The position numbers and the translations under genes were made by a program. 56,169 nt of DNA from Candidatus Zhuqueibacterota bacterium. Lineage in GTDB: Bacteria; Zhuqueibacterota; Zhuqueibacteria; Residuimicrobiales; Krinioviventaceae. A model generated the notes under the pieces. That model did not search any database. It was not told where the DNA came from and saw only the letters and a program-made list of their open reading frames with translations. Location of the stretch: assembly GCA_016934825.1 (NCBI GenBank), contig JAFGSB010000040.1:1-56169 (forward strand), in the 5' to 3' direction. Below are positions 1 to 56,169 of this stretch, piece by piece. Numbering within the stretch: position 1 is the stretch's first letter; every line of letters begins with the position of its first letter.

Positions 1-65
1 AAGGTATTGATAATCTTACTCCAGAAGAAAAATTAATTCAATATTTTTTTCCCGATGTATTGTAA
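1..65 (+). CDS. C-terminal end of an unidentified protein (partial)
   Basis: An open frame enters from the left edge and stops at TAA 63-65. About 20 codons are visible, ending in the residues LIQYFFPDVL. The piece is too short to assign to a family. It is followed by about 220 bases of AT-rich DNA in which I see no gene. The call rests only on the open frame and protein-like composition. Confidence 0.4.
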   Translation, partial: GIDNLTPEEKLIQYFFPDVL

Positions 66-288
66 ACAACGCTTGCTTTTCTTACATGATAATATATAAA
101 GTTATGCCTGTCTTGTCCGATTGTCTACCGGAACTGAGTAAATTTAACAATTGATAAAATTATCATAATATTAAAAAAAAACAAGATAAATATAATGCCT
201 GCTTGATTAATATTTTATTTATCATTAATTTACAAATAACAATATAAACCCCGATATTTGATATTAATGATTAAAACAGGATAAATAA

Positions 289-609
289 TTGAAAAAACCG
301 GTTATATTTTTTTTATTATTGTTGTGCTTAAACTGTCAACACGATAACAAAACCGAGCAAATATCATCCGAGCAACTTGAAACCGGACTTGAAGTTTACA
401 CAACTTTTTTAAGTCTGATGTATATGGATACGTTATCGGTACAAAATTCAAACGATTTGCTGGATTCCGCTTTAACGATGCATAATATGAAAAAAGAAGA
501 CTTTATTAACGTCATTGAGTATTTTAAAAAGCATCCGGACAATTTTAACAAAGCGCTTACCCAAATTAATGAACATCTGAATGAGATGACCGACAGTTCC
601 TCAAAGTGA
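289..609 (+). CDS. Small putative lipoprotein, unknown function
   Basis: The product is 106 residues and starts at TTG 289, with an ACAGG Shine-Dalgarno-like element at 276-280. Residues 2-15 form a basic then strongly hydrophobic signal segment ending at Cys16 (LCLNC). That is a loose lipobox with Asn at -1, so lipidation is likely but not certain. The remaining 90 residues are polar and predicted helical, with a repeated pattern of Leu, Met and Lys, and resemble the short helical lipoproteins common in FCB genomes. I do not recognise a named family. The gene is convergent with nadD and their 3' ends overlap by 9 bases (601-609). Confidence 0.65.
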   Translation: MKKPVIFFLLLLCLNCQHDNKTEQISSEQLETGLEVYTTFLSLMYMDTLSVQNSNDLLDSALTMHNMKKEDFINVIEYFKKHPDNFNKALTQINEHLNEMTDSSSK

Positions 610-1188
610 ATAGAGATTATTTTTTTTAATATAATCGATTACATTATCGGTAACCATATATCGAATCGATTTATTATTCTTCACCCTGTCCCGAATATCC
701 GATGAAGATATCTCCATCAGGGGGATTGGCATTTCATAACTTTTGTTCCGGTAGCCGGAATTGAAATTATCCAAATCAAAGGAAGGTCTGCCAACTACTA
801 TGAGCTGACATAATTCCATAATATGTTCCGGTTCTTTCCATTTATGAAAATCCTGAAAATTGTCCGCGCCGATAATTAAATACAAATCCGACGGATCAAT
901 TTTATTACGTTGAATTAACATTTCCAGGGTTTGAACAGTATAAGAAGTACCGCCCCTTTTAATTTCCATGTCCGAATACCTGAATTTGGGATTACCGGCA
1001 ATGGCCAAACGGATCATTTTCAGACGGTGATGAGCATCAGACATATTTAAATGATTTTTATGCGGAGGTACTGCGCACGGCATGAAAATCAATTCATTTA
1101 GATGAAAAGTCTCACATGCAATTTCAGCAATAATTAAATGTGCAATATGTATCGGATCAAATGTACCCCCATACAGTCCAAGTTTCAA
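601..1188 (-). CDS. nadD: Nicotinate-nucleotide adenylyltransferase NadD
   Basis: NadD transfers AMP from ATP to nicotinate mononucleotide, giving deamido-NAD in cytosolic NAD synthesis. The 195-residue product has the nucleotidyltransferase signature GGTFDPIHIAHL near residues 8-19, with the paired histidines that bind ATP phosphates. It also has a C-terminal ISSSDIR motif (the ISSTxIR box) around residue 161. Length and both motifs match the family. The start is TTG at 1186-1188. The gene lies 16 bases downstream of the bamD-like gene and is probably co-transcribed with it. nadK lies at 17632-18513. Confidence 0.95.
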   Translation of the reverse strand: MKLGLYGGTFDPIHIAHLIIAEIACETFHLNELIFMPCAVPPHKNHLNMSDAHHRLKMIRLAIAGNPKFRYSDMEIKRGGTSYTVQTLEMLIQRNKIDPSDLYLIIGADNFQDFHKWKEPEHIMELCQLIVVGRPSFDLDNFNSGYRNKSYEMPIPLMEISSSDIRDRVKNNKSIRYMVTDNVIDYIKKNNLYSL

Positions 1189-1204
1189 TTAACCCCATTC
1201 TCCG

Positions 1205-2005
1205 TTACTTGTTTGTTACATTATTTTTCTTTTTATCCAGTTCAAAAACAATTGATTCGAGTTTTTTCCTTACCTTGCCGATCAGGTCATGTTTCGGATA
1301 TTTTTTGATAAACATATTAAAAGCATCCTCGGCATCGGTCAGATTATCAAGTTTGCGATAGCACTCCCCCATCCAGAATTGTGCGTAAGGGGCATACTCT
1401 GAATCATAATAATTTTCCAGAACCTTTGAAAAATAAATTATCGCAGCATTATAATAAGACATTTTACGGTACTGTTCGGCCGCATCATAGGTTTTCTTTG
1501 CCAGTTTATTTTGAGCCTCGTTCAGTTTCTTTTCAACCTCGGAAACAAGAGAACTTGAATAATAATCTTCTAAAAACTCCTGAAATTCTTTAATTGCCTT
1601 CAACGTATATTCCTGGTCTAATGAGGCCTTTGGAGACAATTCAAAATAACTTAAACCCAGTTTGTACTTGGCATCATCCACATATTCGGAACCGGGATAA
1701 ACTTTTATCAAGCGTTCGTATTCGCTGGCTGCAATAATATATTCTTTCATAAAAAAATGGCATTCCGCTAGATAATATTGTGCCTTATCGGCATAGGTAT
1801 TACCGCTATAACTCAACGTAATAATCCTGAATTGTGTCCTGGCGTCAAAATAGTCCCGTTTTTCAAACATTTTAATGGCAAGATTTAAACGCTCTTCCAC
1901 CGGGATATCGGATCTGATTTTTTGACGTCCGCAAGATAAAATAAGGAAAAACAATAACAAAATGATTAAGAGTCGTTTTGAAAAACAATATCCTGGAATG
2001 TTCAT
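1205..2005 (-). CDS. bamD: BamD/YfiO-type outer-membrane assembly lipoprotein
   Basis: BamD is the essential lipoprotein of the BAM complex that inserts beta-barrels into the outer membrane. The 266-residue product has a signal peptide ending in the lipobox ILSC (Cys25), then about five tetratricopeptide-like helix pairs. Examples are the segment with ARTQFRIITLSYSGNTYADKAQYYLAECHF's pattern near residues 57-86 and another with AQFWMGECYRKL near 208-219. Length and architecture fit BamD. The Lys-rich C terminus is specific to this copy. It is the gene upstream of nadD. A different TPR lipoprotein of the YbgF/CpoB type is the main alternative, but the N-terminal layout favours BamD. Confidence 0.82.
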   Translation of the reverse strand: MNIPGYCFSKRLLIILLLFFLILSCGRQKIRSDIPVEERLNLAIKMFEKRDYFDARTQFRIITLSYSGNTYADKAQYYLAECHFFMKEYIIAASEYERLIKVYPGSEYVDDAKYKLGLSYFELSPKASLDQEYTLKAIKEFQEFLEDYYSSSLVSEVEKKLNEAQNKLAKKTYDAAEQYRKMSYYNAAIIYFSKVLENYYDSEYAPYAQFWMGECYRKLDNLTDAEDAFNMFIKKYPKHDLIGKVRKKLESIVFELDKKKNNVTNK

Positions 2006-2017
2006 GAATTCTACCTA

Positions 2018-2650
2018 TTAATTACTTCTGAATGAATAGAAAATATAAATTATACTACCGGTTATTAAAGTGACCAGCAAGGGCTCCAGTAATTCGGACA
2101 CCAGACTCTTTGACCGCTCTCCGACAGTAAAAGGCAAATTTTTATTCTCAATGTGATTAATGTTATTTACATTTATAGTGTCTGAATAAGATTCGTTTAT
2201 CACAGTGGATAGTAATATCCGGTTATCCGGATCAAGAATCTTAATATAAAATTCAATGTTTACTTTTCTGTTTTGCTTATTTTCCGGTAAAACAGACATT
2301 GCTGAATAGTGAACATTATTTATGACAGATCGATATTCAACGTAAAAATTTTTTTCATTTTTCAGGATCGTTGAATCGCCTAATAGTATCAATGTGGAAA
2401 AACCCGCGCGTTCGGCCGATTTTACGAACTGTTCTTCAATAAGCCAATCTATCGTTTTGTTTTTATTTATATTATTAAAATATAAGGGCAAGGAATCCAA
2501 TACGGCAACTTTTTGAAATGCGTTTGAGAATCCTTTATAATATAAATTCTTAAATATATCCAGATTAGTATCGACTACCACATCTTCTGCAAGTACGGAA
2601 GTGCATATACCAATAAATATTAATATAATGATTTGTAATTTAACTTTCAA
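2018..2650 (-). CDS. Exported protein of unknown function with a C-terminal membrane anchor
   Basis: The 210-residue product begins at TTG 2648-2650. It has a cleavable-looking signal peptide (residues 1-21, ending VLAED), a polar domain of about 150 residues, and a C-terminal hydrophobic segment (about 190-206) followed by FRSN. The middle carries alternating beta-type hydrophobics, for example VNIEFYIKILDPDNRILLST. This recalls periplasmic GNA1162/CsgG-like or LpoB-like domains, but I cannot assign it. It sits 12 bases upstream of bamD and about 40 bases after a porin-like gene, so an envelope role is a reasonable inference from context only. Confidence 0.6.
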   Translation of the reverse strand: MKVKLQIIILIFIGICTSVLAEDVVVDTNLDIFKNLYYKGFSNAFQKVAVLDSLPLYFNNINKNKTIDWLIEEQFVKSAERAGFSTLILLGDSTILKNEKNFYVEYRSVINNVHYSAMSVLPENKQNRKVNIEFYIKILDPDNRILLSTVINESYSDTINVNNINHIENKNLPFTVGERSKSLVSELLEPLLVTLITGSIIYIFYSFRSN

Positions 2651-2691
2651 TACAATCTACAAATTTTAACGGTTAACTACCGACAGGGTTC

Positions 2692-3735
2692 CTAAAATCT
2701 TAATAAAAATGTCAAATAATGCTGATAATATAAATTATTTTCCACCTTTTTTACTTGTAAACCATAGTTAAACGCAAAATTATGAGAACTAAAAGAATCA
2801 TCCGTTGAATGAAACGAATTATTATCTATTAAACCAAGACCAACGGAATAAACATCAATTTCAGTATCCTGTTCCCGGTAAAAACCGGCCCGAAAAGCCG
2901 TAAATCCGGCGGGCACGAATTCGGTCCCAACATGAATTTCTCTGGTGATTTTGGCGTTGTCTTCCGATACATTATATGAATCTAATGAAAAAGACAGAAA
3001 ACGAAAAGGTTTTATCAGGATACCCACATTTATTGTTTCATCTATTATTCTGTTTTGTAAAAACATTAAATCGGCAACATTGGAAGGAATATCAAAATAA
3101 GCCACACCAACAGATATATAAGAATTGGGCTGAATATTTATACCATAAGAGGAACCATATTGCCGTTTAAGAGAATCGTTATGTATTGATGTGAATAAAA
3201 AACCGGAAGCGCCGATGGAAATTTGTTCCGCCAGACGCAGTTTTACGGCCAGTATGTCATAATTCCAATCCAGGATCCCTTTACTGGAAATAACATTATT
3301 TTTTTCCACTTTATCCGGGACCTCTTGCCGGGGTAATTCTTCGGACAATAACAGAACCGCAGAAAAAGCGGGCCGGGATAGCGCAAATCCTTTTGTTAAA
3401 AGTCCTGCGACATTGATCCAGTCAACACTGTCATATTTTTTTTCGACGCTCAGATCGCCTGCATCATTAATCAGAGAAGCCGGCGCGACAGGATTCAGGA
3501 AAAATGCAAATTTCGTGGACCGGGGATAACGGAACAAATCCAACGATGCCGGATTATAAAATGCGCTTGAAAGTCCGTCGGAAACCGCAAAAAAGGCTCC
3601 TCCCATCGCTTTTGACCTGGCCCGGAGCGAATTCGTCATATGATATGTATTCGAAACCGGATATACAAATTGAATACCCGAAAAAAATATAAAAAATATT
3701 ACAATCCCTAAAATATAAATATAATTTATTTTCAC
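2692..3735 (-). CDS. PorV/PorQ-like outer-membrane beta-barrel protein
   Basis: The product has an N-terminal hydrophobic signal (about residues 4-22), then the family-typical segment ARSKAMGGAFFAVSDG leading into AFYNPASL, as in PorV/PorQ/UPF0164 and FadL-like barrels. The rest is alternating beta strands and it ends with a terminal aromatic residue (LRF), typical of barrels recognised by BamA. The frame is open further upstream to 3843, which would overlap lnt. I prefer GTG at 3733-3735, because AGGA lies 5 bases before it and the signal peptide then starts correctly, giving 347 residues. A paralogous barrel lies at 13945-14943. Substrate unknown. Confidence 0.75.
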   Translation of the reverse strand: MKINYIYILGIVIFFIFFSGIQFVYPVSNTYHMTNSLRARSKAMGGAFFAVSDGLSSAFYNPASLDLFRYPRSTKFAFFLNPVAPASLINDAGDLSVEKKYDSVDWINVAGLLTKGFALSRPAFSAVLLLSEELPRQEVPDKVEKNNVISSKGILDWNYDILAVKLRLAEQISIGASGFLFTSIHNDSLKRQYGSSYGINIQPNSYISVGVAYFDIPSNVADLMFLQNRIIDETINVGILIKPFRFLSFSLDSYNVSEDNAKITREIHVGTEFVPAGFTAFRAGFYREQDTEIDVYSVGLGLIDNNSFHSTDDSFSSHNFAFNYGLQVKKVENNLYYQHYLTFLLRF

Positions 3736-3806
3736 ATTAATCCTGTTGTCAAAATATATTTTATCACAAATATCCGGGAAAGAACAGCCGGATGTTATCT
3801 TAATTA

Positions 3807-5339
3807 TTATCGCTTTTTCAGTAATAAAGTAGATAATATACATATTACTGTTGTTATTAAAGAAACTAATGCAAATATGTTACCAAATTTCATGTAAAAA
3901 GTTTCATTCTTTCTTAACGGTACATCATCTATGATCGATGCTTCTTTAAAAATAGGAGTCGATTTCCGTACATGCCCGACAGCATCAATAAAACAGGAAA
4001 TGCCGGTATTGGCGCAACGGGCGATGGCAACCCGGTTTTCAATAGCCCGAAATACGGCAATTTGGGTATGCTGAAAGGGCGCCGATGTTTTCCCAAACCA
4101 TGCATCGTTTGTAATAATGATTAAAAAATCAACTCCTTTTTGAGTCAGCTTTCGAATGTGGTTCGGGAAAACTGACTCGTAACATATTGGAACTGCAAAT
4201 TTATAAGTAAAACCATAGTTTTTCTTTTCATATAAAGATTTCGTCCTAAAAGAAAATATGTGATAATCTTCTCCCTTTGAATAATCCCCGATACCAAGGG
4301 CCATATCGTACAATAAATTTTTTAAAACATTAAAAGGAAAATAATTTTTGTACGGCACCCGTTCGGAAAAAGGAACAAGAATCATTTTCGCATATCGTTG
4401 AATATAATAAAGATTTGGCTCAAAACCAAGTGCGGAATTATAATACAAATAGCTTCCGTCATCCAGGTATTCAAAATCAACCGAACCGGTTAATAACGCG
4501 GTTTTCGTTGAATCAACAAAATTACGTATTCGTTCGAGATAGACTTGTTCATAGCGAAGATAGAACGGGGTTGCTGTTTCGGGCCATACCAATAGATCCG
4601 GCTCTTTGTTAATAGCATTTTGGGACAAATTTTCATAAACATGAAAATTTTTTTCATACAGGTCGTTTTGCCATTTTTCAAAGGGATCAATATTCCCTTG
4701 CAGTAAAGCGATTTTAATTTTTTTCTGACTTTGTTGTTGAGAATTCAACACATACTGCCCGTGTAAAAACGGGATCAGAAAAAGGCCCAGCAGAGTAAAA
4801 AATAAACCACGTCTGCTCAGAATGTCGGACCATTTGCGCCACAGAAGAAATATCAGGACATTCAGCAAAACCACCCAGAAACTAACGCCGTATATCGATG
4901 TATATTCAGCAAATTGAATAAAAGTAAGATAATATGATTGCGTATATCCAATATAATTCCAGGGAAAAGCGGTTTCACCTATGGATTGAATATATTCTAT
5001 ACACGTCCATAAAAATGGCAGAATGATATACGCCCTGATACCCAAATTTCTGATTAAAAACGTATGCAGTAATGCATATAATCCGATATAAAGTGGTAAA
5101 ATAAGCAATGCGCCGAACAGACCTGGAACAGTAACCCAGCCAATCCAGAAGAGGGTGGCAATGTCGATAAATAATCCGGTTAAGTACCCCCAGCGGAAAG
5201 CGTCAAATCCGTGTTTATTTTCCAAAAGTAAAAAAAATGGGATCAAAGCCACATATGCCAAAAAACCGGTTTTGAAAGGCGGGAAAGAAAATGCTAACAG
5301 GAGACTTGTAGATAATCCAAGCGTTAATTTTCTCTTCAT
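3807..5339 (-). CDS. lnt: Apolipoprotein N-acyltransferase Lnt
   Basis: Lnt adds the third acyl chain to the N-terminal cysteine of lipoproteins in the inner membrane. The 510-residue product has five or six transmembrane helices in residues 1-200, a periplasmic nitrilase-fold domain from about 207 to 480, and a final helix around 485-505. The catalytic triad is visible as Glu254 (WPET), Lys318 (YAKMILVPF) and Cys386 (ICYESVF). Length matches the family. It starts at ATG with an AGGG element upstream. Its products would include the lipoproteins encoded nearby (BamD-like, ZnuA-like and the 289-609 protein). Confidence 0.96.
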   Translation of the reverse strand: MKRKLTLGLSTSLLLAFSFPPFKTGFLAYVALIPFFLLLENKHGFDAFRWGYLTGLFIDIATLFWIGWVTVPGLFGALLILPLYIGLYALLHTFLIRNLGIRAYIILPFLWTCIEYIQSIGETAFPWNYIGYTQSYYLTFIQFAEYTSIYGVSFWVVLLNVLIFLLWRKWSDILSRRGLFFTLLGLFLIPFLHGQYVLNSQQQSQKKIKIALLQGNIDPFEKWQNDLYEKNFHVYENLSQNAINKEPDLLVWPETATPFYLRYEQVYLERIRNFVDSTKTALLTGSVDFEYLDDGSYLYYNSALGFEPNLYYIQRYAKMILVPFSERVPYKNYFPFNVLKNLLYDMALGIGDYSKGEDYHIFSFRTKSLYEKKNYGFTYKFAVPICYESVFPNHIRKLTQKGVDFLIIITNDAWFGKTSAPFQHTQIAVFRAIENRVAIARCANTGISCFIDAVGHVRKSTPIFKEASIIDDVPLRKNETFYMKFGNIFALVSLITTVICILSTLLLKKR

Positions 5340-5619
5340 TTAGGACCCTATGCCCGGATGAATAAATCTATTTTGCATGTTTAAAATATTCAGGTACAAG
5401 TATATGGATTTTATCATTTAATTTTTAAAACCTAATTTACAATTGAAAGTGGTTAATGATTAAAGCGAAAAAGAATGTAGAATAAAAGAACGGATATTTC
5501 CACGCAGATATAATAAATTAATTTTAATATCAACAGGTAAACATGTACAGCATAATAATCGATATCATTTGATTAAAAGCGAAAATTCAATTACCTGATA
5601 AAAAAATATATATTTGCGA

Positions 5620-6108
5620 TCAAGAATTTGTATCTGACAAGGTTTTTTTATTGTTCCGAACATGATTCAACCGATCTAAAAAGGCCTGAAGTAAAAAAGC
5701 CGACGCGATCTGATCAATTCGATCACGATTCTTTGACGGTGATTTATTTTTCGCAATCAAAGATTTTTCAGCACTAACAGTGGTCCATCTTTCATCCCAG
5801 CTAAAAACGGATACATGTGTTTTTTGGGCCAAAATGTTCATAAAATTTTGAACATCTTTGGCAACATTTCCAATAGTTCCATTCATATTAATCGGCAAGC
5901 CAATAACAATAGCAATGATTTCATGCTTTTTAACGATATCCAGAATTTCATTAATACTTTTTTGTACACTCGAATTTTTCAATGTGCACAAAGGCGATGA
6001 TAATATTTGAAAAGGATCGCTCATTGCAAGGCCGATACGTATTTGGCCATAATCAACACTTAAAATTCGGCCGGACGGCAGATCATTTAATAAAGAATTT
6101 GAAATCAA
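5620..6108 (-). CDS. ruvX: RuvX/YqgF family putative pre-16S rRNA nuclease
   Basis: YqgF/RuvX is an RNase H-fold nuclease linked to maturation of the 16S rRNA 5' end, with a disputed Holliday-junction role. The 162-residue product has the family N-terminal motif VDYGQIRIGLAMSD (about 19-32, with catalytic Asp20), the IVIGLPINMNG motif around 67-77, DERWTT around 105-110, and DRIDQIASAFLLQ with the final catalytic Asp near 130-142. The start is TTG 6106-6108. It lies 34 bases downstream of an HU gene. A stretch of about 280 bases without a recognisable gene separates it from lnt. Confidence 0.93.
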   Translation of the reverse strand: MISNSLLNDLPSGRILSVDYGQIRIGLAMSDPFQILSSPLCTLKNSSVQKSINEILDIVKKHEIIAIVIGLPINMNGTIGNVAKDVQNFMNILAQKTHVSVFSWDERWTTVSAEKSLIAKNKSPSKNRDRIDQIASAFLLQAFLDRLNHVRNNKKTLSDTNS

Positions 6109-6142
6109 AATTAACCACGATTAAGCGTAATATAAATTTCCT

Positions 6143-6478
6143 TTAATCATCCAGTTTACTTAAAGGTGTTTTTAATGTTTCCTTTAATAATTTACCGGCT
6201 TTGAAATGAGTTTTTCGACGGGCGGGCACATAAATAATTTCGCCGGTTTTTGGATTTCTGGCCTTTGGTTTTGGTTTTGTTTTCTTGACCTCAAAAACAC
6301 CAAAATCACGAATTTCAATGCGGACTTCCGGATTCGCTTCAGTCATAAATTCACGAAGGGCTTGAAACACACCATCAACGACTTTTTCTGTTAAATAAAT
6401 TTTTTCGCCAACGATTTTAGCAGTTCTTTTAGATACATCTTTTTTTGTGATTGTGTTTTTTGTATTTTGCGCTGTCAT
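6143..6478 (-). CDS. HU/IHF-family DNA-binding protein
   Basis: This is a histone-like nucleoid protein that binds and bends DNA as a dimer. The 111-residue product has the HU dimer helices in its first half and the signature region IRDFGVFEVKKTKPKPKARNP, in which the DNA-intercalating beta arm follows (GEIIYVPARRKTHFKAG). It carries about 15 extra N-terminal residues compared with a 90-residue HU. The ATG at 6476-6478 is preceded by AAGGAG. It lies between rel and ruvX and is one of two HU paralogues here; the other is at 22312-22599. Confidence 0.92.
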   Translation of the reverse strand: MTAQNTKNTITKKDVSKRTAKIVGEKIYLTEKVVDGVFQALREFMTEANPEVRIEIRDFGVFEVKKTKPKPKARNPKTGEIIYVPARRKTHFKAGKLLKETLKTPLSKLDD

Positions 6479-6553
6479 TGACTTGACTCCTTAGTTTTTG
6501 TGAATTTTAAAAAAAATTTTTCTTCGGCAATAATAAAGTGCTTGATATCTATT

Positions 6554-8713
6554 TTATTCATTAAAACGGTTTACGGATATTACGCCATCAATCTTGTTTA
6601 TTTTTGTTACGACCCTTTTTAAATGATCCAGGTCATATACCTCAATACTTAAAATACATGTTACAAGGGAATCTTCAGCCGTCATTTTTATACTGTTAAT
6701 ATTACAATCGGCTTTTGTTATGGTATCGGACAAATTTGGTAAAAGATTATTTTTTCTTTCACCCAGGATGTATAATCCGGCAAGAAACCGATTGCTGTTA
6801 TCAACATCCCAGGATACTTCCACAATACGTTCCGGTTCCTGCATGAGTTTATATAAATTTCGACAATCATTTGTATGAACAACAATACCTTTACCTTTTG
6901 TTACAATGCCGGTTATCGGTTCACCCGGCACGGGATTACAGCATTTTCCAAAAGAAATCATAACATTATCGATACCGGCAACCCGAATTCCCCGGCTCGA
7001 TTTTCTGGCTTTTTCAATGAGTCTCGAAAAAACATTATGTTCCGTCTTGTCTTTTTCGTCTTCCGGCAATATGCGGCGAAGAACGGACTCAATTTTTATA
7101 TCTCCACGGCCGATAGATGCCAACATTTCTTTTTCATCTTTTGCTTTCATTTTTTTGGCAAGATCGGCCATATCTATATTTTTTAATTTGATTGAAAACT
7201 TGTTCAAAGCTTTTGTGAGCATTTCCTCGCCCAAAGAAATACTGCTCTCAAATTTCGAATCACGCAGCCATTTTTTAATTTTGCTTCTGGCTTTACTTGA
7301 TATGACAAATTTCAGCCAATCTTCGTTGGGCCGCTGATTTGCGGACGTGATGATTTCAACCGTATCGCCGTTTTTCAATTCATAACTGAGCGGTACAATT
7401 CTACCGTTCACTTTCGCGGCAAGACAATGCAGGCCCACATCCGTATGCACGGTAAAAGCAAAATCGACTGTGGTTGAATGCAATGGCAACCGGTGCAAAT
7501 CTCCTTTTGGTGTAAATGCAAAAACTTCATCCTGAAAGAGATTAATCTTTAAATGTTCCATAAAAGAAGATTTATCGGGTTCCTGGTCATCAAAATCAAG
7601 AACCTGCCGCAGCCATACAAGATGTTTATCAAAATCATCATCCCGCATTTTGCCTTCTTTATATCGCCAATGGGCGGCAATCCCCTCTTCAGCCGTTCTA
7701 TGCATTAACTCTGTACGTATTTGAATTTCGAATTTTCTTCCTTCCGGTCCCATAACAGTTGTATGGATAGATTGGTACCCGTTGGATTTGGGAGTCGCAA
7801 TATAATCCTTAAACCGTTCATGAAGAGGATTATATAAAGAATGAACAATACCCAGCGCATGATAACATTCTTCCAATTTTTCCACAATTATTCTGATAGC
7901 CAGCAGATCATAAATCTCTTCAAAGGGTACGCCGCGTTTATTTATTTTATTATAAATGCTGTTAAAATCTTTCGCCCTGCCTTCAAATCGCGCATGAATT
8001 TGCGCCTCGGCCAGCGCCTTTCTTATGGGTTTGGTAAGACGCCGGATCGCGTTTTCGCGTTCGTCTTTGGTTGATTGAATTCGCTTCGCTAAATCCTGAT
8101 AAATTTCCGATTCCAGGGTTTTCAACGCCAGGTCTTCCAGTTCAGATTTAATTCTGGCCAATCCCAAACGATGCGCTAGGGGCGCATATACTTCACGCGT
8201 CTCAAGAGCTATTCGTTTTTGTTTATCTTTGGGCAAAACATCAATGGTTCGCATATTATGTAATCTGTCGGCAAATTTAATCAGAATGACACGAATATCT
8301 TTGACCATAGAAAGCAGCATCTTTCGAAAATTCTCCGCTTGCTGCGTTTCAAAACCCAACAGTTTCAGTTCGGATATTTTGGTGACTCCGTCAACAAGTT
8401 GGGCGATATTGTTACCAAATTCCCGTCTCAGGTCTTTTATATCAATGTTGGTATCTTCTACCACATCATGTAAAATTCCGCCGGCAATTGTTTCATAATC
8501 CATTTTCAGGCCGGTCAGAATTTTAGCGACTTCAAGCGGGTGTTCAAAATAAGGGGAACCCGATACCCTTAATTGATTGATATGTGCATCATAACTGAAA
8601 TTAAAGGCTTTTCGTAACAGAGCCAAATCAGCGGTAGAGTCATACCGTTTTATTCTCTGTAATAAACCTTCGAATACTTTGTGATAATCATTTTCAATAT
8701 TTACACTATGCAC
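6554..8713 (-). CDS. rel: Bifunctional (p)ppGpp synthetase/hydrolase (Rel/SpoT)
   Basis: This enzyme makes and degrades the alarmone (p)ppGpp in the stringent response. The 719-residue product has an HD hydrolase domain (FEHPLEVA and GGILHDVVEDT, about 42-95) with the metal-binding residues intact. The synthetase domain follows, with the RFKD motif (the RxKD charge type of bifunctional enzymes rather than ExDD of RelA) and NGYQSIHTTVMGP near 300-320. A TGS domain (FTPKGDLHRLPLHSTTVDFA), a zinc-finger-like CCNPVPG segment and a C-terminal ACT domain complete it. The start is GTG 8711-8713 with AGGTG upstream. It is 15 bases after dnaB and was probably transcribed with it. Confidence 0.96.
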   Translation of the reverse strand: MHSVNIENDYHKVFEGLLQRIKRYDSTADLALLRKAFNFSYDAHINQLRVSGSPYFEHPLEVAKILTGLKMDYETIAGGILHDVVEDTNIDIKDLRREFGNNIAQLVDGVTKISELKLLGFETQQAENFRKMLLSMVKDIRVILIKFADRLHNMRTIDVLPKDKQKRIALETREVYAPLAHRLGLARIKSELEDLALKTLESEIYQDLAKRIQSTKDERENAIRRLTKPIRKALAEAQIHARFEGRAKDFNSIYNKINKRGVPFEEIYDLLAIRIIVEKLEECYHALGIVHSLYNPLHERFKDYIATPKSNGYQSIHTTVMGPEGRKFEIQIRTELMHRTAEEGIAAHWRYKEGKMRDDDFDKHLVWLRQVLDFDDQEPDKSSFMEHLKINLFQDEVFAFTPKGDLHRLPLHSTTVDFAFTVHTDVGLHCLAAKVNGRIVPLSYELKNGDTVEIITSANQRPNEDWLKFVISSKARSKIKKWLRDSKFESSISLGEEMLTKALNKFSIKLKNIDMADLAKKMKAKDEKEMLASIGRGDIKIESVLRRILPEDEKDKTEHNVFSRLIEKARKSSRGIRVAGIDNVMISFGKCCNPVPGEPITGIVTKGKGIVVHTNDCRNLYKLMQEPERIVEVSWDVDNSNRFLAGLYILGERKNNLLPNLSDTITKADCNINSIKMTAEDSLVTCILSIEVYDLDHLKRVVTKINKIDGVISVNRFNE

Positions 8714-8728
8714 ACAACACCTATTACA

Positions 8729-10102
8729 TTAAAACGGGTCTGTAGGTATAGTTGGTATTTCCATAGTATGTTGTACATCTTTATCAGCAAAACGAACATA
8801 GTCATTTAAAAAGACCAGTTCAACCGTACCTGTTGGTCCATTACGTTGTTTTGCCACGATGACTTCCGCGAGATTTTCGAGTTCAGGTTCAACAGTTCCA
8901 TATGCGGCAGGCCGATAGATAAACATAACAACATCGGCATCCTGCTCAATGGCGCCGGATTCACGTAAATCGGATAACAGCGGGCGTCTTTCCCCGCCCC
9001 GTGATTCAACGGCACGGGACAACTGCGATAAGGCCAATACGGGTATATCCAATTCTTTGGCCAAATTTTTTAACGCCTGGGATATCATGGCAATTTCAAT
9101 CTGGCGGCTTTCGACGCGGCCAACACCTCTTAATAACTGCAAATAATCCACTATCAGCAGATTAATATCCTGTTCAACTTTGAGTCGCCGGGCCTTGGAG
9201 CGCAATTCCATAATATTTAATCCGGGTGTGTCGTCAATATAAATCGGTTCTTCCGCCAGCTTTCCTGCAACCCGGCTGAGATTCTGCCATTGATTTTCCG
9301 GCAACTGGCCGTTCCTGACCATATGTGAGTTCACCCTGGCCTCGGAACATAACATACGTAATACCAGTTGATACGACGCCATTTCCAGGCTGAATATACC
9401 GACCACATAACCTTTACCGGCGGCGAACCTGGCAACATTTAATGCCAGCGCCGTTTTCCCCATTGACGGTCGTGCCGCAAGTATGATCAAATCCGAATTT
9501 TGCATACCGGAAAGTTTATCATCCAGTTGGCTGAATCCGGTAGGAATGCCTGTAATTCCGCCTTCCATATTATGGAAATTTTCAATTTTTTCCCATGTAT
9601 CGTGCATGACCGGTCCGATATGAGAAAAATTTTTCTTGTTCTTATTTGACGATAACGAAAATATCTTTTGCTCGGCTTTATCGATTATATTCACCGCTTC
9701 ATCACCGGCGGTATACGATTCATCCTGAACCTCGTTTGCGACGGTGATTAATTTTCGTAATAATGCTTTATCCTGGACAATTTTACAATAATACTCTATA
9801 TTCGCAGCCGATGGAATTCTTTCAACAAGTTCGGTTAAATAATAGTGTCCGCCAACAGCTTCCAGTTGATTTCTTTTTTCGAGTTCATTTGAAACAGTTA
9901 ATATATCTACAGGTTCACTTTTTTCATATATTGAAAAACCGGCAGCAAAAATTTTACGATGAGCGTCTTTATAAAAACTGGACTCGTCCAATTTTTCCAT
10001 TACGGTCCCGGTTGCCTGCGTATCGATCATCATGCCTCCGATTACAGCCATTTCGGCTTCAATTGCCTGGGGAGGCATTCGGGTTATACTGCTTTCGTTC
10101 AT
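8729..10102 (-). CDS. dnaB: Replicative DNA helicase DnaB
   Basis: DnaB is the hexameric 5'-3' helicase of the replication fork. The 457-residue protein has the N-terminal primase-interacting helical domain (PPQAIEAEMAVIGGMM, residues 10-25), a linker, and a RecA-like domain with Walker A ARPSMGKTALALN (about 209-221), Walker B INLLIVDYLQLL (about 310-321) and the DLRESGAIEQDADVV motif near 380-394. Length is normal and no intein is present. It lies 18 bases after the UDG-like gene and 15 bases before rel, so replication and stringent-response genes are contiguous. Confidence 0.97.
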   Translation of the reverse strand: MNESSITRMPPQAIEAEMAVIGGMMIDTQATGTVMEKLDESSFYKDAHRKIFAAGFSIYEKSEPVDILTVSNELEKRNQLEAVGGHYYLTELVERIPSAANIEYYCKIVQDKALLRKLITVANEVQDESYTAGDEAVNIIDKAEQKIFSLSSNKNKKNFSHIGPVMHDTWEKIENFHNMEGGITGIPTGFSQLDDKLSGMQNSDLIILAARPSMGKTALALNVARFAAGKGYVVGIFSLEMASYQLVLRMLCSEARVNSHMVRNGQLPENQWQNLSRVAGKLAEEPIYIDDTPGLNIMELRSKARRLKVEQDINLLIVDYLQLLRGVGRVESRQIEIAMISQALKNLAKELDIPVLALSQLSRAVESRGGERRPLLSDLRESGAIEQDADVVMFIYRPAAYGTVEPELENLAEVIVAKQRNGPTGTVELVFLNDYVRFADKDVQHTMEIPTIPTDPF

Positions 10103-10120
10103 TTTAAATCAACTATATAA

Positions 10121-10738
10121 TTATACATTGTTCAAATTATATTTATTATATTCATGTTTTAATAATTTGATATCTTCCCAGGTTGCTCTTTTTAATTCCG
10201 GATTGTTTATTAAAGTTTCCGGGTGATATGTTACGAGTAACCTGTAATCTTTATAATTCATAAACCTGCCTCGTAAAGAGCCTATCTCCTGATCATTTTT
10301 CAAGAGAATCCGGGCAGATGTTGTTCCAAGACACAATATAAAAGCCGGTCCGACCAGTTCAATTTGTTTTTCTATATTATTCAGGGTTTGTTCGGCATGA
10401 TTTTTTTCAATTTTATTTGACGGATCGGATTTTCGAACAGAACAAACCAGAACATCCTTTCGATTTAAATTAATCGATTTTAATATTTTTTCCAAAAGTA
10501 TTCCGGTTTCATTACCAAAAAAAGAATCTAAAGGTTCATCACCTGTACGGGATGTTTCCGCAACAAGCGCCAACAAAGCTTCGGGATTGCCTTCACAGAA
10601 CAAATATTCATTCCGAATCAACTCATTTTTTTTATCGACTGTAAAAAATAAATCTTTGGAAATTACCGCTTCATCTCCGTAAAGCTCTATCTGCTGGTTA
10701 ATGAATTCTTTTAATGGTTCTTCAGCCGTATTAATCAT
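10121..10738 (-). CDS. Divergent family-4-type uracil-DNA glycosylase-like protein lacking Fe-S ligands
   Basis: The 205-residue product follows the family-4 UDG layout in its last 150 residues: a region aligned to the catalytic GExPG segment (AETSRTGDEPLDSFFGNETG), QIELVGPAFILCLGTTSA, the RGR segment and TYHPETLI near the C terminus. It differs in key places. The four cysteines that bind [4Fe-4S] in family 4 are absent: the N terminus has no CxxC, the usual VKCRPP reads VRKSDP, and the last ligand position near HAEQTL is not Cys. The GExPG motif is also altered. It may be a low-activity or repurposed UDG fold. It lies between coaBC (13 bases) and dnaB (18 bases). Confidence 0.68.
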   Translation of the reverse strand: MINTAEEPLKEFINQQIELYGDEAVISKDLFFTVDKKNELIRNEYLFCEGNPEALLALVAETSRTGDEPLDSFFGNETGILLEKILKSINLNRKDVLVCSVRKSDPSNKIEKNHAEQTLNNIEKQIELVGPAFILCLGTTSARILLKNDQEIGSLRGRFMNYKDYRLLVTYHPETLINNPELKRATWEDIKLLKHEYNKYNLNNV

Positions 10739-10751
10739 ATCAAAAGCCTGT

Positions 10752-11951
10752 TTATCCGTTTTGCATAAGGTTAAATACTTTATCCAAAATTCGATCTGCG
10801 ACCCGATATTTACTCAATAACGGATATCTTTCCATGTTACCTTTATTGTCTAAAACAGTTACACGATTCGTATCATTCCGAAATCCGGCGCCCGGACGGG
10901 CAGGATTGTTAATCACAATAAAATCGCAATTTTTCCGGCGAAGTTTATCAAGTGAATAGTCATACTCATTCTCCGTTTCGACAGAAAAACCAACTTGGAT
11001 TCTGTTACCCTTATTTTGCCCGGCTTTGGCCAGTATATCGTTATTCATAATCAAAGCAAGAGATTTCGGGTTATCCTGTTTTTTGAGTTTATTGGGGGAA
11101 TATTCGGCAGGCCTGTAATCGCTCACGGCAGCAGCCATGATCAATACATCTGTGCCTTCAAGCCGTTTTAAAACCTGCTGTTCCATTTCAAAAGCCGTTC
11201 TGATATGGACCAGTTCCACACCGCTGAAAGTTCTTAAATTTACCGGTCCGGAAACCAGCACAACCTCCGCGCCGCGTATTTTTGCCTGTTCCGCCAGGGC
11301 AAAACCCATTTTACCGGATGATAGATTTGTCAGATACCTGACCGGGTCCAAAGGTTCCTCTGTCGGACCGGCGGTTATTAATAATTTTTTGCCGGAAAAA
11401 TCGTTTTTCCCGAATAACCGCAGTTTTACAGCGTCGAATATGGTTTCAATATCGGCAAGGCGACCATAACCGACTTCACCGCAGGCCAATTCACCGATAC
11501 CCGGTTCGACAAAGTAATAGCCATGTTCCTGTAATTTTTTCTGATTTTCCCGGTATATACTGTTCGCAAACATAGCCTTGTTCATGGCGGGACAAAAGAT
11601 AACCGGAACATTAGCAGCCATAATAGTCGTCGTTAATGCATTATCCGCAATACCCGAAGCAATTTTACCAATCGTGTTCAGCGTTGCAGGGCAAATGACC
11701 ATAACATCCGACCACCGCGCCCATTCGATATGGGCTGTTTGTTTACTGGAGGTTTCCGGGAATAGACCCGTTAACACATCGTTTTCAGACAATGTTTCAA
11801 ACGTCAACGGAGACACAAATTTTGTCGCCGCATCGGTCATAACAACGCGAACCTGGGCGCCGGCCTTTTTAAACTGACGAACCAATTCGGCAGTTTTATA
11901 AACGGCAATTCCGCCCGTGATTCCTATTAATATTTTTTTTCCAAAGAACAT
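10752..11951 (-). CDS. coaBC: Bifunctional phosphopantothenoylcysteine decarboxylase/phosphopantothenate-cysteine ligase
   Basis: CoaBC performs two consecutive steps of coenzyme A synthesis in the cytosol. The 399-residue product has an N-terminal FMN-dependent decarboxylase domain (residues 1-175: GITGGIAVYKT, the catalytic-histidine segment TAHIEWARW, and the CPAMNKAMF motif). The C-terminal ligase domain (about 183-395) carries LLITAGPTEEPLDPVRYLTN and VSDYRPAEYSPNKLKK. Both halves look complete. The gene follows yicC, gmk and rpoZ, an order widely conserved in bacteria, in which priA often comes next. Here a UDG-like gene and dnaB occupy that place. Confidence 0.96.
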   Translation of the reverse strand: MFFGKKILIGITGGIAVYKTAELVRQFKKAGAQVRVVMTDAATKFVSPLTFETLSENDVLTGLFPETSSKQTAHIEWARWSDVMVICPATLNTIGKIASGIADNALTTTIMAANVPVIFCPAMNKAMFANSIYRENQKKLQEHGYYFVEPGIGELACGEVGYGRLADIETIFDAVKLRLFGKNDFSGKKLLITAGPTEEPLDPVRYLTNLSSGKMGFALAEQAKIRGAEVVLVSGPVNLRTFSGVELVHIRTAFEMEQQVLKRLEGTDVLIMAAAVSDYRPAEYSPNKLKKQDNPKSLALIMNNDILAKAGQNKGNRIQVGFSVETENEYDYSLDKLRRKNCDFIVINNPARPGAGFRNDTNRVTVLDNKGNMERYPLLSKYRVADRILDKVFNLMQNG

Positions 11952-11962
11952 TAATATAATCT

Positions 11963-12247
11963 TTATTCCGGTTCTTCAACATCTACTCTTTCCAGTTTAC
12001 CCTCCATCAACTCATTCAGCGCAATGGTTGTTGGTTTGGGTAATTTCAGATATTGTCTTTCAATAATATCAGCATTAACGCCCTCGTCATCAAATTCCTC
12101 GGTCTGGGAAATCGCTTCGGCCTCATTATCAAGTATTCGTTTTTGCAGTTCATTTATCTGTCTGGCGCGTTTTGCAATCAGGATAATCGCTTCATAAATA
12201 TTACTTGCGTGTTTTTCAATTTCTTCCAAAGGTAAAGTTTCTGCCAT
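11963..12247 (-). CDS. rpoZ: RNA polymerase omega subunit
   Basis: Omega helps assemble and stabilise RNA polymerase by clamping the beta-prime C terminus. The 94-residue product has the RpoZ N-terminal helical core (NIYEAIILIAKRARQINE, about 17-34) and a C-terminal acidic tail. GGAGG stands 6 bases before the ATG at 12245-12247. The position between gmk and coaBC is the classical one and supports the call despite the shortness of the protein. Confidence 0.88.
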   Translation of the reverse strand: MAETLPLEEIEKHASNIYEAIILIAKRARQINELQKRILDNEAEAISQTEEFDDEGVNADIIERQYLKLPKPTTIALNELMEGKLERVDVEEPE

Positions 12248-12270
12248 TTAATTCCTCCAAAATGACTTGT

Positions 12271-12855
12271 TTATTTAAAAGATATTCTTTCTATTATTAT
12301 TTGTTTTGTTTTATGGATCGTATCACTAATGTTTTTGTTAATAACTATTTTATCAAATTGTTCTCCCAGCCTCATCTCTTCGGGTACCCGCATTAGTCTT
12401 TGATTAATTTGGTCCTGTGTCTCGGTAGACCTGTTCCTTAATCTTTCCTCAAGACTTTTTAAATCGGGCGGTTTTAAAAAAATCAACAAAGAGCTGTCAG
12501 GGAAATGTTTTTTTACAGAAAATGCGCCGTATACATCCAGGTCCATGAGCACAATATTACCCTTATTTAACCAGTCCTGAAGCGGTTTTTTCGGAGTACC
12601 ATAATAATATCCGTGAATCTGTTCATATTCGAGCAATTCGTTATTTAAAATTTTTTCCTGAAAATCATTTTTCTTTACAAACCAATAATCTTTGCCGTTT
12701 ATTTCTCCATTTCTTTTTTTTCGGGTTGTCATGGATATGGAATATACAAATTTGTATTTTTTATCCTTTAAAAGTTCCTTAATTATTGTCGTTTTGCCAC
12801 CACCGGAGGGCGATGATATAACAACAATTAAACCTTTATCAATATTCACGGGCAA
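12271..12855 (-). CDS. gmk: Guanylate kinase
   Basis: Gmk phosphorylates GMP to GDP with ATP in the cytosol. The 194-residue product has the P-loop SSPSGGGKTT (about 14-23), the GMP-binding region with SMTTRKKRNGEINGKDY (about 41-57) and EYEQIHGYYYGTP (about 76-88), and the lid and adenine-binding segment LEERLRNRSTET. Length is normal. The frame opens at TTG 12853-12855, and a GTG two codons later is an equally possible start. It lies 18 bases after yicC and 23 before rpoZ. Confidence 0.95.
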   Translation of the reverse strand: MPVNIDKGLIVVISSPSGGGKTTIIKELLKDKKYKFVYSISMTTRKKRNGEINGKDYWFVKKNDFQEKILNNELLEYEQIHGYYYGTPKKPLQDWLNKGNIVLMDLDVYGAFSVKKHFPDSSLLIFLKPPDLKSLEERLRNRSTETQDQINQRLMRVPEEMRLGEQFDKIVINKNISDTIHKTKQIIIERISFK

Positions 12856-12873
12856 TAAATTTTATTTTAAATT

Positions 12874-13749
12874 TCATTCGATATTTTGTACTTGTTCGCG
12901 AATTTTTTCAATTTCATCTTTTAACAAAATCACAAGGTGAGAGACCTGCGCAAGCGATGTCTTGGAGCCGATTGTATTTGCTTCACGGTTCATTTCCTGC
13001 AGTAAATAATTCAATTTTCGACCCTGTGATGTTTCATCCTCCATTATTTCAAGAAATAATTTATTATGACTGTGAAATCGCACACATTCTTCGGTAATAT
13101 CAATTTTATCCGCGATCAAAGATAATTCCAGTTCCAGTCGGCCTTTTTCAAGCATTTCATCCGGTATCAATTTTCTTACCCGGTTACGCAGTTTATCAAG
13201 TTCTTCGACCGGGGCGTTTTGTGATAATTTTTCAATCTCTGAGAGTAAATTTTCCAAATGATGAATACGGTTTACAAAATCCTTGTATAATTCCTGTCCC
13301 TCAGCATCTCTCATTTTATTTAATTCCACGAGGGCTGTTTCAATCGCTTTTTTCGCACAGAGCCAGGTATGTTCATCCACTGTCGGATCAATATCAATGG
13401 CTAAAATATCCGGCAGACTCAATAAATGATTGATATCCATTTCACCCTTAACTCCCAAATCCTTAAGTTCGTGTGAAATTCGCATATAGGCATTTATCAA
13501 ACCTTTATTCAGAAGTAAATCCTGGTATTTGTCCGTATCACTGGTAATACCGATCCATATATTGACCCGACCGCGTTTGATGTACTGGGACACCATTTCC
13601 CGGATCTGTTGTTCATAATTAACCAAAGTTCGGGGGGTTTTCTGAACCAGGTCAAGGAACCGATTATTAACGGATCTGATCTCGACCGTTATCTCAAGAT
13701 CACCCAGAGATTCAACTCCCCGTCCATATCCCGTCATACTGGTTATCAT
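12874..13749 (-). CDS. yicC: YicC family endoribonuclease-like protein
   Basis: YicC proteins are conserved RNA-associated proteins; E. coli YicC has been described as an endoribonuclease. The 291-residue product has the family N terminus ITSMTGYGRG (2-11) with EIRSVNNRFLD (23-33), and the C-terminal domain with GRKLNYLLQEMNREANTIGSK (about 240-260). Both ends are intact and length matches the family. It is the first gene of the yicC-gmk-rpoZ-coaBC unit; the upstream region to 13881 holds an AT-rich promoter area with no other gene. Confidence 0.92.
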   Translation of the reverse strand: MITSMTGYGRGVESLGDLEITVEIRSVNNRFLDLVQKTPRTLVNYEQQIREMVSQYIKRGRVNIWIGITSDTDKYQDLLLNKGLINAYMRISHELKDLGVKGEMDINHLLSLPDILAIDIDPTVDEHTWLCAKKAIETALVELNKMRDAEGQELYKDFVNRIHHLENLLSEIEKLSQNAPVEELDKLRNRVRKLIPDEMLEKGRLELELSLIADKIDITEECVRFHSHNKLFLEIMEDETSQGRKLNYLLQEMNREANTIGSKTSLAQVSHLVILLKDEIEKIREQVQNIE

Positions 13750-13881
13750 TTTACATTACCTGTGACATAAAAATGAACTCTCTTAAAACCATATTTTAGC
13801 AGGAGTTATAAAATTAATAAATTTTTTAATTATAGTCAAATGATTTTTTTACATTTACAGTAATTTCTTTTTTCTAACATT

Positions 13882-13916
13882 AAAAACGGCTTCAAATCTA
13901 TTCAATTTGAAGCCGT
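13882..13916 (-). terminator. Rho-independent terminator of the PorV-like gene
   Basis: A perfect 12-bp inverted repeat, ACGGCTTCAAAT (13886-13897) with ATTTGAAGCCGT (13905-13916), has a 7-nt loop. Read on the minus strand the stem is followed by TTTTT. It lies 29 bases past the stop of the gene at 13945-14943, matching an intrinsic terminator for that gene and separating it from yicC. Confidence 0.85.
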
Positions 13917-13944
13917 CAATTAAAAAAATTTTTTCAAGTACAGA

Positions 13945-14943
13945 TTATTTTCTGAAAAATTTCTCTTCCTCAAGTCTCAGGCGTAATGAAATTCGATGCG
14001 TTGTATCCAGTTCATCATGACTGAGAAAAGCATAATCGAGATCCAGACGGGGAAGTTTTATGCCCGCACCGGCAGTCAAAGAACCGATATCATCACGGCC
14101 CACCCGTAAGGCAACGACATTCCGCACCAGTAATTCCGCTCCAACACGGGGATCAGCACTCATGGGCCCGATATTCATCTGGGCTGAATATTTTCGTCCT
14201 TCAAAACGCAGATCCGTATCCGCGGCCAATAATAAATTACTTTTTATAAAAGCGATATGGATCGGATAGGCAAGCCCCATTTTAAAAGTCGGTGAAATCA
14301 ATTCTTTTGTACCCGTATCCCAGGCTAAAATTGTTGTGGTTATATCCTGAAAATTAGCTCCCAGCATTAATTTTCCTGCAGGATTCCACAGGACACCGAC
14401 ATCAAATCCAATTCCCCATGCCGAATTATCTCCGACACCTTTACGGATGAATTTAACATTCGCACCGTAAGAAAATCTGTCGGATCGTTTTTTCGCATAA
14501 CTGAGATAAACGGCATACTCGGCATCGGACACATAACGGTCAACATACGGCCGGTTATATTCACTTAATTCGGCATTTTGATTCTGCAAAACAGGAATGG
14601 GAATGTCGTCGACCGCCAGCCGTATCATATTCAGGGCGAGACTCTCTGTAGAGCGGAAAGGCAATGCAAATCCGGCATAATCATAATTGACCACGCCGCC
14701 GAATCGCCGAGAATGCATTGCCGTGATTTCAGGATAGTTAATAGCGGTCAAACCTGCAGGATTCCAGTAACCAAAAGTAGCATCTCCACCAACAGCCACA
14801 TGCGCGCCGCCCATCCCAAGGGCTTTGGCGCCAACGCCGGTGTTTAAAAACTCGCCGGCATATTTGGCGATTTCAATTCCAAAACCGTGTACTGTGGTTA
14901 AAAACAAGATTAAAAAGATGAATATGACTTTATTTAAATTCAC
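13945..14943 (-). CDS. PorV/PorQ family outer-membrane protein
   Basis: The 332-residue product has a signal peptide (about 1-22) and then the family hallmark AGEFLNTGVGAKALGMGG (about 30-47) with AVGGDATFGYWNPAGL. This is the conserved N-terminal hatch-like region of PorV/PorQ proteins in FCB bacteria. The remainder is a predicted 12-14-strand barrel. The start is GTG 14941-14943 with GGAG upstream. In Bacteroidota some members belong to the type IX secretion system, but no other T9SS component is visible here, so only the barrel family can be stated. Confidence 0.86.
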   Translation of the reverse strand: MNLNKVIFIFLILFLTTVHGFGIEIAKYAGEFLNTGVGAKALGMGGAHVAVGGDATFGYWNPAGLTAINYPEITAMHSRRFGGVVNYDYAGFALPFRSTESLALNMIRLAVDDIPIPVLQNQNAELSEYNRPYVDRYVSDAEYAVYLSYAKKRSDRFSYGANVKFIRKGVGDNSAWGIGFDVGVLWNPAGKLMLGANFQDITTTILAWDTGTKELISPTFKMGLAYPIHIAFIKSNLLLAADTDLRFEGRKYSAQMNIGPMSADPRVGAELLVRNVVALRVGRDDIGSLTAGAGIKLPRLDLDYAFLSHDELDTTHRISLRLRLEEEKFFRK

Positions 14944-14993
14944 TATAAATCTCCATTTTGTCCGTACCTGATTTCGTACCGGTCACAAAAAAA

Positions 14994-17612
14994 TTATTTA
15001 TTTAATAATTGTTTCAACTGATCGAGTTTGTTTAAGGCTTCCAAAGGAGTCAGTTCATCTGGATTGATATTTTGTAATTCTTTGCGTAACGATTTTTCCA
15101 TTTCGGCAAACAAACTCAATTGTTTTATCTTTTGTTTCGGCTCCTCGTGATGTCTGGCAATTTTGGGTTCATTTGAATGATTCAAACTTTCCGATTCCAG
15201 ATTTTGTAAAACTTCTTTGGCCCGGTTTATCACAACACCAGGTAATCCTGCCAATTGTGCAACATGTATGCCGTAACTGTGATCACAGCCGCCCGTTATG
15301 ATTTTCCGTAAAAAAACAATGTGATCGCCCCACTCTTTCACGGCGACATTATAGTTTTTTACACGCGGAAGTACAAGTTCGAGTTCCGTTAATTCATGAA
15401 AATGTGTGGCAAATACGGTTTTTGCCGCAACCCGGTCAGTGTTATGTATATATTCAACCACCGACCAGGCCAGGGACAATCCGTCAAATGTGCTTGTCCC
15501 CCTGCCGATCTCATCGAGCAATACAAGGCTGTCGGGGGTCGCATTATTTAAAATATTTGCGGTTTCATTCATTTCCGTTAAAAAAGTGCTTTCCCCGGCG
15601 GCAAGATTGTCCGAAGCGCCGACCCGGGTAAAAACCCGATCCACGAGACCGATTTGCGCTTTTGACGCCGGAACAAACCCCCCCATTTGCGCCATAATAA
15701 CGATAAGACCGATTTGCCGCAAATAGGTCGATTTCCCGGCCATGTTCGGGCCGGTAATAATTAAAATTTGTTCTGTTTTATTGTCTATTTTTATATCATT
15801 ACAGACAAATTGTTCGCCCGGCGGCAGTAATTTTTCAACAACGGGATGCCGTCCATCCGTAATGATGATCCTGTCGGTTTCGTTCATCTGCGGTTTGCCA
15901 TATTCATTATCAACTGCGACCTGGGCCAGGTTTGTTATACAATCCAGTTGCGCCAGACTGCGGGCGTTATTCTGCAGCGGCACGGTATAATCCAGTATAA
16001 ACAGGCGTAATTCATTAAACAGCCGATATTCAATTGAAGCCATTTTTTCTTCGGCACCAAGTATTTTTTCTTCATATTCCTTCAATTCCTGGGTAATAAA
16101 TCTCTCGGCGTTTACAAGCGTCTGTTTACGAATATAATACGAGGGAACTTTGGACAGGTTGGCCTTGGTGACTTCAATATAATATCCAAATACTTTATTA
16201 AAATTTACTTTTAACGACGAAATACCGGTGTTTTCCCTTTCCTGCGCCTGCAATCTGGCAATCCAGTCCTTGCCGGAATAAGCGATGTCGCGTAATTTAT
16301 CTAATTCTTCGTCATAGCCGCGGCGGATAATACCGCCGTCGGTAATCGAAAGCGGCGGATTATCGATTATGGCTTTTTGGATCCTGTCCGCTACATCGTT
16401 TAGTTCATTCAGATATTCGAAAATCTGCTGCAAATATGCGGTCTTTTCGGAGATAAACAATTGCTTTACTTCATGTACTACTTTAAGTGAAATGAGTATT
16501 GCCAGTGCGTCGCGGGCATTTGCGCGTCCCGTTGCAAACTTTGCTAAAAGTCGTTCCAGGTCGCCGGAACTGGACAATTTATCGCGTATTTTAGATCGCA
16601 CATCTGTTTTATTGACCATAACCTCAACGGCGTCAAGACGCCGGTTGATTTCCTGTAACTTTTTCAACGGAAATAAAAGCCAGTTGACAAGCATTCTACC
16701 GCCCATCGGTGTTCGGGTTTTATCCAGAATGGATAACAACGTGCCCCGTTTCCCGGTCAATGTCATTGAAGAAATCAATTCCAGATTACGGCGGGTTGTG
16801 CTGTCGATAATTAAATTTTCCGTATCCGAGCTTCGAAACAGACGGTTAATATGCACCAGTTTTTCGGACTGGTTTTCTTTTAAATAGGCTAAAACGGCGC
16901 CGGCGGCGGAAATTCCGGCGTCGAAATTATCAACACCAAAGCCTTTCAGCGTCAAAGTGGAAAAATGGTCCGTAATGGCCTGATATGAGTAATCGTAGTT
17001 GAATGTCCAGTCATCCCGGTGAGTAATGGTGACATTGGATGAACTATCCAGAACATCTTTGAGCAGGGTAATTTGGGACTCGCTGACAAGTATCTCAGCG
17101 GGATTAAAAGTGAGAATTTTCTCATTGATGAGGGAAACCGGGACTTCTGTCAGTTGAAATTCGCCGGTGGATACATCAACAACGGCAAAACCGCATATTT
17201 CTTTATCAAAAAACACGCTTGCCAGGTAATTGTTTCTTTTGGTTTCCAGTAAATCATCGGTAATGGCGGTTCCGGGAGATACGATTTCAATGACTTTTCT
17301 TTTAACAATGGTTTTAGCCAGTTTGGGATCTTCTACCTGTTCACAAATGGCCACCCGAAGACCGGCCTTGATCAATTTGGTCAAATAATTATCCAGCGCG
17401 TGATGAGGGAAACCGGCAAGCGGGACATCCGCGGCTTTGCCGTGCGCCCTGGAAGTCAGCGTTATTCCCAGCACCTCGGCGCCTGTTTTGGCGTCTTCAA
17501 AGAACATTTCATAAAAATCACCCATCCGGAACAACAATAAATCGTCCGGGTGATTATTTTTAATCTTTAAATATTGCTCCATTAAAGGAGTTTTAGCTTC
17601 TTTACCACTCAC
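14994..17612 (-). CDS. mutS: DNA mismatch repair protein MutS
   Basis: MutS recognises mismatches and small loops and starts mismatch repair. The 872-residue product has the mismatch-binding Phe-x-Glu motif in FRMGDFYEMFFEDA (about 28-41), connector and lever domains, and the ATPase domain with Walker A TGPNMAGKSTYLRQIG (about 617-632), the ASDNLAAGESTFLTEM signature, the VLLDEIGRGTSTFDG Walker B/D loop and ATHFHEL. Length is typical of MutS1. The start is GTG 17610-17612. It lies 19 bases after nadK. MutL is not in this window. Confidence 0.97.
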   Translation of the reverse strand: MSGKEAKTPLMEQYLKIKNNHPDDLLLFRMGDFYEMFFEDAKTGAEVLGITLTSRAHGKAADVPLAGFPHHALDNYLTKLIKAGLRVAICEQVEDPKLAKTIVKRKVIEIVSPGTAITDDLLETKRNNYLASVFFDKEICGFAVVDVSTGEFQLTEVPVSLINEKILTFNPAEILVSESQITLLKDVLDSSSNVTITHRDDWTFNYDYSYQAITDHFSTLTLKGFGVDNFDAGISAAGAVLAYLKENQSEKLVHINRLFRSSDTENLIIDSTTRRNLELISSMTLTGKRGTLLSILDKTRTPMGGRMLVNWLLFPLKKLQEINRRLDAVEVMVNKTDVRSKIRDKLSSSGDLERLLAKFATGRANARDALAILISLKVVHEVKQLFISEKTAYLQQIFEYLNELNDVADRIQKAIIDNPPLSITDGGIIRRGYDEELDKLRDIAYSGKDWIARLQAQERENTGISSLKVNFNKVFGYYIEVTKANLSKVPSYYIRKQTLVNAERFITQELKEYEEKILGAEEKMASIEYRLFNELRLFILDYTVPLQNNARSLAQLDCITNLAQVAVDNEYGKPQMNETDRIIITDGRHPVVEKLLPPGEQFVCNDIKIDNKTEQILIITGPNMAGKSTYLRQIGLIVIMAQMGGFVPASKAQIGLVDRVFTRVGASDNLAAGESTFLTEMNETANILNNATPDSLVLLDEIGRGTSTFDGLSLAWSVVEYIHNTDRVAAKTVFATHFHELTELELVLPRVKNYNVAVKEWGDHIVFLRKIITGGCDHSYGIHVAQLAGLPGVVINRAKEVLQNLESESLNHSNEPKIARHHEEPKQKIKQLSLFAEMEKSLRKELQNINPDELTPLEALNKLDQLKQLLNK

Positions 17613-17631
17613 TGGAAAATATCTGGTTAGG

Positions 17632-18513
17632 TTAACATTTTTTGTTCAATCTTGAATTTGCGATCCCCCAGTGCAATTTGGTCCTGAGTATTTCGAAAAA
17701 ATCACGCTCGCCGATCGACACCCATTTCAGCGTAAAATCCGCTTTTTTGATCTCTATTTTTTCATTCGGGTTAATCGTCATAATACTTTGACCGTCAAGA
17801 TTAATCTGCGCCGCGCCCTGACCCAGCTTTAATGATACCTCTAAAAGGCTGTTTTCAGACAGGACTATCGGCCGGACGGTAAGCGAATGCGGACAAATAG
17901 GCGTCACAATAAAGGCGTTCATGGTCGGCATCAATAACGGCCCTCCCGCCGATAAAGAATAAGCCGTAGAACCGGTGGGTGTAGCGACGATCAGGCCATC
18001 ACTACGATATGTATTTAAAAAGGTGTTATTGACAAACACATCAATTAAAATCAACCGCGGACCGATACCCTTATCAATTACCATATCATTCAACGCCGAA
18101 AAAGAATATTCACCGTCGGTTTTTTTGATCCTGACATCCAGCAGCATCCTTTCGATGACCGTATATTTTCCCTCCAGAAGATCATCGATGGTTTGTTTCA
18201 ACTCGTCCGTGACAACTTCGGCGAGGAATCCCAGGCCACCGGAATTAACACCCAAAATTGGCACACCGGAATGACCAACTTTGTTTGCCGTGGATAGTAT
18301 TGTCCCGTCACCGCCAAAGGCAACAACAATATCCGACACCTGCCCAATCTGTTTTAAAGTGGCAAGCTGGTCCTGACTGTCGAGATGTAAAAATTCTTTT
18401 AATTCCCGGGCATAAACAAATTGAATTTTTTTCAAACACAGGTATTCAACAAACTCTTTGATTACATCGCGTACCTGCGGTTTATTGATATTTCCGACAA
18501 TGCCGATTTTCAT
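17632..18513 (-). CDS. nadK: NAD kinase
   Basis: NadK phosphorylates NAD to NADP. The 293-residue product has the GGDGT motif at residues 67-71 (FGGDGTILSTA), the LNDMVIDKG substrate-binding segment, and the glycine-rich region DGLIVATPTGSTAYSLSAGGPL (about 172-193). Length is normal. It is encoded 6 bases after dxs and 19 before mutS, in a run with little spacing that suggests one transcript. Confidence 0.96.
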   Translation of the reverse strand: MKIGIVGNINKPQVRDVIKEFVEYLCLKKIQFVYARELKEFLHLDSQDQLATLKQIGQVSDIVVAFGGDGTILSTANKVGHSGVPILGVNSGGLGFLAEVVTDELKQTIDDLLEGKYTVIERMLLDVRIKKTDGEYSFSALNDMVIDKGIGPRLILIDVFVNNTFLNTYRSDGLIVATPTGSTAYSLSAGGPLLMPTMNAFIVTPICPHSLTVRPIVLSENSLLEVSLKLGQGAAQINLDGQSIMTINPNEKIEIKKADFTLKWVSIGERDFFEILRTKLHWGIANSRLNKKC

Positions 18514-18519
18514 ATAATA

Positions 18520-20439
18520 TTATTGTTTATTAATTTTGATGAGATTCATTTTTTCAAGATGTTCATATGTTTTGCTGTTCCTGATCCGGTGTACGATACC
18601 CTCGGCATCCAGTCCTATTTGATTCAATAATAACTCTTTTTCTCCCTGTTCGATAAATGAATCCGGCAGACCGCAGCGAATTAATTCGACCGAGAAAATA
18701 TTGCGGTCGGCAAAATATTCAGCGACTTCGCTTCCCAGCCCCCCTTTTATGGTTCCTTCTTCCAGGGTTAATACCAGTTTGAATTTCGAAGCGACCCGGG
18801 TCAGCATTTCCGTATCAATGGGTTTTATAAATCTTGCATTAATGACCTCAACGGATAATTTATCCCGTATTGCCAGGGTATCAGCGGCCTCCAGGGCCCG
18901 ATAGGTCATGTTTCCGGCTGCAATTATGGCCAAGTCGGCGCCGGAACGTAAAACCTTGCTGATGCCGATTGGAAGGGTTTGGTATGTTTTCGAGAGTTGA
19001 ACGCCTTCTCCGAACCCTCTCGGATAACGTATGGCGATCGGCCCCCTATATTGAACAGCCGTCCACAGCATATGGCGTAATTCCTCTTCGTCCATGGGGG
19101 CCATGATAACCAGACCGGGAATTGTTCGCAAATAGGCCAGATCAAAGACACCGTGATGAGTCGGCCCGTCATCCCCGACAAGTCCGGCCCGGTCCAGGGC
19201 AAAAATGACGGGTAAATTTTGCAGGGTCACATCGTGAATGATCTGGTCGAACCCTCTTTGTAAAAAACTGGAATAGATGGCAACAACCGGTTTATATCCC
19301 TGCACGGCCATTCCGGCGGCAAAAGTAACGGCGTGGGCTTCGGCAATTCCGACGTCAAAAAAACGGGACGGGAATTTTTGCGAAAATTCACTCAGTCCCG
19401 TACCCAGCGCCATGGCTCCGGTTATCGCGACGATTTTTTCATTTTTTTCGGCCAGTTCGACAATCGTTTTACCGAAGATACTGGTAAAAGTCGGTATTTC
19501 CGATTTTTTAATTATATTCCCGGTTTCAAGATCAAATTTACCCAGGCCGTGAAATACGGAAGCATTTTTTTCCGCAGGTTCGTAACCCTTGCCTTTTTTG
19601 GTTAAAACATGTATAACGATCGGTCCGTGCAGTCTTTGCACCTCCCGAAACAACCGGATCAGGCCGGCGATGTTATGCCCGTCAACAGGTCCGAAATAAC
19701 GAAATCCCATTCTTTCGAATAGCAATCCGGGGATAACAAACGATTTTAACGCATCCTGAATTCGTTTCACGCCGCGCCGTATATGGGAACCGGCTGTGGA
19801 AAGTTTTCCGGTCAGGTCCCAGATATCACTTTTTATTCTGTTATACAGCGGATTAGATATAATATTTGTCAGGTATTTAGAAATGGCGCCCACATTGGGG
19901 GAAATCGACATACTGTTATCATTAACCACGACAATCAAATCACTGTTGGAACCGCCGGCATTATTCAGCCCTTCAAAAGAGAGACCGCCCGTTAAAGCGC
20001 CATCCCCGACTACGGCAATCACTTTATAATTGTCACCGGCAAGGTCTCTGGCGCAGGCCATACCATAGGCGGATGAAATGGCGGTGCTGGCGTGCCCCAC
20101 ACCAAAAGCATCATATTCACTTTCCAAAATTTTGGGAAAACCGCTGATTCCGTTGTACTGGCGAATCGTATCAAATTTATCACGCCTGCCGGTAATGATT
20201 TTGTGGGCATAAGCCTGGTGCCCGACATCCCAGATTATTTTGTCGCGCGGGGTATCAAAAAGATGATGTAAAACCAGGGTAAGTTCCACAACTCCAAGAG
20301 AAGGGGCCAAATGACCGCCCGTTTTCGATACGGTTTTTATAATATATTCGCGTATTTCCCGGCTTAATTGTGATAATTGGGGAATATCAAAATTTTTAAT
20401 ATCGTGAGGCGAATTGACTTTGGGTAATAATGGTTCCAT
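18520..20439 (-). CDS. dxs: 1-deoxy-D-xylulose-5-phosphate synthase
   Basis: Dxs condenses pyruvate and glyceraldehyde 3-phosphate with thiamine diphosphate, the first step of the MEP isoprenoid pathway. The 639-residue product has the N-terminal GGHLAPSLGVVELTLVLH region, the thiamine-binding VVGDGALTGGLSFEGLNN (about 142-159), the pyrimidine-domain DRAGLVGDDGPTHHGVFD (about 416-433) and a C-terminal transketolase domain. All are intact and length is typical. xseB follows the xseA gene just upstream, as in many bacteria where xseAB and dxs are neighbours. Confidence 0.97.
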   Translation of the reverse strand: MEPLLPKVNSPHDIKNFDIPQLSQLSREIREYIIKTVSKTGGHLAPSLGVVELTLVLHHLFDTPRDKIIWDVGHQAYAHKIITGRRDKFDTIRQYNGISGFPKILESEYDAFGVGHASTAISSAYGMACARDLAGDNYKVIAVVGDGALTGGLSFEGLNNAGGSNSDLIVVVNDNSMSISPNVGAISKYLTNIISNPLYNRIKSDIWDLTGKLSTAGSHIRRGVKRIQDALKSFVIPGLLFERMGFRYFGPVDGHNIAGLIRLFREVQRLHGPIVIHVLTKKGKGYEPAEKNASVFHGLGKFDLETGNIIKKSEIPTFTSIFGKTIVELAEKNEKIVAITGAMALGTGLSEFSQKFPSRFFDVGIAEAHAVTFAAGMAVQGYKPVVAIYSSFLQRGFDQIIHDVTLQNLPVIFALDRAGLVGDDGPTHHGVFDLAYLRTIPGLVIMAPMDEEELRHMLWTAVQYRGPIAIRYPRGFGEGVQLSKTYQTLPIGISKVLRSGADLAIIAAGNMTYRALEAADTLAIRDKLSVEVINARFIKPIDTEMLTRVASKFKLVLTLEEGTIKGGLGSEVAEYFADRNIFSVELIRCGLPDSFIEQGEKELLLNQIGLDAEGIVHRIRNSKTYEHLEKMNLIKINKQ

Positions 20440-20451
20440 CTTTAAACCGAT

Positions 20452-20673
20452 TTATTCTTCAATTTCAGTTTCAAGTTTAAAATGATTATTTTCCTTTGTT
20501 AAAATGTGCAACTTATTTTCGGCTTTTTCAAGTTTTTCTTCACAAAAAAGAAATAATTTATTGCCTTCTTCAAACAATTCAATCGTTTCTTCCAGGGTTT
20601 GTGAGCCCTGTTCCAGTATATTGGCAATTTCTTCAAGCCGGTTCATTGCTTCTTCAAAAGATATTTCTGCCAT
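20452..20673 (-). CDS. xseB: Exodeoxyribonuclease VII small subunit
   Basis: XseB is the small helical subunit of exonuclease VII, which degrades single-stranded DNA. The product has the family motif SFEEAMNRLEEIANILEQG (about 5-23) followed by the conserved LEETIELFEEGNKL. The frame stays open to a TTG at 20698-20700, but ATG at 20671-20673 gives the standard start MAEISF and 73 residues, so I chose it. It lies between xseA and dxs. Confidence 0.92.
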   Translation of the reverse strand: MAEISFEEAMNRLEEIANILEQGSQTLEETIELFEEGNKLFLFCEEKLEKAENKLHILTKENNHFKLETEIEE

Positions 20674-20711
20674 GAATAATTTTCCGGTTTTAATGTGCAA
20701 TAAGACAAAGA

Positions 20712-21935
20712 TTAATTTTTAAATATTTTAGTGATCCTGCTTTCAGCGCCGCCTTTATAAAATTGTAAAACAACATCATTATTTAATTCCAGTTCCTCAG
20801 AACTTTTGATAAGTTTTTTATCGGTTAACCGGCGGCAAATACTATAGCCCCTGTTCAATACTGATTCGGGACTGAGATCCGTAAGCCTGTGATGGATTTG
20901 ATTCAAATGTTGTTTTTCAAATGAAACCTTGTGCAAAACGGCAATGGAGCTCAAATGCACCAATTCATCAAGCCGCTGGCGGTATTGATAAACATAATCC
21001 AGGGGGCGTCTGAATCCATAACCGGTTCGTATGTTATTTAACTGCTCTCTATATGCCGCCATACCGTCCATTGTATTTTTTTTACATGTATAATACAACG
21101 ATTGCAGAACATTTTTTATATCACTCATATCGGGCACCACCAGTTCAGCCGCTGCCGATGGCGTCGGCGCCCGCAAATCGGCAACAAAATCGCATATGGT
21201 AAAATCAATTTCATGTCCGACAGCCGAGACAACCGGAATTTCGGAGCGAAAAACCGCCCTGGCGACAATTTCTTCATTAAATGCCCACAAATCTTCAAGC
21301 GAGCCTCCGCCCCGCCCGACAATCAGCACATCAACTTTTTTATATTCATTAAATTCGTCAATTGCACTGGCAATATCCTGGGCCGCTCCTTCTCCCTGAA
21401 CTTTTGCCGGCCTTAATATCAATTTTACCGCCGGAAAACGCCGGTTAATCACATTCTTGATATCCCGAATGGCAGCACCGGTCGGTGATGTTACAATACC
21501 GACGGTTTCAGGAAATTGAGGAAGAGTTTTTTTATATTGATGATCAAAAAGACCCTCCGAGTTTAAACGGGCCTTTAACTGTTCAAAGGCGATCTGTAAC
21601 TCTCCGATACCCGAGGGCATCATTTTATAAATGTCAATCTGATAGGTACCGCGTTTTTCATAAACACGGATCGCACCGTAAACATTGACCTTCATACCGT
21701 CGGTAGGGGTAAAATACATCGCCATATTCCGGCTTTTCCACATCACACAACTGATTTGCGAATTGACATCCTTGAGGGAAAAATACATGTGGCCTGATGA
21801 ATGATGCGTAAAATTTGAGATTTCCCCCTGCACCCATACAGAAGGAATACTGGTTTCCAAAAGTTCCTTGATTTCCAAATTAATTTCGGAAACGGAATAA
21901 ATATTATCACGTTCTAATTGATCAAATAAATCCAT
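20712..21935 (-). CDS. xseA: Exodeoxyribonuclease VII large subunit
   Basis: XseA is the catalytic subunit of exonuclease VII. The 407-residue product has an N-terminal OB fold (SVWVQGEISNFTHHSSGHMY, about 34-53), the catalytic domain with PTGAAIRDIKNVINRRFP (about 151-168) and VGRGGGSLEDLWAFNEE (about 208-224), and the SAVGHEIDFTICDFVADLRA motif. The C-terminal coiled-coil part is shorter than in E. coli (456 residues) but ends with the usual LNRGYSI segment, so it looks complete. Confidence 0.96.
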   Translation of the reverse strand: MDLFDQLERDNIYSVSEINLEIKELLETSIPSVWVQGEISNFTHHSSGHMYFSLKDVNSQISCVMWKSRNMAMYFTPTDGMKVNVYGAIRVYEKRGTYQIDIYKMMPSGIGELQIAFEQLKARLNSEGLFDHQYKKTLPQFPETVGIVTSPTGAAIRDIKNVINRRFPAVKLILRPAKVQGEGAAQDIASAIDEFNEYKKVDVLIVGRGGGSLEDLWAFNEEIVARAVFRSEIPVVSAVGHEIDFTICDFVADLRAPTPSAAAELVVPDMSDIKNVLQSLYYTCKKNTMDGMAAYREQLNNIRTGYGFRRPLDYVYQYRQRLDELVHLSSIAVLHKVSFEKQHLNQIHHRLTDLSPESVLNRGYSICRRLTDKKLIKSSEELELNNDVVLQFYKGGAESRITKIFKN

Positions 21936-22033
21936 AAAAATTTGTCACGGGAAACAGTAACACAAATGCCAATCTTGAAAGATATTTATTTAAAAAAGTA
22001 TAACCGATTTTAATATGGTTTTATTCACAAAGA

Positions 22034-22108
22034 TGACCGGTTATAATTTTCAAAACATTGTTTTCCCCAATAAAAATTTTAAAAAGAACAGATAGTGATA
22101 ACCGGTCA
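22034..22108. repeat. Pair of 11-bp inverted repeats upstream of xseA
   Basis: TGACCGGTTAT at 22034-22044 is exactly inverted as ATAACCGGTCA at 22098-22108, with 53 bases between the arms. The pair lies in the 260-base AT-rich gap between the tiny ribosomal gene and xseA. It could be two half-sites of a regulator or the base of a weak RNA structure. The gap holds no other recognisable gene. Confidence 0.45.
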
Positions 22109-22195
22109 CAATACAAGTATATAAGAATAAATGAAAAAAACAAGGTATAAACTTAAAAGGGCCAAGAACTAAATCTCAGCCCAAAACTCAAAAAA

Positions 22196-22288
22196 TTACT
22201 TTTTCTTTTTATGTCTATCTTTTCGTAATCTTTTTTTGCGTTTATGAGTAGCTATCTTATGCCGTTTTCTTTTTTTACCGCTTGGCAA
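22196..22288 (-). CDS. Tiny basic ribosomal protein (AURKAIP1/COX24-domain, bS22-like)
   Basis: This 30-codon gene starts at TTG 22286-22288 and stops at TAA 22196-22198. The product begins MPSGKKRKRHKIATHKRKK and is almost entirely Lys, Arg and His. It matches the small AURKAIP1/COX24-domain proteins annotated throughout Bacteroidota and relatives; mycobacterial bS22 is a member of the same broad family and sits in the small ribosomal subunit. The very strong ribosome binding site GGAGGTGATC (plus-strand 22292-22301) lies 8 bases before the TTG, which supports high expression. It is 23 bases downstream of an HU gene. Binding to the ribosome is inferred from the family. Confidence 0.88.
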   Translation of the reverse strand: MPSGKKRKRHKIATHKRKKRLRKDRHKKKK

Positions 22289-22311
22289 GTTGATCACCTC
22301 CAATCCAGATA

Positions 22312-22599
22312 TTATCCTTTTTTATTTTTATTTAAAAATTCTTTTAAATCTTTAGAAGGCCGAAAAGTGGCTGTGAAATGTTCCGGTACATCTACGGGCT
22401 CGTTGGTAAAAGGATTACGGGCTTTTCTGGCTTTTCGTAGAACGGGTATAAAATTACCAAAACCCCTTAATTCCACGCGCTCGCCGTTTTTTAATGCAAA
22501 TTTGATCGTTGCCAATAATCCATCTACAACAGCCTGAGTTTCCACCTTGGTTAAACCGGTTCCTTCCGCAATGATGTTAACAATATCGGCTTTTTTCAT
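22312..22599 (-). CDS. HU/IHF-family DNA-binding protein (second copy)
   Basis: This 95-residue nucleoid protein has a standard HU length. The N-terminal helices (KKADIVNIIAEGTGLTKVE) are followed by the signature GERVELRGFGNFIPVLRKAR (about 44-63) and the arm KARNPFTNEPVDVPEHFTATF. It differs clearly from the 111-residue copy at 6143-6478 and looks closer to IHF-type sequences found in FCB genomes. It sits between sppA (50 bases upstream) and the tiny ribosomal gene. Confidence 0.93.
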   Translation of the reverse strand: MKKADIVNIIAEGTGLTKVETQAVVDGLLATIKFALKNGERVELRGFGNFIPVLRKARKARNPFTNEPVDVPEHFTATFRPSKDLKEFLNKNKKG

Positions 22600-22649
22600 A
22601 AAATAACCTAATGCACATTCCGGTCATGACAGGTAAACCGGAACAGTGG

Positions 22650-23540
22650 TCAAAATTTCATTATATATTTTGCTTGCGGCCACAGACTGAAATGTTTACT
22701 GATCAGCGTTTCGGTATCTTCAGTAATTATATCGAACAAAGTGACTTTTCTTAAACGATCACGTAAAATTCGCGGTTCGCCGGTGATCCCTCCCAATTTA
22801 GCGGCCAAATGGATGGCATCATCATAGGTACCCAGGGTATCGATCAGGGACAGCCCTAACGCCTGTTCGCCGGTATATACCCTGCCGTCCGCTACTTCAC
22901 GGACCTTTTCTTCCGGGAGATTTCGTTCTTTTGAAACCACCTGAACAAATTGTTTATACCCGTTATCTATCCAGCCCTGCAGATACTCATATTCGTCGGA
23001 CCTCATATTCCTGTACGGAGAACCGGTGTCCTTAAACCTGCCGCTTTTTATGATTGTGAAACTGACGCCTATTTTATCGAGCAGCCTGCTGAAATTCGGA
23101 ATTTCGGCTATGACGCCGATACTGCCGGTGGTTGTTCCGGGATTCGCCATGATCATCTGGCTGCCCAGAGCAACGTAATATCCACCTGATGCGGCGACAC
23201 TGCCCATTGACGCGACGACCGGTTTGCCGCCGTCGCGGACACGTTTAACATGTTCGTAAATTTCCTGTGACGCCGCTATACCGCCGCCGGGACTATTAAT
23301 CCTGAATACGATGGATTTGACACTGGCGTCTTTTTGATATTTCTTAAACTGTTGTACAATTTTATCTGAAGATGTAATAATGCCGTTCAATTCTATAATG
23401 GCCACCCTGGAGCCACCGGGCGAAATAGTCATTTCCCCGGAACTGCCCAATCCCATTATAATCAGTATCAAGAAAAATGTAAAAATGGCCAAGAAACCAA
23501 ATATAAAACCCCCTATTATCCAGTCTTGTTTTTTTGCCAT
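22650..23540 (-). CDS. sppA: Signal peptide peptidase SppA (67K-short type)
   Basis: SppA digests signal peptides left in the membrane after secretion. The 296-residue product has one N-terminal transmembrane helix (about 9-31) and a ClpP-like protease domain. The serine nucleophile is Ser118 in SVAASGGYYVA and the general base Lys170 is in SGRFKDTGSP. INSPGGG (81-87) forms the oxyanion region. It is the short, single-domain form that assembles as an octamer in Gram-positives. AAGGAA precedes the ATG. Confidence 0.95.
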   Translation of the reverse strand: MAKKQDWIIGGFIFGFLAIFTFFLILIIMGLGSSGEMTISPGGSRVAIIELNGIITSSDKIVQQFKKYQKDASVKSIVFRINSPGGGIAASQEIYEHVKRVRDGGKPVVASMGSVAASGGYYVALGSQMIMANPGTTTGSIGVIAEIPNFSRLLDKIGVSFTIIKSGRFKDTGSPYRNMRSDEYEYLQGWIDNGYKQFVQVVSKERNLPEEKVREVADGRVYTGEQALGLSLIDTLGTYDDAIHLAAKLGGITGEPRILRDRLRKVTLFDIITEDTETLISKHFSLWPQAKYIMKF

Positions 23541-23704
23541 AATTAAAAAATTCCTTTGCTGCTAACTGCAAAAAAAAAGAACACAAATGGTCCTTATATT
23601 GAAAAATATAAAAAATAAAGTATATAATAGATATATTTTAAGTAAAAAGCAAGTTAAAAATCTTATAAACAATGAACTACAGGGATTTATTCATGCCCGG
23701 GACA

Positions 23705-24835
23705 TTACAATTTTATGTATATATTTCTCAATTTGTTGGCACATATTTCGATATCATAGTGCTGTGACGCTTTGAAAATATTATTTTCGGATATTGTTTG
23801 CCGTAAAGTATAATTATTGAGTAAATTAATAATATATTTTGTCAATGCTCTCACATCACCGGGCGGTATTAAAAAACCGTTTGTTTGGTCGCTGATTAAA
23901 TCCGGAATACCGCCGACATTGGTCGCTATAACCGGCAACCCGGCCGCAAAAGCCTCCAGGATTGAAATCGGCATCCCCTCCGCATAAGAGGGTAATACAA
24001 AACACCAGGATTTTTTCAACAAATCGATCTTTTCCTGTCCGTACACCGGACCGGTTATGCCAACGCTGTTTTCCAGATCATATTGACGTAACAAGCTTTT
24101 CAGGCGTTCCAGGTCACACGGCCCGGCTAAAATAAAATTGACCTGAAATTCTTTATCCCGTATATGTTTTGCGGCAAGTATTAAATCTTCTATTCCCTTT
24201 CTTTGGGACAACTCACCCAAAAACAGCACTGAAGGAATTTCGGTTTTATTAAATTGTTTGTCCTGATAAGGCAACAGGTTTATGCCGTTGGCGACAACTC
24301 TAATTTTATTTTTATCCACCAGCTTTTCAAAGAAACGAGACCACGATTCCGACAGGGCGATAATAATACTGCATTCGGATAGAATCCATCGTATGATCTT
24401 TTGCAGGGTTGGACCGCTCTCCTGATAAAATGTATCGAACATGGCCCCGTGCATATGTAAAACCACCGGTCTTCGAAATAATCTGGCGGACAGGATATAA
24501 ACCGTTTTTTCCCAAAACGAAGTATACGAGGCGGTATGAATATGAACTATATCAACATGCCGGAATAACAGAACAAACTGGTATTTCATAAAATAGTAAA
24601 TGGAATACAAATAACTGACAAAAATTGTCAGGAAACGGCGCTGAAACGATGCGGCATAACCGGTTTTATAATTATATTTGGATTTTATGATAACCGGTTT
24701 CGAATTATCCAAAAACAAAATCTTACAATACCGGTGTATTTTAGAGTTTAATAATTCGCGTAAAAAATTTTCCATCCCCCCTGTCGGCGGCGACAATGGA
24801 CCCACCATTAAAATTTTCGGCATTTTGTGTTGCAT
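23705..24835 (-). CDS. Family-4 (GT-B) glycosyltransferase
   Basis: The 376-residue product is a retaining GT4 glycosyltransferase. The N-terminal Rossmann half begins ILMVGPLSPPTGGMENFL (about 9-26) with the donor-side glycine loop. The C-terminal half holds VLFLGELSQRKGIEDLI (about 207-223) and the E-x7-E motif in SYAEGMPISILEAFAAGLPVIAT (about 280-302), followed by VGGIPDLI. Acceptor and product are unknown; polysaccharide or glycolipid synthesis is the usual role. It lies 38 bases after a small membrane protein and near galE, which would supply UDP-galactose. Confidence 0.9.
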   Translation of the reverse strand: MQHKMPKILMVGPLSPPTGGMENFLRELLNSKIHRYCKILFLDNSKPVIIKSKYNYKTGYAASFQRRFLTIFVSYLYSIYYFMKYQFVLLFRHVDIVHIHTASYTSFWEKTVYILSARLFRRPVVLHMHGAMFDTFYQESGPTLQKIIRWILSECSIIIALSESWSRFFEKLVDKNKIRVVANGINLLPYQDKQFNKTEIPSVLFLGELSQRKGIEDLILAAKHIRDKEFQVNFILAGPCDLERLKSLLRQYDLENSVGITGPVYGQEKIDLLKKSWCFVLPSYAEGMPISILEAFAAGLPVIATNVGGIPDLISDQTNGFLIPPGDVRALTKYIINLLNNYTLRQTISENNIFKASQHYDIEICANKLRNIYIKL

Positions 24836-24873
24836 AGAAACACGGTATATGATTATTCAAGATTCATAATATT

Positions 24874-25215
24874 TTATATTCTTTTCATGCGTCTGGTATT
24901 GCTTTTCCGCGGACGTTTTGTATAAATAAAAGCCAGAATCCAGATTATCAGCCACAACGCGGCAAGCACCCACCAGCGGTTAACGGCAAGTACCGCCACA
25001 TTAATAAAGTACAATACATGTAAAAACCAGTCCGGCGCTTTATTGCCGGCCTTTTTTTGTATGTTCATACCGGTTAAGGCCAAAACTCTGCCGATAAGCA
25101 TAAGAGGTGTATAAATAAATAAAAATATTTTCAAAATGAGAGTTTTAATAAATAATGTGGAAATAATGATAACCGTTATCACAATATCCAGCAAAACATT
25201 TTTAAACCACTTCAT
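24874..25215 (-). CDS. Small membrane protein of unknown function
   Basis: The 113-residue product has three hydrophobic segments: residues 10-40 (one long or two short helices), about 66-84 and about 83-98. It ends with a strongly basic tail, KRPRKSNTRRMKRI, which should face the cytoplasm. No family is recognised. GAGGATGG precedes the ATG at 25213-25215. It lies 20 bases after galE and 38 before a GT4 glycosyltransferase, so it probably belongs to the same transcript. Confidence 0.62.
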   Translation of the reverse strand: MKWFKNVLLDIVITVIIISTLFIKTLILKIFLFIYTPLMLIGRVLALTGMNIQKKAGNKAPDWFLHVLYFINVAVLAVNRWWVLAALWLIIWILAFIYTKRPRKSNTRRMKRI

Positions 25216-25235
25216 AAATCCATCCTCGCTAAAAT

Positions 25236-26249
25236 CTAATCTTCATACCCGTCGGGATTATCAGACTGCCATCTCCAGGAATCGGCGCACATATCATGTA
25301 AACCTTTGGCGGCGGACCAGCCCAATTCCTGTTTCGCTTTACCCGGGTCCGCATAACAGGATGCCGCATCTCCCGGCCTGCGGTCCACAATTTTATAGGG
25401 GATTTGAATCCCGGACGCTTTTTCAAACGTATGTATCACATCAAGCACGCTGTACCCCCGGCCGGTGCCCAGGTTATAGGCGACAACACCCGGGTTCTCT
25501 TTTAATTTTTGCAGGGCCTTTAAATGTCCGATTGCCAGGTCCACGACATGAATGTAATCCCGTACACCTGTACCGTCATGGGTAGGATAATTATTGCCGA
25601 ATACGGACAAACTTTCGAGTTTACCGACCGCGACCTGGGTTATATATGGAAACAAATTATTGGGAATACCGTTGGGGTCCTCTCCTATCCTGCCGCTGGT
25701 ATGGGCGCCGACAGGATTAAAATATCGTAACAAAACAATATTCCACAGAGGATTGGAAGCATATAAATCCCGTAAAATAAGTTCGATCATATACTTTGTG
25801 CGGCCGTAAGGATTAGTCGGACCAAACGGAAAGTCTTCTGTTACGGGTACTCTTGCAGGATCACCGTAAACAGTGGCCGATGAACTGAACACCAGGTTAA
25901 AAACATTAAATTCAGACATAACAGCACATAAAATCAATGTTGCGGTAATATTATTGTGATAATATCGCAGCGGAATTTGATTCGATTCGCCGACAGCCTT
26001 TAACCCGGCAAAATGGATAACACTGTTTATCCGGTTTTCTTTAAATATTCGTCTTACCGCAGTTACATCCAGCAAGTCATTGTGATAGAATTTCAATTTT
26101 TTATGCGTCAATTGCTGAACTCTGTTCAGGGATTCCTCTTTGCTGTTGTCCAGGTTATCGATGACAACCACATCATGTCCGGCATTCAGTAATTCCAGAC
26201 AGGTATGACTGCCGATATAACCCGCGCCTCCGGTCACTAAAATACTCAT
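25236..26249 (-). CDS. galE: UDP-glucose 4-epimerase
   Basis: GalE interconverts UDP-glucose and UDP-galactose with bound NAD. The 337-residue product has the Rossmann motif GGAGYIGSH (7-15), catalytic Ser124 in [10 protein letters not shown], and the YxxxK pair Tyr148/Lys152 in NPYGRTKYM. The C-terminal substrate region includes RYFNPVGAH and [14 protein letters not shown]. Length is typical. Its start overlaps the upstream pseudouridine synthase stop by 4 bases (26246-26249). It supplies UDP-galactose for glycosyltransferases and could serve galactose use with galK (49387-50538). Confidence 0.95.
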
Positions 26250-26929
26250 ATCGATTCCTTCTTTTCTGGTAGTAAATGTTTCGGCCAGTTTTCATCCGGC
26301 AATGTATAAAAGCTCATTATAGTTTGCCGCACGGGATGAGTAAAACTTAATTTACAGGCGTGCAACGCCAGGGACCGGTTTCCGTATTTAATCCGGGAAC
26401 CGTATCGGAAATCGCCCAGTATGGGATAGCCCCTGTCCGCAAACTGGACCCTGATCTGGTGATGACGCCCCGTGCCCAAATCGATTTCAACCAGGGAGAT
26501 ATTATTTCGCTTTTTTATCAGCCTGTATGTCAATTCAGCTCTTTGCCCGTTTGTATTGTTGCTTATCGTGCTGGATTGCTCTTTTCGATGAATAAAATCA
26601 ATAAAATCACCCTGTTTTGGCGGAGTTCCCTGCACCAATGCCCAGTAAATTTTTTTTATATTTCGGTTGCGGAACTGCTCGTTCAGACGCGCCGCGGCTT
26701 TGGAGGTGCGTGCAAAAACAATGATGCCGGATACCGGTCTATCAAGCCTGTGAACAAGACCCAGATAGACGTTGCCGGGTTTGTTATATTTATTCTTGAT
26801 ATAGGTTTTTGTAAGATCAAATAATGTAATATCACCGGTTTTATCGCCCTGAATAAGCATGCCGGATGGTTTGCGGACAACGATGATATGATTATCTATG
26901 TATATTAAAAAATCCTGTTCAAAATCCAT
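26246..26929 (-). CDS. RluA-family RNA pseudouridine synthase
   Basis: The 227-residue product belongs to the RluA/RsuA superfamily, which converts specific uridines in rRNA or tRNA to pseudouridine. It has the catalytic motif [21 protein letters not shown] (about 57-77, catalytic Asp in HRLD), the KIYWALVQG segment, and the [16 protein letters not shown]-like region near 152-167. No S4 domain is present at the N terminus, as in RluA, RluF-like or TruC-type short enzymes. The RNA target cannot be assigned. It overlaps galE by 4 bases. Confidence 0.92.
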
Positions 26930-27057
26930 TGTAATTATTTAACGGGAAAAAAGATTATCAAGAATCGAAATTCCATACCTTTCTACAGTGTTAGCAATAA
27001 CCGAATAAAGAATATAATAAAGTTAAAATATTTTTTTAATATTTACTATTAATTTTT

Positions 27058-27093
27058 CACACCGGTGTCCGGGCTTTACCGAACACCGGTGTG
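27058..27093. repeat. Copy A of a dispersed imperfect palindrome, after rbsK
   Basis: CACACCGGTGT (27058-27068) pairs perfectly with ACACCGGTGTG (27083-27093), 14 bases between them, and CGG/CCG can extend the stem inside. It lies 9 bases after the rbsK stop. Read on the minus strand it is followed by AAAAATT and not by a T-tract, so it is not a classical intrinsic terminator, although it may still slow or protect a transcript end. It shares CCGGACACCGGTG with the copy at 45185-45214. Confidence 0.72.
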
Positions 27094-27102
27094 ACAGATA
27101 AA

Positions 27103-28020
27103 TCATTTGTTTTGCTTTAAAAAATTGTCAATCGTTTCCCGTCCCGGAGCTGAAGGTTGAGCGCCCAGTTGGGTTACAGATATTGCCGCGGCCGCATTTG
27201 CGAATCGAATTGCCCCGGTTAACGGCTGATTACCGGCCATAGCGACCGCCAATGCGCCATTAAAAACATCACCGGCGGCCGTGGTATCCACAGCCTTGAC
27301 TTTAAAACCCGGAATCGGACCGGTAAATTCAGGTGCAGAAGCATATACGCCGCTTGCCCCCATGGTAATGATCACCATGGGAATCCCTTTTTGATGTAAT
27401 TTTTCCGCCGCTATTTTTGCCGATGCTGTATCGGTAACCTGGATACCGGTCAGCAGTTCGGCTTCCGATTCGTTAGGCGTCAGAACGTTGATCAGCTTTA
27501 ACAGATTGTCGGGTAACGGTTGAGCAGGCGCCGGATTAAGTATTACTTTTACCCCATTCTCATGCGCAAGACCGGCAGCCGCCTCAATGGTTTCAACCGG
27601 TGTTTCAAGCTGCATTATGACTATATCCGCATTTGCGATGACGCTTTCAGCTTTACCGACATCCGCAGGCGACAAATTCGCATTCGCGCCTGATGCGACA
27701 GCAATGCTGTTTTCACCATCATCGGCAACAAAAATTTCCGCCACGCCGGAAGGGGCTGTTTTGTCTTTAATTACATAATCAACATTTATCCCATCATCTT
27801 TAAAGCCTTTGATCGCTTCATTACCGAACATATCATCACCCACTCTGGCAACAAAAGTAACATTTCCGCCGGCGCGCGCCGCAGCAACTGCCTGATTCGC
27901 TCCCTTTCCTCCTGCCGCGGTTGAAAACGTACCGCCAAGAATCGTCTCCCCCGGTTTGGGAATACGCGGGACTTTGATAATCATATCTGTATTTGAGCTT
28001 CCAATGACGACAATATTCAT
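27103..28020 (-). CDS. rbsK: Ribokinase
   Basis: RbsK phosphorylates ribose to ribose 5-phosphate in the cytosol. The product (305 residues from ATG 28018-28020) has the PfkB signatures: SSNTDMIIKVPRIPKPGET, TAAGGKGANQAVAAARAG (about 38-55) and DTTAAGDVFNGALA (about 250-263) with the catalytic Asp. The loop reads DTTAAGD where most members have DTTGAGD. The frame extends to TTG 28051-28053, but AAGGGA stands 8 bases before the ATG and the ATG gives the family N terminus. It is the last gene of the ribose-salvage operon. Confidence 0.95.
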   Translation of the reverse strand: MNIVVIGSSNTDMIIKVPRIPKPGETILGGTFSTAAGGKGANQAVAAARAGGNVTFVARVGDDMFGNEAIKGFKDDGINVDYVIKDKTAPSGVAEIFVADDGENSIAVASGANANLSPADVGKAESVIANADIVIMQLETPVETIEAAAGLAHENGVKVILNPAPAQPLPDNLLKLINVLTPNESEAELLTGIQVTDTASAKIAAEKLHQKGIPMVIITMGASGVYASAPEFTGPIPGFKVKAVDTTAAGDVFNGALAVAMAGNQPLTGAIRFANAAAAISVTQLGAQPSAPGRETIDNFLKQNK

Positions 28021-28061
28021 TTTTTCATTCCCTTTCTTGATAATTAAAGTCAAATCTGTTA

Positions 28062-29066
28062 TTAAGCCAATCGTGCATAGATAATTATTCCTAAACCGAA
28101 AATAAAAAACAGGAACATTAAGGTAAGTAACAGGTTGGTTCCTTTTGGAGCGTTTTTAAATTCTTTCCAGATAAAAACACCCCAGATTGCGGCAACCATT
28201 GTTGCACCCTGTCCGAGACCGTATGAAATCGCAGGACCCGCTTTTTCGGAAGCGATTAAACTGAATAAATTGCCAACGGCCCAGATAGCTCCGCCCAGTA
28301 TACCAATCCAGTGCAGTTTCATCGTTCCCTGGACAAAATAGTCTTTATACGTCACAGAGTCGCCGCTGATTGGTTTATACATAACAATCGTATTCCATAA
28401 AAAGCTGGAAACAAATAAACCGATCGCAAAAATAAAACTGGCCGTATAGGCTGTCATTTTCCCGGTTTCCGGAGTTGTAAAACTTGTTGCCATGGATTTG
28501 ACGATAAAACCATAGAAAAATCCCATAGCGATTCCGCACAGTACCGAAATCAGCAAACCTTTTGTTACGTCCTTTTTTCCTTCCGACGGTAGTTTGCTGT
28601 ACGCTACCGCATCCAGAATTATGGCCAGAACAACCAATGCAACCCCCAGAAACAATATTACAGGATTACCTTTGGGCGCCCGGATGTAATTATCAACAAC
28701 ACCAATTACCAGCGCCAGCCCGATACCAACCGGAAAAGCTACAGCCATTCCGGCTATATCGATTGCCGAGACAAGCAGTATATTGGCTAAATTAAATACC
28801 ACACCGCCGATAAATGCCGATACAAGGGCGGCAGAACTGGCCTGTCCCAGATCGGCAAGAAAGCTACGGCCGCCCACGCCGATGCTTCCCATAGTCAGTC
28901 CGGCAAGCAACATCAACAAAACCACACCGATCGAATAATCCCAATAAAAAAGCTGAAAGCGCCATTCTTTACTGGCCAGTTTTTGGGTATTACCCCAGCT
29001 TCCCCAGCATAACATCGTGATAAAACACATAAAAACAGCTAAAGCATAAGATTGTACAATAACCAT
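28062..29066 (-). CDS. GRP/RhaT-like sugar permease, probably ribose (RbsP-type)
   Basis: The 334-residue product has about ten transmembrane helices and the N-terminal signature MLCWGSWGNTQKLASKEWRF (about 19-38). That marks the GRP-type drug/metabolite-superfamily sugar transporters that accompany ribokinases in Bacteroidota. The neighbours (rbsK 41 bases downstream and nucleoside hydrolase 46 bases upstream) indicate ribose as substrate, by analogy with the Bacteroides ribose-utilisation locus. AAAGGAG precedes the ATG. Substrate is inferred, not shown. Confidence 0.88.
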   Translation of the reverse strand: MVIVQSYALAVFMCFITMLCWGSWGNTQKLASKEWRFQLFYWDYSIGVVLLMLLAGLTMGSIGVGGRSFLADLGQASSAALVSAFIGGVVFNLANILLVSAIDIAGMAVAFPVGIGLALVIGVVDNYIRAPKGNPVILFLGVALVVLAIILDAVAYSKLPSEGKKDVTKGLLISVLCGIAMGFFYGFIVKSMATSFTTPETGKMTAYTASFIFAIGLFVSSFLWNTIVMYKPISGDSVTYKDYFVQGTMKLHWIGILGGAIWAVGNLFSLIASEKAGPAISYGLGQGATMVAAIWGVFIWKEFKNAPKGTNLLLTLMFLFFIFGLGIIIYARLA

Positions 29067-29112
29067 CTTCTACTCCTTTTTTGTTATTTTATGTGATTTA
29101 ATTTTAATAATA

Positions 29113-30045
29113 TTAGTTTCTTATCAGATTCTGTGTCAAATAACGCTGTAATAATCGATTTAAAAATTCACCCGTGTTGATCGTCATACCGATTTCACAG
29201 TTTGGCGCTTTGCTTTCATCAATGACGGTATACCCGCCGTCAATTACTTTGACAAATGCCTTGCGTGTTGTAAACACATCAGGCCATAAAACCATACCAA
29301 CAGCGACGCAATCGTACAAAGTGGGTGTTTCCCGTCCCCACAAAGTATATAAACCGCAAATGGCGTCGGTTAAAGGCGACTGACGCATCAACAGTTTAAG
29401 CCGTTTTTCCGCATCCCATTTAACAAAAGTGGTTACATCGAGACCGGCATAAGTTAATTTCGCGCCGCAGGCTGAAAAAACTTTGGCTGCCTCCTCATCA
29501 GCACGTACATTCCATTCCGCGTCTGGGATTGGACCGGTATTGTATCCCATATAAAATGATCCATACATGGAATAAACGTGTTTGGCCAATTTGAGGGCAT
29601 CCGGGTCTTTTTTTAAGATATCGGCCATATTCGACACAGGCCCGACAGTGATCAGGATCACCTCATCAGGATACTTTTTCAAATTTTCAATGATAAAATC
29701 CGCCGCGGAGGTACCGATAGGTTTGTACTTGTCAAAACCTTCACCCCAGTTGAACTGCGCCGAATACTGTGTGTTGGTTTCACGTCCGACAACAACGGGA
29801 ATATCGTCCCGGCCCGTTTCGTACAACATTCTGCAGGCGATTTGTGCCCGTTTTGGCGTATTACCGTAATCCAAAACTACGCCCAGCACATCAAACTCGG
29901 GACTGGAGATGACCAGCGCCAGTGCAAAAGCGTCATCTATGTCATCTCCAAGGTCACAGTCGAATAAAATTTTTTGTTTTTCAGCCGCGAAAACACATTG
30001 CCAGAAAAAAAGAAGACTGATTAATACGACAAAACATTTTCTCAC
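29113..30045 (-). CDS. Exported inosine-uridine-type nucleoside hydrolase
   Basis: Nucleoside hydrolases split nucleosides into base and ribose. The metal-binding motif reads DCDLGDDIDDAFALAL near the mature N terminus, with the DxDxGxDxDD pattern intact. TVGPVSNMADIL and the NVRADEEAAKVF segment (binding residues) follow. A signal peptide ending VFA-AE places it in the periplasm. The frame is open to ATG 30058-30060, but AGGAG lies 7 bases before GTG 30043-30045, which I take as the start (310 residues). With the ADP-ribosylglycohydrolase upstream it could release ribose for import and RbsK. Confidence 0.9.
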   Translation of the reverse strand: MRKCFVVLISLLFFWQCVFAAEKQKILFDCDLGDDIDDAFALALVISSPEFDVLGVVLDYGNTPKRAQIACRMLYETGRDDIPVVVGRETNTQYSAQFNWGEGFDKYKPIGTSAADFIIENLKKYPDEVILITVGPVSNMADILKKDPDALKLAKHVYSMYGSFYMGYNTGPIPDAEWNVRADEEAAKVFSACGAKLTYAGLDVTTFVKWDAEKRLKLLMRQSPLTDAICGLYTLWGRETPTLYDCVAVGMVLWPDVFTTRKAFVKVIDGGYTVIDESKAPNCEIGMTINTGEFLNRLLQRYLTQNLIRN

Positions 30046-30060
30046 TTTTTCTCTCCTCAT

Positions 30061-30258
30061 TTATTTGATTAAAAATTGTTCAATAATGAGCACATACAGA
30101 TTTTTTTTACCAATGGAACGTTTTAGCTCAGCGGGATCCGGGTTTATTTCATCTTATATTAAGATGCTATTATTACGACATTCTTTGGGATCGTCGAAAG
30201 AGATACCGATCATTTTTCCAGCCCAAACCCCTGCAATTCATCCTTCAATTCCAGGGAA
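30061..30258 (-). pseudogene. Truncated relic of a second ADP-ribosylglycohydrolase gene
   Basis: Read on the minus strand, the gap between the ADP-ribosylglycohydrolase and nucleoside hydrolase genes carries one continuous protein-like frame interrupted by TGA (30238-30240) and TAA (30154-30156), ending at TAA 30061-30063. It contains GVWAGKMIGISFDDPKE and then RNNSILI-stop-DEINPDPAELK. These align with GGWAGQVIGCSFGGPTE and the following RYQSTFIQDYQPLEW of the intact enzyme just upstream. A segment NLYVLIIEQFLI sits where the intact protein has DVYMDLTFVQVF, with the acidic metal ligands lost. It corresponds to roughly the first 75 mature residues only. Confidence 0.72.
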
Positions 30259-30267
30259 AATTCATAA

Positions 30268-31791
30268 CTAAAATTTTGGATTGGCCGGTTTATTTGAATA
30301 TATTACAATATCGTCTAATTGAATAACCGCCTTGTGCGACGGATTTAAAACTTTTAACCGCACGGCATGCTTACCGATCGGCAATTGATACCGCCAAAAA
30401 AGCGGATCCTTTCTAATTGTATAATTAGTCGGCAATTTTGACGTCTCTACAAGTTGACCATCGATAAACATTTCAACATTATATGTTTCATCTTCATCAC
30501 CTAATTTTTGAATAGAGCCGGTAGTGACAAATCCGATACCTTCAAACTCAAAGGAGGTTTCAGTACTAAACTTTGTATCAAGACCGGTCCGCTTTACGGG
30601 ATAATGTCCTTCAAAACCGACTTCCAGTTTTACCGCTCTGGGCTGCTGTACAGAAATAGTGACCTCTTTATCGTCAACCCGGCCGCCATTTCTTTCAATA
30701 ACCTGTAATGCCTGTCGGTAAGACATATCATACGTATCATTCAATGACATGGTCGTATATTTGAAATCAATATCTTCAACTTTATCCAGACCCTGTTTCC
30801 AGAAATCGGGAATACGGCTGTAACCCAGCATGGTCCCTAATATTCCGCCCGCGCTTGCGGGATTACAATCGGAATCATCCCCGGCGCGTGTACTGATCGA
30901 CAGAGTTTTGGCATAATCACTCTCACCGTACAACAGACCCAGTAAAATCCAGGCGGCGTTTATTTTTGCGTCAATATTAAAAGTTGTAAACACACCGTAT
31001 GGACAACCAATATCTTCACCCCATTTTTGCTGAGTCTTAAACCAGGCGATTTTCCAATCTTCCGGATATTCCTTATGCCAGTTAATCACATCAGTCATAC
31101 ACTGATAAAACCTGCTTTCTTTCGGTATGACTTTTAATGCTTCACTGACAATATAATTCACATCATCGGAGACAAAGGCAAGGGCGTACATAGCGCCGAC
31201 ATAAACACCGCCATACCAGCCGTCGCCGTAATTCATAATATGACCGATCCTGTCGCTTATTTCGGCCGACGTATTAACCATACCCGGGCTCATTAATCCG
31301 GAAAAATCGGCTTCGATCTGAAAATCAATATCGTCCGAATGGGGGTTATGCAGCCAATGACCGGATTGGGGCGGCATAATACCGTTCAAAATATTGTATC
31401 GTGCGGCTATATTGGCATGCCACAATTTATATTCCGCTTTGGCGAATGCATAAGCAAATTCAGACGCGGGCGCGTCTATTCCCTTTTCTGCAAAAACCTG
31501 GACAAACGTCAGGTCCATATAGACATCATCATAAAGACCGGGAACATTGTCGTACCACCACTTTATTATTTTTTCATTCCATTCCAGCGGCTGGTAATCC
31601 TGAATAAAAGTACTCTGGTAGCGAAATTCAGTGGGACCGCCAAATGAGCAGCCGATAACCTGGCCGGCCCAGCCGCCTTTGATCTTATCCTGTAAAACTT
31701 CTTTGGACATTGTTACGGTTTTTGCATGGACTGAGGAAATAATAAACGTTACATTAAATAAAAGCAAAAGAGACCTGAATAAAATTTTCAT
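30268..31791 (-). CDS. Exported ADP-ribosylglycohydrolase family protein
   Basis: These di-metal enzymes cleave ADP-ribose from proteins or small molecules. The 507-residue product has a signal peptide (about 1-23, ending VHA), the N-terminal GGWAGQVIGCSFGGPTEF (about 40-57), the metal-site segment GLYDDVYMDLTF (about 90-101), and the C-terminal RAGDDSDCNPASAGGILG motif (about 310-327). The last 130 residues form a beta-rich carbohydrate-binding-like domain. GGAGG precedes the ATG. It heads the operon with nucleoside hydrolase, sugar permease and rbsK, as in the ribose-scavenging loci of Bacteroides. Confidence 0.9.
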   Translation of the reverse strand: MKILFRSLLLLFNVTFIISSVHAKTVTMSKEVLQDKIKGGWAGQVIGCSFGGPTEFRYQSTFIQDYQPLEWNEKIIKWWYDNVPGLYDDVYMDLTFVQVFAEKGIDAPASEFAYAFAKAEYKLWHANIAARYNILNGIMPPQSGHWLHNPHSDDIDFQIEADFSGLMSPGMVNTSAEISDRIGHIMNYGDGWYGGVYVGAMYALAFVSDDVNYIVSEALKVIPKESRFYQCMTDVINWHKEYPEDWKIAWFKTQQKWGEDIGCPYGVFTTFNIDAKINAAWILLGLLYGESDYAKTLSISTRAGDDSDCNPASAGGILGTMLGYSRIPDFWKQGLDKVEDIDFKYTTMSLNDTYDMSYRQALQVIERNGGRVDDKEVTISVQQPRAVKLEVGFEGHYPVKRTGLDTKFSTETSFEFEGIGFVTTGSIQKLGDEDETYNVEMFIDGQLVETSKLPTNYTIRKDPLFWRYQLPIGKHAVRLKVLNPSHKAVIQLDDIVIYSNKPANPKF

Positions 31792-31832
31792 AATACCTCC
31801 GGTTTGAATTACAACCTTATTATGAGTTTAAA

Positions 31833-32400
31833 TTAAAATTTACCAATACTTTTATCTAATTGTTTATCGATAATCCTTATGCCTTCATAATCCTTCTAAC
31901 TTGCAGCAAGCTCCCAGGTCAGGGGATACTCCCGGTTGCTGATCGGGCTGAATTTCCCGGTAAAAAAATGATCCCACACTCAGCCGATATATGGGTATTT
32001 ATCATTGACCAGGGATTCAGTATCCAATTGAAATTCCTTATATTCTCACAAAACAGCGATGGATAATTGTCGGGAAGCCGGGGAATATCGTACTGATCAT
32101 CCACACCTGGTGATTTGAGACTAATTTTTAACAATTTCGTTTGATATACCGGCAGTTCCTTAAAATCGGAACAACCCCTGATATATTTCCCATCCTGGTC
32201 ATAGACCTGTATTTTATTACATTCCGACATTATTTCCCCGACAAGAAGATGATTTTTATCGGCTAAAAAAATTGAATTAGTTGATCAAATTTTTTTACCG
32301 ATAAATTATATTTGCTTTTATATCCGAAACTTGAATACGTGATAAAACCAAGGGCGCCGTTTCCGGGCCAAACCGGTTGCTTGCCAACGAATTTGGGCAG
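31833..32400 (-). pseudogene. Decayed gene of unrecognised family between lacI and the ribose operon
   Basis: The minus strand of this gap reads as a protein only if frames are changed. One frame gives LPKFVGKQPVWPGNGALGF and onward to a TAG at an A7 tract (32265-32271). A second gives LADKNHLLVGEIMSECNKIQVYDQDG and later DIPRLPDNYPSLF. A third, switching near 32040, gives EFQLDTESLVNDKYPYIG, TGA (31980-31982), VWDHFFTGKFSPISNREYPL, TAG (31896-31898), KDYEGIRIIDKQLDKS and a final TAA at 31833-31835. Segment KIQVYDQDGKYIRG resembles an NHL/beta-propeller blade, but I do not recognise the family. Sequencing error could explain one frameshift, not all four lesions. Confidence 0.6.
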
Positions 32401-32450
32401 ACATTATATAATCCAGCAATCCGAAACAAGGATGATAGTAAATCAATTTA

Positions 32451-33530
32451 TTAGTTGTGGTCCGACCCGTAACTATTAAAAGTCGATATGTCTTCGGTAT
32501 TCCCGGTTTCGTTTTTTAATTTAACCGATTTCCTTTTAATAAGTTTTGTTGGCAAGATTACACATTTACTTGAAAAACGAATTTTGGATTCTATTTGATT
32601 TATTAACAATTTGATGCTTATTTGACCCATTTCCTTGTTTTTTTGAGTTACTGTGGTCATGGGTGTTGCCAGATAATCCGAATAGGGCTGGTCATCAAAT
32701 GAAATAATGGAAATATCTTCCGGTACTCTTAGACCTTCTTCATAAATTGCCCGTAAAGCGCCCAACGATATCAAGTTACTGACGGAAAAAATAGCGGTGA
32801 TATTCTTTTCATTTTTTAACAATAATTTCGTTTCCAGATAACCGTTTTGCTCACCAAAACTATCACCGACAATCAGGGCTTCATCAACAGGCAAATGATA
32901 ATTTAAAAGAGCTTCGCGATAACCCCGGACCCGTTCATTATTAGGTGAAGTATGGGTCAATCCCTGAATACAGGCTATACTTCGATGACCATTATCTATT
33001 AAATAACTGATCGCCTCAAAAGCACCTTTATAATTATCGGAGGTAACATACGGAATATCAAGATCCGGGAAATATCGATCGATGATAACTATAGGCATTC
33101 CGTTATTGTATATTCTTTTAATATAATTAAAAGTTTGACCAACCGGAGAAATGATCAGGCCGTCAACTTTACGAAGTTCCAACAGCTCAAGAGACTCTTT
33201 TTCCAAATCAGTGTCTTCTTCGGTATCACATAAAATAATAGAATAGCCCAGTTTACGCGCTTCCTGTTCTACATTTCTGGCAATACTGGAGAAAAATGGG
33301 TTGGAAATATCAGGGATAACCAGCCCGATTGTATTTGTTTTATTCAGCCTCAAACTACGGGCCAAAGGATTTGGAGTGAAATTGAGTTCTTTGGCCGTTT
33401 TAAGGATGATTTCCTCTGTTTTTTTACTAATTCTGTATTTCGAGGCTTTACCGTTCAATACCCGGGAAACGGTAGATTCCGAAATTCCAAGCTGATGGGC
33501 AATTGTTTTTAAAGTAATATTATTTTTCAT
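32451..33530 (-). CDS. LacI-family transcriptional regulator
   Basis: The product has an N-terminal helix-turn-helix (ITLKTIAHQLGISESTVSRVLNG, about 5-27), a hinge (TPNPLARSLRLNKTNTIGLVIPD) and a periplasmic-binding-protein-like sensor domain to about residue 330. The frame is open to GTG 33549-33551; I choose ATG 33528-33530 (359 residues) because the HTH then starts at the usual place, although no clear Shine-Dalgarno is seen. It lies between the ribose-salvage operon and a divergently transcribed Na+/solute symporter and probably controls one or both. A palindrome over its own start region suggests autoregulation. The effector is unknown. Confidence 0.93.
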   Translation of the reverse strand: MKNNITLKTIAHQLGISESTVSRVLNGKASKYRISKKTEEIILKTAKELNFTPNPLARSLRLNKTNTIGLVIPDISNPFFSSIARNVEQEARKLGYSIILCDTEEDTDLEKESLELLELRKVDGLIISPVGQTFNYIKRIYNNGMPIVIIDRYFPDLDIPYVTSDNYKGAFEAISYLIDNGHRSIACIQGLTHTSPNNERVRGYREALLNYHLPVDEALIVGDSFGEQNGYLETKLLLKNEKNITAIFSVSNLISLGALRAIYEEGLRVPEDISIISFDDQPYSDYLATPMTTVTQKNKEMGQISIKLLINQIESKIRFSSKCVILPTKLIKRKSVKLKNETGNTEDISTFNSYGSDHN

Positions 33531-33547
33531 TTTCGTATAGTAAAGTT

Positions 33548-33563
33548 GCACAATTGTTTGTGC
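33548..33563. promoter_or_regulatory. Candidate LacI-family operator upstream of lacI
   Basis: GCACAA (33548-33553) and TTGTGC (33558-33563) form a perfect inverted repeat with a 4-base spacer, 17 bases upstream of the ATG of the LacI-type gene. A second perfect palindrome, GTAAAATTTTAC, lies at 33573-33584. Position and symmetry fit regulator binding and autoregulation. I see no copy of the same motif upstream of the operon start at 31791 or of the symporter at 34044. Confidence 0.45.
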
Positions 33564-33584
33564 TAATTTTAAGTAAAATTTTAC

Positions 33585-34043
33585 ACTATGTCAATATATT
33601 TATTTGTCGACGCCAGTTTTTAATATTCCGGAGCCTGAATAAACACAGATCAATATAAATATAAAAAACACAATTATTTATAATTTTATCTTATCAGGAT
33701 ATTTTACATATGGTTTTAATACCAGTGAATCCAGCCGAAAACAGATTAATTTACTGGTCAAGAGGCTTTTACCGAATCCACAAAACCTAAATGATATAAT
33801 TTTAAGGTTGAGCTTGGCTATAAATTTTATTAATTTTATTTTTTGTTTGCTGTTGTCCGGTTTAACGGACGTAAACGGGTTACGATTCTATCAAGGAGTT
33901 CATTTTTTTGTCGAATAACAAATCATATATATTTCATGAAGTATTTATTTGGGAACGAATATCACTTTTATCTAAATCACTTATTCTATGTCCTGCTAAT
34001 TACAGATTTTTGAAAAAAGTACAAACCATTCAAGGAGTATAAT
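33585..34043. other. AT-rich intergenic region upstream of the symporter
   Basis: About 460 bases between the divergent lacI and symporter genes. Both strands lack a convincing coding frame. At 33853-33878 a weak copy (GTCCGGTTTAACGGAC) of the dispersed palindrome family is present. The 3' end carries AAGGAG (34033-34038), the ribosome binding site of the symporter. The region must hold the symporter promoter, but I cannot define it. Confidence 0.5.
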
Positions 34044-35441
34044 TTGCTCCCTTTTATAGATACAACAATTGTAATTATTTACATAGTATTTGTCTTTTAT
34101 CTCGGTATCAAACATTACGGAAAAAAAGAAGATCAAAGTGCCTCTGATTTTTTACTTGGCGGCAGACGTCTTACTTTACCCGCATTTGTCGCCACATTGG
34201 TGACAACGTGGTATGGCGGGATCCTGGGTGTCGGTGAATTTTCATACCGATACGGTATTTCCAACTGGCTGGTTTTTGGTGTGCCTTATTATGTTTCCGC
34301 GATTATTTTTGCGTTATTCATTGCCAAAAAGGCCCAACGCCAGTCGCTTTATACTATTCCGCAACAGCTTGACCGCGTCTACGGACGTACTCCCTCCCTG
34401 CTCGGCGCGTTTTTTGTCTTTATTTACACCACTCCGGCAGCATACATCCTGATGCTGGGTGTATTGTTACAGTTCTTTTTTAACTGGCCGTTATGGTTGT
34501 CCATCATTATCGGCGCCCTGTTCAGTATGATCTATGTTTATGCAGGAGGATTCCGTTCGGTTGTCAAAACGGACATTTTACAATTTGTATTGATGTTTTC
34601 CGGTTTTTTGATGATTCTCATCTTTTGTGTGATAAAATTTGGCGGATTACAGTATCTCAAAGAGACGCTACCCGCCCGGCATTTTATCTGGCACGGGGGA
34701 CAGGGCGCGGGTTATATCATTATGTGGTTCTTTATTGCCCTTTCAACGCTGACCGAACCCGCGTTTTATCAAAGATGTTTTGCCGCAAAAGATGAATCCG
34801 TCGTTAAAAAAGGTATTCTGGTATCCGTTATTTTTTGGATATGTTTTGATTTTTTAACCACATTTACAGGATTGTACGCGCGCGCGAGCCTGCCAAACCT
34901 TGCCAATCCGGTATCTTCATATCTTGACCTGGCAAATGCCGTACTCCCTCCTGTTTTGCTCGGCTTGTTTTTTACAGGACTAATTGCGACGATCATGTCA
35001 ACTGTGGACAGTTATTCATTGTTAGCGGCCATGACCATCGGCAGGGATTATCTATGGCGGTTGATTGACAATAAAGATGAAACCAGAATACAATTTTACA
35101 CCAGAATCGGTTTGATTATTTCTGCCGTGGCAGGAATAATCATTGCCATCTTTGGGCAATCGGTCGTAACAATTTGGAAAGAACTTGGGTCCATCAGCAC
35201 CCCCGCGTTATTAATACCGGTCATCAGTAGTTTTTCCAAAAAATGGCGGATGCGGCCGCGTAATGCCGGTTTGACAATTGTTATGGGTGCGGCGGTCTCA
35301 TTTCTGTGGTCGCTGACAAAAACCGTGTTTCCCGGTCAGGGGAATTATTTATTTCAACTTGAGCCCATCTATCCTGGATTGTTGATCACTGTGCTCATCT
35401 ATTTAGCAGACAAAATATTGCTTTCAAAATCTCCAAAATAA
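34044..35441 (+). CDS. Sodium:solute symporter (SSS family)
   Basis: The 465-residue product has about thirteen transmembrane helices. Family landmarks are DFLLGGRRLTLPAFVATLVTTWYGG near residues 34-58 and LGLFFTGLIATIMSTVDSYSLLAAMTIG (about 310-337), which holds the conserved sodium-site serines. The start is TTG 34044-34046, 6 bases after AAGGAG. It is divergent from the LacI-type regulator next to the ribose operon, so a nucleoside, ribose or related solute is a plausible substrate, but the family transports many compounds. A hairpin follows the gene at 35470-35492. Confidence 0.92.
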   Translation: MLPFIDTTIVIIYIVFVFYLGIKHYGKKEDQSASDFLLGGRRLTLPAFVATLVTTWYGGILGVGEFSYRYGISNWLVFGVPYYVSAIIFALFIAKKAQRQSLYTIPQQLDRVYGRTPSLLGAFFVFIYTTPAAYILMLGVLLQFFFNWPLWLSIIIGALFSMIYVYAGGFRSVVKTDILQFVLMFSGFLMILIFCVIKFGGLQYLKETLPARHFIWHGGQGAGYIIMWFFIALSTLTEPAFYQRCFAAKDESVVKKGILVSVIFWICFDFLTTFTGLYARASLPNLANPVSSYLDLANAVLPPVLLGLFFTGLIATIMSTVDSYSLLAAMTIGRDYLWRLIDNKDETRIQFYTRIGLIISAVAGIIIAIFGQSVVTIWKELGSISTPALLIPVISSFSKKWRMRPRNAGLTIVMGAAVSFLWSLTKTVFPGQGNYLFQLEPIYPGLLITVLIYLADKILLSKSPK

Positions 35442-35469
35442 AATAAACATAAAAGTCAGCACCTGACAG

Positions 35470-35492
35470 CTTTTACCGGTCCCCGGTGAAAG
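35470..35492. repeat. Copy of the dispersed palindrome between convergent genes
   Basis: CTTTTACCGG (35470-35479), a 3-base loop and CCGGTGAAAG (35483-35492) make a 10-bp stem with one T-G wobble, followed by AAAAAAAT. It sits between the 3' ends of the symporter and the metallo-beta-lactamase-fold gene and could act as a bidirectional transcript end. The 27 bases ending in CCGGTG align with the copies at 27058, 45185 and 52699. Confidence 0.6.
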
Positions 35493-35510
35493 AAAAAAAT
35501 ATAAATTGAT

Positions 35511-36233
35511 TTATTTGAATTGTAATTTTAAACCGGCGCCGGCTTTAATATAATGACCTGCATAAAGTTGCCGGCAGAGTTCCATCTGCTTTTCGCCGGT
35601 GCAATGGGTGGGCGCCACCTGTTGAACATTTAGCCTTTTCAGTTTCTCAATAAGCTCAATAACTGATTCCGTACTGTCATGTAATAAATGAAATCCTCCT
35701 ATTAAAAGTTTTACCGGTACATCCGGAAACGAAACCCGGGCTCTTTTCACAATGTTCAAAACACCAGGGTGCGCACACCCTGTAAGGACAACCAGTCCCT
35801 CGTCAGTTTTCAAAACAACAGATTGTTCATTCAGGTATCCTGGTAAATCACCCAGACTGAATAATCCATCCGTTATCTCCACAGGTTCACTAACCAGGAC
35901 GACCGATTTGGAGATTGATTTTATCATATTGATATCATCCGTTAAGGATGATGCGGGCATGTAAACAATGACATCGGAATTGTGATGGAGAAAATCAATC
36001 ACACCTCCGACATGATCCCAATGCATATGCGAAATAATTAACCGGGAAAAATCTTTCGGAGCATAACCAAGACGAGCCATATTTGAAAGAAGAATTTTTC
36101 CATCGTTTCCGGTGTCGAAGAGACTTTTTTCATTATCTAATTCAATAACACAAGCAAATCCCCATTCAGTTTTTAAGCCGGGATCAAGAGTCGTGTTGTC
36201 AAAGACTATTGATATTTTTTTTGTATTTGTCAT
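35511..36233 (-). CDS. Metallo-beta-lactamase-fold hydrolase
   Basis: The 240-residue product has the MBL-fold metal motif HMHWDH at 69-74 preceded by FDTGNDGKILLSNM, then TGCAHPG around 151-157 and GGFHLL around 180-185 as further metal-ligand regions. This arrangement (DTG, HxHxDH, GCAHPG, GFH) matches the subgroup related to the methanopterin-type beta-ribofuranosylaminobenzene 5'-phosphate synthase proteins, whose bacterial substrates are unknown. It lies 71 bases downstream of the metal-transport operon on the same strand, so metal-linked expression is possible. Confidence 0.85.
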   Translation of the reverse strand: MTNTKKISIVFDNTTLDPGLKTEWGFACVIELDNEKSLFDTGNDGKILLSNMARLGYAPKDFSRLIISHMHWDHVGGVIDFLHHNSDVIVYMPASSLTDDINMIKSISKSVVLVSEPVEITDGLFSLGDLPGYLNEQSVVLKTDEGLVVLTGCAHPGVLNIVKRARVSFPDVPVKLLIGGFHLLHDSTESVIELIEKLKRLNVQQVAPTHCTGEKQMELCRQLYAGHYIKAGAGLKLQFK

Positions 36234-36304
36234 ATTTTAATAAATAAATATAATCATTCACCACATATCGGCGCAAGCTCATTCGACACCGGGGTCATCT
36301 TTTA

Positions 36305-37153
36305 TCAGTTATTGATCATATTCCTCTGGTTTTTCATTCTTTTGAGTAATTTCCGCCGTTGCGGCGAACAAAAAAAACAAATAAAAAAGAAAGCGGTTGC
36401 CGTTAATACAATTGTTGCGCCGGAAGCAATGTCAAACAGCGCCGAAAATATAAGGCCAATCCAGGAAGAAAAAATACCGATTAAAATCGATAAAAGCATC
36501 ATACTTTTAAAATTATCAGTCAATTGATAAGCGGCGGCGGCCGGGGTAACGATTAACGCGGAGACAAGCACAATACCCACAGATTTGATTGAAATGACGA
36601 TTGTCAACGCAATTAATGTCAGCATGAGAAAATTTAAAGCCCGCACCGGAAGCCCGGTTACAGTTGCCATCTCAATATCAAAAGTAATAAACAGGAACTC
36701 TTTGAAATAAAATAAAATAATAAATATCACAATTAATGCAAGAGAAATACTTGTCCAGACGTCAAAAGAAGATACCGCGAGTATATTACCAAAGATATAA
36801 CCGAATACAACCATATTATAACCCTTTAAAAAACCGATCAGTAACACTCCCAGCGCCATCGTCGAAGCAAAAAATATCCCGACGGCGGTATCCTCTTTAA
36901 CGCGTTTTTTTTCGCTGATAAGCCCGATTCCCCATGCTGTAAATATGCAAAAAACAATCGCCGTAAAAAAAGGATTGATACCGATCAATAAACCGAGAGC
37001 AACTCCTCCGAAAGAAGCGTGAGCAATTCCGGCCCCGATAAATGCCATACCGCGTAAAACGACATATACACCGATAACGGCACACAAAACACCTGTAATT
37101 GTGGAAACGACAAAGGCGCGCTGCATAAATGTATATTGGAATAATTCAATCAA
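36305..37153 (-). CDS. znuB: Zinc/manganese ABC transporter permease
   Basis: The 282-residue product has eight or nine transmembrane helices and the ABC-3 family features: VISTITGVLCAVIGVYVVLRGMAFIGAGIAHASFGGVALG-type N terminus (about 15-54) and SALIVTPAAAAYQLTD (about 197-212). It pairs with ZnuC and ZnuA encoded just upstream. The start is TTG 37151-37153 with AAGGA before it, giving an 8-base overlap with znuC; the ATG at codon 10 is an alternative. Zinc or manganese cannot be separated by sequence alone, but the His-rich loop in the partner lipoprotein favours zinc. Confidence 0.9.
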   Translation of the reverse strand: MIELFQYTFMQRAFVVSTITGVLCAVIGVYVVLRGMAFIGAGIAHASFGGVALGLLIGINPFFTAIVFCIFTAWGIGLISEKKRVKEDTAVGIFFASTMALGVLLIGFLKGYNMVVFGYIFGNILAVSSFDVWTSISLALIVIFIILFYFKEFLFITFDIEMATVTGLPVRALNFLMLTLIALTIVISIKSVGIVLVSALIVTPAAAAYQLTDNFKSMMLLSILIGIFSSWIGLIFSALFDIASGATIVLTATAFFFICFFCSPQRRKLLKRMKNQRNMINN

Positions 37154-37970
37154 TTTTTTTTCCTTTTAAATGATCGTACTGTTGAGGTTCGGAAACGACA
37201 ATATGCGGAACCTTGCCGTGATGGAAAAATACGGCTTCACATCCATACATTTTTTCCAGATTTTCTTTATTGAGTACTTTTTCCGGAATTCCGTGAACAA
37301 CAAGAGTCTGGTTTAAACAGGCAATTTTATTTACATACCTGGATATGACTCCCACGTCATGGGAAACAATAACCAGAGTTATATTCAAACTGGATCGCAT
37401 TTTGTTCAACCATTCATAAAAGCTGTCTGCTGCTCCCACATCCAGGGCCGCGGTCGGTTCATCAAGGAAAAGTATTTGCGGTTCCAGGGCAAGTGCTCGT
37501 GCGATTAAAACACGTTGTCTTTCTCCCCCCGAAATCCTGCCGATCTGCCGGTCCGCCAAATGTACCAGGTTTACAAACTCCAGAGATTTTTTTACAGCAT
37601 CAAAATCCACGCGTCCGGGTCGCCTGCCCACTCCTATTTTACCGCTTCGACCTAACATTATGACATCCTTAACGGTGATCGGAAAATCAAAATCAACTTG
37701 AGAATGTTGCGGAACATAACCAATCAATTCCCTTCTGGCACCCAATTTATCAGGCGGATAACCAAAAATTCTTATATTCCCGGCAATCGGTTTAACAAGA
37801 CCCAAAAGAGTCCGGATCAACGTTGTTTTCCCGGAACCGTTTGGACCCAGAATTCCCCAAAATTCACCATGGCGTATTTGGAAAGTAATATCCTTTAATA
37901 CGATCCTGTCCTCAAAGGCAACTGACAACTTTTCCGTGGATATAACAATTTTATTATTATTCATTTGCAT
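37146..37970 (-). CDS. znuC: Zinc/manganese ABC transporter ATPase
   Basis: The 274-residue cytosolic ATPase has Walker A GILGPNGSGKTTLIRTLLG (about 36-54), the Q-loop in YVPQHSQVDFDFP, the ABC signature ISGGERQRVLIARAL (about 144-158), Walker B ILFLDEPTAALD (about 164-175) and the switch His in IVSHDVG. Its stop overlaps the znuB start and it lies 6 bases after znuA, so the three genes are one transcript. The HHGKVPH tail near residue 250 is His-rich. Confidence 0.93.
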   Translation of the reverse strand: MQMNNNKIVISTEKLSVAFEDRIVLKDITFQIRHGEFWGILGPNGSGKTTLIRTLLGLVKPIAGNIRIFGYPPDKLGARRELIGYVPQHSQVDFDFPITVKDVIMLGRSGKIGVGRRPGRVDFDAVKKSLEFVNLVHLADRQIGRISGGERQRVLIARALALEPQILFLDEPTAALDVGAADSFYEWLNKMRSSLNITLVIVSHDVGVISRYVNKIACLNQTLVVHGIPEKVLNKENLEKMYGCEAVFFHHGKVPHIVVSEPQQYDHLKGKKID

Positions 37971-37976
37971 ATCGCT

Positions 37977-38876
37977 TTACTCTTTCAGAACACTTGCCAT
38001 TTGTGCCACATTATACGACATCATGTCCATATATTGAAATAAATTCTGCGAAGCACCAATCGGATCAAGTGGAATGACCCTTATTCCGCTTTCCTGAGCT
38101 ATGGATTTACTCAGATTATCCGGGAATTGCGCTTCAGCAAAGATCGCATTCACTTTTAATAATTTCACGGTTTCAATAATTTCGGCAATTTCCTGCGGGC
38201 CCGGCTGAGAGCCGGGAGATTTTTCTATCACTCCTGCCTGCCGCAAGCCGTATCGATGAGCAAAATATTCCCAGGCCGGATGAAAACAAACAAACTCTTT
38301 CCTTTTCCAGGAATTTATCTCGGTATTTAATTTCTGATCCAATTTTTTTAATTCTACAATATAATTTTTAGCGTTCGTTTCATAAATATCACGATTCTCT
38401 CTATCAAGTTTGACCAGAGCATCACGAATATTTTCGACCTGCCGGATCGCATTAAGAGGATCAAGCCAGATATGCGGATTCCCGGATTCGGGCGGATGTT
38501 TATCATCATGGTGTAATTCCTGAATGATATTAATTCCGGTGGAAGTATCAACAATAATAAAATTTTCCCTTTTAATATTATCCGATACTTTTTCAGCCCA
38601 GAATTCCAGTCCAACTCCATTTAATACCAGCAAATGCGAATCGGAAATTTTTTTCATTAATTCAGGAGTTAATTCAAAAGTATGCGGATCAGTACCCGGG
38701 GGAACGACGGTAAAGACCTCAGCACGTTCACCGACAACCTGTTGTACGAAATCCGCTATCGGTGTTATGGAAGCAGCTATTCTGATCTGGTTTGAAACAG
38801 GCTGTGTTTTTTGTCCGCAATGTGTGAAAAACAGAAAGCTTAAAATAATCAGGAGTAACAATTTACAGATTTTCAT
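37977..38876 (-). CDS. znuA: Zinc/manganese-binding lipoprotein of an ABC importer
   Basis: The 299-residue protein is a cluster A-I (ZnuA/TroA) solute-binding lipoprotein. A signal peptide ends at Cys20 in FFTHC. Metal-site segments are visible: GTDPHTFELTPELM (His about 82), a short acidic-His loop HHDDKHPPES, GNPHIWLDP (His about 135), FVCFHPAWEYFAHRYGL (His about 199) and the final Asp in IPLDPIG. The His-rich loop favours zinc. It is the first gene of the operon, with a perfect palindrome 47 bases before its start. Confidence 0.92.
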   Translation of the reverse strand: MKICKLLLLIILSFLFFTHCGQKTQPVSNQIRIAASITPIADFVQQVVGERAEVFTVVPPGTDPHTFELTPELMKKISDSHLLVLNGVGLEFWAEKVSDNIKRENFIIVDTSTGINIIQELHHDDKHPPESGNPHIWLDPLNAIRQVENIRDALVKLDRENRDIYETNAKNYIVELKKLDQKLNTEINSWKRKEFVCFHPAWEYFAHRYGLRQAGVIEKSPGSQPGPQEIAEIIETVKLLKVNAIFAEAQFPDNLSKSIAQESGIRVIPLDPIGASQNLFQYMDMMSYNVAQMASVLKE

Positions 38877-38922
38877 TAATATTTTGATTACCCCGTTTGT
38901 TTATGGTTTTATTAATAATATT

Positions 38923-38940
38923 TTATAGATCACTCTATAA
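38923..38940. promoter_or_regulatory. Candidate metalloregulator operator upstream of znuA
   Basis: TTATAGA (38923-38929) and TCTATAA (38934-38940) form a perfect 7-bp inverted repeat with a TCAC spacer, 47 bases upstream of the znuA ATG. Size and position fit binding by a Fur/Zur- or DtxR/MntR-type repressor. A single further TTATAGA half-site lies near 38962. No regulator gene for it is present in this window, so the identity is inference. Confidence 0.5.
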
Positions 38941-39543
38941 ATATACTATTTTTAACCGTATTATAGAATAAAAATTTTCAGGCGTTTATCTTTCCGCATT
39001 AAAAATTCGATGTACCAAATAAATAACATAATTACGTATTATAACAAAAATTATCTGGAATAAATTCTTAACCTCATATTATTAAACGGACCAAAATGGA
39101 AAGCCTTTTATGAATTCGATGGGAATAGATGTTTATGACTGTTTCAAAGAATAAAAAAAAATTTTATTCTATTAATAAATTTATATATTCGGGTAAAAAA
39201 ATAAAAATACAAATGAAAAAATTATGAAATATCACAAATGGAGGTTATAAAACACTTCCTGTACTGGATTATATGTTTAATTTGTTCTGGCGGTTTAATT
39301 ACGATATCATCCTTCTTGAAAATGGATCAAAAAAGATTGAATACTAAAATATTAAATTTTGTTAAAAGATTATGGTTTTCAATATCAGCTAAACCGGTAA
39401 ATTTGATTATAAATAAAATAAATTTTTAAAAGATATTTATTATCGGAAATATTTTAATAACGACTATTGTTTTCATTTCGTGTGAATTATGATAAGTTAC
39501 ATTATTAAGATAAAAAAACCATTAAATAATGAGGAGGCTACTC
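38941..39543. other. AT-rich region with no clear gene
   Basis: About 600 very AT-rich bases between the divergent znuA and DUF4332 genes. The only frame of note is 39238-39429 (63 codons, one hydrophobic helix), which lacks a ribosome binding site and is not convincing. The 3' end holds the GAGGAGG ribosome binding site (39531-39537) of the DUF4332 gene. I see nothing else. Confidence 0.5.
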
Positions 39544-39954
39544 ATGGCAAACTACAAAATCAGCGACATCGAAGGTATTGGACCCAAATATGCTGAAAAA
39601 TTAAAAGCGGTTGGAGTAAAAAGTGTTAACGCATTACTTGAAAAAGGGGCATCTAAAAAAGGCCGTAAAGAACTGGCGGATAAATCCGGAATAGACGAAA
39701 CCCTGATTCTTAAATGGGTCAATATGGCGGATTTATACCGTATTAACGGAATCGGCAGCGAATATTCCGAATTACTGGAAAGAGCAGGTGTTGATACCGT
39801 TAAGGAACTTAAAAACCGTAATGCCGATAATCTTTACGCCCAAATAGTTAAAGTGAACAAGGAGAAAAAACTGGTTCGTCAGGCGCCGGGTTTAAAGATG
39901 ATTGACAAATGGATTAAAGAAGCAAAAACATTAGCTCCAAAAGTAACTTATTGA
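39544..39954 (+). CDS. DUF4332 helix-hairpin-helix protein
   Basis: The product (136 residues from ATG 39544-39546) has two tandem helix-hairpin-helix-like units: ISDIEGIGPKYAEKLKAVGV (about 5-24) and LYRINGIGSEYSELLERAGV (about 65-84). Each is followed by helices, the layout of DUF4332. Such units usually bind nucleic acid non-specifically, but the function of this family is not established. GAGGAGG stands 6 bases before the ATG; an upstream in-frame ATG at 39529 overlaps this site and was rejected. A strong terminator follows at 39979-40029. Confidence 0.9.
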   Translation: MANYKISDIEGIGPKYAEKLKAVGVKSVNALLEKGASKKGRKELADKSGIDETLILKWVNMADLYRINGIGSEYSELLERAGVDTVKELKNRNADNLYAQIVKVNKEKKLVRQAPGLKMIDKWIKEAKTLAPKVTY

Positions 39955-39978
39955 TTATTAACGAAAGCAACAGAAATT

Positions 39979-40029
39979 AGGGCCTGTAATTTGAATAAAC
40001 AAAATTTTTATCATTACAGGCCCTTTTTT
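39979..40029 (+). terminator. Intrinsic terminator after the DUF4332 gene
   Basis: AGGGCCTGTAAT (39979-39990) pairs perfectly with ATTACAGGCCCT (40013-40024) over 12 bp, followed by six T (40024-40029). The loop is 22 bases, longer than usual. It lies 25 bases after the DUF4332 stop and 22 before the next start, so the two genes are probably not strictly one transcript. Confidence 0.85.
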
Positions 40030-40051
40030 ATAACCCGACAGGAGGATAAAT

Positions 40052-40492
40052 ATGGGACTTTTTAAATTTATGAAAGATGTGGGCGCCAATTTATTTGGCG
40101 GCGGGAAAAAAGAAGCCGAAGAGATCGAAAAATTATTAAAAGCGGAATTGGGATATAAAATCACGGATTTATCCGTCAGTTTTAAGGACGAGGTTGTGAC
40201 ATTATCTGGAAATTGCGACACGCTGGCAACGAAGGAAAAAGCCGTTCTGCTGGCTGGAAACGTCAAGGGCGTCGCCAGTGTCAATGCCGACAATTTATAC
40301 GCACCGCCGGCAGTTGAAAAAGAAGAAACGGAATTTTACACAATAAAGTCCGGGGACACGCTTTCCAAAATTGCGAAACACTATTACGGTAATGCTATGA
40401 AATATCCGGTTATTTTCGAGGCAAACCGGGAAGTGATTAAAGATCCCGACCTGATCTATCCCGGTCAAATTATCAGAATACCCAAATTATAA
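40052..40492 (+). CDS. kbp: Kbp/YgaU-like BON-LysM protein
   Basis: The 146-residue product matches E. coli Kbp (YgaU), a cytosolic potassium-binding protein. It begins MGLFKFMKDVGANLF, almost as in Kbp, followed by a BON domain (about 25-88: KITDLSVSFKDEVVTLSG and VKGVASVNADNL) and a C-terminal LysM domain (about 95-145: FYTIKSGDTLSKIAKHYYGN and YPGQIIRIPKL). There is no signal peptide, so a cytosolic location fits Kbp rather than peptidoglycan binding. ACAGGAGG precedes the ATG. It lies 34 bases before a DUF937 gene. Confidence 0.9.
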   Translation: MGLFKFMKDVGANLFGGGKKEAEEIEKLLKAELGYKITDLSVSFKDEVVTLSGNCDTLATKEKAVLLAGNVKGVASVNADNLYAPPAVEKEETEFYTIKSGDTLSKIAKHYYGNAMKYPVIFEANREVIKDPDLIYPGQIIRIPKL

Positions 40493-40526
40493 TAATTTAC
40501 CAAATTATCATTTAAAAGAGGTAAAG

Positions 40527-41111
40527 ATGGCTACTTTTATTGAAGATTTTATGCAAACCCTGGGTCCCGAGGTAAGCAGACAACTTGCTTCAAATTTAGG
40601 ACTGAATAAAAAAACTGCCTCGCAGGTTATACCCCAGGTCGCGCCGCTAATTTTAGGCGGCCTGAAAAAACAAATGCAGGAACATGGAGGGGAGGCGAGA
40701 GTAGATCATATCCTGAATAAATATGGCAGCGCGGATGTCCTGAATAATATTGGCGGTCTGTTTTCCGAAGGCGCCAAAAGCGATAATCCCGATCCGCGGC
40801 TGGGCGGTCTGTTGGGCGATTCCGGTATGCAGGCGGCAAATATGATCTCAAAACAATTTAAACTGGATGAAAATATCGCAATGAAGATAATCCCGATGCT
40901 GGCGCCAGTGGTGTTGGGCGCGCTCACCCAAAAACGCGACCAGGGCGGAATCGGATCGAGCGGTATTGCCGCATTGCTTGATTCGGACGGCGACGGCAGT
41001 ATCCTGGATGACGTCGCGGGATTTTTAATGGGCAGTCTTTCGGGCGGCGGATCAAGGAAGGGCGGCGCTTTGGGCGGTTTACTGGGTGGTTTGCTTGGTA
41101 AACGCAGATAG
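40527..41111 (+). CDS. DUF937 family protein
   Basis: The 194-residue product has the DUF937 pattern: two related units, SRQLASNLGLNKKTASQVIPQ (about 15-35) with VAPLILGGLKKQM, and AANMISKQFKLDENIAMKII (about 103-122) with PMLAPVVLGALTQK. A Gly-rich, Asp-rich stretch (DSDGDGSILDDVAGFLMG) and a Gly-rich tail follow. The family function is unknown. AGAGG precedes the ATG. The protein has no signal peptide. It lies between kbp (34 bases) and htpX (26 bases) and probably shares their transcript. Confidence 0.88.
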   Translation: MATFIEDFMQTLGPEVSRQLASNLGLNKKTASQVIPQVAPLILGGLKKQMQEHGGEARVDHILNKYGSADVLNNIGGLFSEGAKSDNPDPRLGGLLGDSGMQAANMISKQFKLDENIAMKIIPMLAPVVLGALTQKRDQGGIGSSGIAALLDSDGDGSILDDVAGFLMGSLSGGGSRKGGALGGLLGGLLGKRR

Positions 41112-41137
41112 TATATTTTTAATTAAAGGGACTTTAA

Positions 41138-41977
41138 ATGACGAATAACATCAGAACATTATTTTTCATGTCCTTATTGACGGTATTATTTGTATGGATT
41201 GGAGGCGCTCTGGCGGGGAAACAGGGCGCTTTAATTGCATTTATTGCGGCAGCGGTCATGAATTTCTGGGGTTACTGGTTTAGCGACAAGATGGTACTAA
41301 GCCGTTATAAAGCCGCTAAAGTCGGCCCGGAGAATAATCCGCGTCTTTACGGTATCGTATCAACACTCGCCGCAAATGCCAATCTGCCGATGCCAAAAGT
41401 ATATGTCATCCCGGAAAACACTCCGAACGCGTTCGCGACCGGCAGAGATCCGAAGCATGCCGCCGTTGTAGCCACTGAAGGAATTATCCGGCTTCTTGAC
41501 GATAATGAACTTGCCGGGGTCATGGCGCATGAACTGACACACGTGAAAAATCGTGATATTTTAACGAGTACAATCGCGGCAACCTTTGCCGGCGCAATCG
41601 CCATGATGGCGCAATTCGCCCGGTTTTCCGGCGGTACCAGGACCCGTCAGAATCCGGTTATGTTGATATTTGTCATCATCGGAGCGCCATTGGCGGCGGT
41701 GCTCATCAGAATGCTGGTTTCAAGAATACGGGAATATGCGGCCGATGCGGGCGGGGCGAAAATTTCAGGTCAGCCGCTTGCCCTGGCAAACGCTCTGAAC
41801 AAGCTGCATTATGGTGTACAGAAATATCCTTTAACGAATGGCAATCCCGCCCACTCACACATGTTTATCATTAATCCGTTTTTCGGGGGCATGCAAAAAC
41901 TCTTTGCCACGCACCCCCCTATTGATGAAAGAATTAAAAGACTGGAGGCGATGGCAAATAGCGGTACAACAATCTAA
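41138..41977 (+). CDS. htpX: HtpX-type membrane metalloprotease
   Basis: HtpX degrades misfolded membrane proteins in the inner membrane. The 279-residue product has two N-terminal transmembrane helices (about 7-25 and 28-46), the zinc motif HELTH near 129-133 within VMAHELTHVKNRD, two further helices (about 146-165 and 175-194) and the third ligand Glu in REYAADAGGAKISG (about 199-212). The C terminus ends with the conserved FATHPPIDERIKRL region. Length is normal. Neighbouring kbp and DUF937 genes suggest an envelope or osmotic stress unit. Confidence 0.95.
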   Translation: MTNNIRTLFFMSLLTVLFVWIGGALAGKQGALIAFIAAAVMNFWGYWFSDKMVLSRYKAAKVGPENNPRLYGIVSTLAANANLPMPKVYVIPENTPNAFATGRDPKHAAVVATEGIIRLLDDNELAGVMAHELTHVKNRDILTSTIAATFAGAIAMMAQFARFSGGTRTRQNPVMLIFVIIGAPLAAVLIRMLVSRIREYAADAGGAKISGQPLALANALNKLHYGVQKYPLTNGNPAHSHMFIINPFFGGMQKLFATHPPIDERIKRLEAMANSGTTI

Positions 41978-42110
41978 CAAATTTAGTCATTCACATCCGG
42001 TTTTGCCAAACATTAATGATTACAAAAGCCTATTTAGAGGAGGGGAAAATTGTAAACTCTATATGATCAAGTGACTGTTTTACACGATTTTTTTTACGAA
42101 TTCATTCAAA

Positions 42111-42581
42111 TTAACGATCATTTATTAATTGTTCCAATGACTTTGTTTCCACCCTGTGCCACGTTTCAAATATTTCCAGCGTTTTATCCGACAGATAAAA
42201 GATTAAAGGTATTTTGTGGTCGATAACAATTTTTGCAACATCATTTGAACGAAAAAAATACTTGGAAGCGGAACGAATGCAATTCCAGGGTACACAAAGA
42301 TACGGCCACCCTTTTTTATTTGCACTGATAATGATCCCGCTGGTTTCAAAACCAACAGATAATTCACCATTTCTCCTGTTAAATAAAACAGTTCCGACTT
42401 TTCCCGTACAATGTCGGAAAAATTCGGACTCGGGGAAAATACCGGTAAATGGAAAGGATACAGCCAATTCGTCCCATTTTGAAAGTTTGCGTCTTAATTT
42501 TTTAGAGACAATCCATAACAGGTATATTAACAGAACGACCAGGCTCAGGTACAATATTAACTCATACTTGGTAATAGTCAT
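42111..42581 (-). CDS. Membrane-anchored protein of unknown function
   Basis: The 156-residue product has one N-terminal transmembrane helix (about 8-26), a basic stop (KKLRRK) and a cytosolic domain of about 125 residues. This domain resembles a small beta-rich sheet (GKVGTVLFNRRNGELSVGFETSGIIIS and WPYLCVPWNCIRSASKYFF), like PH-like or YcgL-type domains seen next to a membrane helix, but I do not recognise the family. AGGTGA precedes the ATG. It lies 44 bases downstream of the HerA-like ATPase on the same strand. Confidence 0.66.
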   Translation of the reverse strand: MTITKYELILYLSLVVLLIYLLWIVSKKLRRKLSKWDELAVSFPFTGIFPESEFFRHCTGKVGTVLFNRRNGELSVGFETSGIIISANKKGWPYLCVPWNCIRSASKYFFRSNDVAKIVIDHKIPLIFYLSDKTLEIFETWHRVETKSLEQLINDR

Positions 42582-42625
42582 AGGTTCACCTTTATTGAGT
42601 AAGCGATTCCTGCATCAACAGCTAT

Positions 42626-45034
42626 TTAAGCACGTGATAAAGTTCCACCCTCCAAAAGCCAGCCCGGCATCCAGACAAAACTAACCAGTTGAACCTGAAT
42701 ATTGCTTTTAAGAGGCCGTACGATAACTGTATCAAATACTTCCTGCTGAATATCGAATTTATCGGCGCTATCGTTTATTTCCTGCTGAAATTTAGCCTGT
42801 AATTCTTCCAGTTCCTGTTTAAGGATTTCCAGGTTATCAGCCGCGCGTGTTACATCGCCGGCTTCTTTTTGAGAGCGGCTGGCGCTTCGCATGGCCGTTC
42901 CGGCCCGGCTGATGGTCGTACTGCTGACTTTTTTACGCCCCATAAATGCCCCCAGTATGGTCGCGCCAACTGAAATGGCCGTTTGTAACTTTTGTTGTTT
43001 GGATTGCTCCCGTTCACGGGACAGTCTGTCTTCAGCGGTACGGATTTTTCGTTCCAGAGCGGTTGTTTTTACGGCGTATTTTTCCCGCAGTATGTCCGTC
43101 CATTCATCGCGTTGTTCCCGGGCAAATTGCGATAATCGAATACGAAAATCCCTTTCGCTTTCTCCCGGATTGGAAAGGCTTTTAAATGTTTCGCTTTTCA
43201 ATAATTCAACCTTTTGAGACCGGTACAAATAATCTGTAAAATCGTTAGTCCAGCTTTTATAATTTACTGCCTTTGTGGCCGCAGCGGGAATGGGTTCGAA
43301 ACGCGGCGACTCTTCTTTGGTCTTCAGCAATTTGGATTCAACGATGTCGATCGGTAGCGCTTTTTCCCAATTGACGGGTATCGGCGCATTTTCTATGGGG
43401 ACCGCGAACCTGACGTTCTCCTGCAAATCAACACCCTTTCGATTATCCGTAAAGTGAACAATGGCGCTTCCATAAAGATATGGCCGGTAATAGAGGGTTG
43501 CTCCCTGTGGTTTGAGACTTTTCACAGGTACAAAAAACTGCTGTATATCCGGCGCTAAAATGGGCTGCCCGGATGATTCTTTCACTTTACCGCTTTTTAA
43601 ATCTTCTCCTGCTGCAACAGGCGCGGTCAATTTTTCTGCTGTAACAAGTTGTTTGATCTGGTTACGGGTTAACGGGCCGCAGAGATAAGACATGGCCCAG
43701 CGGGTTTCAAATATTTCAGGACCGTCTTCATGAATATTATGCAGCAGGAATTTACGTTTGCCAAGGCCGGAAATGATCCGCTCCATGTCTTTACGGTTTA
43801 AGTCACTTCCAGTAACGCCTTCAAGTCCGTCCAGGACTCTGTCCCGGTCGCGGTCGGTCTGCAGGCGGCCGATAAACCAGGTGCCGGTATTCGACAATCC
43901 CTTATAATCCAGATCGACAGGATTCTGGGTTGACAGTACAACACCAAGTCCGAAAGCCCTTGCCTGTTTTAACAGGGTCAACAGCGGCTTTTTAGAGGGC
44001 GGATTACCGATAGGCGGCATATAACCGAACAACTCATCAATATACAATATGGCACGCAGACTGGTTGTGCCGGACTGCATGCGCATCCAGCCGAGGAGCT
44101 GATTGAGCAATAACGAAACAAAAAACATACGTTCTGTGTCCGACAGGTGCGCGATATAAAATACAGATAATCGGGGTTTTCCCGTATCGGTATAAAGCAA
44201 ATGATTAATATCCAGGGCCTCCCCTTCCAGCCAGCTCTGAAAAGCGGGTGCGGCAAGTAAATTGTTCAGAGTCATAGCCAGTTCGAACCGTTCTTTGGGC
44301 GGGAAAAAAGAATCGAGATCAAATACCCCGATTTTGGTAAACGGCGGGGATTGTACCGACTGGATAAGCGCGGAGAGGTCCATATCCCGTCCCTTTGACC
44401 AGAAATAATTAAAAATGGTTGACAGCAAAATATGTTCACGGCTTTTTAAGGGATCCGCATCGATCCCCAACAAACCCAGTATACTTGTTGCCGTATTGGC
44501 TATCCGTTCGCCAAATGCATCGGTTTCATCTATGACCTGCTGCGGAGGGGCGGCAAAAGACCTGAGAATGGAAACAGATTGACCCGCAGTGCTGCCGGGA
44601 GTAAAGATAGATAATTCGGCTGCATTTTTCAAATTTTGGATTCGTTCGGCACTTTGTCCCCAGTTCTGCAACCCGGTTTTCCATAAATCGGCCTGCTGCG
44701 CCGCAAATTCCGTCTCCGATAGATTCTTTTTACGCGCTTCATCTTTACTGATCCAGGGGAGAAATTCCTGCGGCGATAAACCGGGAAAAGTGAGCGCCAG
44801 GTTGGTCATATCACCTTTGGGGTCAATAATCAGCACCGGTATACCGTCAATTGCGGCCTCCTCAAGGAGTGAAACACACAAACCGGTTTTACCGCTGCCG
44901 GTCATTCCGACGCACACGGCATGGGTGGTCAGATCCTTTGAATCGTAAAGCAGTAAATTCGGTGTGCTCTTGTTCTCTTTCAGATCATAAACACGACCGA
45001 GATAAAAAAGACCCAGTTTCTCAAAATCTTCCAT
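42626..45034 (-). CDS. HerA/DUF87-type P-loop ATPase
   Basis: The 802-residue product has Walker A GMTGSGKT (43-50), IDPKGDMTNLAL (70-81) and Walker B AILYIDELFGYMPP (about 335-348), followed by LSTQNPVDLDYKGL and a C-terminal ATPase half. This matches HerA-FtsK-type hexameric motors, in the large group annotated as ATP-binding or DUF853/DUF87 proteins. From about 640 there is a coiled coil, a Gly/Ala-rich turn (AISVGATILGAFMGRKK) and another coiled coil. AGGAG precedes the ATG. No NurA or restriction partner is next to it, so a DNA or protein-translocation role is open. Confidence 0.85.
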   Translation of the reverse strand: MEDFEKLGLFYLGRVYDLKENKSTPNLLLYDSKDLTTHAVCVGMTGSGKTGLCVSLLEEAAIDGIPVLIIDPKGDMTNLALTFPGLSPQEFLPWISKDEARKKNLSETEFAAQQADLWKTGLQNWGQSAERIQNLKNAAELSIFTPGSTAGQSVSILRSFAAPPQQVIDETDAFGERIANTATSILGLLGIDADPLKSREHILLSTIFNYFWSKGRDMDLSALIQSVQSPPFTKIGVFDLDSFFPPKERFELAMTLNNLLAAPAFQSWLEGEALDINHLLYTDTGKPRLSVFYIAHLSDTERMFFVSLLLNQLLGWMRMQSGTTSLRAILYIDELFGYMPPIGNPPSKKPLLTLLKQARAFGLGVVLSTQNPVDLDYKGLSNTGTWFIGRLQTDRDRDRVLDGLEGVTGSDLNRKDMERIISGLGKRKFLLHNIHEDGPEIFETRWAMSYLCGPLTRNQIKQLVTAEKLTAPVAAGEDLKSGKVKESSGQPILAPDIQQFFVPVKSLKPQGATLYYRPYLYGSAIVHFTDNRKGVDLQENVRFAVPIENAPIPVNWEKALPIDIVESKLLKTKEESPRFEPIPAAATKAVNYKSWTNDFTDYLYRSQKVELLKSETFKSLSNPGESERDFRIRLSQFAREQRDEWTDILREKYAVKTTALERKIRTAEDRLSREREQSKQQKLQTAISVGATILGAFMGRKKVSSTTISRAGTAMRSASRSQKEAGDVTRAADNLEILKQELEELQAKFQQEINDSADKFDIQQEVFDTVIVRPLKSNIQVQLVSFVWMPGWLLEGGTLSRA

Positions 45035-45184
45035 GCGATATCTCCTGTTAAAAACTTTATTTCAATATATATCACGGTGTCCGGATTGAAGGGGACAACA
45101 TAAAAAATATAAAAAAGAATAAAGAATTTAAAAAGGAAATGTTTTTGCTTACATAAATATTTTTGATTCTTCAAAACCCCGGTT

Positions 45185-45214
45185 GGTGTCCTGGTTTAAC
45201 CGGACACCGGTGCA
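45185..45214. repeat. Copy C of the dispersed palindrome
   Basis: GGTGTCC (45185-45191) pairs with GGACACC (45202-45208), with GGT/ACC inside and one bulged T, followed by GGTGCAAAAT. It lies in the 300-base gap between treT and the HerA-like gene, which shows no other gene. It shares CCGGACACCGGTG with the copy after rbsK. Confidence 0.65.
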
Positions 45215-45335
45215 AAATCCCATAAAACAACATCCGGTCAATTTATATACTCAGACGGGTCAACTGTTCTATCTGGTAACATAAAGCCGCCCATTAATTT
45301 ATCCTGTATGGGATATGGAAAACAAGAGTTTTTTG

Positions 45336-46559
45336 TTAATATAAATTATAGTTGCCAAGCTCATAACTGATTATATCCAGGTAATCACGTAGCAGGCGAG
45401 TTATTAAAAATTTGTTTCTGACATTTTCACGGGCATATTTACCCATTTGATGTCCAAGAGCCGGATTTTTCATCAGTTCCACAATTCGGTCAACAAATCC
45501 GTCATTATCATCGGGCGCCAGTAAATAACCGCCTTTTTCATCATCTATCTGCAAAGGTATGCCGCCAACACGCGACGCCACAACCGGTTTTTCTTTCCAG
45601 AGCGCTTCGGTTACGGTCAATCCGAAACCTTCACGGATTGATTTTTGAATAATAACTGCGGATATCCTCTGTAAAGCATTTACCAAAATATTGTTTTCAT
45701 GGGTAATAAGAATTATATCCCCGGATGTTATTAAATTATTAGCGCGCTGCTTCACTTTTTCATAAATTTTCATTCCCTCCGGGTCATCCGAAGCCATGCT
45801 TCCGCATAAAACCAGCCTGCAGTCAATTTTTTGTTTTACTTTTTTATAAACATCAATAACACCGACAGGATCTTTCCATTTATCAAACCTGGAAATTTGT
45901 GTTAAAAGCGGTTTATCAGTCGGTACACCAAACTTTTTCAAATATTTCTTAATCATTGCGTTGTTTAACGGCATGTTTTTGGGAGTTAACGGGTCGATAA
46001 CAGGTTGTACAATTTTTTGTTCAACCGGTAAATCTTTCTTTACATAAGATTCGTTCGATAAGATTGTCAAATCGTAACGTAAAATATAACCTTTTAAAAA
46101 ATCCCACAATTCCGTATGAGGATTCGAGAGATCGATATGACATCGCCATATCCAGGGTTGATTTTTTTTATAAAAATCAATCAGGGGCAGTGGTTGCGGA
46201 TCATGAACAATGACAACATCATAATTTAAATTGGCATAAACCGCAAAATTTTCACTGGCCTGAATGTACAGATTTTTTTTAATCTGCGTTAAATTAATAC
46301 TGTCACCCTGCAGGGCGTTGTGAAATTTTTTGGTAATATTGAAAAGGTCCGGGTTGCCGTGGATTATTCGCCAGTCTGCGGACAGACCTGCGCTGTTCAT
46401 CAATGGTGCAAGACTTGATAGAATCTCGGCCACGCCTCCACCCATGAACGTGGAATTAAGATGAATAATTCTTTTATTATATAGTTTACGTATCTTTTTA
46501 TAGATCTCTGCTAATTTTTTATCACCAATAATTGGCCTGTATTCATCTAACCGTCTCAT
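45336..46559 (-). CDS. treT: Trehalose glycosyltransferring synthase TreT (GT4)
   Basis: TreT reversibly joins NDP-glucose and glucose to form trehalose. The 407-residue product has the TreT/trehalose-phosphorylase N terminus HLNSTFMGGGVAEILSSLAP (about 33-52) with WRIIHGNPDLFNITKKFHNALQG (about 63-85). The GT-B C-terminal half has SREGFGLTVTEALWKEKPVVAS (about 310-331) and VGGIPLQI. Length fits archaeal and Thermotoga TreT rather than the longer fungal-type phosphorylases. AAGGAA precedes the ATG. It lies downstream of the otsA-otsB fusion with an otsB relic between them. Confidence 0.88.
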   Translation of the reverse strand: MRRLDEYRPIIGDKKLAEIYKKIRKLYNKRIIHLNSTFMGGGVAEILSSLAPLMNSAGLSADWRIIHGNPDLFNITKKFHNALQGDSINLTQIKKNLYIQASENFAVYANLNYDVVIVHDPQPLPLIDFYKKNQPWIWRCHIDLSNPHTELWDFLKGYILRYDLTILSNESYVKKDLPVEQKIVQPVIDPLTPKNMPLNNAMIKKYLKKFGVPTDKPLLTQISRFDKWKDPVGVIDVYKKVKQKIDCRLVLCGSMASDDPEGMKIYEKVKQRANNLITSGDIILITHENNILVNALQRISAVIIQKSIREGFGLTVTEALWKEKPVVASRVGGIPLQIDDEKGGYLLAPDDNDGFVDRIVELMKNPALGHQMGKYARENVRNKFLITRLLRDYLDIISYELGNYNLY

Positions 46560-46629
46560 ATTATTTCCTTATAATAAAATTCCCTAAAGTTTCCTTTCAC
46601 AAAATTATATTTGATATTTGCCAATGATG

Positions 46630-46804
46630 ATAAACCCATTCCGATTTAAAAAAGCATTATCCGGTAATACTTGAAAAAATCTTGAGCACTCCAATCATCA
46701 CCTGCGGCTAAATTAAACGACAATTTTTCACTTGTTAACGAGTTAAGAGCCGTCCGACTTTTGTTCATGCCGCTGTTTTTGACTCTGGTTATCTTGTTTT
46801 CCTC
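46630..46804 (-). pseudogene. Relic of a second trehalose-6-phosphatase (otsB 3' part)
   Basis: The minus strand of the gap after otsAB encodes ENKITRVKNSGMNKSRTAL followed by SEKLSFNLAAGDDWSAQDFFK. By hand this aligns with residues 645-689 of the intact OtsAB protein with 29 of 45 identities. After F-F the frame is lost by one missing base; restoring it gives KVLPDNAF, matching KVLPDSAF of OtsB. The frame as it stands stops at TAA 46646-46648. No start, ribosome binding site or N-terminal part remains. The rest of the 46560-47003 gap shows no gene. It is a decayed tandem duplicate or the remains of a separate otsB. Confidence 0.85.
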
Positions 46805-47003
46805 CGATTTTTTGATTTTTACAGGTTGTTATTTTATTTTCTTCAAATCAATTCTTGCAAAGCCTGTGCCACAATATTCTATATTATGCTCAGACATTTT
46901 AACTTTTATTTAAAGCTTATTTTAAGCTTTATTGGTTCAAAAAATCCCCGGGAGGGCATATTTTTTTATAAATTGTACTTTTATTCATATTAACATCTTT
47001 TAT

Positions 47004-49190
47004 TTATTTCTTCTGAACAAATTTCCTTAACAAATTTCTAACTTGTTCAAAAGATTTTATATTATGCTTAGCCAGAGTTGATTTAAAACCAACGCGAATT
47101 GAAAAAGCACTATCCGGCAATACTTTAAATAAATCTTCATCGGTCCAGTCATCGCCTATGGCTAAAACAAATGACCAATTTTCACTCTTTAACCAGTTAA
47201 GAGCAGCCCGGCCCTTGTTAATTCCGCTGTTTTTAACTTCAATAATCTTGTTTCCTTCCAATATTTGTAAATCAAGGTTTCCTGTTAAATCCGTCGCTGT
47301 GCCGGTTAATTCCCGGGCGCGTAATTCTCCAAGTCCCACATCAGCTTTCCGGTAATGCCATACCAACGAAAATTCCTTTTCCTCGATAAATGACCCCGGC
47401 GTTCTTTCGACATAAAGTTCAAGGACCGGATAGATTTCTTTTTTCCAGTCATTTGAAAACGGTTCGATGACATTCCATTGTTTATTCTTTTGCCGAAGCC
47501 AGGCCCCGTGTTCGGCGACCAGATTAAAATCCATGTCCCCAAACCATTGATTCATGGTATTTTTGTCTCTGCCGCTGATCAGAACCAATTCATTTTTTTC
47601 AGATATAGAAAGTTGATTTAAAAGATTAATCAATTCTCCATCGGGATTTGCATCTTCAGGATTTTTTTTAAACGGCACAAGGGTGCCGTCATAATCAAGA
47701 AATATCAAACGCCGTTCAGCTTTGTCATATGTATCCAGTATAAAATCCAATGTTTTTTTATGGATTCGTTTTATGACCATTGTACTTTGCAATTGTTTGG
47801 TCTGGTTCAACCGTTCAATAAAATCTTCTCCCCATCTATTAATATTATAACGTTTAAGTTTAGTCTGCATTTCCTTGTTTCTTTTCAATTGTTCATCTTC
47901 GGGCATTTCGAGGGCATTTTTGATTGTCCTGATAATATCCCGCTGATTGTTGGGATTAATTAAAAGCGCTTCACCCATCTCACCGGCAGATCCGGCTAAT
48001 TCACTCAATATTAAAACTCCCCCTGAATCATTTTTATTGGCAATATATTCTTTTGCAACCAGATTCATTCCGTCTCTCAACGGTGTTATCAGAGCAATAT
48101 CGGCAATACTATATAATGCTGAAATGGTGTTGAAAGAAAAAGAACGGTACATATAAATAATGGGCAGCCAGGCTACCGTTCCATGTTCGCCGTTAATTCT
48201 GCCTACATATTCATCCAACTGGTGTTTTAATTTTCTATATGATTCAACTTTTGCACGGGACGGTACGACGACCAGCACCAAACTTATTTTTTCCCGATAT
48301 TCAGGATAATCATGTAAAAATTGATGAAAAGCATCAAGCCTTTCCAGTAACCCTTTCGAATAATCCAGCCGGTCGATTGACAAAATAATTTTTTGATTGG
48401 CCAGTCTTTGTAAATACCTGTTTCTTTCACGAATTACTGCTTGTTTTTTGGGTGCGGATGCAAATTTTTCATAATCAATTCCCATCGGGAAACAATCAAC
48501 ACGGGTTATTCTATCCGCATGATTTATTTGAAACATCTTTGATTCATAACCGGTTATTTGAGTTACAGAGCTTACAAAATGCCTGCCGTAATCGTAGGTA
48601 TGAAATCCAATTAAATCTGCGCCAAGCAGCCCTTCCAATATTTCTTTACGCCAGGGTAACAGCCGGAATATTTCAAAAGAGGGAAACGGTATATGCAGAA
48701 AAAAACCGATTGTGGCATTAGGGGTGCGTTCCCTGATCATTTTTGGCAAAAGCATAAGATGATAATCATGGATCCAGATTATATCGTTTGGTTTTACCTT
48801 GTTGGTCAGTTCCTCACAAAATACTTTATTTACTTTTATATAAGCGTCCCATTGTTTCTGATTGTAAATGGAATATTGTGTAAAATAATGAAAAAGGGGC
48901 CAGATTGTTCTATTGCTGAATCCCTCATAATATTCATCAATATCCTGTTTCGAAAGAAATACCGGCAGCATATTTTCTGTTTTTAAACTTTTTACAATAT
49001 GTTTTTTTTCCGCATCATTCACGGGAACAATGCCGGGCCAGCCCATCCACTGGCTGGAATATTTTTTGTATAAAGAACTTAATCCCGTAGCAAGTCCGCC
49101 GGCGCTGGGTTTAAATTTCAATTGTTCCTTCTTCTTTATAATATTAATCGGCAGTCTGTTCGATATAATGAAAATTTTTCTTTTGGTCAT
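47004..49190 (-). CDS. otsAB: Fused trehalose-6-phosphate synthase/phosphatase (OtsA-OtsB)
   Basis: The 728-residue protein makes trehalose 6-phosphate from UDP-glucose and glucose 6-phosphate and then removes the phosphate. The OtsA domain (about 1-475) has SNRLPI, IWIHDYHLMLLP (about 137-148), GADLIGFHTYDY and DGMNLVAKEYIA (about 370-381). The OtsB domain (about 490-725) has the HAD nucleophile motif LDYDGTL (Asp499), LISGRDK and GDDWTDED (about 679-686). Both domains look intact. The fusion resembles that of eukaryotes and some Bacteroidota. A relic of another otsB and then treT follow downstream. Confidence 0.96.
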   Translation of the reverse strand: MTKRKIFIISNRLPINIIKKKEQLKFKPSAGGLATGLSSLYKKYSSQWMGWPGIVPVNDAEKKHIVKSLKTENMLPVFLSKQDIDEYYEGFSNRTIWPLFHYFTQYSIYNQKQWDAYIKVNKVFCEELTNKVKPNDIIWIHDYHLMLLPKMIRERTPNATIGFFLHIPFPSFEIFRLLPWRKEILEGLLGADLIGFHTYDYGRHFVSSVTQITGYESKMFQINHADRITRVDCFPMGIDYEKFASAPKKQAVIRERNRYLQRLANQKIILSIDRLDYSKGLLERLDAFHQFLHDYPEYREKISLVLVVVPSRAKVESYRKLKHQLDEYVGRINGEHGTVAWLPIIYMYRSFSFNTISALYSIADIALITPLRDGMNLVAKEYIANKNDSGGVLILSELAGSAGEMGEALLINPNNQRDIIRTIKNALEMPEDEQLKRNKEMQTKLKRYNINRWGEDFIERLNQTKQLQSTMVIKRIHKKTLDFILDTYDKAERRLIFLDYDGTLVPFKKNPEDANPDGELINLLNQLSISEKNELVLISGRDKNTMNQWFGDMDFNLVAEHGAWLRQKNKQWNVIEPFSNDWKKEIYPVLELYVERTPGSFIEEKEFSLVWHYRKADVGLGELRARELTGTATDLTGNLDLQILEGNKIIEVKNSGINKGRAALNWLKSENWSFVLAIGDDWTDEDLFKVLPDSAFSIRVGFKSTLAKHNIKSFEQVRNLLRKFVQKK

Positions 49191-49386
49191 ATTAATCTCT
49201 AAATATTCAGGATAAATATCAATGCATTAAAATTCATGACATAACAGCATAATTTACCTGTTAATAAATTATTCCCCCGGGAATTTAGTTACCATAAAAT
49301 TAAACACATAACATTATTTATTTTATATATTTAACGCACATTCTATACAAAATATTCCGAAAAATTCTCTCTAAAACTGTCCGGAT

Positions 49387-50538
49387 TTATATCACCTCAT
49401 GAGCTCCCCGTGAAGCGGATGATATATAAATTTTGGCATCTATGTCCGTTGCTTTTTTGTATTGTGATATTAATTGTTCACAAAAAAGATCAACATTATC
49501 CTTTTCAACCAGATTTACAGTGCAGCCGCCAAAACCGCCGCCGGTCATGCGGGCGCCCAGTACTCCCGGGATTTTTCGGGCAATGTCCACCATGATATCC
49601 AGTTCACGACAACTGACTTGATAATCATCTCGCAAACTGTCATGCGACGCGTTCATCAACTGTCCGAAACGGACGAGATCATGTTTCTGTAAGGCGTCAA
49701 TTGATTCAATAGTCCGTTCGTCTTCCGAAATCACATGCCGGCATCTTTGACGAACAACAGGCGGCAATTGCTCTTTTACGCGATTAAACTGTTCCAGAGA
49801 GACGTCCCGAAGAGCCCTGATATTTTCATAAGAAACGCTCATGATCTTAACGCCGGTTTCGCATTCCGAGCGTCTTTTATTATACTCCGATGAGCCCAGT
49901 TCATGTTTGACCATAGTATTACAGATTACTATTCGTACTTTATCGGACGGCAGCGGGACCAGTTTGTACTCCAGGGTTCGGCAGTCCAGAAACAGGGCTT
50001 TATCCTGTTCACCATGAACAGATATAAACTGGTCCATGATGCCGCAATTCATACCGACAAACTGGTTTTCCGCGCGCTGGCCCAATTTTGCCAGATGTTT
50101 TTTTTCCATACCGGCATTAACCGTACTTAACAATGCCAGCGCGGATGAAATTTCCAGCGCCGCAGAGGAACTCAACCCGGCGCCGACGGGGACATTGCTT
50201 TCGATGTAAATATCGGCCCCGGTAAGCTTTATATCCTCCCTTTCAATCATTACCGCTATCCCCACCGTATAATCGGACCAGTGACCACGTTTTACCGTGT
50301 TAAAATCGAGATTTGCGTCCGTCAGTTCCTGCATATTTTCCGACCATATAGACAGCAACCGGTCCGTTCGCGGGGCTACAGCCACGGTTGTATAATTTTG
50401 TATTGCCATCGGGAATACAAATCCGTCATTATAATCCGTATGTTCCCCGATTAGGTTTACGCGCCCCGGAGCGCGAAAAATACGGGGCTGTCCTTTAAAA
50501 TGTTTATTGAATTTTATGATTATTTCTGCTCGAGTCAT
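49387..50538 (-). CDS. galK: Galactokinase
   Basis: GalK phosphorylates galactose to galactose 1-phosphate. The product (383 residues from ATG 50536-50538) has the galactokinase signature RAPGRVNLIGEHTDYNDGFVFP (about 23-44), the ATP motif VPVGAGLSSSAALEISSALA (about 118-137) and the C-terminal GARMTGGGFGGCTVNLV (about 331-347). The frame is open for 29 more codons upstream, but GAGGA is 5 bases before this ATG and the extra residues are not conserved. It lies 11 bases after a two-TM micro-protein and the SGLT-like symporter. galE is at 25236-26249; galT is not in the window. Confidence 0.95.
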   Translation of the reverse strand: MTRAEIIIKFNKHFKGQPRIFRAPGRVNLIGEHTDYNDGFVFPMAIQNYTTVAVAPRTDRLLSIWSENMQELTDANLDFNTVKRGHWSDYTVGIAVMIEREDIKLTGADIYIESNVPVGAGLSSSAALEISSALALLSTVNAGMEKKHLAKLGQRAENQFVGMNCGIMDQFISVHGEQDKALFLDCRTLEYKLVPLPSDKVRIVICNTMVKHELGSSEYNKRRSECETGVKIMSVSYENIRALRDVSLEQFNRVKEQLPPVVRQRCRHVISEDERTIESIDALQKHDLVRFGQLMNASHDSLRDDYQVSCRELDIMVDIARKIPGVLGARMTGGGFGGCTVNLVEKDNVDLFCEQLISQYKKATDIDAKIYISSASRGAHEVI

Positions 50539-50549
50539 ATAGTCCTCAG

Positions 50550-50771
50550 TTATCCTTTGCGATGAATTCGAATGGCGGGGATTAAAAAAATTAAACCGGC
50601 CGCAAGCATGATAATTCCCCACCATAAACTTGGGTTCAAATGCGCCAGTTCTGCCGTATTACTTTCAGGATTAAATATATAATAAATACCGGTCGATGTT
50701 ATAATCACACCTAAAACGGTCAACATTAAACCGACAAAGAACCAAATGGAAAGAATTTTTGTTTCAGACAT
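50550..50771 (-). CDS. Two-TM micro-protein between galK and a symporter
   Basis: The 73-residue product has two transmembrane helices (about 10-32 and 49-66) joined by a short loop containing NPSLWWG, and a basic C terminus. A strong ribosome binding site (GAGGAGCG) lies before ATG 50769-50771. It sits 27 bases downstream of the symporter gene and 11 upstream of galK in the same direction, so co-expression is likely. Small two-TM partners are known in some SSS-type transporters, such as the short subunit paired with the acetate/panthothenate-type permeases. A subunit role here is an inference from position. Confidence 0.75.
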   Translation of the reverse strand: MSETKILSIWFFVGLMLTVLGVIITSTGIYYIFNPESNTAELAHLNPSLWWGIIMLAAGLIFLIPAIRIHRKG

Positions 50772-50798
50772 TTTTCGCTCCTCAAAAATTTATCTCGT

Positions 50799-52457
50799 TT
50801 ACCAGAAAATAACGTTCAAAATAACAAAAACAATAATGGAAATGACGGCCATAAATTCCGGTTTTCTGTAAAAAGGAATATGTTTGGTTTCGGTAATCGG
50901 TGTTAATCCTTTCACCAGGCCCACAAGTTCCTCCCGCGGTCTTTTCTGAGTAAAAAAGCTGACCAACACAGTTACCACGGCGCAAATCAGCCATGCCCAC
51001 CAGGCGCGCCAAAAATTTGCCGACATATCACTGGCTTCTCTGGATAATGTTATAATGTTTGCAGGGATCCATTGCAGTTTTACAGCCAGGAACATCCCGA
51101 ATGACGAACCCATACCCGCGATGAGCCCCCAGAAGGCCCCGTTTGGCGTAATCCAGATCAGGAACATACCCAGGAGCATTGTTGCGAACAGAGGAGCATT
51201 TACCCATGAAAAGATGGCCTGCATATAATCCATAATGGACGGAGCTGATTTTGCCCAATAGGCTGTAATGATACTCAAAAGAATACCGACAACTGTGGCG
51301 ACCCGGCCCATCCAAACGTAATGGGCATCCGAGGCCTTTTTATTAATTACGGATCGATAAATATCATACGTCCATACGGTGTTAAATGCGCTGATATTTC
51401 CGGCCTGACCAGCCATAAAACCGGCCAGTAGAGCTGTAACACCGAGCCCGATCAATCCTTCGGGATAGTATCGAGCGATCAGCATGGGTAACGCGGAGTC
51501 ATAATTTAATTTACCGCCCTCTTCTAATAGAGCGAAATTGGCATTGGGATCGCGGGCCAGCACCCAGGCAATGAGACCGGCAACGATGACGATAAACGGT
51601 AACGCCATTTTAAAGAAGGAGGCGATAATTGGCGTCATCCGCGCCGATCGGACATCTTTTGAGGAAAATGCCCGCTGCACAACGAGAAAGTCGGTTGTCC
51701 AGTATCCAAAGGACAACACAAATCCAAGTCCGAGAATGATACCCGGCCAGGTCACTTCCATTCCGTTGTTGGCCGCGTCGGTGGAGGTTGACCATAACGC
51801 ACCCATTGTATCGGGAATTCGCGCAAAAACTTCCTGCCAGCCGCCTATTTCAATAATACCCAGTATGGACACCAGGAATAAACCGAACCAGATCAGGAAG
51901 AACTGCACGATTTCGGTAAATATGGCTGAAAGTAAACCGCCAAGCGTCACATAAATCGCAACTGTAGCGGCCGACACCCACATACTCACATCCCAGTTCC
52001 AGCCCAGGAATGTTCTTAATACCAGGGCCATGGCGTAAAGATTAATACCGGACATGAGAAGTGTCATAACGGCAAAAGAGATCGCGTTTAAAACCCTGGT
52101 TTTTTCATCAAAACGCAATTTGAGATAACCCGGTATGGAATGAATTTTACTGCTATAATAAAACGGCATCATATATATGGCAAGAAAAAGCATAGCCGGT
52201 ATCGCGCCGACCCAGTAAAAATGCGCTACAAACATACCGTATTTAAATGTATTACCGGTCATCCCCAAAAGTTCCAGCGCCCCCATATTCGCACTCAAAA
52301 ATGCCAGACCGGCAACCCAGGAACTGTTACGGCGGCCCGCTAAAAAAAAGTCCTCGCCAGTACCGGAAAAACGTTTTAAATAAAATCCGATACCCAAGAT
52401 GAAAGCAAAATACAACAGAATAATCATCCAATCAACCCAGGACATGTGCAGAATCAT
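50799..52457 (-). CDS. Sodium:solute symporter, SGLT-like, probably galactose
   Basis: The 552-residue product has fourteen predicted transmembrane helices. Near the N terminus FFLAGRRNSSWVAGLAFLSANMGALELLG (about 36-64) is the SSS signature of the SGLT/vSGLT branch. TALLAGFMAGQAGNISAFNTVWTYDIYR (about 344-371) follows, with the sodium-site region. The protein is longer than the symporter at 34044-35441 and belongs to a different subgroup. GAGGAGGATC precedes the ATG. The downstream micro-protein and galK point to galactose or a related hexose as substrate. Confidence 0.92.
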   Translation of the reverse strand: MILHMSWVDWMIILLYFAFILGIGFYLKRFSGTGEDFFLAGRRNSSWVAGLAFLSANMGALELLGMTGNTFKYGMFVAHFYWVGAIPAMLFLAIYMMPFYYSSKIHSIPGYLKLRFDEKTRVLNAISFAVMTLLMSGINLYAMALVLRTFLGWNWDVSMWVSAATVAIYVTLGGLLSAIFTEIVQFFLIWFGLFLVSILGIIEIGGWQEVFARIPDTMGALWSTSTDAANNGMEVTWPGIILGLGFVLSFGYWTTDFLVVQRAFSSKDVRSARMTPIIASFFKMALPFIVIVAGLIAWVLARDPNANFALLEEGGKLNYDSALPMLIARYYPEGLIGLGVTALLAGFMAGQAGNISAFNTVWTYDIYRSVINKKASDAHYVWMGRVATVVGILLSIITAYWAKSAPSIMDYMQAIFSWVNAPLFATMLLGMFLIWITPNGAFWGLIAGMGSSFGMFLAVKLQWIPANIITLSREASDMSANFWRAWWAWLICAVVTVLVSFFTQKRPREELVGLVKGLTPITETKHIPFYRKPEFMAVISIIVFVILNVIFW

Positions 52458-52812
52458 TTGATCCTCCTCAATAAGATTTATTTTATTGCGCCGGATATTA
52501 TATTTAATTCAAAGCGCATGTATAATATCCATTGACTTGTATTATGATTTTCCAGATGATGGTTACAAGAAATTAAGAAATTGTAAATTTTGAATTTAAG
52601 CAAATAAAAAATTAAATATATTATAATAATATTAATTCACATAGTCAAGCAGATTCAGTTAATTCAACGCTCCCCCTGTCGACATTCAATTAAAAAAATT
52701 TCACCCGAGTCCTGATAAAACCGGATAACGGTGAAAAAATTCCGATAATAACAATAATTATGTACGGTCGTTTTCAGGATTCATCAGGAAAAATCAAAAC
52801 TTGCAGGGAAAT
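52458..52812. other. Intergenic region with a copy of the dispersed palindrome
   Basis: About 355 AT-rich bases upstream of the SGLT-like symporter and downstream of the TPR membrane protein. It shows no coding frame of note. It contains the palindrome copy at 52699-52736 and must hold the promoter of the symporter-galK unit, which I cannot place. Confidence 0.5.
52699..52736. repeat. Copy D of the dispersed palindrome
   Basis: TTTCACC (52699-52705) pairs with GGTGAAA (52730-52736); inside, TCC and GGA can pair. GTCCTGATAAAACCGGA matches the spacing of GTCCTGGTTTAACCGGA in the copy at 45185. The element is flanked by A- and T-runs (AAAAAAATTT before, AAAAAATT after). Confidence 0.6.
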
Positions 52813-53493
52813 CTAAAGTCTTGCAAGATGCAGCCTGGCCTTACTGACATATTCGCTCTTGGGAAAATCAAGTAATAGTTTATTAAAATAAAATTTCGCG
52901 TTTATTTTATCATTTAATTTATAATAACACCTGCCGATCATCATAATCGAATCATCACTTTTATTAGATTCTCCGAATACCAGCACTTTCTGGAAAGCAT
53001 CCAGAGCCGTATTATAATCTCTCAGACCAAAATAACATTCTCCTGTCCAATATTGACAATTTACAGCAAATGAGTGCGACGGATATTTTTGCTTTAAATC
53101 TGCAAGAATTCTTATCGCATCATTATATTGTTCGGTATAAAAAAGTCGCAAAGCATTATCGTATCTATCGGAAAAAAGATTCAAATCGGATTCCGTCATG
53201 CTACTCAGTTCAGAAGCACCCATAGACTCTCTGATATTTTGGCGTTCCGACACGATTTGCATGGAATCAAAATCAGCAGTGGTATTTAACGAATCCTGTA
53301 CAACCGTGAGATAACTGCTTTGTTGTGAATTTTCGATCTGGACTGCCGTATTTATTCGATTTACATCTCTCTTTTTGTGCCAGAAAAAATAAACGATGAC
53401 TAAAATAACAAGTAAAAATAAAATAAAGGGGAGAAAAGGAGTTTTTTTCTTTTTGGGAATTTTTAGGTAACTGGACCTTGACGGATTTTTCAT
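52813..53493 (-). CDS. Membrane-anchored TPR protein (YbgF/BamD-like repeats)
   Basis: The 226-residue product has a basic cytosolic N terminus (KIPKKKKTP), one transmembrane helix (about 20-40), a polar linker of about 70 residues and C-terminal tetratricopeptide-type repeats. These include ALRLFYTEQYNDAIRILADL (about 111-130), CQYWTGECYFGLRDYNTAL (about 145-163) and YYKLNDKINAKFYFNKLL. The arrangement recalls CpoB/YbgF, but there are no Tol-Pal genes nearby, so only the repeat fold and a periplasmic location are supported. AGGTG precedes the ATG. Confidence 0.78.
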   Translation of the reverse strand: MKNPSRSSYLKIPKKKKTPFLPFILFLLVILVIVYFFWHKKRDVNRINTAVQIENSQQSSYLTVVQDSLNTTADFDSMQIVSERQNIRESMGASELSSMTESDLNLFSDRYDNALRLFYTEQYNDAIRILADLKQKYPSHSFAVNCQYWTGECYFGLRDYNTALDAFQKVLVFGESNKSDDSIMMIGRCYYKLNDKINAKFYFNKLLLDFPKSEYVSKARLHLARL

Positions 53494-54022
53494 TTATTTC
53501 ACCTGAAATTTTATAAATCAAAAAATAAATTTATAAAGATTTATTGACTTTCATTATGAATTTAGTTGAATTGATGTCAAAATCAAGTAAAAAATCAGTT
53601 TACCGGATACATCAATTATTTTGTTTTTATGTTGCAGATTCTAAGGGCCGGTTAAAGTATGGTGATGATCTGTAACACAAGTTCAATAATTAAAATTGAT
53701 TCGATTACACACTATATCATAATCTTATCGGACACCAAATGATATTACAATGCTCAAACCTGGATTTTATAAAAAATGACATGTACGGACCACACAGACA
53801 CTGGAGATTATTAATCATTAATATACAAATAGGATAAATAATTTACCTTGCATAGAATTGATTAAAATAATATATTAAAATTCAGTTTATTATTTGATAT
53901 TATTGTTTTTAATAATTTGCAAAGATAACTGTTCCTCTGTTATTTTACAATATCATATTCTATATAAAAATTGGGAAATACAGACATATACAATTACGGA
54001 GACACTTCAGGAATCGAACAAT
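53494..54022. other. Divergent intergenic region with no clear gene
   Basis: About 530 AT-rich bases between the divergent TPR protein and the cytochrome-FGE gene. The open frame of the latter extends back to 53894, but its extra 43 codons do not look like protein of the family and include no signal segment, so I treat them as leader DNA. I see no hairpin with a T-tract, no RNA gene and no repeat copy beyond an isolated TTTACCGGAT at 53599. Confidence 0.5.
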
Positions 54023-55588
54023 ATGATTTTAAAGAAATTCTTCTTTTTCCTCAAAGGTATAATTAAAACCATTTTTCGATTTATTTTTTGGATATTTAAA
54101 AAGAAAATATTTATTGGTATTCTGGCAGGAATTGTGTTAACCGTATTATTTAATGTCGGGATCAAGTACTCCTCAAGTGACAAGTTTTGCGAAAGTTGTC
54201 ATGTCCATCCACATTCGACGCTTTCGTGGAAAAAATCCGGTCATTTTGATAATAAAAGCGGGGTAACCGTCCACTGCATAGAATGTCACCTCCCGCCATC
54301 CGGAAATTACAAGTACTATACTGAAAAAGCGCGACTTGGCGCCCAGGATGCATACGGAAAATTGTTTAAAGACATCTCTAAAATAAACTGGGATGAAAAA
54401 TCCACATTAAATCATGCTGGTTCTTACACTTATGATGAGTCCTGTATTCATTGTCATGAAAACCTGTTTCCTATCGGTTTGTCAAAAAAGGGCGAGGATG
54501 CGCATCTTTATTACACAAGAAAAACAGATGAAATATTATGTATAAATTGTCATTTATACACCGGGCATTATTCCGAAAATGCGCGGCAGGAATTTGATTT
54601 TGGGCAAAAACCGACCGAAGCAAAAATAATATATAAAAAACCTGCAACAGTGACCGAATTTGAAAATTACACAGAGTACATTCCCAACAGCAGCGTTAAA
54701 TTCGACATGATAGCCATACCCGGCGGCACCTTTACAATGGGAAGCCCGGATAAGGAACCGTTACGGAATTATGACGAAGGCCCCCAAATCAGAGTCGATA
54801 TCAGCCCTTTCTGGATGGGCAAGGTCGAAGTGACCTGGGATGAATTTGAAGCGTTTTACGCGCAAACACATGTAGAAGGCCGTACCGATACTCAGATACA
54901 ACTGGTTTCAACAGATTCCGATGTCGATGCGGTGACCGGGCCGACTCCACCATACGGTAATCCCGGCCAGGGTTTTGGTAAAGGTGATCGTCCGGCCATT
55001 ACCATGACTCATTATACCGCGGAATTTTATTGTCAATGGCTGTCCGATGTGACCGGCAAAAAATACAGGCTTCCCACAGAAGCGGAATGGGAATACGCCT
55101 GCCGCGCGGGAACCGAAGGAGCTTATTTCTTTGACGGCAATCCCAAAAAATTTACCCGTCACTCTTTTTGGAACCGTATGTTTGGACCGGATACAGCAAC
55201 TATCAATTCCTATATAATCTATAAAGAGAACAGTATGGCAAAAACGCAACCATTTTCAAGCACAAAGCCAAATCCATTCGGTCTTTATAATATGCTGGGA
55301 AATGTGAAAGAATTTTGCCGGGACTGGTATGCACCGAATATCTACATGACTTATCACAATCAAGGTTCAATTAAAGATCCTGCCGGACCCGAATCAGGGA
55401 AAGAACATGTTATCAGGGGCGGCTCATTTAATAGTGATGCCGCATATGTGAGGAGCGCCGCGAGAGATTACACGCAATATAATAAATGGATGAGAACAGA
55501 TCCGCAGATGCCCAAGAGTTTATGGTGGTATTCGGATGTTGTTGATGTCGGTTTCCGGGTTGTCTGTGAATATGACGGTGAGGAATAA
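54023..55588 (+). CDS. Tetraheme NapC/NrfH-type cytochrome fused to an FGE-like (SUMF1) domain
   Basis: The product (521 residues from ATG 54023-54025, AGGA 10 bases upstream) starts with a basic, hydrophobic segment and a transmembrane helix (about 29-48). Four CxxCH heme motifs follow: CESCH (56-60), CIECH (85-89), CIHCH (141-145) and CINCH (173-177), the pattern of NapC/NirT/NrfH quinol dehydrogenases. From about 224 comes a formylglycine-generating-enzyme-like domain (MIAIPGGTFTMGSP, KYRLPTEAEWEYACRAG, HVIRGGSF, VGFRVV). The two copper-binding cysteines of true FGEs are missing: the segment after RGGSF reads NSDAAYVRS. The fusion suggests a quinol-linked periplasmic protein; the FGE part is probably binding or structural, or has another activity. 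Confidence 0.9.
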   Translation: MILKKFFFFLKGIIKTIFRFIFWIFKKKIFIGILAGIVLTVLFNVGIKYSSSDKFCESCHVHPHSTLSWKKSGHFDNKSGVTVHCIECHLPPSGNYKYYTEKARLGAQDAYGKLFKDISKINWDEKSTLNHAGSYTYDESCIHCHENLFPIGLSKKGEDAHLYYTRKTDEILCINCHLYTGHYSENARQEFDFGQKPTEAKIIYKKPATVTEFENYTEYIPNSSVKFDMIAIPGGTFTMGSPDKEPLRNYDEGPQIRVDISPFWMGKVEVTWDEFEAFYAQTHVEGRTDTQIQLVSTDSDVDAVTGPTPPYGNPGQGFGKGDRPAITMTHYTAEFYCQWLSDVTGKKYRLPTEAEWEYACRAGTEGAYFFDGNPKKFTRHSFWNRMFGPDTATINSYIIYKENSMAKTQPFSSTKPNPFGLYNMLGNVKEFCRDWYAPNIYMTYHNQGSIKDPAGPESGKEHVIRGGSFNSDAAYVRSAARDYTQYNKWMRTDPQMPKSLWWYSDVVDVGFRVVCEYDGEE

Positions 55589-55636
55589 CTTTATTATATT
55601 TAATAAATCTTAAATCAAGATAAAAGGAGATCACCC

Positions 55637-56169
55637 ATGAAGCAACAAAAAAATGATTATTCCAGAAGAAATTTTCTGGGCACTGTTGCGGCTGCCGGCG
55701 CTGTTATGGTGGCATGCAACGGCAACAAAATTAACACGTCCAATATGCCGTCATTCCTGGACCAGGCCCCGGACGGCAAAGAATTGAAAGCGGGACTGAT
55801 CGGCTGCGGCGGCCGTGGAACCGGCGCGGCGTTAAATTTTTTAGACGCAGGCCCAAATCTGAAAATCGTTGCCCTTGCAGATGTGTTCAACGACAGATTA
55901 CAAAGCTGTAAAGAAAGACTCGCCGAAAGAGCCAACAATGAAGTTCCCGAAGAAAATTGTTTTATCGGTTTCGACGCATATCAAAAACTTGTTGCTCTCA
56001 GCGAATTGGATATTGTATTGATCGCGACTCCACCCCACTTCCGGCCGGCGCAGTTTGAAGCCGCCGTTAACGCCAAAAAACACATATTTATGGAAAAACC
56101 GGTCGCGGTCGATCCGCCGGGCGCGCGGTCAATTATGGCCAATGCCAAAAAGGCTGAACAGTTGGGTCT
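55637..56169 (+). CDS. Tat-exported Gfo/Idh/MocA oxidoreductase (partial, N-terminal)
   Basis: About 177 codons from ATG 55637-55639 to the window edge. AAGGAGA precedes the start. The N terminus has a twin-arginine signal (SRRNFLGTVAAAGAV, 9-23) and a lipobox-like MVAC ending at Cys27, so a Tat lipoprotein is possible. The Rossmann fold follows with AGLIGCGGRGTGAAL (about 53-67), ALADVFNDRL and the family EKPVAVD motif (about 155-161), where the catalytic lysine sits. Substrate is unknown, probably a sugar or polyol. It lies 48 bases after the cytochrome-FGE gene, so electron flow between NAD(P)-type sugar oxidation and the quinone pool is a hypothesis. Confidence 0.9.
   Translation, partial: MKQQKNDYSRRNFLGTVAAAGAVMVACNGNKINTSNMPSFLDQAPDGKELKAGLIGCGGRGTGAALNFLDAGPNLKIVALADVFNDRLQSCKERLAERANNEVPEENCFIGFDAYQKLVALSELDIVLIATPPHFRPAQFEAAVNAKKHIFMEKPVAVDPPGARSIMANAKKAEQLG

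Follow-up and report, generated by a model that had tools for sequence, protein, structure and literature searches.

A membrane tetraheme cytochrome fused to a formylglycine-generating-enzyme-like domain in Candidatus Zhuqueibacterota: a possible flavin link between periplasmic sugar oxidation and quinone

The quinol dehydrogenase cytochromes of the NrfH, NapC and CymA type (PF03264) are anchored by a single N-terminal membrane segment and carry four CxxCH heme motifs; NrfH interacts with the quinone pool, and its residues Lys82 and Asp89 have been noted as conserved (PMC4683180). Among the extracytoplasmic flavin carriers, the FMN_bind/NqrC/RnfG, DUF2271, DUF3570 and Flavodoxin_4 proteins are flavinylated by ApbE (PMC8238504, PMC11334425), which recognises D-x-x-[ST]-G-A-[ST] and places FMN on its final residue; motif changes of Gly to Ala and of Ala to Val kept about half of the flavinylation (PMC12052999). 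In the glycoside 3-dehydrogenase pathways, represented by BT2156-BT2160 and by LacABC of Caulobacter, an exported Gfo/Idh or a cytochrome-linked dehydrogenase is combined with a 3-keto-glycoside hydrolase of PF06439 (PMC9007349, PMC11501099).

The window, that is the whole stretch of 56,169 nucleotides analysed, contains a gene in which parts of these kinds come together. The parts themselves (NrfH cytochrome, PvdO/FGE fold, ApbE motif, Gfo/Idh) are familiar, and we found no paper on their combination in the open-licence literature searched, where none joined flavinylation with formylglycine or SUMF1, none treated formylglycine enzymes with multiheme fusions, none reported an FGE-fold protein as an ApbE substrate, and nothing relevant combined Gfo, ApbE and NrfH. 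The initial annotation of this DNA had allowed that the architecture might already have been characterised; no describing paper was met with in that literature. The pair of genes is filed here under periplasmic modules of a dehydrogenase and a cytochrome, set apart by its unusual linker domain.

The fusion protein and its two domains

The fusion protein is encoded by one frame running from an ATG at 54023 to a stop codon at 55586-55588 (Table 1), and Pfam recognises its cytochrome part with an E-value of 1e-25 and its FGE part with 1.7e-46. With the CxxCH motifs at residues 56, 85, 141 and 173, the NapC/NrfH-like anchor with four hemes and the FGE fold are indeed contained in one polypeptide, as had been proposed initially. 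An assembly join of two genes, one of the objections foreseen at that stage, is ruled out by full-length fusions, which 23 of the 82 genomes in the window's phylum and nine genome records of Bacteroidota (L007-L015) contain; the search for other proteins joining both domains was thus successful in many independent genomes, and the fusion is no rarity.

Table 1. Features of the locus, in window positions, and related heme-FGE fusions, given by locus.
Feature	Position	Strand	Basis
Tetraheme cytochrome-FGE fusion protein, 521 aa	54023..55588	+	single open frame; Pfam Cytochrom_NNT and FGE-sulfatase
NapC/NrfH-type membrane tetraheme domain, residues 28-183	54104..54571	+	Pfam; phmmer alignment to NrfH 2j7a; conservation in 14 homologues
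FGE/PvdO-fold domain, residues 228-484 by Pfam	54704..55474	+	Pfam; AF2 model and structural match to PvdO, Z 31
Flavinylation-like motif DAVTGPT, residues 302-308; candidate FMN acceptor Thr308	54926..54946	+	conservation, motif counts
Two FGE copper-cysteine positions, here Ser471 and Val476	55433..55450	+	alignment to T. curvata FGE
Partner Tat-signalled Gfo/Idh dehydrogenase, cut by contig end	55637..56167	+	PF01408; TAT_signal_seq; conserved next gene
PSCyt1-type heme-FGE fusions, Verrucomicrobiota and Planctomycetota	L027, L031, L033, L050, L057, L058, L064, L065, L069, L074, L075		

In the alignment to Desulfovibrio NrfH, Lys102 and Asp109 of the fusion protein correspond to Lys82 and Asp89, and they are kept in 13 and in all 14, respectively, of the tetraheme-clade homologues compared. 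The PF03264 domain, the four CxxCH motifs, the N-terminal membrane helix and these aligned quinol-site residues place the protein among the NrfH/NapC cytochromes; its score against the NrfH equivalog TIGR03153 is 65 bits, below the cut-off of 134.

The structural match of the FGE-fold domain extends to about residue 517 in the AF2 model. The comparison with PvdO and FGE structures, which had been suggested at the outset, showed PvdO (Z 31, 30% identity) to be nearer than FGE structures (Z 26-27), and PorK and variable proteins were also among the structural matches. The NCBIfam PvdO equivalog gave 106 bits against a cut-off of 500, and the fusion protein stayed far under the cut-off of every curated equivalog scored.

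The domain has the fold of FGE and lacks its pair of copper cysteines. The Thermomonospora curvata segment GGSFLCHESYC aligns to GGSFNSDAAYV of the fusion protein, in an alignment whose motif was extended by eye and whose residues were counted by hand, and the replacement of both cysteines by Ser and Val, read earlier from the sequence, was confirmed. The accompanying view that the fold has lost its known active site stands as a reading of the sequence, and a recent loss within the fusion is ruled out: among 72 members of the FGE subfamily, picked by the motif DPQ-x-P-x-S, none has the first copper Cys and four have Cys at the second position, so that the missing site is old and the norm of the subfamily. 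The invariant positions of the FGE domain show no conspicuous metal-binding set of Cys or His. Activity as a true FGE in sulfatase activation is ruled out by the missing Cys pair; the neighbour maps revealed no systematic linkage to sulfatases, single sulfatase-like ORFs occurring in them.

Distribution of the subfamily and its Gfo/Idh partner

Besides the tetraheme forms, the FGE subfamily has members in Planctomycetota, Verrucomicrobiota and other Bacteroidota; most of these are separate proteins whose genes precede a Gfo/Idh gene. In the subfamily tree the FGE domains of the tetraheme proteins fall into a single clade (100/99). Eleven other members carry PSCyt1 heme domains (Table 1), two copies being found in the one member checked with Pfam (L050), and they lie apart from the tetraheme clade; therefore heme domains have joined the FGE subfamily at least twice. 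This separate fusion shows that the FGE-subfamily domain repeatedly works with cytochromes. In one further subfamily member (L017:4684-6852) the hemes are replaced by an extended N-terminal region that matches FG-GAP repeats weakly, and a Gfo/Idh gene follows. An FGE-like protein without the DPQ motif (L002, G000:C117:86242-86850) is likewise located beside Gfo/Idh genes.

The window is an entire contig (G000:C85), hence the downstream Gfo/Idh gene is cut at its end. In 22 of the 25 tetraheme loci with neighbours the fusion is followed directly by a Gfo/Idh gene of this type; counting up to three genes away, 24 have it, and one lacks it. The neighbouring Gfo/Idh proteins constitute one clade (97/97), in which the tetraheme-linked partners are a subclade (100/98), and FGE-domain relatives from other phyla are paired with members of this Gfo/Idh clade too. 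The parallel clades of FGE domains and partners indicate that the pair is inherited together. The initial suggestion that a redox module and a copper-less FGE fold work with a Tat-exported Gfo/Idh is thereby strengthened, the pairing being conserved over several phyla.

A Cys following the Tat signal (C27) is invariant in all 12 full-length tetraheme-linked partners aligned and, judged from the sequence, may be that of a Tat lipoprotein. One partner (L087), which retains the EKP motif characteristic of the Gfo/Idh enzymes, gave a model with matches to YjhC, inositol dehydrogenases, aldose-aldose oxidoreductase and glucose-fructose oxidoreductase (GFOR). GFOR holds its NADP without release, and NAD(P) may similarly stay bound in the partner clade. 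The partner is not a BT_2158 equivalog according to NCBIfam (34 to 55 bits, cut-off 750).

About half of the tetraheme loci contain extra genes that fit an oxidative breakdown of sugars, such as a second Gfo/Idh related to the BT_2158 glycoside 3-dehydrogenase, ThuA, a PF06439 3-keto-disaccharide hydrolase and xylose-isomerase-like TIM barrels, and many loci consist of the two-gene pair alone. Elsewhere in the window's genome, the locus L112 (G000:C117:90000-109000) comprises Tat Gfo/Idh genes, a fusion of a TIM barrel with a 3-keto-disaccharide hydrolase, a PMT-like glycosyltransferase and an ApbE in which no signal peptide is obvious. It is partly syntenic with L162, in which a tetraheme-FGE pair sits within such a cluster.

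A flavinylation-like motif and neighbouring ApbE genes

Two observations go beyond the initial annotation, namely a flavinylation-like motif in the FGE domain and its linkage to ApbE. The window protein reads D-A-V-T-G-P-T and differs from the ApbE motif in one residue, Pro for Ala, as do most members of the subfamily at this sixth position. Asp302 and a Thr or Ser at position 308 are present in all 72 members, and the form D-x-x-[ST]-G-[PA]-T in 30 of 30 tetraheme proteins, with Ala in three of them; one more tetraheme protein, in L152, has the exact motif. In alignments, the acceptor position is occupied by Ala in FGE and by Gly in PvdO. Eleven of the 72 members carry the exact ApbE motif, against 0 of 942 other ORFs in these loci; its carriers are clustered by descent (Flavobacteriales and a few tetraheme lineages), so that the counts suggest more independence than there is. 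The segment is a loop of low confidence in the AF2 model (pLDDT about 63). DGLSGST is the corresponding sequence in the NqrC encoded by the window's genome, and this, together with the variants of about half activity (PMC12052999), indicates that ApbE tolerates some change of the motif; flavinylation of Thr308, beside a Pro, is a tentative prediction. The partner was considered as an ApbE target and rejected, as no conserved D-x-x-[ST]-x-x-[ST] segment was found in it.

In 24 of 72 loci an ApbE gene (PF02424) is found no more than three genes away from the FGE gene, a count made on members related by descent and therefore, like the motif counts, not independent; by a rough estimate, with about two ApbE per genome, this lies far beyond chance. 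A scan of the ApbE-bearing loci detected only one other ORF with even a relaxed motif. Among the tetraheme loci the adjacency was seen in one, L162, where the genes for tetraheme-FGE, Gfo/Idh, TIM-barrel isomerase, a PMT-like protein and ApbE follow in this order on one strand; near the window gene there is no ApbE.

The adjacency is divided according to the motif, 24 of 49 non-G variants (mostly [RK]-P-[TS]) having a neighbouring ApbE, compared with none of 23 of the G-type. The loci with a neighbouring ApbE are thus not those with the textbook motif, and a flavin model needs either co-diverged ApbEs or another ApbE target. Dedicated ApbEs could serve the divergent motif and housekeeping ApbEs the rest, and an unrelated role of ApbE might give the same pattern. 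A dedicated ApbE clade was sought and was weakly supported (79/91), two Pedobacter ApbEs falling elsewhere. The presence of ApbE was uninformative as a test in the window's class and lends little to the flavin model, since 62 of its 63 genomes carry one, among them all 21 that bear the fusion.

A possible electron route and its relation to known systems

We favour the reading that the two genes form a periplasmic, membrane-tethered sugar (glycoside):quinone oxidoreductase with covalent FMN on the FGE-like domain, a proposal to which we give nearly even chances. The substrate of the pair is presumed to be a sugar, of which the exported Gfo/Idh would oxidise a hydroxyl group, probably to a 3-keto-glycoside, by means of a tightly bound NAD(P) that would not be exchangeable in the periplasm. 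FMN, attached covalently to Thr308 by ApbE, would accept the hydride from the NAD(P)H of the Gfo/Idh and pass the two electrons on one at a time to the four hemes of the NrfH-type domain, from which (mena)quinone could be reduced at the NrfH-type quinone site. The fusion would in this manner probably couple the extracytoplasmic oxidation of sugars to the respiratory chain.

The sequence sugar, NAD(P), FMN, hemes, menaquinone is the most economical reading, because it gives each part a job. It is favoured by the conserved pairing with Gfo/Idh, the parallel clades and the second heme fusion, by the motif counts (30/30; 11/72 against 0/942), the ApbE adjacency and the gene order of L162, and by the quinone-site residues together with the 3-keto-sugar context in part of the loci. 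It is weakened by the Pro at the sixth motif position, by the lack of ApbE beside G-type motifs and beside the window gene, by the low confidence of the loop and by the many loci reduced to the pair.

The FGE-like domain may instead have no catalytic function and serve for docking, in the manner of GldK/PorK and the C-type-lectin-like variable proteins; it would bind the Gfo/Idh or the glycan substrate of that enzyme near the hemes, while electrons arrive without flavin from another carrier. The fold has many non-enzymatic members, of which PorK and variable proteins appear among the structural matches, and both the absent copper site and the tight pairing with Gfo/Idh agree with such a role. 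Nevertheless we consider it unlikely, for it leaves unexplained the acceptor Thr or Ser in every subfamily member and the ApbE gene that accompanies FGE and Gfo/Idh in a third of the loci (24 of 72), and the transfer from hydride to heme needs a two-to-one-electron converter. The resemblance to PvdO, the nearest structure, whose NCBIfam name is dihydropyoverdine dehydrogenase, suggests an enzyme oxidising or modifying a protein side chain, for which the fixed next-gene partner could be the substrate, or a sugar, with hemes taking up the electrons in place of the O2/copper chemistry. Such an enzyme appears distinctly unlikely in view of the lack of a metal-binding Cys/His set among invariant positions, and a modification enzyme for each dehydrogenase, fused to two types of heme domain, would be an odd cost for a one-time maturation.

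The electrons could also flow in reverse, quinol reducing a periplasmic keto-sugar through hemes and Gfo/Idh, as the quinol-driven step of the initial annotation implied. NapC/NrfH proteins normally oxidise quinol and Gfo/Idh enzymes are reversible, which makes this step possible; however, electrons run downhill from NAD(P)H to menaquinone, and wherever the neighbouring genes are informative (ThuA, 3-keto-disaccharide hydrolase, isomerases) they point to catabolism. This alternative is accordingly held to be improbable in the extended form given here. Sugar oxidation with quinone as acceptor fits at least equally well, and on the question of direction it is somewhat preferred to quinol-driven reduction.

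In a more general form, the sugar:quinone proposal would mean that a fold related to FGE and C-type lectins has become a covalent flavoprotein and with it a new class of ApbE substrate, linking periplasmic NAD(P)-dehydrogenases to quinone via fused hemes, with heme domains gained at least twice; we advance this tentatively. To our knowledge, how exported Gfo/Idh enzymes dispose of electrons without NAD(P) exchange in the periplasm is an open question in oxidative glycan breakdown. A conserved partner that combines hemes with an FGE fold, and that may be flavinylated, would settle it for many Bacteroidota, Planctomycetota and Verrucomicrobiota, and many proteins now named "formylglycine-generating enzyme" would have to be reannotated as electron-transfer proteins. 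If FMN were confirmed, a new class of covalent flavoprotein would be established.

Compared with NrfH, NapC and CymA, the tetraheme domain shows the same membrane segment, heme motifs and equivalents of Lys82 and Asp89, whereas it is fused to an FGE-fold domain and its conserved neighbour is a Gfo/Idh dehydrogenase instead of a nitrite or nitrate reductase. The FGE-fold domain has fold and core motifs in common with PvdO and FGE/SUMF1 (PF03781); it differs from FGE by the absence of both copper cysteines, and from both by the Thr or Ser acceptor in the flavinylation-like loop, the heme fusions and equivalog scores far under the cut-offs. With the ApbE-flavinylated carriers it shares the motif D-x-x-[ST]-G-x-[ST], the extracytoplasmic location and, in relatives, ApbE genes nearby, in another fold and with Ala changed to Pro in most members. 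The likeness to the glycoside 3-dehydrogenase pathways lies in the exported Gfo/Idh and, in part of the loci, the PF06439 hydrolase and ThuA-type genes. In contrast to BT2156-BT2160, the direct partner is not the BT_2158 equivalog, and in contrast to Caulobacter LacABC, the proposed electron acceptor is the heme-FGE fusion.
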